The notes under the pieces are model-generated. The model did not search any database and was not told the DNA's origin. It saw nothing but the letters and a program-made list of their open reading frames with translations. Shown one piece after another: positions 1 through 43,679 of a DNA stretch of 43,679 nucleotides. Made by a program: the position numbers and the translations under genes. Numbering within the stretch: position 1 is the stretch's first letter; each line of letters begins with the position of its first letter. Origin of the DNA: Moorena bouillonii PNG (GTDB taxonomy: Bacteria > Cyanobacteriota > Cyanobacteriia > Cyanobacteriales > Coleofasciculaceae); the NCBI RefSeq assembly GCF_001942495.1, contig NZ_MKZS01000001.1:8100405-8144083 (forward strand), given 5' to 3'.

Positions 1-415
1 CGCCTTTGGCGACGCTTGGCCGTAGGCCACGCCAAAGGCGAACGCGAACAAACCACTCGCGCTTTGCATGGCTGACAGGTGTGGACCCTTGCTTGGGCAC
101 ACAGAACCCAAACCATCAGCAACTGCATCCAGAGGCGCGCACCTTGAGGTGCGACCCTAGGGCGCGAGGGATTGCTCGCGCCCTAGAAGGCGCGCACTAA
201 GAGCGAATTTAATTCGACGACTGTAAGCGCACCTAACAAAAGTGTTATGGGTAGGTTTTTTGCTAAGGATGGAAAGGATGCTTTTATTACAGGTAATGAA
301 GCGGAGTAATGACGCGGTAATGATATAATTATGAATTATATAGCCACAATATAAACGCGCTTCAGCTAATTAATAACAGCTAAAAGTATCATAAATAACG
401 ATTAAGGACTAACGA
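1..415. repeat. Gene-free repeat-rich segment with nested palindromes
   Basis: No convincing gene. Positions 1-11 and 30-40 are perfect inverted arms (CGCCTTTGGCG/CGCCAAAGGCG) around an inner TTGGCC-gta-GGCCA dyad; the element is probably cut by the window edge. A second perfect palindrome has 12-bp arms at 157-168 and 175-186 (CTAGGGCGCGAG and its complement). It is nested in a longer unit at 147-234 that opens AGGTGCGACC and closes AGCGCACCT, related to copies near 5041 and 40912. The short reading frame at 6-200 runs through these palindromes and I do not call it a gene. Confidence 0.6.
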
Positions 416-1150
416 CTAAGGCATTACTTTCAATCCTCCACGACATATCAGTTGTCCAGTGGTCAGGGTAAGTTCTTGAAGCTCCACCTCTGGTCCTAAA
501 TTTATTAGAAACCCATCTAAACTAATAGGGGGGGCATCAGGGTCTATCTGAACTTGCAAGGGGTTCAGTTCCAGTTGGTTGGGGGTAGCTAGTTGGATAC
601 CAGCACGAATTACTATCAGCTTGGTAACAACATCAGGATTAGTATAAATGCCTCTTAATGTCAGCTGTCCTATATTGAGATTAATCTTTTGCCAGCGTAT
701 TTGTGGCGTTATTGGGTCGTTACCGGGTTTAATGATATCATCTGATTTAAGGAATGTATATAATAACTCCGTCAAAGCGTTAGATAACAAGGGTGCTTCA
801 AGAGATGATTGCAGGTCTGGTTCTAGGAGTAATAGCTGACCCACTACGGGAACTGGTTCTAAAAGACGTACGGGTTTACGCTTAATTATCTGACCCAGGT
901 TGAGTCTAATATTACTGCCTTCGAGCTGAATTTGGCTTAGATGCAGTCCTTGATAAACTGCTTGGTTGGCAGTAAGGGCAACCTGAGGAATGTAACCAGT
1001 CAGGATTTGGCGATCGCATCCCACAATGTTTAGTTGCAATGTAGCAACTTCCTCTACTTGCGATCGCAGCCACAGCCGTAGCGCTGGGGAAATAACTTTG
1101 CTGATAATCTGGCTTGGCTTTTGCTTCGAGCTTTTCGGAGTTTTAACCAA
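416..1150 (-). CDS. DUF2993 domain protein (LmeA-like, cyanobacterial)
   Basis: This 244-residue protein resembles the cyanobacterial DUF2993 family. Members are thought to be lipid-binding proteins related to mycobacterial LmeA, but the role of the cyanobacterial members is unknown. Family-like features are the N-terminal stretch SPALRLWLRSQVEEVATLQL (about residues 21-40), the alternating beta-strand pattern through residues 40-110, and a C-terminal half dominated by short amphipathic strands. There is no clear signal peptide or membrane segment. The start is a TTG preceded by AAGGTG about six bases upstream, which supports it over internal starts. It is divergently arranged with the pseudouridine synthase, about 150 bp away. 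Two HIP1 octamers lie inside the gene. Assignment to the family is from recognised sequence style, not from a profile search. Confidence 0.78.
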   Translation of the reverse strand: MVKTPKSSKQKPSQIISKVISPALRLWLRSQVEEVATLQLNIVGCDRQILTGYIPQVALTANQAVYQGLHLSQIQLEGSNIRLNLGQIIKRKPVRLLEPVPVVGQLLLLEPDLQSSLEAPLLSNALTELLYTFLKSDDIIKPGNDPITPQIRWQKINLNIGQLTLRGIYTNPDVVTKLIVIRAGIQLATPNQLELNPLQVQIDPDAPPISLDGFLINLGPEVELQELTLTTGQLICRGGLKVMP

Positions 1151-1297
1151 AAGAACACCTTCTTGTACTATTTGTACATAGTATTTTGAAGTCGTTGTCT
1201 AATGGAAATCAACTCCTGGGCACACTATAAGCATAAGGCAAACTAAATTCAGCATCACCATAGTCCAGAAGACAAAGCTCAAGCCAAATGTTGGGTC

Positions 1298-2053
1298 ATG
1301 GAGGAAAGAGTACAAAAAATTCTTTCACAGTGGGGTATTGCGTCACGGCGTCGAGCCGAGAAGATGATAGCCGCAGGACAAGTGCGCCTAAATGGTACGA
1401 CTGTACATTTGGGGCAGAAAGCTGATCCAGAAACAGATGTAATCGAAGTGGATGGCAAACCGATAAACCCCTATCACCGACCTCAATCTATCTACCTTTT
1501 ACTGAACAAGCCTGCTGGAGTAGTTTCCACTTGCCGAGATTCCCAGAATCGTCCGACAGTAATTGACTTATTACCGGATAAACTAACCAAGGGTCAGGGG
1601 ATTCATCCTGTAGGAAGGCTGGATGCGGATTCTACAGGTGCATTACTACTGACCAATGATGGTGAGCTAACATTTCGCCTGACCCATCCTAGTCATCACA
1701 TACCTAAGACGTATCAGGTTTGGGTACGGGGTAATCCCCCAGAATCGGTACTGCAAACTTGGCGTGAAGGTGTTAATCTGCTGGGTAAAAAAACGTTACC
1801 CGCTCAAGTCCGTGTACTTAAGCGTAAGGGTCAATCCACACTTTTGGAGGTAGTCTTAACGGAAGGTAGAAACCGACAGATCCGTCGTGTTGCTCAACTG
1901 CTAAGCTATCCAGTGATTCATCTACATCGTACTGCTATTGGCCCGATTAAATTAAATCTACCAGGAGAGCCAATTCTTCCTTGTGGTGACTACCGTGCCT
2001 TGAATGATGTAGAGGTGAGTTTTCTTACCAGTAAATCCACCATTGTTCAGTAA
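1298..2053 (+). CDS. rluB: Pseudouridine synthase, RsuA/RluB/E/F family
   Basis: Predicted rRNA pseudouridine synthase that isomerises a uridine in large- or small-subunit rRNA. The N-terminus (about 2-48) is an S4 RNA-binding domain (RVQKILSQWGIASRRRAE). The catalytic domain carries the family signature GRLDADSTGALLLTNDG at 107-123, where D109 is the expected catalytic aspartate, followed by HPSHHIPKTYQV and the late motif EGRNRQIRRV near 205. Length 251 is normal for bacterial RluB/RsuA proteins. The + strand neighbour downstream begins about 30 bases after the stop, so the two may be co-transcribed. Whether the target is 23S (RluB) or 16S (RsuA) rRNA cannot be settled from sequence alone; RluB-like is the usual cyanobacterial annotation. 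Confidence 0.9.
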   Translation: MEERVQKILSQWGIASRRRAEKMIAAGQVRLNGTTVHLGQKADPETDVIEVDGKPINPYHRPQSIYLLLNKPAGVVSTCRDSQNRPTVIDLLPDKLTKGQGIHPVGRLDADSTGALLLTNDGELTFRLTHPSHHIPKTYQVWVRGNPPESVLQTWREGVNLLGKKTLPAQVRVLKRKGQSTLLEVVLTEGRNRQIRRVAQLLSYPVIHLHRTAIGPIKLNLPGEPILPCGDYRALNDVEVSFLTSKSTIVQ

Positions 2054-2084
2054 AAATGCCAGCAGATGTCGAGGAGTACCGTGT

Positions 2085-2873
2085 ATGAATGAAAACAAAG
2101 TCCCGTTGCAGCAACAACAACAGAAGAAGCTGGAAGAAATGGGTTCATACCTGTGTCAGTTACGCACTCAACAGTGTAAAACCATCCAGGAAATTGCCGC
2201 TTGCACCCGAATTAATGCACGATTTTTGAGGGCAATAGAGCAAGGCAAGCTAGACCAATTACCAGAACCTGTGTATGTTCAAGGGTTTATCAAGCACTTT
2301 GGGGATGCACTAGGCTTAAATGGAGACGAGTTTGCCAAGGCTTTTCCCACTGGGGTAACTGTAAAAAGGTCAAAACTTTCCTGGGGTAACAGTAGGGTTC
2401 CTCAACTGCGACCGTTTCATCTTTATTTGTTCTACATTTGCTTGGTTATTGGTTCAGTGAGTGGCTTATCTGTCCTAATCAACCCTTATAAGCCACAAAT
2501 AACTGATAAGGAACCAAACTCGTCTCCAGCTCAATCGTTACCGACACCCGGTAATTTAGATCAAACTAACTCGCAAGCGCAGTTAGCCTTAACCAAGATA
2601 CCGTCGGGTCCAAATAAGCCAGTTCAGGTGGATATCACTCTCAAAGGTAGATCTTGGCTTCTGATCGTGGCAGATGGCAAGAAAAAATATGAAGGCATCC
2701 TAGAAGAAGGAGCGCACCAGACTTGGGTTGCTAACGAAAAACTATTTGTTAAAGCTGGCGATGCTGGGAATGTAATCGTTGAGTTCAATAACCAACAGGC
2801 AAAGCAGATGGGGGCTCCTGGTGCAGTACAAGCATTAACTTTTGCTGCTAAACCTAGACCCTCTCTTCAGTAG
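2085..2873 (+). CDS. RodZ-like helix-turn-helix membrane protein (DUF4115)
   Basis: A 262-residue protein with RodZ architecture. A cytoplasmic helix-turn-helix of the HTH_25 type spans about 16-90 (SYLCQLRTQQCKTIQEIAAC, then RFLRAIEQGKLDQLPEPVYV). One transmembrane helix lies near 112-131, followed by a Ser/Pro/Gln linker and a C-terminal beta-rich DUF4115 domain (about 178-262, with RSWLLIVADGKKKYEGIL). RodZ links MreB to the cell wall machinery in rod-shaped bacteria; a cell-shape role here is inferred from architecture. I chose the ATG at 2085 because GAGGAG sits eight bases upstream. An in-frame start at 2043 would overlap the preceding gene and lacks such a site. Confidence 0.82.
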   Translation: MNENKVPLQQQQQKKLEEMGSYLCQLRTQQCKTIQEIAACTRINARFLRAIEQGKLDQLPEPVYVQGFIKHFGDALGLNGDEFAKAFPTGVTVKRSKLSWGNSRVPQLRPFHLYLFYICLVIGSVSGLSVLINPYKPQITDKEPNSSPAQSLPTPGNLDQTNSQAQLALTKIPSGPNKPVQVDITLKGRSWLLIVADGKKKYEGILEEGAHQTWVANEKLFVKAGDAGNVIVEFNNQQAKQMGAPGAVQALTFAAKPRPSLQ

Positions 2874-3304
2874 TCAAGCTTTCTATGGGAAAAGCATTAA
2901 ATTCATCAATCTTAAACATTAAAAAAGCAGATAATTGGGGGCAACAACCTATAAATGTTACTAAAAAAATAACAACTTACTTATAGCATTTAAAATTCAA
3001 AATAGATGCATGAAAACCAATGCTGATTTACCAGAAAACGCTCACAAGTGTAGGCTCTCTTTCCTAATGTCACCTGTTACCTTGGTTAATCAATTAAATT
3101 TGAAGATATCAAATTCAAATGCTATAGCAACGACTTAACTTATATAAAGTCCAGTTAATCCCTTGTATAGAATAGAATTGTTTAGGATTGTGAGTTTAGG
3201 ATTGTTAACTAATAATTAACATTTTTGTCAAAATATAAACAACCAATAATGAACTTAATAGGATTAATTGTTAAAACTATTCCAATACAATATAACTAGG
3301 CTTG
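2874..3304. other. AT-rich intergenic region, no gene seen
   Basis: This 431-bp gap lies between the 3' ends of the convergent RodZ-like gene and malQ. It is AT-rich. A short direct repeat of TTTAGGATTGT occurs twice near 3180-3210. I see no strong intrinsic terminator, tRNA or open frame. Confidence 0.6.
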
Positions 3305-4813
3305 CTAGTCATAACTGGGAGCACGATCGTAAGTGTGAGTGAGGATTTTGAGGCGATTAGCTAATTCTTCACTCAACGCATTCGGTCGATAGCGCCATTG
3401 CCAGTTACCTTCCACGGTACTGGGAAAGTTCATTCGAGCATCTGTGTCCAGACCTAAAATATCTTGCACAGGAATAATCGCTTGGTTGGCAATACTACTG
3501 AGCGCTAATCGGATTAAATCCCAATGGATGCCTTCTTGGCTGACTGATCCGGAGTAATTCATTATAATCTGCTTATCTTCAGCAGAGAGTTTTTTAAACC
3601 AACCCACTGTTGTGTCATTATCATGGGTACCGGTGTAAACCACACAGTTGTGGACATAGTTAAAGGGTAAGTAAGGGTTACTTGATCCCCCACTAAAGGC
3701 AAACTGTAAAATTCTCATACCAGGAAACTGGAAGCGTGAGCGTAATGCTTCTACTTCTGGAGTGATGATCCCTAAATCTTCGGCAATAATTGGCAAATTG
3801 CCCAACTTGTCTTGGAGTACTTCAAAAAATTCTTTTCCTGGTGCCTTAACCCATTCTCCAGTGATGGCAGTTGTTTCTCCTTGCTTGACTTGCCAGTAGG
3901 CCTCAAATCCCCGGAAATGGTCAATCCGCACAATGTCTACATACTCCAAGATAGTTTGGAAGCGTTGTATCCACCATTGGAAGTTATCTGCCTGTAACTG
4001 TTCCCAGTTGTAAACTGGATTACCCCACAACTGACCTGTGGCACTGAAATAGTCCGGAGGCACCCCAGCCATGAGTGTGGGTTCGCCAGTTTCGTGATCA
4101 ATGGCAAAGATTTCCCGATGAGCCCAGACATCAGCACTATCGTGAGCCACATAAATTGGAATATCACCAATAATCTGGATCTGGTGATGGTTGGCGTACT
4201 GTTTGAGAGCTGACCACTGGCAGAAAAACTCAAACTGTAGGTATTTGTAGAAATAAATTTCATGCTGCAATTTCTGCCGCCAATACTCAACTGCTTTGGG
4301 TTGAGCCATAGCAATGTCTCGTTCCCAAGTATGCCAGCTACTCTGGTCAAACGCATCATGAACAGCCATAAATAAAGCATAGTCTTCCAACCAGCTGGCT
4401 TTTGCTTGACAAAATTCTGTAAATTTCTGGTGCTGTTGGGGTGAGGCGTTGGCACGGAAGCGATCGCAAGCTTGGTACAACAGGGGCATCTTGGTTTGAA
4501 TTACCTGATCATAATCCACTGAGTCGAGGGGAAACTCTGGCAGATTGGCAAAGTCTTCATCCTTGAGCAGTCCCTGCTTTTGCAATTGTTCTGGGCTAAT
4601 GAGTAGGGGATTGCCTGCCATGGCTGAGTAAGAACCATAGGGAGAGTTCCCATACCCAATCGGACCAAGGGGCAAGATTTGCCAGTATTGTTGGGCGCTT
4701 TCTGCCAAAAAGTCAATGAATTGATAAGCCTGTAAACCTAAGTCACCAATACCAAAGGGACTGGGTAGGGATGTCGGATGGAGCAAAAGACCACTAGATC
4801 TCGGAAAAGGCAT
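3305..4813 (-). CDS. malQ: 4-alpha-glucanotransferase (amylomaltase, GH77)
   Basis: Transfers alpha-1,4-glucan segments between maltooligosaccharides in glycogen and maltodextrin metabolism; cytoplasmic. The 502-residue length is typical of bacterial MalQ. It opens with the family stretch SSGLLLHPTSLPSPFGIGDL. GDIPIYVAHDSADVWA lies at 216-231. The catalytic triad can be placed by family motif: nucleophile D298 in YVDIVRIDHFRG, acid/base E345 in IIAEDLG, and D398 in YTGTHDNDT. The gene stands alone, with spacers of 431 bp and more than 1 kb to its neighbours. The region just upstream of its start carries an IS605-like end facing away from it. Confidence 0.95.
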   Translation of the reverse strand: MPFPRSSGLLLHPTSLPSPFGIGDLGLQAYQFIDFLAESAQQYWQILPLGPIGYGNSPYGSYSAMAGNPLLISPEQLQKQGLLKDEDFANLPEFPLDSVDYDQVIQTKMPLLYQACDRFRANASPQQHQKFTEFCQAKASWLEDYALFMAVHDAFDQSSWHTWERDIAMAQPKAVEYWRQKLQHEIYFYKYLQFEFFCQWSALKQYANHHQIQIIGDIPIYVAHDSADVWAHREIFAIDHETGEPTLMAGVPPDYFSATGQLWGNPVYNWEQLQADNFQWWIQRFQTILEYVDIVRIDHFRGFEAYWQVKQGETTAITGEWVKAPGKEFFEVLQDKLGNLPIIAEDLGIITPEVEALRSRFQFPGMRILQFAFSGGSSNPYLPFNYVHNCVVYTGTHDNDTTVGWFKKLSAEDKQIIMNYSGSVSQEGIHWDLIRLALSSIANQAIIPVQDILGLDTDARMNFPSTVEGNWQWRYRPNALSEELANRLKILTHTYDRAPSYD

Positions 4814-5150
4814 AAAAAAGCAATCAACAATAATAGTAAGTAAGCCTTACCAAAAAAATTTGGGTTTAAAGCCCCGTCCTTTTAGGACGGCTTTAAGCTA
4901 TAATTTATGGTAGCGGTAAAGCGCATATATAAAAAGCGTAGTCGGTCTAGCGGACAGCTTCTGATCCGGAACCCTGGTAGCAAAAATCCTAAATCTTGTA
5001 CAAATTTGGAAGCTGTAATAAGAGAATTTAAAAATCTCTGCCGGTGCGCTTTGTGTAGGCGAATTAAATTTCCCACGGGTCGCACCGGTTGAAACGCCGC
5101 CGGGCAGACTGTGTATGCTTTCTGAGGGCAAGTTCATTTTTGCCAAAAGG

Positions 5151-5179
5151 TTGACATTACTTACGCGCTAGAGTATTAG
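5151..5179 (+). promoter_or_regulatory. Sigma-70-type promoter ahead of RNA-like region
   Basis: A perfect -35 TTGACA (5151-5156) is followed by a 17-base spacer and TATTAG (5174-5179), matching four of six bases of TATAAT. Transcription would begin near 5186-5188 on the + strand. No open reading frame of plausible length starts downstream, so the promoter appears to serve a non-coding transcript. Confidence 0.5.
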
Positions 5180-5186
5180 TAAAATA

Positions 5187-5629
5187 TGGGTACAGGCTGA
5201 AAATCCGTTCGCGTAGCGTGGCCTTTGGCCTTGGCGCAACCGGGAGAGAGACCCGCCACTGCATGACCTGAAAGTAGTAATGCTCGGAGGGTAGGGAAAG
5301 TCCTCCTTAAAAACCCAATCGTTAATTAGCAGTTAACGTGTGAACCTAGCAGAACACGACTTGAGATAGAAAACGGTACGGCGGGGCACGCCGGAACCAG
5401 GTGAATAGGGAAGAAACGGACTATGCACATGCACTTTCCTGCAAGTAGCCAAACGCTATCGCGAGAATTGCCCGCTGGGTCTACTGTGAACTAAACTGAA
5501 TTCTTGGTCTTGACGGGTCTTTGGTTTAGATATTGCCTACTTTTTGGCGGCGTCAAAGATTAGGACACAGTGGTTTAAGGCAGCTCGTTGATCTAGGAAT
5601 CGCCGTTCTTTCAAGACGGTGAGTGTCAA
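5187..5629 (+). ncRNA. Candidate structured non-coding RNA within IS605-like ends
   Basis: About 440 bases with stops in all frames but many local stems: GCAT...ATGC near 5261-5284, GGAGG...CCTCC near 5286-5305, CGTGT...ACACG near 5336-5358, and CGGCG-GGGCA-CGCCG at 5379-5393. The last stem recurs at 23585-23599 (opposite strand) as CGGTG-GGGCA-CACCG, a compensatory pair change. The region starts at a good promoter and ends in the IS605-like right-end hairpin. It lacks tmRNA and RNase P RNA landmarks. The most natural idea is an omega-RNA-like transcript from a TnpB- or IscB-type element that lost its protein gene; HEARO-type RNA is one candidate. This is inference: I see structure and a promoter, not a family match. 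Confidence 0.42.
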
Positions 5630-5854
5630 GGAGAGCAAGGGATACCAGAATCTTGGCGTTCCAGACTAGTTAAACGGGAGCTGATTGAGTCCACAGCTGA
5701 CCAAATATTTGCCCTGGCTCAACGCGCTTAAATTATATCAATTAAGTATATCAAGCAAGTCAGTTATATCAATAGTTATAGCGTTTCAAACACTTATAAA
5801 GTACATTCCATTTGCTTCCCCCCTCCCACCCTTCCGCCAGCAGTAGGGTGGATT

Positions 5855-5891
5855 CCGACTCCCGACTCCCGACTCCCGACTCCCGACTCCC
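5855..5891. repeat. Heptamer tandem repeat (CCCGACT)n
   Basis: About five copies of a 7-base unit CCCGACT lie between the IS605-like remnant and the 3' end of the HTH gene. One of many period-7 tracts in this window. Confidence 0.9.
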
Positions 5892-5942
5892 TAAAATCTT
5901 CAAAGGCCAAAGTCCCTCACCCAGAAGCCAACGGACTTGATA

Positions 5943-6947
5943 TTAAATAGAATAGACCTGACCATCAATTAATAATCGGGTAATTCCTTTAGCTTGCAAA
6001 TAAGAAGAGGTCTTCTGAAGCATCTGAGCATCAGGAACCTTGATGACTCGCTCAGAACGATTAGAAAAACGCCGTGCTACCCTATGGTTTTCAAATACTG
6101 GCAAGGTTGTCTCTTGAACTTCTTCGTCAGGAATTTGTCCGAGGTCGCTAAACTCATTCAGAGGGCGAGCAATTAACTCCGCCGCTCGGCTGACTACCAA
6201 ATAGCAGGTTTTAGGAAGAGAAGCTTCCGAGAGGGGCAAAATTTCAATGTAAGAACCGCTTTTAGCCACAGAGGTTCTGATGGATTCGTGAATCTCAGGA
6301 TCTGGCAAGTCATCGTCCCAATCTTCATCTAGGTCATCTAGGTCATCTAGATCATCTAGGTCATCTAGATCATCCAAATCCTCCAAATCCTCTAAATCAT
6401 CATCTTGATCCAAATCCCCTAAATCTTCGTCCAACAACTCGGTGAATCTCCTAGTTGCTAGTCCCTTATGCTCAGGTAATAATTGATCTTGGTGATCAAC
6501 AGACTTATCTTCCTCTGAACCTGATGTGGTAATATCAAGTTGTAATTGGGTATGTTGCTCCTCTTCCTCCACTGGTGGTTGAGCAGCCACAGAGGAACGC
6601 TTACGCCGCCGACGTCCATCAGTAGAGGTTGAAGTGAATAAATCACTGACAGATTCTGCTAATGGTTCATTTTTGAGTACAACTAGTGATGATTTAGTGG
6701 CTGTTTCTACCACAGGCTTAGCGGTTTTGACAGTAGAAGAGGAGACATTTTCAGCAGTACGATTAGAGCGCTTTTGTTGAATTAGAGCCTCGTATTCTGC
6801 CTCCAACAAGTTGCTCTTAAGGATACGGCTAATGGTGGAGTTACTAACTCCATAACGGTCAGCCAGCGTTGAGGTTGTCTCTGCTGTCTGTCGATATAGT
6901 TCTAGGATGTCCTGTTTATCGACATCAGATAGTTTTCTTGGACTCAT
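5943..6947 (-). CDS. HTH protein with Asp-rich repeat linker
   Basis: A 334-residue protein of unknown function. Residues 5-55 (KQDILELYRQTAETTSTLAD, then YGVSNSTISRILKS) form a clear helix-turn-helix of the resolvase/transposase-helper type. The middle is low-complexity and very acidic. Around 180-215 a run of Asp-Leu-Asp units is encoded by tandem 9-base repeats (6326-6402), so repeat copy number can vary without breaking the frame. The C-terminal 100 residues look folded, with conserved-looking strands (ESGSYIEIL-like start, then KTCYLVVSRAAELIARPL) and a final ITRLLIDGQVYSI. A DNA-binding regulator is likely; it is not an active transposase because no catalytic domain follows. Its start overlaps the upstream gene's stop as ATGA, indicating translational coupling with the membrane protein. 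Confidence 0.75.
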   Translation of the reverse strand: MSPRKLSDVDKQDILELYRQTAETTSTLADRYGVSNSTISRILKSNLLEAEYEALIQQKRSNRTAENVSSSTVKTAKPVVETATKSSLVVLKNEPLAESVSDLFTSTSTDGRRRRKRSSVAAQPPVEEEEQHTQLQLDITTSGSEEDKSVDHQDQLLPEHKGLATRRFTELLDEDLGDLDQDDDLEDLEDLDDLDDLDDLDDLDDLDEDWDDDLPDPEIHESIRTSVAKSGSYIEILPLSEASLPKTCYLVVSRAAELIARPLNEFSDLGQIPDEEVQETTLPVFENHRVARRFSNRSERVIKVPDAQMLQKTSSYLQAKGITRLLIDGQVYSI

Positions 6948-8011
6948 GCTACTTTTTCAGCTCGCCTGCGTGAACCACGACGGGAACGGCTCGATATTTG
7001 ATATTCCAGGGCAGCCCCTATTGCAAACAATACACCACTGAATACAAAAAAGACTTCTGGTAAACCGCCACTTTGGTAGTTCGGTCTAGTCTCAGCATAC
7101 TTAAACCACATATCTGCAATGTACAGGCAAAATGTTGCAGCGGCAATCATTTGCCAGGATTGGGAAAAACGTCCACCCCAAAACGCTAACAGTAGGGATG
7201 AGGCAATAATCAGCAGAATTACATCGCAACCAATGTAGAGGGTGGTCAATTGGTTTGAATAGGCACTCAGTGACTTGTCAAGTTCAATCGCCCACCTTGG
7301 AGAATTATGAACGGTACTCTGATTAGCCTCAGATTTGGTTATTTCATCAGATGGCTCTGCCGAGATGACCATAGCATTATTTTCCAAGACCCGCAGTGGT
7401 GTGGTCGAGTCAGAAATAGAATAGGCAATTGTCACATCACCAGATTCAGGAGTGCTTGATTCGAGGGAAGGGGCAAGTAAGAGCAAAGCAGCTAAGGCCA
7501 TCCCCACTATGGCAATCGCTATAATCGTTAACCCTTGCCAAAGTTCTAAGTTTAAGCGCCTGGGAATAACTGCTAAAAACATACCTACCCCAAGACATAC
7601 GTAAGAGGATAAGTAAAACACATCTGCTAGTGATACATCAGGGTTAAGGTGAAAATACAGCTCCCACACACCGAATATCAAGCCACCAATCAAATAGAAC
7701 AGATTCCCCAAACCGAGTCCTAGCCAGACATTTCGTCCACTGGCAATCTGAGGGCTACGCCAATTTCTGAAACAGAGAATACTTGCTACTAGGAAGGGTA
7801 TACATTCTAAAAAGTAGGTACTAATCACGTACCAAAATGGACTCTCTTGCCCAGGGGATGTAATACCAAACAGCAAGAAAAATAATAGGGAAATAATCGC
7901 CCAAGCAATACCACCATAGATGATGGTATTGCTGCTGAGGGGAGATAGATTACCTGATGACCGTTCTGCAGAGCTGCTCATAGGAATTTCACACTTATCA
8001 CTGACTGGCAC
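6944..8011 (-). CDS. Eight-helix membrane protein, unknown function
   Basis: A 355-residue integral membrane protein with about eight hydrophobic helices. Five lie in the first half (IIYGGIAWAIISLLFFLLFG onward to LTIIAIAIVGMALAALLLLA). A polar loop of about 75 residues rich in Ser/Thr/Glu follows, then three more helices. It ends in a basic tail SSRSRRGSRRRAEKVA, which by the positive-inside rule places the C-terminus in the cytoplasm. I do not recognise a catalytic family; the layout resembles sensory or scaffold membrane modules without an attached output domain. It shares an ATGA stop/start overlap with the downstream HTH gene, so the pair is probably co-translated, perhaps as membrane sensor and DNA-binding partner. 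That functional pairing is inference. Confidence 0.72.
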   Translation of the reverse strand: MPVSDKCEIPMSSSAERSSGNLSPLSSNTIIYGGIAWAIISLLFFLLFGITSPGQESPFWYVISTYFLECIPFLVASILCFRNWRSPQIASGRNVWLGLGLGNLFYLIGGLIFGVWELYFHLNPDVSLADVFYLSSYVCLGVGMFLAVIPRRLNLELWQGLTIIAIAIVGMALAALLLLAPSLESSTPESGDVTIAYSISDSTTPLRVLENNAMVISAEPSDEITKSEANQSTVHNSPRWAIELDKSLSAYSNQLTTLYIGCDVILLIIASSLLLAFWGGRFSQSWQMIAAATFCLYIADMWFKYAETRPNYQSGGLPEVFFVFSGVLFAIGAALEYQISSRSRRGSRRRAEKVA

Positions 8012-8091
8012 AATAAGACTATGGTTAGCCAGATAACATATTAATGATTCTAATCGCTTATTTTTAATTGTAGATTATTGCCATATGTAGA

Positions 8092-8751
8092 TTATTGCCA
8101 TAGTTGACCAAGATCAGAGTTGTTAAGCCAGTTGATAAACTGAGTTTGCTCCTGAGCTGGCATATCCTGCAAGATATCGCTAACCCCCTGAGCAAAGTTG
8201 GTATTGCCAAAATAGCCTTTACCTAAGCGATAGAGTTCTTGCAACAGGGTGATCATATGATGTTCTTCCCAGATTGGAAAATCAGAGTTGGTAAGGGGGT
8301 CGATTTTGAGCAATTGTTGTACAGCTTGGGTCGATTCAACCTGGGGAAAGTTTGAATTTATCAAGATCTTGGCGATATCCTTCTGGAACAACCCAGCTTG
8401 TCTAGCTCCTAAGAAGTCTTCCACATCCATATACACCGTCTGTAGTAGCAAAATACAGGCTTGAATGTAGGATACCCTAGTGCCCCTAGAGCTTGGTTCA
8501 GTGCCTAATTGCTCCAGACGGATTTTTCCCCAAACGCTGTAGCGCTCAGGTTCTTCCAACAATACACAAGCTTTTCCCCGATGATCGGTGAGGTCTCGCC
8601 AGAAAGCTATGGCTTCCTCTTCCTGAGTGGCACCAAATACACTGAGCAGGCGAAAGGTTTGCCCCTGGTAATTGAGAATCGGGATTTGCTGCTCCCTCTG
8701 TGGGTGCTGAATACTAGAGATTTCAACATCCTGCCTTTTCAAAATAAACAT
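8092..8751 (-). CDS. Conserved cyanobacterial protein (Npun_F0813-like)
   Basis: A 219-residue soluble protein of unknown function. It resembles a family I associate with cyanobacteria (Npun_F0813-type). It begins MFILKRQDVEISSIQ, has a beta-rich N-terminal half with ACVLLEEPERYSVWGKIRLE near 61-80, and an alpha-helical C-terminal half. No membrane segment, metal motif or nucleotide-binding loop is visible. It lies 80 bp upstream of the membrane-protein/HTH pair on the same strand, so it could be the first gene of a three-gene unit. The family name is from memory of related sequences and should be treated as tentative. Confidence 0.65.
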   Translation of the reverse strand: MFILKRQDVEISSIQHPQREQQIPILNYQGQTFRLLSVFGATQEEEAIAFWRDLTDHRGKACVLLEEPERYSVWGKIRLEQLGTEPSSRGTRVSYIQACILLLQTVYMDVEDFLGARQAGLFQKDIAKILINSNFPQVESTQAVQQLLKIDPLTNSDFPIWEEHHMITLLQELYRLGKGYFGNTNFAQGVSDILQDMPAQEQTQFINWLNNSDLGQLWQ

Positions 8752-8812
8752 GATACTGGCACATGACTCCTGACCCTGTCAGGGGGTGCTGTTGACGAAG
8801 TATTCTAACCCC

Positions 8813-8965
8813 CTAGTACTCTGTCAATTTAGTTTTGAGGGTTAGGGCAAGGTGGCAAGGTGGCACGCTGGCAAGGTGGCACGGTGTTAAGTCATACCTA
8901 ATGCTTAGTAAAAGCATCCGGGAAAGTATAGTTTACCCCTCAATTCAATTTTGACAGAGTACTAG
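8813..8965. mobile_element. 153-bp MITE with TA-flanked inverted ends
   Basis: Imperfect terminal inverted repeats of about 30 bases: the left end opens CTAGTACTCTGTCAATTT and the right end closes AATTTTGACAGAGTACTAG. The CTAG/TA context suggests TA target use, as in IS630/Tc1-type elements. The interior holds an 8-base tandem repeat (GGCAAGGT and variants, about 8847-8885) and no open frame, so it is non-autonomous. Confidence 0.68.
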
Positions 8966-9416
8966 TCACTATCTCCTGATCAGAATCCTTGTGACAGAGT
9001 CTGACTAAGTTCTGATCAGTGACACTGACTATGTACCTACCTTAACTCGGGTTCGAGCTAAGTGCCTTGAGTCTTACCGCTAATTGAGACAAGCAATCGA
9101 TAATTGTGGTGGCTATCCACTTAAGCTGAAGCCTATGGTGAGATCGGTAACGGTAAACGGGGAACGGGCAACGATTAACAAGCAATGCTTTCTGTTACCG
9201 GAGCCATTGTTCCTTGATCCGAAGTTCTCTGTTGCTCCTTGACCTTGACTGTCCCGTTTTAAATTGGTATAATTAAATCTTATGCTTAATGGTTTTCCGA
9301 GACAGGAATGAATACCCACAAAGCGCCTTGATAGGACTAGGTATTAGGCACACAGAGACTACTACCCGATCACGAGCCAAGCAAAAACAGTTTTTTCTGA
9401 TGTATGATATAGCTAT
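8966..9416. other. Intergenic region before tRNA-Arg, no gene seen
   Basis: About 450 bp without a convincing gene. It contains repetitive GGTAACGG/GGGAACGGG-type text near 9145-9170. A TATGAT box at 9402-9407, about ten bases before the tRNA, could be its -10 element; no good -35 is seen. Confidence 0.5.
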
Positions 9417-9489
9417 GCCCTCGTAGCTCAGTGGATAGAGCTAGGGATTTCTAATCCCTCGGCCGTAGGTTCAAATCCTACCGAGGGCG
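9417..9489 (+). tRNA. tRNA-Arg (anticodon UCU)
   Basis: A 73-base cloverleaf. The acceptor stem GCCCTCG (9417-9423) pairs with CGAGGGC (9482-9488), with discriminator G. The D arm contains TAGCTCAGTGGATAGAG. The anticodon stem AGGGA/TCCCT encloses the loop TTTCTAA with anticodon TCT. The T arm GTAGG-TTCAAAT-CCTAC is canonical. CCA is not encoded. TCT reads AGA/AGG arginine codons. Confidence 0.96.
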
Positions 9490-9714
9490 CTTCTTGATAA
9501 TTGGTGATTAGTCAAAAGTCAATACCATCTGGCTTAATCGGGCTCACAAAATACACAGGACTAAGGATTAATGACTAATGTCTAAATGTAAAGTCTAAAT
9601 GTAGATGTAAATGTAAAGTGATGTTGCGCTCCTCTTAAAAATTATTGAGAAATCCCCCAAACCTGGATGAGACGCATATGCTTATAAAAATAAAGAAATG
9701 TGTCAATAGATGCC

Positions 9715-10026
9715 ATGGATAACTTACAACGATATCGCATTGTATGCACCCTAAGCTTTGGTGACATTTATGGACAAATTATGGTTTGGTTAATCGTAAT
9801 TTTCCTGAGTCTCGCCTCAGCCTTAGCTCTTTGGAGTGCTGACCGCCAAATTTACGCTCTGGCAACTGTCGGGCTGATTTTGGTACTATCTCTGCCCTTC
9901 CTGCTCTTTGCCTTCGTGACTACATTGTTAAATCATATTGAAATTGCTCAGATGGAAGAGGAGGAAACCACATCAACAGCGGTCGGCAGAGGGCCTAGAC
10001 AGAAACCTATTGGGGCGACCGGTTGA
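9715..10026 (+). CDS. Small two-helix membrane protein upstream of sdhA
   Basis: A protein of about 103 residues (108 if the GTG at 9700 is used; neither start has a clear ribosome site). Two transmembrane helices are evident (MVWLIVIFLSLASALALW and ALATVGLILVLSLPFLLFAF). A short polar N-terminus (MDNLQRYRIVCTLSFGDIYG) precedes them and a charged tail follows (HIEIAQMEEEETTS). I do not recognise the family. It precedes sdhA on the same strand, with about 170 bp between that include a hairpin (CCTCC at 10083 / GGAGG at 10096), so co-transcription is uncertain. Because cyanobacterial SdhA lacks an obvious membrane anchor partner, a link is possible but unproven. Confidence 0.62.
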   Translation: MDNLQRYRIVCTLSFGDIYGQIMVWLIVIFLSLASALALWSADRQIYALATVGLILVLSLPFLLFAFVTTLLNHIEIAQMEEEETTSTAVGRGPRQKPIGATG

Positions 10027-10082
10027 AGAGAATCCGAACCATCCCCGGCTTTTTCCGCAACCCGGGGAAGGGGAGTTGAGAG

Positions 10083-10115
10083 CCTCCGTCCTTAAGGAGG
10101 GGCGCTTCATACTTT
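10083..10115 (+). terminator. Hairpin with T-run between small gene and sdhA
   Basis: CCTCC (10083-10087) pairs with GGAGG (10096-10100), with flanking AGC/GCG pairs, followed by a run of five T at 10113. Possible weak intrinsic terminator for the small membrane-protein gene. It could also be a decayed repeat end. Confidence 0.35.
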
Positions 10116-10197
10116 TTCCGCAATCCTAGAGGGTAAATGCCTAGAGGCTAGAACCTAGAGCCTAAAATAGGAATTGGGATTCCATAATACGACCGAG

Positions 10198-11925
10198 ATG
10201 CTAGAACACGATGTCATTATTGTCGGTGGGGGATTAGCTGGATGTCGCGCTGCTTTAGAGATTAAACGCTCTGAGCCTAAGCTCGATGTCGCCCTTGTCG
10301 CTAAAACTCACCCAATTCGTTCTCATTCGGTGGCTGCCCAAGGGGGTATGGCAGCTACTCTGAAGAATGTTGATGCTGAGGATAGCTGGGAAGCCCATGC
10401 CTTCGACACGGTTAAAGGGTCTGACTACTTGGCAGACCAGGATGCAGTCGAAATCCTCACCAAAGAGGCTCCAAAGGTGGTCATTGAGCTGGAACACATG
10501 GGGGTGCTGTTTTCGCGCTTACCGGATGGTCGGATTGCTCAGAGGGCTTTTGGAGGGCATTCCCATCGCCGCACTTGCTACGCGGCAGATAAGACGGGTC
10601 ACGCCATTTTGCATGAACTGGTTAACAATCTCCGCCATAACGGTGTCAAACTCTACGATGAGTGGTACGTTATGGAGCTGATTTTGGAAGAGGGTCAGGC
10701 AAAAGGGCTGGTGATGTTCCAGCTCCTAGACACGAAGGTGGAAGTAGTACGGGCAAAAGCGGTCATGTTTGCTACCGGGGGTTATGGACGGGTATTTAAT
10801 ACGACCTCCAATGACTTTGCCTCCACTGGGGATGGTCTGGGAATGTCAGCTCTGGCTGGGGTGCCTTTGGAAGATATGGAGTTTGTACAGTTTCATCCTA
10901 CGGGCTTGTATCCGGTGGGAGTTTTGATTTCTGAGGCGGTACGAGGGGAAGGGGCTTATCTGATTAACTCAGAAGGCGATCGCTTTATGAGGGACTACGC
11001 CCCCAAACAAATGGAACTGGCACCCCGGGATATTACTTCAAGAGCGATTACCCTAGAACTCAGAGCTGGTCGTGGCATTCATCCTGATGGCAGTGCAGGT
11101 GGACCTTTTGTTTACCTTGACCTGCGCCACATGGGCAAAGAAAAGATTATGAGTCGGATTCCGTTCTGCTGGGAAGAAGCCCATCGATTGGTTGGTATTG
11201 ACGCAGTACATCAACCAATGCCAGTACGACCAACTGCCCACTATTCCATGGGGGGAATCCCTGTCAACACCGATGGACAAGTTCATAGTGGTAAAGATGG
11301 GTTAATTGATGGGTTCTTTGCCGCTGGGGAATCAGCCTGTATCTCTGTTCATGGGGCAAATCGCCTCGGGAGTAATTCCCTGTTGGAATGTGTGGTTTAT
11401 GGCAAAAGAACTGGTGCTGCGATCGCAAAATACGTCCAAGACCGGAAGTTACCAGACATTGACGAGCAATCCTACCTCAATGCAGCCCAGGCAAAAATCA
11501 AAGCCCTTGTGGAAAAATCTGGCACCTTACGGCTTAACCAGTTGCGTCAAGCTTTCCAAGACTGTATGACCCAATTCTGTGGCGTTTTCCGTAACCAAGC
11601 GTCCATGGAGGAAGGATTAAACCAACTGGAAGAATTCAAACAACAGTACCAGCAAATTTATTTGGATGACAAAGGCAACTGCTGGAACACTGAAATTATC
11701 GAAGCCTTGGAACTGCGCAATTTAATGATAGTCGGAGAAATTATTCTTACCTCTGCTCTGAACCGACGAGAAAGCCGGGGTGCCCATAGCCGGGAGGATT
11801 ATCCCCAACGGGATGATCCCAATTTTCTCAAACACACCCTAGCGTTTTACTCATCTGCAGGTATTGACCTGCAATATAAACCGGTCAGCATTACCTTGTT
11901 TGAACCGAAAGAGCGGAAGTATTGA
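10198..11925 (+). CDS. sdhA: Succinate dehydrogenase/fumarate reductase flavoprotein
   Basis: Oxidises succinate to fumarate using covalently bound FAD and passes electrons to the iron-sulfur subunit; in cyanobacteria it feeds the thylakoid plastoquinone pool. The 575-residue protein has the FAD dinucleotide motif VIIVGGGLAGCRAALEI near the start, the flavin-attachment region RSHSVAAQGGMAAT, the dicarboxylate-site motif GGHSHRRTCYAADKTGHA, QFHPTGLYPVGVLISEAVRG, PTAHYSMGGI and the late RESRGAHSREDYPQRDD. Together these fit SdhA/FrdA better than the related L-aspartate oxidase NadB. The ATG at 10198 places the FAD motif at the usual distance from the N-terminus; an in-frame TTG at 10174 is less likely. 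No sdhB, sdhC or sdhD is adjacent, as is common in cyanobacteria where the subunits are scattered. Confidence 0.93.
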   Translation: MLEHDVIIVGGGLAGCRAALEIKRSEPKLDVALVAKTHPIRSHSVAAQGGMAATLKNVDAEDSWEAHAFDTVKGSDYLADQDAVEILTKEAPKVVIELEHMGVLFSRLPDGRIAQRAFGGHSHRRTCYAADKTGHAILHELVNNLRHNGVKLYDEWYVMELILEEGQAKGLVMFQLLDTKVEVVRAKAVMFATGGYGRVFNTTSNDFASTGDGLGMSALAGVPLEDMEFVQFHPTGLYPVGVLISEAVRGEGAYLINSEGDRFMRDYAPKQMELAPRDITSRAITLELRAGRGIHPDGSAGGPFVYLDLRHMGKEKIMSRIPFCWEEAHRLVGIDAVHQPMPVRPTAHYSMGGIPVNTDGQVHSGKDGLIDGFFAAGESACISVHGANRLGSNSLLECVVYGKRTGAAIAKYVQDRKLPDIDEQSYLNAAQAKIKALVEKSGTLRLNQLRQAFQDCMTQFCGVFRNQASMEEGLNQLEEFKQQYQQIYLDDKGNCWNTEIIEALELRNLMIVGEIILTSALNRRESRGAHSREDYPQRDDPNFLKHTLAFYSSAGIDLQYKPVSITLFEPKERKY

Positions 11926-11954
11926 TTACTAGTCCGAGACTGCCTCAGTGGTCG

Positions 11955-12001
11955 AGTCATGAGTAAGTGACGCTCCTACTCTGTGTTGGTTACTCATGAC
12001 T
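11955..12001. terminator. Inverted repeat between convergent genes
   Basis: Perfect 12-bp arms AGTCATGAGTAA (11955-11966) and TTACTCATGACT (11990-12001) surround a 23-base loop. It sits between the 3' ends of sdhA (+) and the TPR gene (-), a natural place for a bidirectional terminator. There is no strong T-run, so the role is tentative. Confidence 0.45.
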
Positions 12002-12021
12002 AATCACGCTTTGGCCAATGA

Positions 12022-12948
12022 CTAATTTTCTGGAGTTTCTGGAGTTTCTGGAGTTTCTGGAGTTTCGGCTGCCAACTGTTTGACTTGGTCTTTGTACTTG
12101 GCTGGTGCTAGGGATTCAGCCTGGTCAAACAGGGGTTTAGCCTTTTCAGTGTTACCCTGTTCTTTAAAAATCATGGCTTTAGCTAGCACTGGTCTCCAGT
12201 CATCTTGGCTGCCTTTGATCGCCTGGTCATATATAGCTGTGGCTTCGTCATAACGCTTCTGATTCGCGTAAACTTGACCTAACAACAACTGCACAGAAAT
12301 GACATCAATGCTCCCAGGTTTAATCTCATTGACTTGCTGGGAACTTTTTAAGGTGTCTTGCAGCAAACCGATGGCTGCTTCTGGGCGGTTTTCCTGGGTT
12401 AGCAAACTAACTAACCCTTGCAGAGCATTCATATCCCCAGGCTTAGCGTTTAGTATGTCCCGATAGGCTTGAGCTGCTCCTTCGCGATCGCCAATTTGTT
12501 GTTTTACCTGAGCCAGCAAGACTCCATAATCTGTCTGGTCTGTATTGAGTTTGGCTAACTTTTCTAGGGGTTCAATGGTGCCTTTGATGTCTCTGAGCTG
12601 CAGCCGTATCTCCAGCAGACCTCTCAAAGCCGTTAAATTTTCTGGTTCTCGCTGCAAGACTAGTTCATAACCCTTGGCTTGAGCTTCTAGTTCTGCTTGC
12701 TGCTGGGCAGAAATATTTGGTGTAGCTGTAGGTGTTGCCCCAACAGAGGCGGGATTATCCTTGAAAATATTCCCTAGCAAAGGAATCATCGAAATACCGA
12801 TAAACGCTAGCACAGCTAGTACTAGCACTATTTTGATCCACAGACTGCGCTTTTGAGACACAAAACTTTCTTTAACTCTATTCCCATTTTGATACTCCCC
12901 GGCCTGAAGGGACGAGGATTCTTTAGCGGAGGTACCCTTTTGGGGCAT
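12022..12948 (-). CDS. Membrane-anchored tetratricopeptide repeat protein
   Basis: A protein of about 308 residues. One N-terminal transmembrane helix (LWIKIVLVLAVLAFIGISMI) anchors it, and a Ser/Thr/Pro linker follows. About four to five TPR units then run to the C-terminus, with recognisable pieces such as REPENLTALRGLLEIRL, GDREGAAQAYRDILNAKPGD and KRYDEATAIYDQAIKG. TPR proteins are protein-interaction scaffolds; no partner can be named here. The last residues are a Thr-Pro-Glu repeat encoded by tandem 9-base units (12028-12066), in frame and so able to expand or contract. The ATG at 12948 is used here; a TTG at 12960 is in frame and equally possible. Its upstream region is occupied by IS605-like left-end sequence. 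Confidence 0.82.
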   Translation of the reverse strand: MPQKGTSAKESSSLQAGEYQNGNRVKESFVSQKRSLWIKIVLVLAVLAFIGISMIPLLGNIFKDNPASVGATPTATPNISAQQQAELEAQAKGYELVLQREPENLTALRGLLEIRLQLRDIKGTIEPLEKLAKLNTDQTDYGVLLAQVKQQIGDREGAAQAYRDILNAKPGDMNALQGLVSLLTQENRPEAAIGLLQDTLKSSQQVNEIKPGSIDVISVQLLLGQVYANQKRYDEATAIYDQAIKGSQDDWRPVLAKAMIFKEQGNTEKAKPLFDQAESLAPAKYKDQVKQLAAETPETPETPETPEN

Positions 12949-12970
12949 TGCTCGTAGCAACTACCAACAT

Positions 12971-13247
12971 GGGGTTGATAGTCCACTTGGCGGTACCAAT
13001 TGCCTCTACTCTCTCCGGCACATGGCCATTGAGTCTACTTTTTTTGAAGTAATTTGATTCGCTCTCGAAAAAGACTTGTGCGTGGCATTGGGCTGGAGTT
13101 GGAGTCTTTTGACCGAGTACCCATTTCGAGTATCTCCCATTTAACCAAAGCGTCCCACTGCTGGGAGTTTCACCCTTCCTTTCCGGGTCATCGCGTCTTC
13201 TATTATTCTAACACAAAGCCGTCGAACGAAGGACGGGGTTTGGGACC
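12971..13247 (-). mobile_element. IS200/IS605-type left-end fragment
   Basis: The segment at 13215-13246 contains AAAGCCGTCGAACGAAGGAC, the same left-end hairpin as at 23816-23850. On the minus strand it is followed by TGTGTTAGAATAAT, matching the TGTGCTAGTATAAG -10 region of the 23 kb element. The TTGACA-bearing stretch present there is missing here. The remainder to about 12971 is open in one minus frame for roughly 95 codons with no suitable start codon. No right-end hairpin is found, so this looks like a decayed or partial element inserted upstream of the TPR gene. Its exact extent is uncertain. Confidence 0.5.
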
Positions 13248-13583
13248 CATTTTCTTTGATGAAACGATTTGGGGAGTTTAAAGTCTCCTCCCATCAATCC
13301 CATCTATCTAAATAAGCTAGCATTAAAGCTCATTTAAATCGGCTATAAACCGCTCAGATTAAAGATTCCATAAACTTTGCGGATCTAAGCTTTATCTCAC
13401 TGCATTCTGTACAGTGGGTAGACTAGTACCAAGTGCGCTCACCCTCCAGTTTTTTGGTGGCAACAGTCCAGAAGAATTTTTTCTGGAAAGGACACCGGAA
13501 AGCTGGAACATGTTGACAAGACAATGCTGCCAATGTCAGTCAAAACCACCCATGGGAATGTGTCTCCGCCGCTAGGAGGTTAT
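13248..13583. other. Intergenic leader before basic-tailed protein gene
   Basis: No gene is seen. Near 13471-13489 a stem CCAGAA/TTCTGG encloses a T-rich loop about 100 bases upstream of the next start. It may belong to a leader transcript; I cannot assign a riboswitch class. Confidence 0.4.
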
Positions 13584-14606
13584 ATGAATTCGTCTGTGAA
13601 TGGGCTTCCCGACTCAGCTGAGTCGTCTCGAATCCAACCACCGGAAGTATCCAGTGTGCAAAACCAGCCCCCAGAAACACCAACTGGTGGCTCTCAAGAT
13701 ACCACCAAATCAGATCCCTTAGCTGAATCTAATGGGACAGTAACTACTCAGGTCTCAAGTCAGGTCTCAAGTCAGGTCTCAAGACAGCACCCAATTCCTG
13801 CCCCCAGTGAACCTAGGCAATACCGCGCCATCGGTCTGGTCAATGGCAAATATATGCCTTCCGCAGAGCAGTTGACCAGGGGAACACTTGTAGCGGCAGA
13901 TGGAACCTTGATTGATGCGGTGTTACTCGGTCGGGTCATGAGTTTGGTTAAGAATCACTTAGATCTCAATCAGCCCCACCTCTGGGTTGTCTATCCCCGC
14001 ATCAGGCAAGCAGACGATAACTTACATGTCCAAATTGTTGGCGTCTGGGAACCAGAAACTCTCGAACCCACAGCTGAAGCTGAAACAACTGACTCCGGAG
14101 TTGCTCAGTCCGAAGCAGAAGTCGAGACATCAAATGACTGCTCAGAAGCTGAGGTGGAACCGATTCCTAAGGATGGCTATTTTTCCATTCGTGGCGAGGT
14201 GATCTACCATTCGCGGGAGAATGAACAAGTCGTTGTTAAAATTAGGCAATTACCTCGTAAAGAGTCAGATAAGCCTAAGTTTTTCAAGTTAAAGCTTAAG
14301 GGTTGCCTGGGAGAAAGGGTCGTTGGTCATTTTTGGGATTTACATGCACAGCTGCAAGCCAATACCCTGGTAATCCAGGAAGGAAATGATATTGGTTTTC
14401 TCAACAAAAAAGGACCAAAGAGGAAACCATTTAATAAAAATAAGAAACGTTTTGGTCCTAAAAAGAGTTACCCGAAGCCACGCCCTGCTCGTAAAAAGGA
14501 TGGCGCGGCTACAGCCACAGCACCCAAACCCCAAACACCAAGACCGAAACCGATCAAGCGTATTGACAAGGGTAGTCAGGGTGATCCCTCTGGGAATTCT
14601 GCTTGA
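13584..14606 (+). CDS. Conserved hypothetical, basic-tailed (possible RNA-binding)
   Basis: About 340 residues from the ATG at 13584, which has AGGAGG at 13574-13579; an ATG at 13524 is in frame and would give 360. The N-terminus is low-complexity Ser/Pro/Gln, with a 12-base in-frame repeat encoding Gln-Val-Ser-Ser (13750-13790). A folded core follows (YRAIGLVNGKYMPSAEQLTR; VVYPRIR; LHVQIVGVWEPE), then an acidic stretch, a second beta-rich block (YFSIRGEVIYHSRENEQVVV; KFFKLKLKG) and a Lys/Arg/Pro-rich tail (KRKPFNKNKKRFGPKK). The tail suggests nucleic-acid or ribosome contact, but the family is not one I can name. It stands alone on the + strand. Confidence 0.7.
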   Translation: MNSSVNGLPDSAESSRIQPPEVSSVQNQPPETPTGGSQDTTKSDPLAESNGTVTTQVSSQVSSQVSRQHPIPAPSEPRQYRAIGLVNGKYMPSAEQLTRGTLVAADGTLIDAVLLGRVMSLVKNHLDLNQPHLWVVYPRIRQADDNLHVQIVGVWEPETLEPTAEAETTDSGVAQSEAEVETSNDCSEAEVEPIPKDGYFSIRGEVIYHSRENEQVVVKIRQLPRKESDKPKFFKLKLKGCLGERVVGHFWDLHAQLQANTLVIQEGNDIGFLNKKGPKRKPFNKNKKRFGPKKSYPKPRPARKKDGAATATAPKPQTPRPKPIKRIDKGSQGDPSGNSA

Positions 14607-14627
14607 TGGGAAGTGGAGAATTGCTCG

Positions 14628-14647
14628 AAGCGTGAGCTACCACGCTT
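14628..14647 (+). terminator. Possible terminator hairpin
   Basis: AAGCGTG (14628-14634) pairs with CACGCTT (14641-14647) around a six-base loop, 20 bases after the preceding stop. There is no long T-run, so it is a weak candidate. Confidence 0.35.
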
Positions 14648-14809
14648 TACTTTGAAGAATATGGGGGGATGGGGGAATGGGGACGGACATGGAATATCCC
14701 CTACTCCCCTACTCCAGTATCTATTCTCCTGGCAGACTCAGAGGGACTCGCAGGAGTTTATTCAATTTTAATTTAATTGATTTTTTGCTTGGCGAGATGG
14801 TAGGATTAA

Positions 14810-15095
14810 CAGTCAACGGTCAACCGTTAACGGTCAACAGTCAACAATAATTGACAGTTTATTATTAAAGTTTTTTAAACAAAGGCTGTCTTAATTTAAA
14901 GTTTTAATTAAGGGCTCTACTTGACTAGATTATAAGGAATAATTAACTTCATAACTACGGATGAATTCGGGGAATAAAGACTAGTACATTATTGTTCCGA
15001 AGTTCCGAAGTTATGAAGTTATGAAGTTACCTTTAAATTAATTTGATGTCCTAAGGATTCTGATCAAATCTATAACTATAAATTATAGATTTGAT
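14810..15095. repeat. Repeat-rich spacer upstream of SLC13 transporter
   Basis: The 630-bp gap before the transporter has no gene. It holds a 7-base tandem tract at 14810-14851 (CAGTCAA, CGGTCAA, CCGTTAA variants), an 8-base tract at about 14995-15030 (GTTCCGAA then GTTATGAA), and a perfect inverted repeat at 15063-15095 with 12-bp arms ATCAAATCTATA / TATAGATTTGAT around a nine-base loop. Confidence 0.75.
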
Positions 15096-15236
15096 GAAGG
15101 ATACGCTAACTAATAGCGTTATTGAATCCTATGGCGAGATAAATTCCATGGATAGGTAAATTTATAAAAATGTTTGATTGATGTCCATGAGCTACCTAAT
15201 TAAGGTAGTCTTTTTTGGTGAGATCCTACGCTATCT

Positions 15237-17030
15237 ATGACTATTTTTCTTACCCTGAGCGTTGTTGTACTAGCTTTAATCAGTTTCATTAGGGAATGGA
15301 TGCCAGTGGATATCACTGCGATCGCAGTGATGGTGTTACTGATGCTTCTAAAGCTAGTCACCCCAGAACAGGGAATCTCCGGTTTTGGCAACCCTGCCAC
15401 GATCACTGTGATGGCTATGTTTATCCTCAGTGCTGGGATTGCCCGAACTGGGGCGCTTCAAATCGTGAATGACCTACTGCTGAAGTGGGGAGGCAAGGAG
15501 TCAACCCAGCAAATATTTACCATGGGAATGATTGCTGGTCCGATAACGGGCTTCATCAACAATACTGCTGTGGTAGCTGTACTACTTCCCATTGTAGAAG
15601 ATTGGTGCCGCAAGCAAAGTATTTCCCCTTCTAGGCTTTTGATGCCCTTATCCTTTGTCACTATCTTAGGGGGCATGATCACTACCATTGGCACCTCCAC
15701 TAATGTCTTGGCCAGTGGGTTGTCTAAACAGTTGGGCTATGGTGATTTCAGCTTGTTTGAATTCACCCGATTGGGGCTAATTACATTCACCATAGGATTG
15801 GCATATTTGGCTCTAGTGGCACCCCGACTTTTGCCCAACCGTAAAGTAGCCAGCAATGGTATTGTCACTCAAGACTATAATCTCAAAGAGTATGTCAGTG
15901 AAATTGTAATTACACCAGATTCCAGCCTAGTTGGGCAAACCCTACGTGCTAGTGAAATCCAGCGGAAGTTTGATTTGGACGTTTTGGAACTGATTCGCAA
16001 TGGTAGCCGTTTTCCCCAACCGCTGGCAGATAAAGTATTACGACCAGGGGATATTTTGATTGTGAGGTCTGGTCGGGAGTGTCTGCTGAGAGTCAAAGAT
16101 CAACGAGGGATAGAAATCTTAGCTGATGTCCAATTTGGACAGCAACCCTTGGAAACCGGTCTTACCTCTGGGGAGGAGGGGATTGCTGAGGTGTTGATCC
16201 TGGCTAACTCTAATTTAATAGGCTCAACCTTAAAGGATATGAGGTTTCGGCAACGCTATAACAGTACGGTTTTGGCAATTCGACGGGGACAGGAACTGGT
16301 CAGAGAAAGACTTGGAGGAGTTTACTTGCACTTTGGTGATGTGCTGTTGGTACAAGGTCCGAGGCAAAGTTTGTTGGGATTGCAAACTAGTCGAGATTTG
16401 TTGGTGATTGGACAGCGAGATTTAGAAACCCTACGGCGAGAGAAAGCAGGGATTGCGATCGCAATTAGTGTCGGGGTAGTCTTAGCAGCTGCCTTTAATG
16501 TGCTACCGATTATGGTGAGTGCCTTGTTGGGAGTAGTCTTGATGGTGATCACTGGTTGTCTCAAGCCTGGGGAACTATACGGAACAGTACGCTGGGATAT
16601 TATTTTCCTGCTGGCTGGGTTAATTCCTTTGGGGATAGCGATGAAGCAGTCAGGCACAACTGAATGGTTAGCCGAAAATCTAGTGGCACTAGGGGGTAAT
16701 CTGCCTGGTTATTGGTTGTTAACACTGTTCTATGTGGTTACTGTCCTGATCACAGAGGTGCTGTCTAATAATGCTTCGGTAGTGTTGCTATTGCCGATTG
16801 CTGTGGAGGTAGCTAAGAGTTTGAGTCTGAATCCTTTAGCGTTTATGTTTACGGTGATGTTTGCCGCATCCAATAGTTTCATGACTCCGATTGGGTATCA
16901 GACCAATACTATGGTTTATGGGCCAGGGGGTTACAGGTTTTTGGATTTTGCTAGGGTGGGTGCCCCATTAAGTTTGTTGATGGCGTTGATTATTCCGCCA
17001 CTGGTGATTGCCCTGTATGGGTTGTCTTGA
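15237..17030 (+). CDS. SLC13/DASS-family anion permease with two RCK_C domains
   Basis: A 597-residue membrane transporter of the divalent anion:sodium symporter (SLC13-type) superfamily. There are about five to six helices in the first 200 residues, with the motif FINNTAVVAVLLPI and the TSTNVL motif near 155. Two TrkA-C/RCK_C regulatory domains follow at about 216-288 and 318-383 (ITPDSSLVGQTLR; LANSNLIGSTLKDM). A second helix bundle comes next, with the repeated family motif SNNASVVLLLPIAVEVA and PIGYQTNTMVYGPGGY. The architecture matches cyanobacterial and bacterial sulfate/dicarboxylate permeases such as Synechocystis-type Na+/sulfate transporters. The substrate cannot be read from sequence; sulfate would be notable given the sulfotransferase downstream, but that link is speculative. 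Confidence 0.88.
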   Translation: MTIFLTLSVVVLALISFIREWMPVDITAIAVMVLLMLLKLVTPEQGISGFGNPATITVMAMFILSAGIARTGALQIVNDLLLKWGGKESTQQIFTMGMIAGPITGFINNTAVVAVLLPIVEDWCRKQSISPSRLLMPLSFVTILGGMITTIGTSTNVLASGLSKQLGYGDFSLFEFTRLGLITFTIGLAYLALVAPRLLPNRKVASNGIVTQDYNLKEYVSEIVITPDSSLVGQTLRASEIQRKFDLDVLELIRNGSRFPQPLADKVLRPGDILIVRSGRECLLRVKDQRGIEILADVQFGQQPLETGLTSGEEGIAEVLILANSNLIGSTLKDMRFRQRYNSTVLAIRRGQELVRERLGGVYLHFGDVLLVQGPRQSLLGLQTSRDLLVIGQRDLETLRREKAGIAIAISVGVVLAAAFNVLPIMVSALLGVVLMVITGCLKPGELYGTVRWDIIFLLAGLIPLGIAMKQSGTTEWLAENLVALGGNLPGYWLLTLFYVVTVLITEVLSNNASVVLLLPIAVEVAKSLSLNPLAFMFTVMFAASNSFMTPIGYQTNTMVYGPGGYRFLDFARVGAPLSLLMALIIPPLVIALYGLS

Positions 17031-17399
17031 GTTTTACCGCTATAAATAGGGTGCTCTTTATTCCCTCCTCACTCGCACTTTGCATCAAGACACGGTTATT
17101 TTTTTAACTGAATAATATCCAATTTAAAGGTGCAACAGCTTAGAGCTTTTTTCTGAACCAATGAATTTAATTACTTTGCTAAACTATCCCGATTTAATAG
17201 ATAATTTGTGAATAACTGAACAGATAATTATTCTCAGGGATAACTCTAGATTTAACCTAGATTCAACTTTTAAATATAACCTGTATTTCTGCTCCCTGCT
17301 CCCTGCTCCCTGCTCCCTGCTCCCTGCTCCCTGCTCCCTGAAACCCGAAAATTTGTACCTCACCCAATTGATAACTGCTAGAAAAGTGAGGAGATAGTT
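17031..17399. repeat. Spacer with (GCTCCCT)7 tract and conserved flank
   Basis: The tract at 17291-17339 is seven perfect copies of GCTCCCT. The following 39 bases (17341-17379, opening AAACCCGAAAATTTGTACCT) reappear in diverged form after another GCTCCCT tract at 39531-39570. Otherwise AT-rich with no gene. Confidence 0.8.
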
Positions 17400-18272
17400 T
17401 TGAAACGGACTAAAGGATCAGATCAGAGATTACCCAGGGTGGTTTATACTCCTGAGAGTCAGATGAGGCATCCGCTTCAATTATTTCAAAAGATGGGGCG
17501 AGACTTGCTGGCTTCTAGGGAACTAGCTTGGCGACTTCTGGTGCGGGATATCAGTGCCCAATACCGGCAGTCATTTCTGGGAATTGTCTGGGCTTTTATA
17601 CCACCAATTGTAACAGCTGTTGGCTTTACTATGGCTAAGAGTAACGGGGTGATTAATGTTGGTAGCACAGATTTACCCTATCCAGCTTATGTGATGTTTA
17701 GCATGACCCTGTGGCAGACTTTTGTGGAAACACTGAATGGTCCTGTCCAAGCCGTGACCCAGGCCAAGGCAATGTTGGCTAAAATTAATTTCCCCCGTGA
17801 AGCGATTATTCTTAGCAAACTCGGTCAAGTATTTTTTAACTTTGGTATCAAGCTGATTCTGATTTTTGGTTTGTTTATCTGGTTCAAGATGCCAGTAAGT
17901 TGGAGCGTGATTATAGCACCAGTTGCTTTGATTAATCTTGTATTTTTTGGAACATTTATTGGCTTGTTATTAGCCCCGATGGGAGCCTTGTATAAAGATT
18001 TTTATATGGGTCTTACTTTGGCAACTGGATTTTGGTTATTTCTGACTCCAGTTGTCTATCCAGTTCCTAGTGAGGGGGTATTTGGCGCTATTGTGAAATT
18101 CAATCCAGTCACTCCTTTGCTGGTGACAACACGAGAGTTGGCAACCACAGGTGTGATCTCCGATCCCCTGGGATTTTGGGTGGCGAGTGGAATTGCTGTG
18201 GTGGGATTGCTACTAGCTTGGATTTTCTATCGTCTCTCCATGCCTTTTGTAGTTGAGAGGATGAGTTCTTAA
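17400..18272 (+). CDS. wzm: Polysaccharide ABC exporter permease (Wzm-type)
   Basis: A 290-residue ABC-2 family permease that, with the ATPase encoded next, moves lipid-linked polysaccharide across the inner membrane. About six transmembrane helices are visible (FLGIVWAFIPPIVTAVGFTM; YPAYVMFSMTLWQTFVETLN; FFNFGIKLILIFGLFIWFKM; LINLVFFGTFIGLLLAPMGA; LATGFWLFLTPVVYPVP; GIAVVGLLLAWIFYRLSMPF). The N-terminal amphipathic stretch LAWRLLVRDISAQYRQSFLG is characteristic of the family. The start is a TTG with AGGAG about seven bases upstream; the next Met is at 17463. The stop overlaps the downstream ATG by one base, so the two genes are coupled. It opens the glycan locus. Confidence 0.9.
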   Translation: MKRTKGSDQRLPRVVYTPESQMRHPLQLFQKMGRDLLASRELAWRLLVRDISAQYRQSFLGIVWAFIPPIVTAVGFTMAKSNGVINVGSTDLPYPAYVMFSMTLWQTFVETLNGPVQAVTQAKAMLAKINFPREAIILSKLGQVFFNFGIKLILIFGLFIWFKMPVSWSVIIAPVALINLVFFGTFIGLLLAPMGALYKDFYMGLTLATGFWLFLTPVVYPVPSEGVFGAIVKFNPVTPLLVTTRELATTGVISDPLGFWVASGIAVVGLLLAWIFYRLSMPFVVERMSS

Positions 18273-19552
18273 TGATGATTAGTACCACTGAGCAAGACCT
18301 TGAGGACAAATCCCAGGATAGTGAAATCATTCTCTCGGTTAATGGGGTTTCTAAAAAGTTTTGTCGGGACTTGAAGCGGTCTTTATTATATGGGGTTCAT
18401 GATATTGGCACTGAGTTATTAGGATTGCGGCAGAAGGATGATAAGCTGCGGAAAAAGGAGTTTTGGGCACTTAAAGATGTCAGTATTCAATTGCGACGAG
18501 GAGAAGCAATTGGCTTAGTGGGGAAAAATGGTAGTGGTAAATCGACATTATTACGAATTATTAGTGGTTTGATTAAGCCGGATGTTGGCTCTGTGGAAGT
18601 TAAAGGTCGGTTGGCACCATTGATTGCTTTGGGAGCAGGGTTTAATCCGATTTTGACAGGGCGGGAAAATATTTATGCTAATATGTCGATTTTGGGGTTG
18701 TCGAAAAAAGAAATTGATCAGCGGTTTGATCAAGTTCTAGAGTTTGCAGAAATTGGGGATGCCATTGATTCGCCAGTACAAACCTATAGTTCTGGAATGG
18801 CAGCAAGGTTAGGTTTCGCTAGTGCAATTCATACAGAACCAGATATTCTTCTGATTGATGAGGTGCTAGCAGTCGGCGATCTTCTGTTTAGGATGAAATG
18901 CTATAGAAAGCTGTCTGAATTACGGGATAAAGGTACAACGTTTGTTCTAGTAGCTCACAATCCTAATTCTATTCTATCTATTTGTGATTCAGCCATTTAT
19001 CTTGAACGAGGAAAATTACTAGCAGTTGGTAAGGCGGCTGTGGTAATGCAACAATATGATCAAGATTTGTTTCTAGATAATAAACAGGAATCCAAAGGAG
19101 CTGTTTTCTTTAAAGAGAAACCAGCAGAACAAAGCACTGGTTTAGATATTATTGGCGTTTACTTTAGAGATGGACAAGGAAATAGGATTGACTATCCTCT
19201 CAGTGGTCAACCTGTATCCTTATGTGTTAAGTGCAAAGCTCACACAGAAATTTATAATGGAAGCTTTTGTATTATTTTTAGACAAAATTGTGGGGAAGGA
19301 GAACCATTATTAAATTTAGATAGTTATCTAGATAACACAATATTTAAAATTTCTAATGGAGTAGTTGAACTTCAGCTAGAAATGCCTTATCTTGGATTAC
19401 AGCCAGGTTATTATTCTACTAAATTATGGGTTCAAAAACGACCTAAATATATCTACGACCACGTTTTATTTAAATTTCAAGTGAAAAGTAATAGTTTAAT
19501 GTCAGAATGTCAATTTTATCAACCTAGAAAATGGAAAGTTTTATACCATTAA
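18272..19552 (+). CDS. wzt: Polysaccharide ABC exporter ATPase with Wzt_C domain
   Basis: A 426-residue ATP-binding subunit. The N-terminal nucleotide-binding domain carries Walker A GKNGSGKST at about 84-92, the signature YSSGMAARLGFA near 172 and Walker B ILLIDEVLAVGD near 191. After residue 260 comes a C-terminal extension (about 165 residues, beta-rich, with PGYYSTKLWVQKRP and FKFQV) that fits the Wzt_C carbohydrate-binding domain. In enterobacterial systems such as E. coli O8/O9a this domain binds the capped non-reducing end of the glycan and licenses export. Its presence therefore suggests a terminally modified glycan. The ATG overlaps the permease stop by one base. A long repeat and heptamer tract follow the gene. 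Confidence 0.9.
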   Translation: MMISTTEQDLEDKSQDSEIILSVNGVSKKFCRDLKRSLLYGVHDIGTELLGLRQKDDKLRKKEFWALKDVSIQLRRGEAIGLVGKNGSGKSTLLRIISGLIKPDVGSVEVKGRLAPLIALGAGFNPILTGRENIYANMSILGLSKKEIDQRFDQVLEFAEIGDAIDSPVQTYSSGMAARLGFASAIHTEPDILLIDEVLAVGDLLFRMKCYRKLSELRDKGTTFVLVAHNPNSILSICDSAIYLERGKLLAVGKAAVVMQQYDQDLFLDNKQESKGAVFFKEKPAEQSTGLDIIGVYFRDGQGNRIDYPLSGQPVSLCVKCKAHTEIYNGSFCIIFRQNCGEGEPLLNLDSYLDNTIFKISNGVVELQLEMPYLGLQPGYYSTKLWVQKRPKYIYDHVLFKFQVKSNSLMSECQFYQPRKWKVLYH

Positions 19553-19568
19553 TATATTGACCCGGTGG

Positions 19569-19756
19569 GTGGAATGGGCATCAGGCGTGGAACGGGCATC
19601 TTGCCCGTTTCATTTCCGGACGGACTGTCCCAACACTGGCTACCGAGAAAATGAGGGCTAGCCCAAAGGTGGTGCGTTACGGGGCGGGCTGTCCCAACAC
19701 TGGCGCTCGAGGTTGAACATGAGGGCTAGCCCGCCCCTAACGCACCCTACGCAACT
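19569..19756 (+). repeat. 190-bp structured dispersed repeat, copy 1
   Basis: Opens GTGGAATGGGCATCAGGCGT and contains the short hairpin AACGGGCA-TCT-TGCCCGTT (about 19591-19609). A long-range stem joins GGTGCGTTACGGGGCGGGCT (19671-19690) to its near-complement ending CTAACGCACC (19728-19746). A second copy lies at 42001-42192 and shows compensatory changes in the short hairpin. It has no coding potential. Confidence 0.8.
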
Positions 19757-19760
19757 CTGC

Positions 19761-19800
19761 TCCCTACTCCCTATTCCCTATTCCCTATTCCCTGTTCCCT
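19761..19800. repeat. Heptamer tract (TCCCTAT/TCCCTAC)n upstream of acyltransferase
   Basis: Five to six 7-base units with third-position variants end only eight bases before the acyltransferase start. The flank TTCCCTTTGCTATAT resembles those after the tracts at 28148 and 31608. Confidence 0.85.
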
Positions 19801-19807
19801 TTGCTAT

Positions 19808-20449
19808 ATGTATGAATTCTTTAAGTTAATCAATAAATTATGGAATAATCATAAACAGAAAATCAGACACAACTATTATCGTAACCAACTTGGAAATATT
19901 GGGGAAGACTGTTATATAGGTAAAAGCGTAATCAAAAATAATTTAAGTAAATTATTTCTGGGCAATCGCGTCATTGTAGAAAATAATGTAACGCTTAAAT
20001 GTAATTTAGAAGACTCTGCTATTCATATTGGCGATCGCTCCATTATCCGAAGTTCAGCAATGCTCATCTCTGCAGAGGGTAAGATAAAAATTGGTAGTGA
20101 CTGTAGTGTTAACCCTTTTTGTTTTCTTTATGGTGCAGGTGACTTAGTTATAGGAAACTGGGTCAGAATCGCTACCCATACTGTAATTGTTACTTCAAAC
20201 TATACTTTTGACGATCTTGATACGCCTATCGACCTTCAACCGTCTACTAAAAAAGGTGTCATTATAGAAGATGATGTTTGGATAGGGGCGGGAGTAAGAA
20301 TCCTTGATGGTTGCAGAATAGGTAAAGGTTCTGTAATCGGTGCTGGGACAGTTTTAACTAAGAGTGTTGAGCCTTACTCTGTAGTTGTAGGAGTACCGGG
20401 CAAGGTTATTCGTAAACGTGGTGAATATAAAGATAGTAAACAGGAGTAA
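19808..20449 (+). CDS. Hexapeptide-repeat acyltransferase (LbH superfamily)
   Basis: A 213-residue left-handed beta-helix acyltransferase, probably O-acetylating a sugar. Hexapeptide units run through about 35-195 (for example GEDCYIGKSVI, DSAIHIGDRSII, GKIKIGSDCSVNPFCFLYGA, EDDVWIGAGVRILDGCRIGK, GSVIGAGTVLTKSVEPYSVV). The loop IATHTVIVTSNYTFDDLD supplies the expected catalytic histidine region, and the ending GVPGKVIRKRG is classic for the maltose/WcaF-type group. The first 35 residues form a basic helix. It lies in the glycan locus, so decoration of the exported polysaccharide is likely. The start has no obvious Shine-Dalgarno site because a heptamer tract abuts it. Confidence 0.87.
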   Translation: MYEFFKLINKLWNNHKQKIRHNYYRNQLGNIGEDCYIGKSVIKNNLSKLFLGNRVIVENNVTLKCNLEDSAIHIGDRSIIRSSAMLISAEGKIKIGSDCSVNPFCFLYGAGDLVIGNWVRIATHTVIVTSNYTFDDLDTPIDLQPSTKKGVIIEDDVWIGAGVRILDGCRIGKGSVIGAGTVLTKSVEPYSVVVGVPGKVIRKRGEYKDSKQE

Positions 20450-20630
20450 ATAGGATAATTGTTTTTCACAAAACTAGTCACAAATAAATAGATTTATCTC
20501 ATCTATTTATTACTAATAAATAATCACGACTATCCTAGACTGATGATAGTAAATGAGTAGTTTAACTGAGCTTAACTCCTTAAATTATAAGGGAGTCAAT
20601 ACAATTAAATTTAAAAAACATTGTTTTTTG

Positions 20631-20678
20631 TTATCGCTACAAGCCTCTTTGAGTAAGCTTTGTAGCGATAATTTTATA
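20631..20678 (+). terminator. Terminator-like hairpin after acyltransferase
   Basis: TTATCGCTACAA (20631-20642) and TTGTAGCGATAA (20660-20671) are perfect 12-bp arms with a 17-base loop, followed by a short T-rich run. Probably ends transcription before the GT8 gene. Confidence 0.55.
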
Positions 20679-20740
20679 CTAATTTAGTTTAGCCACATCC
20701 TAGATAGCCATAATCCCTAGCACTATTAGGACAATTAGCT

Positions 20741-21616
20741 ATGAAAAATCAAGAGCGTGTGCGAGTATTTATCGGCTCTGGTGAAGCAAGTCTAGTGGAG
20801 AGGAAAGTCTCAATTTACTCTCTTCGTAAGCATAGCCGTAGGGAACTGGATATTTATGTTTTTAATGGCACCCACAATGCTATTGAACATAATGATGATC
20901 AGCCTTATCTCGCTCCCATGTCTTTACGAGTTAAATATCGCAATACAACTGAGTTTAGTCTCTACCGATATTTGATTCCACAGTTGTGTAACTATCAAGG
21001 TAAAGCTATTTATATTGACTCAGATACTATCTGTTTAACTGATATTGGTGAACTCTTCGAGACACCTTTGAATGGCTGTGATTTCCTGGCAAAAAGAGCT
21101 TATAGCACTGAAGGTAAAGACCTTTGGGGCTTGAGTGTAATGCTGATCGATTGTCAAAAATCTAACTTTGATTTAGAAACCTACTACGACGAAATTGAGC
21201 AAGGTTTATATTCTTATCCTGATCTTGCCCGTATGAGTCCGGCTTTTCTGGCTCATCACCATTACCAAATCGGAGAACTAGACCCCCTTTGGAATGTCTT
21301 TGATTACTATGACAACAATACGAAGTTAATCCACTATACTAACCTCTACACTCAACCCTGGAAGTCTTCTAATCATCCCTATGGAGATTTATGGTTTCAG
21401 TACTTTAATGAAGCTAGGGAGTGCGGTTATATCAGCCAAAATGATATTGATTTAAGCCTTGCTCGTTCCTACGTCAGGCGTGATTTACTAAAGGAAAATT
21501 TATCACGGAGTATTTTTAAAAAAGTGAGATACTCTCCAGTTATTTCTCGTCTTTACGAGAGTTTAAAAAAGCTACTGAGCAATTTTATAAACGTGATTAT
21601 ATCACCAGTTAGGTAA
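20741..21616 (+). CDS. Glycosyltransferase, GT8-like
   Basis: A 291-residue GT-A fold enzyme resembling family GT8 retaining glycosyltransferases, which transfer glucose or galactose from nucleotide sugars. The N-terminus (VRVFIGSGEASLVERKVSIY) matches the nucleotide-binding start. The metal-binding D-x-D is D93-S94-D95 in KAIYIDSDTICL. The later stretch DPLWNVFDYYDNNTKLIHYT and the TQPWK segment take the place of the usual H-x2-G-x2-K motif. A basic C-terminal tail may associate with the membrane. It is followed after eight bases by kdsB, so the two are probably co-transcribed. The sugar donor is not deducible. Confidence 0.83.
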   Translation: MKNQERVRVFIGSGEASLVERKVSIYSLRKHSRRELDIYVFNGTHNAIEHNDDQPYLAPMSLRVKYRNTTEFSLYRYLIPQLCNYQGKAIYIDSDTICLTDIGELFETPLNGCDFLAKRAYSTEGKDLWGLSVMLIDCQKSNFDLETYYDEIEQGLYSYPDLARMSPAFLAHHHYQIGELDPLWNVFDYYDNNTKLIHYTNLYTQPWKSSNHPYGDLWFQYFNEARECGYISQNDIDLSLARSYVRRDLLKENLSRSIFKKVRYSPVISRLYESLKKLLSNFINVIISPVR

Positions 21617-21624
21617 CTTAGTTT

Positions 21625-22350
21625 ATGAATATTATTGCCGTTATTCCTGCTCGCTATGATTCAATTCGTTTTCCTGGTAAACCTTTGGCAATGATTGGCG
21701 ATCGCCCAATGGTACAGAGGGTTTATGAGGCAGCTAAAGGTTGTCCTAATTTCACTAAGGTGGTAGTTGCCACTGACTCTGAATTAGTTGCCGATTGTGT
21801 GGGGCAGTTTGGGGGAGAGGTGGAAATGACTCGCTCAGACCATGCTACTGGTACTGACCGGGTTGCAGAAGTAGCTCAACGTTATCCGGAAATGAGGGTA
21901 ATCGTTAATGTCCAAGGAGACCAACCTTTTGTTACTGGTCAGATGCTGACCGAGCTGGTAAGTCCTTATATCAAAGGGGAGTTCCCTGCGATGACGACTC
22001 TTGCTTGTCCTCTGGATATGGCAACAAGCTATCAAGACCCTAACTCAGTCAAGGTTTTATGCGATCGCAAAAATCACGCCCTCTACTTTTCCCGTGCTCC
22101 CATTCCTTACTTCCGGAATTCTGGAGATGCACCTGTATTCCACCATCTCGGACTCTATGCTTTTGAGCGAGATTTCCTGAGCAAATATGCTCAACTGTCA
22201 CCCACACTCCTAGAGAGGTGTGAAGGCTTAGAGCAGTTGCGAGTACTTGAACATGGATTTGCCATTCGGGTGTGTATTACTGAAAAGGCAGTTTTGGAGA
22301 TTAATACCCCTGAGGATTTAGTTAAAGCTCAAGCCTTAATTTATCATTAA
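21625..22350 (+). CDS. kdsB: CMP-Kdo synthetase (3-deoxy-manno-octulosonate cytidylyltransferase)
   Basis: Activates Kdo with CTP to CMP-Kdo, the donor for Kdo transferases; cytoplasmic. The 241-residue protein has the signature start IIAVIPARYDSIRFPGKPLA, then VVVATDSE, the TRSDHATGTDRVAEVA motif, VNVQGDQPF, CDRKNHALYFSRAPIPY, HHLGLYAF and LEQLRVLEHG, all typical of KdsB. Length is normal. It follows the GT8 gene after an eight-base gap; a sulfotransferase lies between it and kdsA. Kdo is absent from the LPS of most studied cyanobacteria, which makes this and the kdsA/kdsC genes downstream noteworthy. A specialised variant acting on a related ulosonic acid cannot be excluded. Confidence 0.93.
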   Translation: MNIIAVIPARYDSIRFPGKPLAMIGDRPMVQRVYEAAKGCPNFTKVVVATDSELVADCVGQFGGEVEMTRSDHATGTDRVAEVAQRYPEMRVIVNVQGDQPFVTGQMLTELVSPYIKGEFPAMTTLACPLDMATSYQDPNSVKVLCDRKNHALYFSRAPIPYFRNSGDAPVFHHLGLYAFERDFLSKYAQLSPTLLERCEGLEQLRVLEHGFAIRVCITEKAVLEINTPEDLVKAQALIYH

Positions 22351-22443
22351 ACCTGGAGATGCTATCCAAATTATTGAGAATATATCCCAGTTTTCCCTAA
22401 GTAGCTAAAAATTCTGTTAATATGTAAGTCTATCAATAGATAA

Positions 22444-23292
22444 ATGATTATCTACATTGCCTCATATCCACGCTCTGGAAACTCATTGACCCAGCAAACA
22501 ATTCAAACTTTCTTTGAGCGACCAATGACTGTAGTCTACGGAGGTAGTAGGAAACCTGAGACCTATGCTAGTGGAGCCGTAAATTTTATCAAAAACTGGC
22601 GTTGGCCAAAGGACAAGATAATTTCAAAATCTTTGTGGGGTAAGTTGCATGCTCAAATTAATACAAACAATCTAGAAAAGTGGATTGCTCTGTATGACCT
22701 GAATGTGCCCCCTTATACGAAAGATTGCCGCTACTTACTTCCTGGCTGTTTGAGCGTGCTAACGCCGAAAAATCGCCAAAAATTGGCAGCTGAGGAATCT
22801 CCCTTCTTTATCAAAACCCACGAACTACCCTACCAAGAATATTTTGAAGGGGAATACGTCATCTTAGCTGTTCGTCATCCCGGTTCTGTTCTTTGGTCTT
22901 ATTTCAATTTCATCAAGGATTTCTGGCAAGACGTTAAAACTCTCGATGAAGTAATTAGAGGAGAAGTTACATTTGGCTCGTGGAGTGAATGGTATCAAAG
23001 TTGGAATCAAGCCATACCTTCTCTAAATGACAGACTTTTAAGACTCCGCTTTGAAGATGTGCTGGCGGATAGGCGCAGGGCATGTCAGCAGATAAAAGCC
23101 TTGATTAGTCTAGATTATAATCCCTCCAAGCAAGAACTTTCATTTGAGGAGCTGCATAAAAAAGACCCGCAACATATCCGCTCTGGAAAAGCTAATGGCT
23201 GGCAAAAGTACTATACCGACAACCAGCTCAGCCTTCTTTGGGAGTTACACAGTGCAACCATGCAGCAATTCGGTTATGAGATGCCTAAATAG
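22444..23292 (+). CDS. Sulfotransferase domain protein
   Basis: A 282-residue PAPS-dependent sulfotransferase-like enzyme. The 5'-phosphosulfate-binding loop is at the very N-terminus (YIASYPRSGNSLTQQTIQTF, residues 4-23). The 3'-phosphate-binding motif is AVRHPGSVLWSYFNF, with the expected Arg and Ser. FIKTHELPY near 120 contains the histidine region that often acts as catalytic base. The C-terminal SGKANGWQKYYTDNQ resembles the RKG-type cofactor loop of this superfamily. It probably sulfates a sugar of the surface glycan, since it lies between kdsB and kdsA. Acceptor and position are unknown. The 578-bp gap downstream holds an IS605-derived mini-element. Confidence 0.86.
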   Translation: MIIYIASYPRSGNSLTQQTIQTFFERPMTVVYGGSRKPETYASGAVNFIKNWRWPKDKIISKSLWGKLHAQINTNNLEKWIALYDLNVPPYTKDCRYLLPGCLSVLTPKNRQKLAAEESPFFIKTHELPYQEYFEGEYVILAVRHPGSVLWSYFNFIKDFWQDVKTLDEVIRGEVTFGSWSEWYQSWNQAIPSLNDRLLRLRFEDVLADRRRACQQIKALISLDYNPSKQELSFEELHKKDPQHIRSGKANGWQKYYTDNQLSLLWELHSATMQQFGYEMPK

Positions 23293-23338
23293 GCATAGTC
23301 TACGTTGGCTTCTGACGTTAATCAGCCTGCCTTGCTAA

Positions 23339-23360
23339 GGCAGAAGGCAGAAGGCAGAAG
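23339..23360. repeat. Short (GGCAGAA)3 heptamer tract
   Basis: Three copies of the 7-base unit GGCAGAA directly after the sulfotransferase gene; the same unit occurs five times at 31550-31584. Confidence 0.8.
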
Positions 23361-23459
23361 GTAAAAGAGTTTCAGGGTTTTTTTTCTGATTTAATACCAG
23401 GGAGTTTAAATGGGTGACAGCTTACATATTAGTACAACCCATTGTATAGTTAACAATAA

Positions 23460-23850
23460 TTGACACTCCCCGTCCTGTAAGAACGGGGATTCTTACTTCA
23501 ACGAGCCGACTTGCTCAGCCAGGTCGGAACCAGAAAGAGTAGAGGCCGATTCGACCTAAGCGTTTTGATCATAGATAATGGTTTCGGTGTGCCCCACCGT
23601 ACCTTTACTTTTTTTTTTAGAGATAGATACTTTTTTAGATCTAAATTTTTCATAGACGTTAAAGTCGTTAGACTAAATTACGCAATATGTATCTCAGACA
23701 TATTTTTTACGTTGCCTACTTATGGTTAGATAGTATCTATCTCTTTTAAAAGTCTATTGTTTATAATCTTATACTAGCACACCTAGTACAAACTGTCAAG
23801 AAAAAGTTTTAAAAAAAAGCCGTCGAACGAAGGACGGGGCTTTAAACCCA
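23460..23850 (-). mobile_element. IS200/IS605-type mini-element (about 390 bp) next to kdsA
   Basis: Read on the minus strand. The left end at 23850-23816 has GGGTTTAAAGCCCCGTCC plus a partner arm, as at 4862. Next is a promoter, then a gene-free interior with the hairpin CGGTG-GGGCA-CACCG (23599-23585) that recurs near 5379. The right end at 23508-23460 carries GCTCGTTGAAGTAAG, a CCCCGT/ACGGGG hairpin and terminal GAGTGTCAA. Order and ends fit a deletion derivative of a TnpB-type element that kept the omega-RNA-like right end. A 72-codon + frame at 23511 runs antisense through it and is not called. Exact termini need comparison with empty sites. Confidence 0.66.
23771..23799 (-). promoter_or_regulatory. 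Promoter inside IS605-type mini-element
   Basis: On the minus strand, TTGACA (23799-23794) is followed by exactly 17 bases and TAGTAT (23776-23771). It points away from kdsA, into the mini-element towards its right end, as expected for transcription of a tnpB/omega-RNA unit. It should therefore not drive kdsA. Confidence 0.6.
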
Positions 23851-23867
23851 ATTTTTTTGGTAACTAA

Positions 23868-25228
<1,361 letters not shown>

Positions 25229-25586
25229 GGTAAGTATTCAGTATTCAGCTATCAGCTATCAGCTATCAGCTATCAGCTATCAGCTATCAGCCCCCGCAGC
25301 CTAGAACTTAAACGCTACAGCTGAACCAAAAGCTCACTTGATGCCCGTAGGAAGTATAGAAGACTATCCCGATTCAAAACATAACGTCTGAAAGGGTTAG
25401 TAGGCAATGTTTTTCAAGTAGTAAGCCTATGGGCTACGCCCACGCTACGGGAACAGCTGGCTTTTGAATTAAACAGGTAAGCATTGGTTTAATCTCAGTT
25501 ACCTCAACTGACCGCTGACCGCTGACCGCTGATAGCTGACCGCTTAGCTCTTAACCAGGAGCAATGCTGAATCTTCTATAAAAAAA
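25229..25586. repeat. Spacer with two heptamer tracts
   Basis: At 25234-25289, two GTATTCA units lead into six perfect GCTATCA units. At 25508-25542 there are CTGACCG units (four of five, one CTGATAG). Both have period 7. Between them is a short palindromic GGGCTACGCCCACGCTACGG stretch (about 25430-25450). No gene. Confidence 0.85.
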
Positions 25587-26855
25587 ATGACAAATCCTAA
25601 GCTTGTTAAACGCATCATTACCTGTCAAGGCACCATTCAACTAGTGACTGCCTTATCAGTGCTTAGTTACCGGGAAAAACAGCAAAAAGACCTTACTATT
25701 AAATACCAAGATTACCTTGTTATTTATCATCTCTATTCTCCCCCTGGGCAAATTGATGAATTTGCCGCCTTTATCAAAAGGATAGCAGAGTTAGTGGGGG
25801 AGTGGCAGAAAATTGTGTACATCACCCCTGAGCAACTCAGTGATATTGAGAGTCGATTAGACTATTCCAGCCCATCAAAAATTTTCCGGATAGTCCATGA
25901 AATGGTTGGCACTAATAGGGCTGATGAAATTTACCTGTGCCGGAATTGGATGTTTGGAAATAAGCTACTGATTAATACTTACAAATCTGCCCTGAAACTT
26001 GGTTACGGTGATAGTATTGGCTTTTACTTTTCGGTAAAATCAAAAGCATTATTTGCAGATAAGCCAGAACCTAAATTTAATTTAAGTAGCTATATACAAA
26101 AAAAACAAAAAGCATTAGTTCGTAAAATAAAAACTAGTTTACGACTAATCACTTATCTAAAAATTAGACCAAAATTTGATATCGGTTATTTTGTATTACC
26201 TGAAGCGTTTGGGGAATCACCTCCCATGAAAACTGTCACATTAAATAAAGTGTGGCTTCTCGACACGTTTCAAAAGCTCAGGGGTTTGGTAAACCCAGAA
26301 TACGTTGTCCAGTTTCGCAATAAAATTGCTGAATCTCCCGTTTCAATCCTACTCACTTCAAATTTCTCTGAGGCTCGTAGAATGTCTCTGGATAATGAAA
26401 TCGCTGCTTACCGTGAATTCCTGATCGGTGAAGGTATAGAGCCAAACACAGTACTGGTCATAAAACCCCATCCTAGAGATGACAATGTCAAACTCCAGAA
26501 GTTGGAGGATGCCCTATCTGAATTGTTTGATAAAATAATAATATTATCAGAACCAGACCTCTTTTTTCTGCCCTTTGAAGTCTTTTTTGCAGAAGCTTTC
26601 CTACCCCTAGATTCAAGGGTCAATAATCAACCCAGGGTGTTTGCTGTCAGTACAGCTTGTGTCTCCCTAAAGCTACTGTTTAATGTTCCCAGTATTGTTG
26701 GCTTTGGAGACCAGATTACTTCCAAGCTTTTCTATGAAAATTATGCAGCTGGTAGGTTGGAACACGAACAGGAGTTAAGAGCAGCAATCAACAACGTTGA
26801 AGTACCTGGAATCATTAGCGAGCACCATGAAAGTCCTACATATCAATCAATCTGA
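25587..26855 (+). CDS. Polysialyltransferase-like glycosyltransferase
   Basis: A 422-residue protein resembling bacterial polysialyltransferase/GT52-type GT-B enzymes that use CMP-activated sugars. The N-terminus (RIITCQGTIQLVTALSVLSY) fits the family start. The key motif is TVLVIKPHPRDDN near 288-300, the KPHPR element seen in CMP-sialic acid users. Downstream, FLPFEVFFAEAFLPL and VFAVSTACVSLKLL complete the C-terminal half, where an Ser/Thr-rich segment normally contacts the CMP. Context matters: no sialic acid synthesis genes are present, but kdsB and kdsA-kdsC are just upstream, so CMP-Kdo is the CMP-sugar made here. Acting as a Kdo transferase is therefore a plausible inference. The gene overlaps the next GT4 gene by 29 bases. 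Confidence 0.68.
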   Translation: MTNPKLVKRIITCQGTIQLVTALSVLSYREKQQKDLTIKYQDYLVIYHLYSPPGQIDEFAAFIKRIAELVGEWQKIVYITPEQLSDIESRLDYSSPSKIFRIVHEMVGTNRADEIYLCRNWMFGNKLLINTYKSALKLGYGDSIGFYFSVKSKALFADKPEPKFNLSSYIQKKQKALVRKIKTSLRLITYLKIRPKFDIGYFVLPEAFGESPPMKTVTLNKVWLLDTFQKLRGLVNPEYVVQFRNKIAESPVSILLTSNFSEARRMSLDNEIAAYREFLIGEGIEPNTVLVIKPHPRDDNVKLQKLEDALSELFDKIIILSEPDLFFLPFEVFFAEAFLPLDSRVNNQPRVFAVSTACVSLKLLFNVPSIVGFGDQITSKLFYENYAAGRLEHEQELRAAINNVEVPGIISEHHESPTYQSI

Positions 26856-28056
26856 TCTTTCTGGGGGAGCCGCGATCGCAGGCTACCGACTCCATCAAGG
26901 TTTGCTCGGTCAAGGCGCAGACTCACGCTTGTTAGTCTGGAGACCCAAAACGATTAGTGATCGTGTAGATTATGCTGCCCGTTTAGCCATTCTAGATAAA
27001 CTAACTGCCCCGATTACCCAACAACTAGGACTTTACTATATTAATAAACTGGGCACCTTTACGATTCCTAAGCACAGCTTTTATAAAAACGCCGATGTAC
27101 TCAATTTTCATGTGCTTCATGGTGGCAGTCGTGGATACTTTAATTATTTAGCAATCCCTTCATTAACTAAACGTAAACCTGCTGTGTTTACCTTCCATGA
27201 TATGTGGAGCTTTACTGGACATTGTGCCTATAGCTATGACTGCGATCGCTGGAAACGTGGTTGTGGAAAATGTCCTGATCTAAATATTTACCCAGCTATT
27301 CCAAAAGATAATACTCATATAGAGTGGAAGCTAAAAAACTGGGCTTATAGTCACTCAAACTTAACAATTGTTACTCCCAGTCGCTGGCTTTGTGAGCAAG
27401 CTAAGCAAAGTATGCTCAACCGCTTTGGGATTCACCATATTCCAAATGGTATTAATACCGAAGTCTATCAGCCCCTCGAATCTCAACAGTGCAAATCTGT
27501 ACTCAACATTCCCACGGGCAAAACAGTTCTGATGTTTGCTGCAACAAACTTAGCCGAGAAGCGCAAGGGCGGCGATTTGCTGTTGAAAGCGTTGCAAAGT
27601 CTACCCCAGTCTATCAAGGCGGAAACTATAGTGCTAACCTTTGGTAGTGGTGGCGAAACGATTGCTGAGACTGTTGGCATCCCAGCATTGAATCTTGGTT
27701 ATGCCAGCAATGATCACTTTAAAGCCATTGCCTATTCTGCTGCTGATTTGTTTCTTTTCCCCACCCGTGCGGACAATCTTCCCGTGGTCCTGCAAGAGAG
27801 TATGGCTTGTGGTACCCCCATGGTGTCTTTCAACATCGGCGGCGTTCCCGATTTGGTACGTCCTGGTATTACTGGTTACTTAGCTCGGCCAGAGGATATT
27901 CAAGATTTCTGTAATGGTATTGTGCAGTTACTGGAAGACAAACCGCTACGGGAAACCATGGCACAACAGTGTCGTGCTATTGCTTTGGAAGACTATTCAC
28001 TTGAACTGCAAGCCCAGCGATATATCGACCTATATCATCAGGTGTTACAAAACTAG
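26827..28056 (+). CDS. Glycosyltransferase family 4 protein
   Basis: A 409-residue GT-B retaining glycosyltransferase. The N-terminal glycine-rich acceptor loop is in INQSDLSGGAAIAGYRLHQG. FHDMWSFTGHC starts a cysteine cluster C-x5-C-x6-C-x2-C shared with the enzyme at 32539. The C-terminal GT4 signature is SMACGTPMVSFNIGGVPDLV with E-x7-E spacing. I use the ATG at 26827, which begins MKVLHINQSD as in its paralogue. An in-frame start at 26797 would add ten residues. The gene overlaps the polysialyltransferase-like gene, indicating an operon. The sugar transferred is unknown. Confidence 0.88.
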   Translation: MKVLHINQSDLSGGAAIAGYRLHQGLLGQGADSRLLVWRPKTISDRVDYAARLAILDKLTAPITQQLGLYYINKLGTFTIPKHSFYKNADVLNFHVLHGGSRGYFNYLAIPSLTKRKPAVFTFHDMWSFTGHCAYSYDCDRWKRGCGKCPDLNIYPAIPKDNTHIEWKLKNWAYSHSNLTIVTPSRWLCEQAKQSMLNRFGIHHIPNGINTEVYQPLESQQCKSVLNIPTGKTVLMFAATNLAEKRKGGDLLLKALQSLPQSIKAETIVLTFGSGGETIAETVGIPALNLGYASNDHFKAIAYSAADLFLFPTRADNLPVVLQESMACGTPMVSFNIGGVPDLVRPGITGYLARPEDIQDFCNGIVQLLEDKPLRETMAQQCRAIALEDYSLELQAQRYIDLYHQVLQN

Positions 28057-28402
28057 AATGCGATCGCATCCGTCAACAGCACTATTAGATGACTCTAGAA
28101 ACTTATATAGCGTTTCTCATAGCTATTACGTAAACATTATTTTTTCCCACTCCCGACTCCCGACTCCCGACTCCCGACTCCCGACTCCCTGTTCCCTACT
28201 CCCTACTCCCTACTCCCTGTTCTCTTTACTATATAAATTCCATATGATGGCTGATTAAAGGTCACCAATATTTATTGAAATTAGTATTAGAGAGAGTATA
28301 TTAAGAACTCTGTAAAAGTAAAATTATGATCCCTGATATCTATTTAGTTAGTATGTATTGATAGCTAGTAGCCAGATATAATTATTTTAAGAGGTGATTA
28401 CC
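28057..28402. repeat. Spacer with composite heptamer tract
   Basis: From 28148 to about 28216, units change from TCCCGAC (five or more) to TCCCTGT and TCCCTAC (three), all with period 7. This is a direct sign of unit replacement within one tract. The rest is AT-rich with no gene. Confidence 0.85.
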
Positions 28403-29614
28403 TTGAAAACCATTGCTATCATTGAGGAAAATTGGAAGGGACATCGTCCAACATACCTCAAGGTTTTCACCAAAATGTTGCTTGAGCTTGGTCATCAAGT
28501 AATAGCCTTCTGCCCAAAGCCATTAGAATTAACTGAATGGGTTGCCTTTAACTGCCCTAACTATCAAGAGCAATTCCAGGTTTTTGAATGTCAAACACCA
28601 GAGCCTAGCTCATTTAGGATCAATGGAATTCGCACAGCCCTGAATGCAGTAAAACGTTGGTATTACGCCAAAGCTAGCATTCAGTATGCTTCATCAAAAA
28701 TTGGTAAAGTACCCGATCTAGTATTTTTTCCCTGGCTTGATAGTTGTTTAGCGCCCTACCTGCTACACCATATAGTAGACAATATTTTCCCTTACCCTTG
28801 GTCTGGTCTCTATGTTCAACCTCGTCATTTGAGGCTTAAACAAAAGTTTTGGTCTATCAATAGAGGTCCTCTAAAACCTCATGCTGCGTTAAAATCCTCT
28901 AATTGCCCAGCTGTTGCTGTTCTTGACGAAGGGATTGCTAACCAATTACAAAGCAAAATCAACGGCAAAACTGTCATTACGTTTCCCGATTTTACCGACG
29001 AGTCAGCTCCAGACTTGAATTGGTCAATCGTGAAACAAATTCAAGCCAAAGCGAAAAGAAAAAAAATCATTGGATTACTAGGAATACAATCCCAGCGCAA
29101 AGGAGTTCTGACACTTTTAGAAGTTGCTCAGCAGATGGTGAAACAAGACTATGTTTTTGTCTTCGCCGGTCAGTTATCCAAGCACAGCTACACTTACCAA
29201 GAGCAAGCAAGACTCCAGACTCTTATTGACCGAAAGTTACCTAACTGCTTTTTTTATTTTGAGCGTATTCCTGATGAAGCAAAATTCAACGCTTTAGTTA
29301 GTACTTGTCATATCTTATTTGCTGCCTATCATGACTTCCCCCACAGTAGCAATATCCTAACTAAAGCAGCAGTTTGTGAAAAACCTGTGATTGTGAGCAG
29401 CAAATTTTGTATGGCAGAGAGAGTACGTAAATTTAAATTGGGTTTGACTATTAATGAAGGGGATGTGCTGCAATGTATTTATACTATAGGTCGCCTTTGT
29501 AGTCAACTGGATAACTATAACCAACAAGTGCAACCTGATTTTGATGGTTATAGACGTCTTCACTCTACTGATCAGCTCCCAGAAAAACTTCAGAGTATTT
29601 TAACTAGTATTTAG
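28403..29614 (+). CDS. Glycosyltransferase, GT-B fold (GT4-like)
   Basis: About 403 residues. The N-terminus KTIAIIEENWKGHRPTYLK resembles sugar-binding GT-B starts. The C-terminal half has IIGLLGIQSQRKGVLTLLEV (nucleotide-sugar domain start), YVFVFAGQLSKHS, and HDFPHSSNILTKAAVCEKPV, which replaces the usual E-x7-E signature with a divergent form. The TTG at 28403 is preferred because AAGAGG lies nine to fourteen bases upstream. A GTG at 28394 is in frame but overlaps that site. It belongs to the glycan locus; donor and acceptor are unknown. Another possibility is a GT1-like enzyme. Confidence 0.74.
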   Translation: MKTIAIIEENWKGHRPTYLKVFTKMLLELGHQVIAFCPKPLELTEWVAFNCPNYQEQFQVFECQTPEPSSFRINGIRTALNAVKRWYYAKASIQYASSKIGKVPDLVFFPWLDSCLAPYLLHHIVDNIFPYPWSGLYVQPRHLRLKQKFWSINRGPLKPHAALKSSNCPAVAVLDEGIANQLQSKINGKTVITFPDFTDESAPDLNWSIVKQIQAKAKRKKIIGLLGIQSQRKGVLTLLEVAQQMVKQDYVFVFAGQLSKHSYTYQEQARLQTLIDRKLPNCFFYFERIPDEAKFNALVSTCHILFAAYHDFPHSSNILTKAAVCEKPVIVSSKFCMAERVRKFKLGLTINEGDVLQCIYTIGRLCSQLDNYNQQVQPDFDGYRRLHSTDQLPEKLQSILTSI

Positions 29615-29664
29615 CAAGTCGCTACTGAAAAATACTAGTTTTTATATTAATTATGTAGATAAAG

Positions 29665-30561
29665 ATGAAAACTCCAGTTGCCTTCATAATCTTCAAACGA
29701 CCAGATACTACTGAGAGAGTATTTGAAGTAATTCGCGAAGCCAAACCTCCCAAACTGTTAGTCATTGCTGATGGACCCCGTGGCGATCGACCAGGTGAAG
29801 CAGAAAAGTGTGCTGCAGCTCGTGCAATTATTGAGCGCGTCGATTGGGATTGTGAAGTTTTGGAAAACTACTCTGATGTAAATCTGGGTTGCTGTCAGCG
29901 AGTGTCAAGTGGAATAGACTGGGTTTTTAACACCGTTGAAGAAGCAATTATTCTTGAAGATGATTGTCTCCCCCATCCCGATTTTTTCCCATTTTGTGAA
30001 AATCTGTTAGAGCGATATCGAGACGATGAGCGAGTCATGATGGTTAGTGGGACTAACTTTCTAGGTAAATGGAAGTCTGATCGTCAGAGTTATCATTTCT
30101 CCTATTATGGTGGAATTTGGGGTTGGGCTTCTTGGCGAAGGGCATGGAATTATTATGATATTACTATGAGTCTTTGGTCAAATCCTGATATTAAAAATCG
30201 GATCAGGGATGTGTTGGCAAATAACGAGCATTACCAAGCCCGTAAAAAATCCTTTGATTCTACACTAAACGGTAAATATGATGCTTGGGATTACCGATGG
30301 AGTTTTGCCAGACTTGCACAGTCTGGATTATCAATTGTTCCTGCTGTTAACCTGATTTCAAATATTGGTTTTGGGGAAGGGGCAACCCATACCGTATCAG
30401 CAACTACCCAACTAGCAGAACTTAAAACCATAAGTCTTAATTTTCCGATTAATTATAACCAATTTACAGCTGTCGATAGAGATTATGACCACAATTATTT
30501 TCAAAATTTTATTAAACGCTCTAAATTAACTAAATTATTAAGCATTTTAAGATTTGCTTAA
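29665..30561 (+). CDS. Glycosyltransferase, GT-A fold (HlpA-like)
   Basis: A 298-residue GT-A-like enzyme. It opens VAFIIFKRPDTTERVFEVI, followed by KLLVIADGPRGDRPGEAEKC. The metal-binding acidic cluster is AIILEDDCLPHPDFF near 93-107. The central aromatic block SYYGGIWGWASWRRAWNYYD and the later YDAWDYRWSFARL are typical of proteins often named hemolytic protein HlpA-like, which are in fact glycosyltransferase homologues. The nucleotide donor is unknown. It precedes the pyruvyltransferase by six bases, so the two are co-transcribed. Confidence 0.8.
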   Translation: MKTPVAFIIFKRPDTTERVFEVIREAKPPKLLVIADGPRGDRPGEAEKCAAARAIIERVDWDCEVLENYSDVNLGCCQRVSSGIDWVFNTVEEAIILEDDCLPHPDFFPFCENLLERYRDDERVMMVSGTNFLGKWKSDRQSYHFSYYGGIWGWASWRRAWNYYDITMSLWSNPDIKNRIRDVLANNEHYQARKKSFDSTLNGKYDAWDYRWSFARLAQSGLSIVPAVNLISNIGFGEGATHTVSATTQLAELKTISLNFPINYNQFTAVDRDYDHNYFQNFIKRSKLTKLLSILRFA

Positions 30562-30567
30562 AAAACT

Positions 30568-31509
30568 ATGAAAGTCATTTCCCTTCTAGATCCATCGATT
30601 TGCAGCTCTAACCTAGGCGATCAGATTATTATTGACTCTGTCGATAACATTATAGATACAACCTTTGATGAACCACTGTTAATTCGGATTCAAACTCAAG
30701 ATAAAATTTCCAGTAATTCCTATAAATACATGAGGATGAGTGACATCAAAATTATTGGGGGCACAAATCTTTTATCATCGAAGATGAATTCCTATAAGCA
30801 ATGGAAAGTTAATCTGTGGGATTCCCTATTTATTAATGACATCATTTTGTTGGGTGTGGGCTGGTGGAAATATCAAAAAAAGCCTAATTTTTATACAAGA
30901 GTTTTGTATAAAGTGCTGCTCAGTAATACCTATCTCCACTCGGTTAGAGATAGCTATACCGAGCAAAAATTAAAATCCATCGGCATCCCTAACGTAGTTA
31001 ATACATCTTGCCCGACATTATGGACTCTGACAGAGGAACACTGTTCCAATATACCACGAAAAAAGTCAGACTCTGTTTTAGTTACCTTCACTGAGTATCA
31101 TCAAAATGAAAAGTTGGATTTCAACCTAGTCAAGGTATTGTCACAAAACTATCAAAAAATTTATTTCTGGACTCAGCAGCCCAAGGATTATCACTATATG
31201 CAATCCTTTTGTGGCAAGAGTGCTATATATCTCAAACCTAGCCTAAAAGCATTAGATCAGTGTTTATCTAGCTGTGATGTAGATTATATAGGTACGCGAT
31301 TACATGCTGGCATTCGAGCATTACAACACAGCAGAAGAGCACTGATTCTTGCTATTGATAACAGAGCTACTGAAATTGCTAAAGATACTAACCTTCCAGT
31401 TATTAAACGAGATGATATAGACTCGATTAAACATTGGATAGATTCCTCCTATGAAACAAAAATAAACTTACCAATAGAAAATATCAATAGATGGAAAAAT
31501 CAATTTTAA
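30568..31509 (+). CDS. Polysaccharide pyruvyl transferase family protein
   Basis: A 313-residue member of the PF04230 family. These enzymes transfer pyruvate from phosphoenolpyruvate to sugar hydroxyls, forming ketals in exopolysaccharides and cell-wall glycans. Visible family elements are SNLGDQIIIDSV near the N-terminus, IKIIGGTNLLSSKM near 62-75, TYLHSVRDSYTEQKLKSIG, TSCPTLWTL and the C-terminal DVDYIGTRLHAGIRALQHSR, whose TRLH element is highly conserved. Pyruvylation would add negative charge to the surface glycan, alongside sulfate and Kdo. A few members are not pyruvyltransferases, so the reaction is family-based inference. Confidence 0.85.
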   Translation: MKVISLLDPSICSSNLGDQIIIDSVDNIIDTTFDEPLLIRIQTQDKISSNSYKYMRMSDIKIIGGTNLLSSKMNSYKQWKVNLWDSLFINDIILLGVGWWKYQKKPNFYTRVLYKVLLSNTYLHSVRDSYTEQKLKSIGIPNVVNTSCPTLWTLTEEHCSNIPRKKSDSVLVTFTEYHQNEKLDFNLVKVLSQNYQKIYFWTQQPKDYHYMQSFCGKSAIYLKPSLKALDQCLSSCDVDYIGTRLHAGIRALQHSRRALILAIDNRATEIAKDTNLPVIKRDDIDSIKHWIDSSYETKINLPIENINRWKNQF

Positions 31510-31549
31510 TCAACGTAAGCTGTTTTGCATTTAAATTGCACAACAGCAA

Positions 31550-31654
31550 GGCAGAAGGCAGAAGGCAGAAGGCAGAAGGCAGAAGCGATCCAGCGCGGTC
31601 TTCGACATCCCTACTCCCTACTCCCTACTCCCTACTCCCTACTCCCTACTCCCT
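31550..31654. repeat. Two heptamer tracts: (GGCAGAA)5 and (TCCCTAC)6
   Basis: GGCAGAA units span 31550-31584 and TCCCTAC units span 31608-31654, separated by about 20 bases. The flank CTCCCTTTGCCATAT after the second tract resembles that before the acyltransferase gene. Confidence 0.88.
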
Positions 31655-31693
31655 TTGCCATATCGTTAGTGATGTTAGTTTTATGGTAGGTTG

Positions 31694-32542
31694 ATGTTAA
31701 AACTAATAAATATAGGTTGCGGCTCTACATATTCTAATCATCCGGCGTGGACTAACGTTGATTTAGCACCACAATCATCCCATATTGATAATCATGATAT
31801 CAGGAAAACGTTGCCCTACCCTGATGCTTATTTTGATGCTTGTTATAGTTCTCATGTAATAGAACACCTCAAGCAGCATGACGCTGAGCAACTTATAGCT
31901 GAGTGTTGGCGCATTCTTAAGCCACAGGGAATAATTAGGGCAGTTGTCCCTGATCTAGAATCAATAGCTAGACATTATATCTCTACTCTAGAACAGGTTG
32001 AGTCTGGTGTTACGGAAGCAGAGGCTAATTATGACTGGATAATGTTAGAACTTTATGACCAGACAGTGCGCCACGTTAAAGGTGGTGAAATGGCTAGTTA
32101 TTTAGCTGACCCTAATCTTACGAATAAAGAATTTATCAGATCTCGTATCGGTAGCAATGCTGATCTATTTTTGGATAAAAACTCTGAAAAAAAATCCTGG
32201 ATAGAGCGACTAGCATCTAAAGATAGATATTGGTTTTACAAAACCTTGAGGAAGTTTAATCTCAGAACTAGTATTGCCAAATATCTAGTGACTCTGATCG
32301 CAGGGAATGAAGCACGAGAAGCATTTGAAGTCGGGTTGTTTCGGAATTCAGGTGAAATTCATTATTGGATGTATGACCGGTTTTCTTTACGACGACTGCT
32401 GGAGCGCTCAGGATTTGTAGAGGTGCGCGTTTGTGGTGCTGATTCAAGCCGTATTCAAGATTTTAATAGCTACGGTCTAGATATGCTTGAGGGCAAAGTG
32501 CGTAAACCCGATTCACTGTTCATGGAAGGTATTAAACCATGA
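31694..32542 (+). CDS. SAM-dependent methyltransferase, class I
   Basis: A 282-residue Rossmann-type methyltransferase. Motif I is INIGCGSTYSNHPAWTNVDL at the N-terminus. The VIEHL segment (YSSHVIEHLKQHDAEQLIAE) and WRILKPQGIIRAVVPDLESI match methyltransferase_11/31-type folds. The C-terminal half is a long helical insertion (140-240) before a final beta hairpin (GFVEVRVCGADSS). I begin at the ATG at 31694; a TTG just before it is also in frame. It overlaps the next GT4 gene as ATGA. A role in methylating the glycan, possibly its terminus, is inferred from location; many such proteins in glycan loci are uncharacterised. Confidence 0.82.
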   Translation: MLKLINIGCGSTYSNHPAWTNVDLAPQSSHIDNHDIRKTLPYPDAYFDACYSSHVIEHLKQHDAEQLIAECWRILKPQGIIRAVVPDLESIARHYISTLEQVESGVTEAEANYDWIMLELYDQTVRHVKGGEMASYLADPNLTNKEFIRSRIGSNADLFLDKNSEKKSWIERLASKDRYWFYKTLRKFNLRTSIAKYLVTLIAGNEAREAFEVGLFRNSGEIHYWMYDRFSLRRLLERSGFVEVRVCGADSSRIQDFNSYGLDMLEGKVRKPDSLFMEGIKP

Positions 32543-33789
32543 AGACTCTAATTGTTAGTAGTTTCGATATCTCTGGTGGAGCTGCTCGTGCTGCCTATCG
32601 ATTACATCAAGGTTTCCACAGCATTAATTTAGATTCCCAAATTTTAGTGCAGGAAAAATTTAGTCATGATCAAACTGTCATTGGACCAACAAAAAAGTTG
32701 ACACAGGGCCTAGCCAGGAGCAGATGGACTTTTGGCGCTTTACCTCAAAAGCTTTACCCCCAACGGGAAGATAAGACTTTTTCTAGCCAGTGGTTTCCCG
32801 ATGCAGTTGTTCCCAAAGTTGCCCGACTTAAGCCCGATATTATTAATCTCCATTGGATTTGTGCTGGCTATGTCCAAATTGAAAGCATTGGGAAACTAAA
32901 GCGACCAATTGTTTGGACTCTTCATGATATGTGGCCATTCACAGGAGGATGTCACTACAATCACGATTGCGATCGCTATACAGTCTCCTGTGGTAATTGT
33001 CCTCAACTTAACAGCAGCAAAGACTGGGATTTATCCCGTTGGGTATGGCAGCGCAAAGCCAAAGCTTGGCGAAATCTTGACCTGACAGTTGTCACCCTCA
33101 GCTCATGGTTAGCCAAATGTGCCAGTGCCAGTTCCCTTTTCCAGGATCTGCGAATTGAGCTCATTCCCAATGGCATTGATACTCAACAGTACAGACCCAT
33201 CCATCAGCAGGTAGCGCGAGAATTACTTAACTTACCCCAGGATAAGCAACTTATTTTATTTGGAGGAGTAAATGCCACTAGTCAAAAACGCAAAGGGTTT
33301 CAATTGTTACAACCAGCGCTCCAAGAGCTGAGCCAATCCGGATGGCGAGATCAACTAGAGTTAGTTATTTTTGGTGACTCTCGGCCAGACAATCCACCTG
33401 AGTTTGGTTTTAACGCTCACTACTTAGGGACATTCAGCGATGATCTCTCCCTAGCGCTAGTTTATGGAGCAGCAGATGTATTTGTTTGCCCTTCCCTTCA
33501 AGATAACTTGCCCAACACAGTCATGGAAGCGATCGCATGTGGAACTCCTTGCGTCGCCTTCAACATTGGCGGGATGCCCGATCTGATTGAGCACCAGAAA
33601 AACGGCTATTTAGCCCAACCTTACCAAATTGAAGCTCTAGCTCAAGGAATTGCTTGGGTGCTAGAGAACACAGAACGACATCAGAAATTATCCTACCGCG
33701 CCCGCGAAAAAGTAGAAAAAGAATTTACCTTAGAAATTCAAGCAAGACGCTACTTATCCCTTTTTACTGAAATTTTATCCGGAGTATAA
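32539..33789 (+). CDS. Glycosyltransferase family 4 protein, paralogue
   Basis: A 416-residue GT-B enzyme closely parallel to that at 26827. The start TLIVSSFDISGGAARAAYRL mirrors the paralogue, then LHDMWPFTGGC opens the same C-x5-C-x6-C-x2-C cluster. RKGFQLLQPAL and the GT4 signature AIACGTPCVAFNIGGMPDLI follow. A HIP1 octamer sits at the equivalent Cys-Asp-Arg codons in both genes. It overlaps the methyltransferase by four bases. The sugar donor is unknown; the shared cysteine cluster suggests the two act on related substrates. Confidence 0.89.
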   Translation: MKTLIVSSFDISGGAARAAYRLHQGFHSINLDSQILVQEKFSHDQTVIGPTKKLTQGLARSRWTFGALPQKLYPQREDKTFSSQWFPDAVVPKVARLKPDIINLHWICAGYVQIESIGKLKRPIVWTLHDMWPFTGGCHYNHDCDRYTVSCGNCPQLNSSKDWDLSRWVWQRKAKAWRNLDLTVVTLSSWLAKCASASSLFQDLRIELIPNGIDTQQYRPIHQQVARELLNLPQDKQLILFGGVNATSQKRKGFQLLQPALQELSQSGWRDQLELVIFGDSRPDNPPEFGFNAHYLGTFSDDLSLALVYGAADVFVCPSLQDNLPNTVMEAIACGTPCVAFNIGGMPDLIEHQKNGYLAQPYQIEALAQGIAWVLENTERHQKLSYRAREKVEKEFTLEIQARRYLSLFTEILSGV

Positions 33790-33859
33790 CTATCATTACT
33801 AGAAAATATAGTATCACTGATATAACTAGGGTTATATAACTCTCAATACTAGATAATTC

Positions 33860-35197
33860 ATGATAAATTTAAAAAGGTTATCTACTAATCAGTTAATAAC
33901 TTTTTTTTTGCTCCGATTAGAACCATTTTTGATTGGAATATGCTTATTTTCCGGCATGTTTCTTGATTTTCCAGGTCCTCTACTTAAGCTTTTAAAAGTT
34001 GGTAGCTATCTAATCTTGTTTTTTTTAATTCTTTGGCGATGGAAAAGATTTGCCTATGTTTTTACAAGGGATATACCGTTACTATGCTTAGTAGGGACTG
34101 CTGTGTGGTCGGTTGGATGGTCTGCGGTTCCCGGTATTCCAGAATTACTTAGAGCCGTCTTACGTGCAACTGCCCTCGGAGCATACTTAGCAGTTCGCTA
34201 TAACCCTAAGGAGCAAATGCGTCTGGTGGCATGGGTGCTAGGTATAGTGGCGATTTTAAGCTTATTGGTCACTTTAGCTCATGGCTTAGGGGACGCTCCC
34301 GCTCAGGGTATCTTTAGGCATAAAAATCATTTAGCTCGTCTGATGACCCTAAATGCCATAATTTCGTTATTGAGCATCCTCAACCATCGGAAATATCGCT
34401 GGGTAGGGTGGGTGGGATTTAGCTTATCTGTTTTGATGCTACTACTTTCTCAGGGAAAATCAGCATTGCTAATCTTTTTAGTTATGATTACCCTGCTGCC
34501 CCTTCACAACTTTGTAAAACAGCACTATAAGTTACAAACTGTTCTTTACATGGTCTCAGCCCTCCTGGCTTTTGTGGCATCGATAGTAATTTTATGGAAC
34601 CTGGAATTCATACTAGTTGATATTCTAGGCAAAGATCTACAATTGAATGGGCGTTTACCGATTTGGACTTTAGTATTTGATAAAATTTTAGAACGACCTT
34701 GGCTAGGTTACGGTTTTGAAGGATTCTGGTCTTCCGACGCTGGCTACTCTGTCATCAACTCTACATGGCTTGCCCATGGAGGATATGGTAATGCTCATAG
34801 TGGTTATCTTGAGTTAGCTCTGCAACTTGGATTTTTAGGTATTTTCCTTTTTGTGCTTAGTTTATGTATAGCCTTATTTAAGACAATTCAAGTCCTAAGT
34901 GTCACCAAAAAACTAGAATTTTTCTGGATGTTTCTCTACCTAGTATTTTTCAGTATTGTTAACCTGAGCCTAGACCCATCAATTCTTGCCGAAGACATCG
35001 TGTGGACTCTGTACGTATCAACCGCTCTTTCGGCAGCTGTTTACCAGAGTCGAATTGTCAAGAATCCCCACTTACTAGGTGTTAGGAAACAGGGAGTAGG
35101 GAGTAGGGAGCACAGAAGTCAGAACAGGAAAGAGGTAAGAGGGAAAAAATCCTGTGTACCTGATTGCTATGAAAAACCCTGTAAATTATTTCAGTAA
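33860..35197 (+). CDS. O-antigen ligase/polymerase family membrane protein
   Basis: A 445-residue polytopic protein with about ten helices, of the Wzy/WaaL (O-antigen ligase, PF04932) superfamily. The family landmarks are GIFRHKNHLARLMTLNA near 151-167 and the periplasmic-loop/late-helix element GNAHSGYLELALQLGFLG. In an ABC-exporter locus a WaaL-type ligase joining glycan to lipid is the more natural role. A Wzy polymerase cannot be ruled out; such proteins look alike. The last 38 residues (408-445) are read from a degenerate heptamer tract and its conserved flank, giving a basic, low-complexity tail (GVRKQGVGSREHRSQNRKEV), so the true conserved protein probably ends near residue 405. Confidence 0.84.
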   Translation: MINLKRLSTNQLITFFLLRLEPFLIGICLFSGMFLDFPGPLLKLLKVGSYLILFFLILWRWKRFAYVFTRDIPLLCLVGTAVWSVGWSAVPGIPELLRAVLRATALGAYLAVRYNPKEQMRLVAWVLGIVAILSLLVTLAHGLGDAPAQGIFRHKNHLARLMTLNAIISLLSILNHRKYRWVGWVGFSLSVLMLLLSQGKSALLIFLVMITLLPLHNFVKQHYKLQTVLYMVSALLAFVASIVILWNLEFILVDILGKDLQLNGRLPIWTLVFDKILERPWLGYGFEGFWSSDAGYSVINSTWLAHGGYGNAHSGYLELALQLGFLGIFLFVLSLCIALFKTIQVLSVTKKLEFFWMFLYLVFFSIVNLSLDPSILAEDIVWTLYVSTALSAAVYQSRIVKNPHLLGVRKQGVGSREHRSQNRKEVRGKKSCVPDCYEKPCKLFQ

Positions 35198-35217
35198 AAT
35201 AAACGGGATAGTAAGCC

Positions 35218-36237
35218 ATGAAAAACTCAGAGCAAAGTACCATTGATGAACAAGAAGACCCTCCCTTAGCCGAACTTCCGAGCATTTCGATAGTTGTTCC
35301 TAATTATAATAGCGGAGCAACTATCTGTGCCACCTTACAAAGCTTAATTGAGCAGAACTATCCCAAGCTAGAAATCATTGTAGTTGATGGCGGATCCACT
35401 GACAACAGTGTCGAAGTAATTAAGCAGTTTGAACCATACATTACCTGGTGGGTTAGTGAAAAAGACAGTGGTCAATCCAATGCCATTAATAAAGGTTTTG
35501 CGAAGTGTAATGGTGATATCGTTAATTGGCTGTGTAGTGACGACCTCCTAGCACCAGATGCCTTACACACAGTGGGAAAATACTTTGCCGAGTCGCCTGA
35601 TATTGACGTCTTAGTTGGTCGCAGCAAAATTGAATATAGGACTGACAATTTAGGTCAACCACTCAAAGGAGCTAATTTTTGGATGACCCTGTTTGGGCGA
35701 GTCTTGCCCTTAGGATTAGGGTCACGACCGATGATATTGGATGCAAAAAACCAGATCTACATTAAAGCTCCTACACTCAAACAAATTGACTTAATTTCTG
35801 TTGCTTCTCCCATTCACCAACCTAGCTGCTTTTATCGGCGCAAGCTGCTTGATCGACCTCAACCATTAGATGAAAGCTATGAGTACACCATGGATATTGA
35901 GCTATTTAATTATTTCTACTCCCGTGGTGTGCGCTGGCGCGTGATCGAAGAGGTGCTAAGCATTGCTCCAGTAAGTGGTGACAATAAAACCAGCATAGCT
36001 GGTGTAAAAGCCACCTATGAATTAGAGCAAATCTACAAAACTTACACCAAAGAATTAATCCCTCTAACCTATTGGCATAGACGACTACGTTATCCCTTGG
36101 AGCGTTTTATCAAACATCATCGTAGCCGTCTTTGGTTATACATAGTCGGACCAGTATGGGTTGCCATCACACTACTATTAAGCCCATTTTATGGTGTTGA
36201 AAAAGTTTGGGCACTTAGGTGGACAAAGTGGATTTGA
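35218..36237 (+). CDS. Glycosyltransferase family 2 protein
   Basis: A 339-residue inverting GT-A enzyme. It has the classical start SISIVVPNYNSGATICATLQ, then VVDGGSTDNSVEVI (nucleotide-binding Asp) and the D-x-D-like WLCSDDLL. PIHQPSCFYRRKLLD and the later YTMDIELFNYF are typical of the group. A hydrophobic segment near the C-terminus (LWLYIVGPVWVAITLLLSPF) likely anchors it in the membrane. It is about 20 bases downstream of the ligase gene, so probably in the same operon. The sugar is not deducible. Confidence 0.88.
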   Translation: MKNSEQSTIDEQEDPPLAELPSISIVVPNYNSGATICATLQSLIEQNYPKLEIIVVDGGSTDNSVEVIKQFEPYITWWVSEKDSGQSNAINKGFAKCNGDIVNWLCSDDLLAPDALHTVGKYFAESPDIDVLVGRSKIEYRTDNLGQPLKGANFWMTLFGRVLPLGLGSRPMILDAKNQIYIKAPTLKQIDLISVASPIHQPSCFYRRKLLDRPQPLDESYEYTMDIELFNYFYSRGVRWRVIEEVLSIAPVSGDNKTSIAGVKATYELEQIYKTYTKELIPLTYWHRRLRYPLERFIKHHRSRLWLYIVGPVWVAITLLLSPFYGVEKVWALRWTKWI

Positions 36238-36245
36238 TTACTTTT

Positions 36246-36353
36246 AGGGAACAGGGAACAGGGAACAGGGAGCAGGGAGCAGGGAATAGGGAATAGGGAA
36301 TAGGGAATAGGGAATAGGGAATAGGGAATAGGGAGCAGGGAGCAGGTTACCGA
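36246..36353. repeat. Composite heptamer tract (AGGGAAC/AGGGAGC/AGGGAAT)n
   Basis: About 15 units with period 7, starting with AGGGAAC, moving to AGGGAGC, then AGGGAAT and back to AGGGAGC. It ends about 30 bases before the next GT4 start. Confidence 0.9.
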
Positions 36354-36384
36354 AGTCCTGAATGTCTTAAAATTATGGAAAATT

Positions 36385-37590
36385 ATGGTTCACTATCCGT
36401 CTTCACACACAAGTAAAGACACAAGTAAAGACACAAGTAAAGATACAAGTAAATACCAAAAATTAGACCTTAAAACACAAAATACTTTTCCTGTCGTGGG
36501 ATGTCAGGTAGTAATGTTAGGTGACAACCTTCAGATCAAGGCTGGTATCCCATCAGTGCAGAAGGTTATTCTTCGTAATGCACCCTCTCAGGTTAAAATT
36601 CAGCATATTCCTACTACCTGTACTGATGGCAAAAACGGATCAATTACTCGTAAGCTCTTAGTTTTTGGGAAAGCTCTGGGGAAGTTGCTGTGGAGGTTAT
36701 CCACAAAAAAGACTGATCTGATTCACGTGCATTTTTCTCAAAGGGGTAGCACGCTCCGGAAAATGATTTTGATGCTCCTTGCACTAGCATTCCATGTCCC
36801 TGTGGTTTTGCACGCCCATGGTAGCGAGTATAAGTTGTTTTACACTGGGCTACCTGAATTGGCAAAAGGAATAATTAGCTTGGTGTTTCGACAATCTGCC
36901 TACTTTATTGTTCTATCACAAAGCTGGAAAAACTTTTACCAGTCCAGTTTCCGACTAAAAGCAGAACAGGTTGTAATTCTTCCTAACCCAGTAGAGTTGC
37001 CCTCAAAAATTCCAGAGCGCACAAGCTGCAAACAGATAATGTTAGTTTTTGTGGGAGAAATCGGTAAACGGAAAGGAGTATTTGATCTGATCCAGGCCTT
37101 TGCATCTCTGTCTCCTGAACAAAAAACTTGCTCAGAATTACTATTAGCAGGGGATGGAGAAGTAGAGCAAGCCTGTCAATTAGTTGAAAGCCTAGATTTA
37201 GGAGACCATATCAAAGTCCTTGGCGGGATAGACTCAGCTCAACGGGATGCTCTTTTAGCAAAAGCGAACATATTTATCTTGCCGTCTTATAACGAAGGTC
37301 TGCCCATGGCATTGCTTGAAGCCATGGGTTGGGGCTTACCTGTGATCACCACACCAGTAGGGGGGATACCAGAGTTGGTAATACATGGTGACAATGGTTT
37401 GCTAGTTAAGCCTGGACAGATACCAGACCTATCTATGGCTATGCAGACTCTAATTAATGATCAAGGGTTACGGCTCTCCTTAGGATCTAGCGCCAGAGCA
37501 AGCGTTGCCGATCTCAATGTCAAAAACTACCTCAGTTCTCTGCTTAATATTTATGGCTCAGTGCTCAAATCTCAAGCAACAGCTCCATGA
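36385..37590 (+). CDS. Glycosyltransferase family 4 protein with Ser-Lys-Asp-Thr repeat
   Basis: A 401-residue GT-B enzyme. The first 25 residues contain a tetrapeptide repeat (Thr-Ser-Lys-Asp) encoded by a 12-base tandem unit at 36409-36454, so the N-terminus is expandable without a frameshift. The catalytic fold starts later (VVMLGDNLQIKAGIPSVQKV), and some homologues may begin near residue 38. Core motifs are LIHVHFSQRGS, VVLHAHGSEYKLF, FVGEIGKRKGVFDLIQAF and the signature LEAMGWGLPVITTPVGGIPE with E-x7-E spacing. It is in the glycan locus. Donor and acceptor are unknown. Confidence 0.86.
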   Translation: MVHYPSSHTSKDTSKDTSKDTSKYQKLDLKTQNTFPVVGCQVVMLGDNLQIKAGIPSVQKVILRNAPSQVKIQHIPTTCTDGKNGSITRKLLVFGKALGKLLWRLSTKKTDLIHVHFSQRGSTLRKMILMLLALAFHVPVVLHAHGSEYKLFYTGLPELAKGIISLVFRQSAYFIVLSQSWKNFYQSSFRLKAEQVVILPNPVELPSKIPERTSCKQIMLVFVGEIGKRKGVFDLIQAFASLSPEQKTCSELLLAGDGEVEQACQLVESLDLGDHIKVLGGIDSAQRDALLAKANIFILPSYNEGLPMALLEAMGWGLPVITTPVGGIPELVIHGDNGLLVKPGQIPDLSMAMQTLINDQGLRLSLGSSARASVADLNVKNYLSSLLNIYGSVLKSQATAP

Positions 37591-37663
37591 ACACACTATT
37601 GAGTTTCTCAAGATCTCTGTTATACAAATGTCGGCTTATGTCTGGGATACAGGAGGTTGACCC

Positions 37664-38908
37664 ATGAAAGTATTACTTTCAGCCTATCAGTGCCAACCTC
37701 ATACCGGTTCAGAAAACGGAATCGGCTGGGCTTGGGCAACACAACTGGCTCTAATGGGACATGAAGTCTGGGTGATTACCTGGAGTCATAATCGGATTCC
37801 GGTAGAGCAGGAACTTCAGGTAAATCCAATATCTAACATACATTTTTTCTTTTGCGACCATCCTACCTGGTTATCTCGGTTGTTCAAAATTCTGATTACC
37901 AGACACCTAATATTGCTCTCAGTTCCCTTGTGGCAATTGATGAGTATCTGGTGGCAATGGGATGCTTATCGAATCGCCAAATCATTAACCCAGGAGGTGG
38001 TATTTGATCGGGTTCATCACGTAACTAATACAACAATTCGACGCCCCAGTTTCATGGGTCTTTTAGGAATCCCTTTCATTTTCGGACCGGTAGCTGGTGG
38101 AGTAAAAGCACCTTGGTGTCTCAGGAAAAGCTACCCAGTCAGGGGCTGGTTATTTGATTTTATCCGCGATATTTCTAATACTATTGTTAAATTTGACCCG
38201 CTGATGAACTTAACGTTTATCACCGCATCAAAAATCTATTGTCGCTCAAAGCCTACCCAGGCACTTATCCCAAAATTTTACAAGTATAAGTCTGACGTTG
38301 TTTTTGATATTCCTATATATGATATCATAAAAATACCTAAAATTATTGAAGAATACTTCATCAATAAAGATACTTTTAATGTTCTTTTTGTAGGGCGTTT
38401 TTTACATTGGAAAGGGATACATCTGGCGCTGAAAGCCTTTTCTCTGTTGCACCAAAAGATTCCCAATACCCATTTTACAGTCATTGGTCGTGGTAGTGAG
38501 CAAACTTGGCTGCAGAGACTGAGTGAGAAATTGGGTATCAAGGATGCTGTAGACTGGATACCTTGGATGGAGCAGAAAGAATTAAGTTCACCTTATCTAG
38601 AACATGATGTTTTTCTATTCCCCAGTCTCCATGATTCCGGCGGGCTAGTAATTCTAGAAGCTTTGTCCCATGGCTTACCAGTAGTTTGTCTAGATTTAGG
38701 AGGACCAGGGGTGATGGTGGATGAAACCTGTGGACGGGTGATAAAAACCGATGGGTTGACGGAAGAAGGGGTGATTCAGAGACTTAGTGATGCCTTAGTA
38801 GAACTGGCAGAAAACTCAGAATTGCGACAGCAGTTGAGTGCAAGGGCCTTGGCGCAACCAACTAAATTTGAATTTAAGAATGTTGTGGAAAAAATATATA
38901 TAAATTAA
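37664..38908 (+). CDS. Glycosyltransferase family 4 protein
   Basis: A 414-residue GT-B enzyme. Its N-terminus SAYQCQPHTGSENGIGWAWA is typical of a GT4 subgroup with long acceptor domains. VLFVGRFLHWKGIHLALKAF starts the nucleotide-binding domain, and GGLVILEALSHGLPVVCLDL holds the signature. A hydrophobic region near 80-105 may sit at the membrane. A purine-rich GGAGG eight bases upstream of the ATG supports the start. It follows the preceding GT4 gene by about 70 bases. Confidence 0.87.
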   Translation: MKVLLSAYQCQPHTGSENGIGWAWATQLALMGHEVWVITWSHNRIPVEQELQVNPISNIHFFFCDHPTWLSRLFKILITRHLILLSVPLWQLMSIWWQWDAYRIAKSLTQEVVFDRVHHVTNTTIRRPSFMGLLGIPFIFGPVAGGVKAPWCLRKSYPVRGWLFDFIRDISNTIVKFDPLMNLTFITASKIYCRSKPTQALIPKFYKYKSDVVFDIPIYDIIKIPKIIEEYFINKDTFNVLFVGRFLHWKGIHLALKAFSLLHQKIPNTHFTVIGRGSEQTWLQRLSEKLGIKDAVDWIPWMEQKELSSPYLEHDVFLFPSLHDSGGLVILEALSHGLPVVCLDLGGPGVMVDETCGRVIKTDGLTEEGVIQRLSDALVELAENSELRQQLSARALAQPTKFEFKNVVEKIYIN

Positions 38909-39286
38909 TTGGTTGAGGTAAAAAGTTCTGGGTTTTAGGGAGCAGGGAGTAGGGAGTAGGGAGTAGGGAGTAGGGATTAGGGAGTAGGGATTAGGTAGTA
39001 GGGAGTAGGGAGTAGGTAAAAAAAACCTGTGTAAATCATTACTATTACAAGCGATATAATTTTTTTAAAAATTTTAATTTATTAAAACTAAAACTATAGT
39101 TTAAAATACGGCGGTTTGCATAACTATCAGGTATACAGTATTTTTTCCTCTTCCCTCTCCCCTCTTTGATGCTCCCTGCTCCCTGGGGAGCAGGTCAAAT
39201 TTGCTGAAACATTAGTACTATTTTCCAGTAGAGCAAGCAATTACCCATGAGGGGGCTATAGATAATGTACAAATATTCATCCAGGA
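38909..39286. repeat. Intergenic tracts of period-7 repeats
   Basis: Units AGGGAGT/AGGGATT run from 38936 to about 39016, followed by a flank GTAAAAAAAACCTGTGTAAA resembling those after the tracts at 35094 and 40846. A short GCTCCCT pair lies near 39172-39186. No gene is seen. Confidence 0.8.
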
Positions 39287-39423
39287 CTAGGGTGTGTCTT
39301 CAAACTCGGAGATCCCCCTAAATCCCCCTTAAAAAAGGGGGACTTTGACTATGGCTCCCCCCTTTTTTAAGGGGGGCTGGGGGGGATCTAAATCTTGCGG
39401 AAAACTTTGAAAACACGCCCTAG
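39287..39423. mobile_element. 137-bp palindromic MITE
   Basis: Terminal inverted repeats CTAGGGTGTGTCTTCAAA (39287-39304) and TTTGAAAACACGCCCTAG (39406-39423) enclose a near-palindromic interior of GATCCCCC and AAAAAAGGGGG runs. CTAG ends imply TA target duplication. It has no coding potential and would form a long hairpin. Confidence 0.75.
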
Positions 39424-39642
39424 CTCCCCTGATGACCTATTACCTATTACCTATTACCCATTACCTATTACCTATTACCTTAGTACTAATGTTGCTGCAT
39501 AAGTGACATGCTCCCTGCTCCCTGCTCCCTAAAACCTAATAATTTGTATCTGATCAATTGCAAACCGCTGTACTTATGCATCTATCCTTAAGGTCACATT
39601 TAGTGATAAATTTTACGAATTTTATTAAGGATATAAATTTTA
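39424..39642. repeat. Further heptamer tracts before GT4 gene
   Basis: (CTATTAC)n-type units at about 39431-39479 and GCTCCCT units at 39510-39530. The latter is followed by the 40-base flank shared with 17341-17379. Confidence 0.82.
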
Positions 39643-40830
39643 ATGGTTTCATTTTCAAAAGTATTAATAATTGTCGAGAATTTACCTTTACCCTTTGACC
39701 GACGGGTATGGATGGAAGCCACTAGCTTACAGAAAGCTGGCTATCAAGTTACTACAATTTGTCCCAAAGGGAATGGGTTTGATAAGGATTATGAAGTCAT
39801 GGAAGGGATTCATATTTATCGCCATCCCCTACCACCAGAAGAAAGCTCGGTTACTGGCTATCTTCGAGAATACAGCTGGGCTGTGAATTGGCAATTTCGC
39901 TTAGCTCGTCAAGTATGGCGAGAGCAAGGTTTTGACATCATTCACATTTGTAATCCGCCAGATTTAATGGTTCTAGTGGCGGGATGGTTTAAATTGTTCC
40001 GGGGCGTAAAAGTAATCTTCGACCACCACGATCTGGCTCCAGAGATGTACATCGCCAAGTATGGACGAAAAGATATTTTTTATCATGGTTTACGCTGGGC
40101 TGAGCGCTTGACTTATGCTACGGCAGACATGGTGATTTCAACTAATGAATCCCATCGCAAGGTCGCTCTTACCCGAGGGGGGAAGAAACCAGAGCAAGTA
40201 GTTGTAGTGCGCAGTGCTCCTGATCTGGAACGGTTTCGGATCATGCCCTCAAACCCAAGTTACCGCAGAGGTCGTGACTATCTGGTCGGTTATATGGGGG
40301 TTATGGGGGAACCGGAGGGCATTGACTATCTTCTGAGGGCAATACGTTACATTGTGCAGGAAAAGAAGCGCCAAGATATTCACTTCATGCTAATTGGCAG
40401 TGGCCCTGCTGCTGAAACCCTCAAGGCTTTATCTAAACAGCTTGACCTGACTGATTTTGTAGAATTCACAGGATTTCAGACCGGGGAAGCACTTTTAGAG
40501 CGGCTTTCCAGTTGCGATGTATGTGTGGAACCCTCTCCCACATCGGCTTATAACGAAAACTGCACTATGAATAAAATCTTGGAGTACATGGCTCTAGGTA
40601 AACCCATTGTTCAGTTTGACCTCCGAGAGGGAAGACACTCTGCAGGCAATGCATCTGTTTATGCTACGCCTAATGACGAGCTGGAGTTTGCTGAGAAAAT
40701 TCTCGAACTTCTCAAGTCTCCTCAACTCAGAGAAAAAATGGGAGCAGAAGGTAGACGCAGGATGGACGAAATGCTGGAATGGCGTCATCAAGCGCCTAAA
40801 CTTTTAGATGCTTATGGAAAAGTTTCGTGA
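39643..40830 (+). CDS. Glycosyltransferase family 4 protein
   Basis: A 395-residue GT-B enzyme. It begins VLIIVENLPLPFDRRVWMEA, then IIHICNPPDLMVLVAGWF and VIFDHHDLAPEMYIAKYG, a signature of a well-defined GT4 subgroup found in exopolysaccharide and exosortase-linked loci. The C-terminal domain has VGYMGVMGEPEGIDYLLRAI, LIGSGPAAETLKALSKQL and NKILEYMALGKPIVQFDL with the acidic pair. No close partner gene is adjacent; repeat-filled spacers lie on both sides. It is probably a late member of the same glycan pathway. The sugar is unknown. Confidence 0.89.
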   Translation: MVSFSKVLIIVENLPLPFDRRVWMEATSLQKAGYQVTTICPKGNGFDKDYEVMEGIHIYRHPLPPEESSVTGYLREYSWAVNWQFRLARQVWREQGFDIIHICNPPDLMVLVAGWFKLFRGVKVIFDHHDLAPEMYIAKYGRKDIFYHGLRWAERLTYATADMVISTNESHRKVALTRGGKKPEQVVVVRSAPDLERFRIMPSNPSYRRGRDYLVGYMGVMGEPEGIDYLLRAIRYIVQEKKRQDIHFMLIGSGPAAETLKALSKQLDLTDFVEFTGFQTGEALLERLSSCDVCVEPSPTSAYNENCTMNKILEYMALGKPIVQFDLREGRHSAGNASVYATPNDELEFAEKILELLKSPQLREKMGAEGRRRMDEMLEWRHQAPKLLDAYGKVS

Positions 40831-40845
40831 GTTTTTTTAGGAGCA

Positions 40846-40893
40846 AAGGGAGCAAGGAGTAGGGAGTAGGGAGTAGGGAGTAGGGAGTAGGGA
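40846..40893. repeat. Heptamer tract (AGGGAGT)n
   Basis: Six to seven 7-base units directly after the GT4 gene, followed by a GGAAAACATCCTGT flank similar to other tracts. Confidence 0.88.
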
Positions 40894-40911
40894 AAACATC
40901 CTGTCTAGTTC

Positions 40912-40957
40912 AGGTGCGACCCGTGGCGAATTTAATTCGCCAACGGAAAGCGCACCT
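40912..40957. repeat. Dispersed palindromic repeat (AGGTGCG...CGCACCT)
   Basis: Outer arms AGGTGCG (40912-40918) and CGCACCT (40951-40957) enclose an inner palindrome GGCGAATTTAATTCGCC. Related copies are at 147-234 (interrupted by another palindrome) and 5041-5088 (opposite orientation). Confidence 0.72.
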
Positions 40958-41062
40958 AATAGTTATGAGAAACGCTATCTATTGCTTTAGCAAAAGTAAC
41001 TATATCAGTTATAACCTAGAAAATAGATGGTCTTATAGTATCGATTTTATAAAACTATTTTT

Positions 41063-41959
41063 ATGATATTGAATGAAAATTATTTAGTTAAAAAAATCAA
41101 ACGTATACCGGGAAAACTTAAGAGAGAGTCTTTGCGAATACCGATGCTAGATCACCTGTATTATGGTGACTATATAAAAAGACTAGAAAATCATGCTAAC
41201 TCCCTACCTGCCCTAGAGCCAGTAGATTTACCATTGTTGAATTCTCTCTTCAAACAAGGAACGGTTGTTACTTCTTTAGAAGAGTTAGAAATTTCCTATA
41301 AGGAACTGATAGATAGTGCTGAGGATATCTTACCAAAATTACGGGCATTGCCTATACCGAAACTTGAGTCTTGTATAACCTATCGCGAAGAGCTAATTAG
41401 TTACCCACAACTTTTTAAGTGGGGACTTAACGAACGATTGCTTGATATTGTAGAAAATTACCTTGGTGTTCCAGCATTATTAGCTGCTGTAACCCTTCAA
41501 AGGACTATTGCGGATGGAAAACCAGTACATGTCAGGCAATGGCACGTAGATCCAGAAGACTATCGCATGGTTAAAATCATTATCTACTTGAATGATGTGG
41601 GGTTAGATGGTGGCCCTTTTGAATATATTCCCAGACATTTAACCTCATCATTAGCTGAAGCCCTGAACTACAATTATTACAGTTCTGGTTTTGTCTCGGA
41701 TCAAGACATGACAAGGGTTGCCCCTAAAGCTACCTGGAACCCTTGCCCAGGACCCTATGGCACAGTAATTTTTACTGACACACGCAGCATTTTCCATCGT
41801 CTGAAACCACCTACTGGATCAGAGCGATACTCAATTACTTTCGCCTACACCTCTAGACGACCGATCACAACCTTTGAGAGAAATTTCTCTAAACACCAGT
41901 TGCAAGCTATTGCCAGCGGGTTAAGCCAACGACAACAAGATTGTCTCTTTTTCGATTAA
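41063..41959 (+). CDS. Phytanoyl-CoA dioxygenase-like Fe(II)/2OG oxygenase
   Basis: A 298-residue protein with PhyH-like features. The iron-binding facial triad is readable: H161 and D163 in RQWHVDPEDYR, and H245 in IFHRLKPP. R255 in GSERYSITFAY is placed to bind 2-oxoglutarate. IIIYLNDVGLDGGPFEYIPR between them is the typical strand-turn. Such enzymes hydroxylate or halogenate small molecules or sugars. The N-terminal 110 residues are helical and unlike standard PhyH, so a fused substrate domain is possible. It lies at the end of the glycan locus, before mraY. Whether it acts on the glycan, a lipid carrier or an unrelated metabolite is open. Confidence 0.8.
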   Translation: MILNENYLVKKIKRIPGKLKRESLRIPMLDHLYYGDYIKRLENHANSLPALEPVDLPLLNSLFKQGTVVTSLEELEISYKELIDSAEDILPKLRALPIPKLESCITYREELISYPQLFKWGLNERLLDIVENYLGVPALLAAVTLQRTIADGKPVHVRQWHVDPEDYRMVKIIIYLNDVGLDGGPFEYIPRHLTSSLAEALNYNYYSSGFVSDQDMTRVAPKATWNPCPGPYGTVIFTDTRSIFHRLKPPTGSERYSITFAYTSRRPITTFERNFSKHQLQAIASGLSQRQQDCLFFD

Positions 41960-42000
41960 AGCTGTGATCATTACAGTGGAGTTGCACCATGGTTAACCCA

Positions 42001-42192
42001 GTGGAACAGGCATCAGGCGTGGAACAGGCATCTTGCCTGTTTCAATTCCCAGGCGGGCTGTCCCAACAAGGCGCGAAGAGGCGGAAAATGAGGGCTCTCC
42101 CTTGGGTGGTGCGTTACGGGGCGGAGTATACCAACCCTGGCTACAAAGCGAAACATCAGAAGCTTTCCGCCCCTAACGCACCCTACGCAACT
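42001..42192 (+). repeat. 190-bp structured dispersed repeat, copy 2
   Basis: Homologous to 19569-19756. It has the hairpin AACAGGCA-TCT-TGCCTGTT and the long-range arms GGTGCGTTACGGGGCGGAG and CCGCCCCTAACGCACC. An 86-codon open frame crosses it but has no support as a gene. Confidence 0.8.
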
Positions 42193-42369
42193 GTGATCCG
42201 GTCATGCCTTGATCATCTCGTAAATTGCCAAAAATCAATCCTACCCTGAGCGATCGCATACCTTTGATGTTAGGATTTGACTCGTAACCGTAAATTATAC
42301 GGATATGAACAAAGATACAGGGAATTGTATCTTTGTGAGGAGTGTTCGAAAAAAAGGAATAAGAGGCTT

Positions 42370-43479
42370 GTGGTAGATTCTAAACGATTGTCTGGGCAGT
42401 TGTTCAACTTAACGGGAACTAAACTCCTATATATTCTATCAATCGGCTTAACTCTGGGTGCATTAATTTTGGATGGGACAGCAGCTCGGTCCCTGATCGC
42501 AGGTAACTCCATCACTATACCCCTGTTGATCTGTGCTCTGATCACTACTGGGATTGGATATCGAGCAGTCCCCTTTCTACAAGCACTCAAAATGGGTCAG
42601 ATTATCCGTCAAGAGGGTCCCCAATCCCATTTACAAAAAGCGGGTACCCCCACCATGGGTGGCATATTTTTTGTGCCGGTAGCGGTGGTGATTGCCCTGG
42701 TGTGGTCAGGATTATTCCTCCAACAGCAGGATTTTATCCCAGTCCTAGCGGTATCCCTAGCCACCCTTGGCTATCTGTTAATCGGCTGGGTGGACGATTG
42801 GCAAGTGGTCCAACGCCGCTCTAATAAAGGGATGTCCCCGAGAATGAAACTGGCCTTACAAATTGTGGTCAGTTTACTGTTTTGTCTATGGTTATCACAA
42901 ACCCAGCCAGCCAGTATAACTAATATCACCTTACCCTTGGGGATCGTCTTACCCTTGGGATTCTTGTTTTGGCCGGTGGGTATGTTTGTGCTATTAGCAG
43001 AAAGTAATGCTACTAATCTTACCGATGGAGTGGATGGACTAGCAGCAGGAACCTGTGCGATCGCATTTTTAGGACTAGCTGCCCTGATTGCTCCGACCTC
43101 CCCTGGTTTAATGGTCTTCTGTGCTTGTATGAGTGGCAGTTGCCTCGGTTTTATTGCCCACAACCGCAATCCCGCCAAAGTCTTCATGGGGGATACCGGT
43201 TCTCTAGCCCTAGGAGGAGCACTAGCAGCGGTAGGACTTTTGACTGGGAACCTCTGGGGTTTATTTATAATTAGTGGTATTTTCTTCCTAGAAGCCGTAT
43301 CAGTGATAGCTCAAGTTAGTTACTATAAAGCCACCAAAGATGCCAATGGGGTGGGTAAACGTTTATTAAAAATGTCACCGTTCCACAATCATCTGGAACT
43401 TTCTGGCTGGTCAGAGACCCAGATAGTGGCGGTATTTTATGTAGTTAATGGGCTTCTGGTCTTGTTGTGTTTGAGGTGA
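42370..43479 (+). CDS. mraY: Phospho-N-acetylmuramoyl-pentapeptide-transferase
   Basis: Integral membrane enzyme that transfers phospho-MurNAc-pentapeptide from UDP to undecaprenyl phosphate, the first lipid step of peptidoglycan synthesis. About ten helices. Catalytic landmarks are DDWQ at about 142-145, NATNLTDGVDGLAAG near 212-226, FMGDTGSLALGG near 272 and SPFHNHLE near the C-terminus. The GTG at 42370, with AAGAGG a few bases upstream, gives 369 residues, the usual cyanobacterial length. A TTG at 42277 would add 31 atypical residues. It ends in a strong terminator. It competes with surface glycan assembly for the same lipid carrier, though adjacency may be accidental. Confidence 0.95.
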   Translation: MVDSKRLSGQLFNLTGTKLLYILSIGLTLGALILDGTAARSLIAGNSITIPLLICALITTGIGYRAVPFLQALKMGQIIRQEGPQSHLQKAGTPTMGGIFFVPVAVVIALVWSGLFLQQQDFIPVLAVSLATLGYLLIGWVDDWQVVQRRSNKGMSPRMKLALQIVVSLLFCLWLSQTQPASITNITLPLGIVLPLGFLFWPVGMFVLLAESNATNLTDGVDGLAAGTCAIAFLGLAALIAPTSPGLMVFCACMSGSCLGFIAHNRNPAKVFMGDTGSLALGGALAAVGLLTGNLWGLFIISGIFFLEAVSVIAQVSYYKATKDANGVGKRLLKMSPFHNHLELSGWSETQIVAVFYVVNGLLVLLCLR

Positions 43480-43558
43480 ATTGTGATTGGTTTTTTCTCC
43501 TTTGCCCAAGGCCTATAGTTGATCAAGGCAAGAGGCATGCATGCAAGACTAACCCACG

Positions 43559-43587
43559 CCTACCCCCTCACAGGGGTAGGTTTTTTT
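43559..43587 (+). terminator. Strong rho-independent terminator after mraY
   Basis: CCTACCCC (43559-43566) pairs perfectly with GGGGTAGG (43573-43580) across a six-base loop, followed at once by seven T residues. Confidence 0.93.
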
Positions 43588-43593
43588 ACATTA

Positions 43594-43679
43594 GGGTAGG
43601 GAGTCGGGAGTCGGGAGTCGGGAGTCGGGAGTCGGGAGTCGGGAGTCGGGAGTCGGGAGTCGGGAGTCGGGAGTCGGAA
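43594..43679. repeat. Heptamer tract (GGGAGTC)n at window end
   Basis: At least eleven 7-base units GGGAGTC run to the last bases of the window, so the true length is longer. It is the complement type of the CCCGACT tracts at 5855 and 28148. Confidence 0.93.

Follow-up and report, generated by a model that had tools for sequence, protein, structure and literature searches.

An ORF-less, dispersed IS200/IS605-type element of Moorena bouillonii and its candidate guide RNA

An IS200/IS605-type element that contains no open reading frame (ORF) and is dispersed in the genome has one of its copies at 5151-5629 of the window, as we call the whole analyzed stretch of 43,679 nucleotides from the marine, filamentous cyanobacterium Moorena bouillonii PNG. 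Judged by sequence comparison, the element is probably non-autonomous, its sole product being a large guide RNA and both TnpA and TnpB being borrowed in trans.

Parts, copies and promoter of the element

The window copy and its surroundings are composed as follows.

4847..4850, + strand: TTAC target of a different ORF-less element, whose left-end hairpin is at 4851-4894
4847..5137, + strand: left part of this different ORF-less IS605-ended element, fused to the RNA element near 5138
5151..5156, + strand: −35 box TTGACA of the putative RNA promoter
5174..5179, + strand: −10 box TATTAG of the same promoter, 17 nt after TTGACA
within about 5185-5190, + strand: predicted transcription start of the window copy
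5190..5629, + strand: RNA body of the window copy, 440 nt including a 32-nt insert, start set at GTACAGG
5190..5350, + strand: 5' domain of the RNA
5208..5239, + strand: inserted palindrome TTCGCGTAGCGTGGCC..., lineage-specific, in a variable loop (the G001 orthologue L176 is without the insert)
5305..5315, + strand: CCUUAAAAACC, 5' strand of helix 5, partner of GGUUUAAGG
5320..5338, + strand: helix 6, a covarying hairpin
5344..5350, + strand: ACCUAGC, helix 7, partner GCUGGGU at 5474-5480
5375..5398, + strand: putative omegaRNA core stem-loop GGTACGGCGGGGCACGCCGGAACC
5450..5480, + strand: putative second omegaRNA core segment AAACGC..GAGAAUUGCCCGCUGGGU
5572..5580, + strand: GGUUUAAGG, 3' strand of helix 5
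5600..5629, + strand: IS605-type right end, with hairpin 5600-5622, terminal GTGTCAA and element end 5629
5630..5649, + strand: predicted guide, from the flanking gene (in G002 and G003 TTAT lies directly 5' of the matching sequence)
5630..5731, + strand: what remains of an ADP-ribosylglycohydrolase gene 3' end; in G003 (L211) the gene continues unbroken across this point

When window 4820-5800 was compared by BLAST with its own genome (G000, 8.3 Mb), 52 matches were obtained from the best 40 of 636 candidates scored. Many of these are other short repeats, and at least about 17 copies of the RNA element, the window included and some split into two rows, are among the same best 40 of 636; most correspond to window about 5136-5630 at 66-90% identity. 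It follows that the RNA of the window belongs to a dispersed repeat. In three Moorena sister genomes a query of 366 nt produced 49, 22 and 24 match rows, equivalent by hand count to at least about 38, 14 and 10 places (best 40 candidates in each); some of the rows are short core-only matches, probably to tnpB loci. The copy number per Moorena genome thereby ranges from about 10 to nearly 40. By motif scan of the collected loci we obtained 73 distinct copies with a recognizable start (GTACAGGCTGAAAAACCG and variants) and right end, 70 from Moorena together with L119, L148 and L149; bodies containing N (e.g. L014, L032), unrecognized start or end motifs and start-to-end distances above 1.2 kb fall outside this set. 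In most copies the RNA measures about 350-460 nt.

The family extends beyond the genus. When genome contigs were scanned with a degenerate pattern of the 5' domain, 23 stretches matched; Hassallia byssoidea, a Nostocales MAG and Leptolyngbya foveolarum contributed one apiece and Moorena the other 20. The 5' domain was also turned into a covariance model (R1, built from 33 sequences), which matched at least 9 of 386 cyanobacterial genomes and at least 6 of 142 genera, own genome and one sister included, which is a lower bound as the filters were strict and the best 8 candidates per genome were scored. Among 14 copies from outside Moorena, ten have a right end recognized by the scan and span 351-500 nt, L221 and L224 have a near-identical 3' terminus that the scan missed, the 3' part is absent from L058, and L161 runs beyond the available stretch.

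Several insertions were seen in and around the copies. No fewer than 14 of the 73 copies have the palindrome GTTCGCGTAGCGTGGCC..GGCGCAA (window 5208-5239) at this one variable loop, as if the loop tolerated or attracted it. A short inverted repeat, GGTGCGC..GGGTCGCACC (window 5029-5087), is dispersed in the own genome and is also found inserted into or beside RNA copies (L014, L033). L012 and L013 have in common an insert of about 105 nt (TTAGAAGTTACCGTAAGAAG...) within the core stem-loop, and the tnpB of L095 holds an insert resembling it. Tandem CGACTCC units at window about 5855-5895 recur at many sites in all four Moorena genomes. The 1.7-kb insert of L031 is a nested transposase-like ORF of 541 aa (named by eye) in the opposite direction, and was ruled out as a partner gene for this reason.

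An initial annotation, made from the letters of the window alone, had described a TTGACA-17-TATTAG promoter opening a 440-base stretch with no usable frame, and comparison of copies agrees with both points. At least 10 of 12 matches to TTGACA-N16..18-TATAAT were found within 60 nt 5' of the RNA in 55 of the 73 copies, as against 1.2% of dinucleotide shuffles; the other 18 have fewer than 10. Where nine or more positions match (60 copies), the −10 box ends 7-11 nt 5' of GTACAGG. The conservation of these motifs shows a predicted sigma70-type promoter in most copies. No ORF of at least 60 aa overlaps window 5150-5629, and in the 27 copies of at most 430 nt the longest open stretch has a mean of 83 codons vs. 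80 in shuffles (maximum 137 vs. 119). The hidden frameshifted protein that the annotation had named as an objection to its own reading did not appear. A tnpB gene was seen neither inside copies from outside Moorena nor in the 73-copy scan, which reaches up to 1.2 kb from start to right end, so that a gene-bearing copy would escape it.

Structure of the RNA and its relation to TnpB guide RNAs

Folded as a single sequence, the window copy is no more stable than its shuffles (z −0.72), and it is the comparison of copies that reveals a structure. After removal of L155 and L196, whose right ends the scan had misplaced, the 73-row set gave a 71-row alignment, which was trimmed of columns present in less than half of the rows; 52 of the 71 were kept as non-redundant, and from these RNAalifold predicted a multi-branched structure. 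A wider set of 33 sequences was assembled from copies of at most 426 nt, L148 and seven distant copies, and 30 of these, from several genera, make up alignment A2 (L165, L038 and L139 were omitted); the window copy is represented there by its G001 orthologue L176. The A2 structure comprises 63 pairs in 11 helices. In these pairs 92.3% of the cells are paired vs. 83.6% in shuffled alignments, 184 cells are double-changed vs. 57.8, and the covariation score is 0.298 vs. 0.148, values reached by 0 of 500 shuffles in each case. Further pair types stand out less, their count being reached by 39 of the 500 shuffles. Slid versions of the structure are at most 50.3% paired, an excess that is partly by construction, the 63 pairs having been designed from RNAalifold on overlapping sequence sets. 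Exceptions within the pairs are G-U in 161 cells vs. A-C in 22, which fits an RNA read from the + strand.

Support is uneven between the helices. Helix 5 (CCUUAAAAACC with GGUUUAAGG) has zero double changes and is supported by its conservation; in helix 3, 75.8% of the cells are paired, and 14 of the 30 sequences leave one helix 4 pair open. In the RNAalifold prediction on A2, columns 81-90 with 283-292 compete with helix 7, and columns 356-358 with 402-404 compete with helix 5. Long-range helices connect the 5' domain to the core. TnpB guides are characterized by a pseudoknot in which the terminal nucleotides pair with an upstream strand; on A2, RNAalifold suggests a pairing of GUC of the terminal GUGUCAA with GAC in the 5' domain, at 3' letters that are nearly invariant. 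The local stems proposed by the annotation are thus borne out by comparison of copies rather than by folding of the window sequence, and a lack of stem conservation, the second objection it had raised, did not occur. In window 4700-5960 no Rfam family was recognized at E values up to 10. Four loci with cleaner copies gave no match to the RNA at E≤1, the sole hit being an unrelated snoRNA model outside the RNA (E 0.5). No Rfam match to a group I intron, group II intron or known ribozyme was obtained, and likeness to group II intron domain I or to HEARO was rejected on the same searches (window E≤10, four loci E≤1). The annotation's statement that tmRNA and RNase P landmarks are absent agrees with the lack of any ARAGORN or Rfam match, and the HEARO/IscB family that it had proposed to check finds no support in window 4700-5960.

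The own genome has 112 hits to the TnpB C-terminal domain (PF07282) and 20 to RRXRR (IscB-type). At several tnpB loci we found the stem-loop GTACGGTGGGGCACACCGGAAC, followed by AACGCTT-GGGGAGA and then ..TGAACCAAGAATCCCC-hairpin-GTGTCAA, in an order identical to that of the RNA and spanning about 135 nt. Where the gene could be read (L081, L092, L093), the stem-loop lies inside the 3' end of the tnpB ORF. A profile of the RNA 3' half matched 8 of 49 own loci (29 tnpB and 20 iscB-type), all eight being tnpB, with a best E of 1.4e-10, and seven of the eight contain both core segments in order at E below 0.05. The locus L077 had been left out because it contains RNA copy L011; its tnpB is on the opposite strand and was rejected as a partner of L011, being probably a chance neighbor. 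Applied to 30 tnpB loci from other genomes that carry the RNA, the 3' profile gave five matches, four of them weak (E 8e-4 to 0.012) and one strong (L260 of G004, in sister genus g2, E 5.7e-10); L260 has the same variant stem GTACCGCAGGGCATG as the RNA of the sister species G015. In contrast to the 3' half, the 5' domain of roughly 160 nt matched 0 of the 49 own tnpB/iscB loci and 0 of the 30 foreign tnpB loci, 79 in all. The right-end hairpin (5600-5622, then GTGTCAA to 5629), which the annotation had correctly assigned to the IS605 type, is common to tnpB elements.

These comparisons show homology of the RNA 3' part to the omegaRNA/reRNA core of resident tnpB genes, limited to short core segments. 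Since the ordered core segments are shared and the 5' domain matches none of the 79 loci compared, the element has the look of a tnpB element whose gene gave way to a new RNA domain and whose guide scaffold grew larger. Of the two options offered by the annotation, an omega-RNA-like transcript is supported by the homology to tnpB-type omegaRNA, and a new RNA on an IS605-type element by insertion between TTAY and TCAA ends and by the lack of an Rfam family. The accompanying suggestion that the transcript had lost its TnpB/IscB partner is misleading, because the extra conserved 5' domain (0 of 79 loci) and the usual promoter of its own indicate an established RNA-only lineage rather than a leftover.

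Insertion sites, predicted guide and rearrangement

The element boundaries read TTAY^...TCAA^. When the joined flanks of ten own copies, those of the about 17 with a placeable left end, were compared with the three sister genomes, eight gave a contiguous match across the joint (L003, L004, L007, L008, L009, L010, L017 and L032); L005 and L012 gave half matches only, with no contiguous empty site in these genomes. The left flanks of ten copies, placed by eye, end in TTAY in nine cases and in TTTC in one, and a regex scan recognized 35 of 73 left ends with patterns that mostly contain TTAY. As TTAY is built into both the patterns and the placement by eye, it is the empty sites that test the target motif independently. 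Insertion is thus target-specific and without duplication, at IS605 ends of an element without transposase, and comparison with the empty sites shows precise insertion, the TTAY target motif and the element ends.

To its right the window copy is flanked by the 3' end of an ADP-ribosylglycohydrolase gene, whose G003 counterpart matches PF03747 at E 1.4e-57. In G003 and G002 this gene reads TTTTAT/GGAGA.. at the insertion point (slash) and is uninterrupted there, with other damage further upstream, and in G001 an element with the same right flank has a complete left end, the middle of the gene being missing. Because TTAT and the right flank are continuous in G002 and G003, TTAT followed by the predicted guide corresponds to the empty donor joint, which is also the expected target of guided TnpB cleavage as described in PMC8612924. 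By its position in the sequence, the end of the element at ...GTGTCAA would make the flanking DNA the guide.

A rearrangement near 5138 has cost the window copy its left end, and the sequence to the left of this point is that of a different ORF-less IS605-ended element. In G002 this other element stands beside malQ, between TTAC and TCTCAA/GACATTATC, at a site that is empty in G001. Of the IS605-like ends described by the annotation, the right end stands and the left end, at 4851-4894, belongs to the element of the malQ site. The N-terminal part of the ADP-ribosylglycohydrolase gene adjoins another RNA copy, L031 (G000 C1:2403500-2407500), 2.4 Mb into the contig. The two gene parts are more than 2 Mb apart, each flanked by an element copy, so the window copy and L031 appear to have recombined with each other, with loss of the window copy's left end; this suggests chromosomal rearrangement through recombination between copies. 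A composite element could still make use of the left end at 4851. As a separate observation, the second ORF-less element (window 4847-5137; L206 in G002) is roughly 350 nt long by eye in G002 and carries an AAACGC..GGGGAGA segment resembling that of the omegaRNA core; a second free-standing RNA of the guide type may lie here. No further own-genome copy of its interior was present among the best 40 of 636 candidates.

Interpretation and known systems

A trans-acting guide RNA appears to be the most economical reading of these data. In such a scheme transcription of the RNA would start at its own promoter and run past the right end into the flank, so that the 16-20 nt next to TCAA would serve as the guide, and a TnpB from another element would bind the core. 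A Y1 TnpA made elsewhere would excise the element at TTAY/TCAA, TnpB would cut the resealed donor joint (TTAY plus guide), and repair from the sister copy would restore the element, which could spread while borrowing both proteins. The 5' domain, with its long-range helices to the core, would replace the lost mRNA context, stabilize the RNA or compete for TnpB; it may act in competition with, or in place of, a protein. The dispersal of the copies, core homology, promoter, strand-specific structure, empty sites, the continuity of TTAT and right flank in G002 and G003, and possible partners in the same genome speak for a trans-acting guide. As to partners, the own genome has 18 Y1 transposase hits, several being fragments, and three TnpBs with a related core (L081, L092, L093) keep the three RuvC acidic motifs; this statement on integrity is confined to these three, as the ORF table had picked neighboring genes for L087, L094 and L095. 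TnpB was present in all 12 other RNA-bearing genomes tested, which is weak evidence because TnpB is common in these genomes anyway. Against a trans-acting guide stand its length, 2-3 times that of the TnpB-bound ISDra2 guide RNA (given as about 150 nt bound in PMC8612924 and at most 247 nt expressed in PMC8612924 and PMC10097598), and the processing of TnpB omegaRNA from tnpB mRNA (reported in PMC10278001), impossible here in cis. Further points against are that the homology is confined to the core, that one of five foreign tnpB matches is strong, that two of ten insertions are without an empty site, and that 18 of 73 copies have fewer than 10 of 12 promoter matches.

Half of the 14 copies outside Moorena (L148, L149, L219, L220, L221, L222 and L228) have a divergent ORF of 45-53 aa between left end and promoter, and the three searched match NikA-like/ribbon-helix-helix (RHH) families. 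The ORF starts near the RNA promoter, and its product might for this reason regulate it. The RNA could act without a resident TnpB, with a dedicated protein, perhaps this RHH, or the RNA itself as effector, the core then reflecting ancestry and a transposon end. The 5' domain and two internal expansions account for the larger part of the RNA and show conservation between genera (L176 and L229 are 54% identical), long-range helices tie this domain to the core, and bulky RNAs stand in for protein parts in IscB/IsrB according to PMC10097598. We nevertheless regard such an effector as unlikely, since the core segments and the exact TCAA end match local tnpB genes, the RHH ORF is absent from the other seven distant copies and has little room in Moorena, where 34 of the 35 copies measured have 80-143 nt between left end and RNA, and Rfam recognized no known ribozyme. 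A shade more doubtful is that the RNA took over much of the work of the guide-RNA nuclease, its 5' domain and expansions forming a new RNA machine that works with a dedicated effector or does part of TnpB's job itself, while the TnpB-style guide and ends were kept. The large additions to a TnpB guide core, which could block activity, and the strong own promoter of most copies would suit an antagonist: by binding TnpB without supporting cleavage, or by retargeting it, the RNA would protect or silence parent-element copies; this we hold to be distinctly improbable, as the copies are themselves mobile and their exact 3' terminus keeps a natural guide next to it, which a decoy would not need beyond transposition.

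Two other histories fare worse. One is an inert MITE with a drifting interior, its structure serving TnpA recognition of single-stranded DNA; according to PMC7290912, a transposase acting in trans can mobilize IS605 elements that consist of ends only, such as PATEs. The interior covariation, the preference for G-U over A-C (161 vs. 22) and the conserved promoter have no evident TnpA role, which makes this very unlikely. That we see a decayed tnpB element which lost its gene, as the first option of the annotation implied, we consider least credible. Its left end, promoter position and right end do resemble those of tnpB elements such as L095, but the 5' domain is missing from all the tnpB loci compared and recurs in other genera with compensatory change.

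TnpB is the ancestor of the Cas12 gene-editing enzymes, and the place where such a gene-editing nuclease would be expected is taken here by a large RNA family that covaries strongly and matches nothing in Rfam 15. If the trans-acting guide RNA does use TnpB, this would show a guide RNA becoming a free-standing gene with its own promoter, a step of the kind proposed in PMC10097598 for the origin of the stand-alone tracrRNA gene, and guide-RNA-only parasites could drive transposon spread; if TnpB is not used, the RNA would be a novel RNA machine. An ORF-less, promoter-led long TnpB-type guide RNA was not found in the titles and abstract openings of the literature covered, which mostly excludes subscription journals.

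A close known system is the TnpB omegaRNA/reRNA of IS200/IS605 elements of the ISDra2 type. Its 3' terminus likewise coincides with the element's right end, with a terminal hairpin, TCAA, a flank-derived guide (predicted in the window family) and a TTAY-type target, and the window family shares with it the homologous core stem-loop and AAACGC..GGGAGA segment. The window family differs in having no tnpB ORF, a promoter of its own in most copies, a 5' domain and internal expansions; with 351-460 nt in most copies it exceeds the about 100-250 nt of TnpB omegaRNAs, and, with no tnpB in the window copy or in the copies scanned (up to 1.2 kb from start to right end in the 73-copy set), it does not overlap a tnpB 3' end, from whose mRNA TnpB omegaRNAs are cut. 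RAGATH-18, a conserved orphan RNA, was later shown to be a TnpB guide, and 64% of its members adjoin an IS607 tnpB, as stated in PMC11061315. It is another RNA of another transposon family, and the 5' domain of the window family stands at none of the tnpB/iscB loci compared.

HEARO, the IscB omegaRNA, is a large structured RNA of an IS605-superfamily element that sometimes occurs without an ORF; stand-alone IscB omegaRNAs are found in Ktedonobacter, and the IscB guide is at the 5' side of the RNA. The window family is alike in combining a large structured RNA with an IS605-superfamily element and unlike in the lack of an Rfam match and in its predicted guide 3' of the RNA. IStrons, which join a group I intron to IS605 and include ORF-less copies (as described in PMC4227781), also combine a structured RNA with IS605 ends; in the window family no group I intron is recognized by Rfam and the promoter is inside the element just 5' of the RNA, unfit for splicing from a host transcript. 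Finally, PATEs and other IS605-type MITEs have IS605 ends, no transposase and movement in trans. As far as PMC7290912 describes them, PATEs have palindromic ends only, the one presented there keeping its right end together with the final 58 nt of tnpB, whereas the element studied here is filled by a conserved, promoter-led structured RNA.
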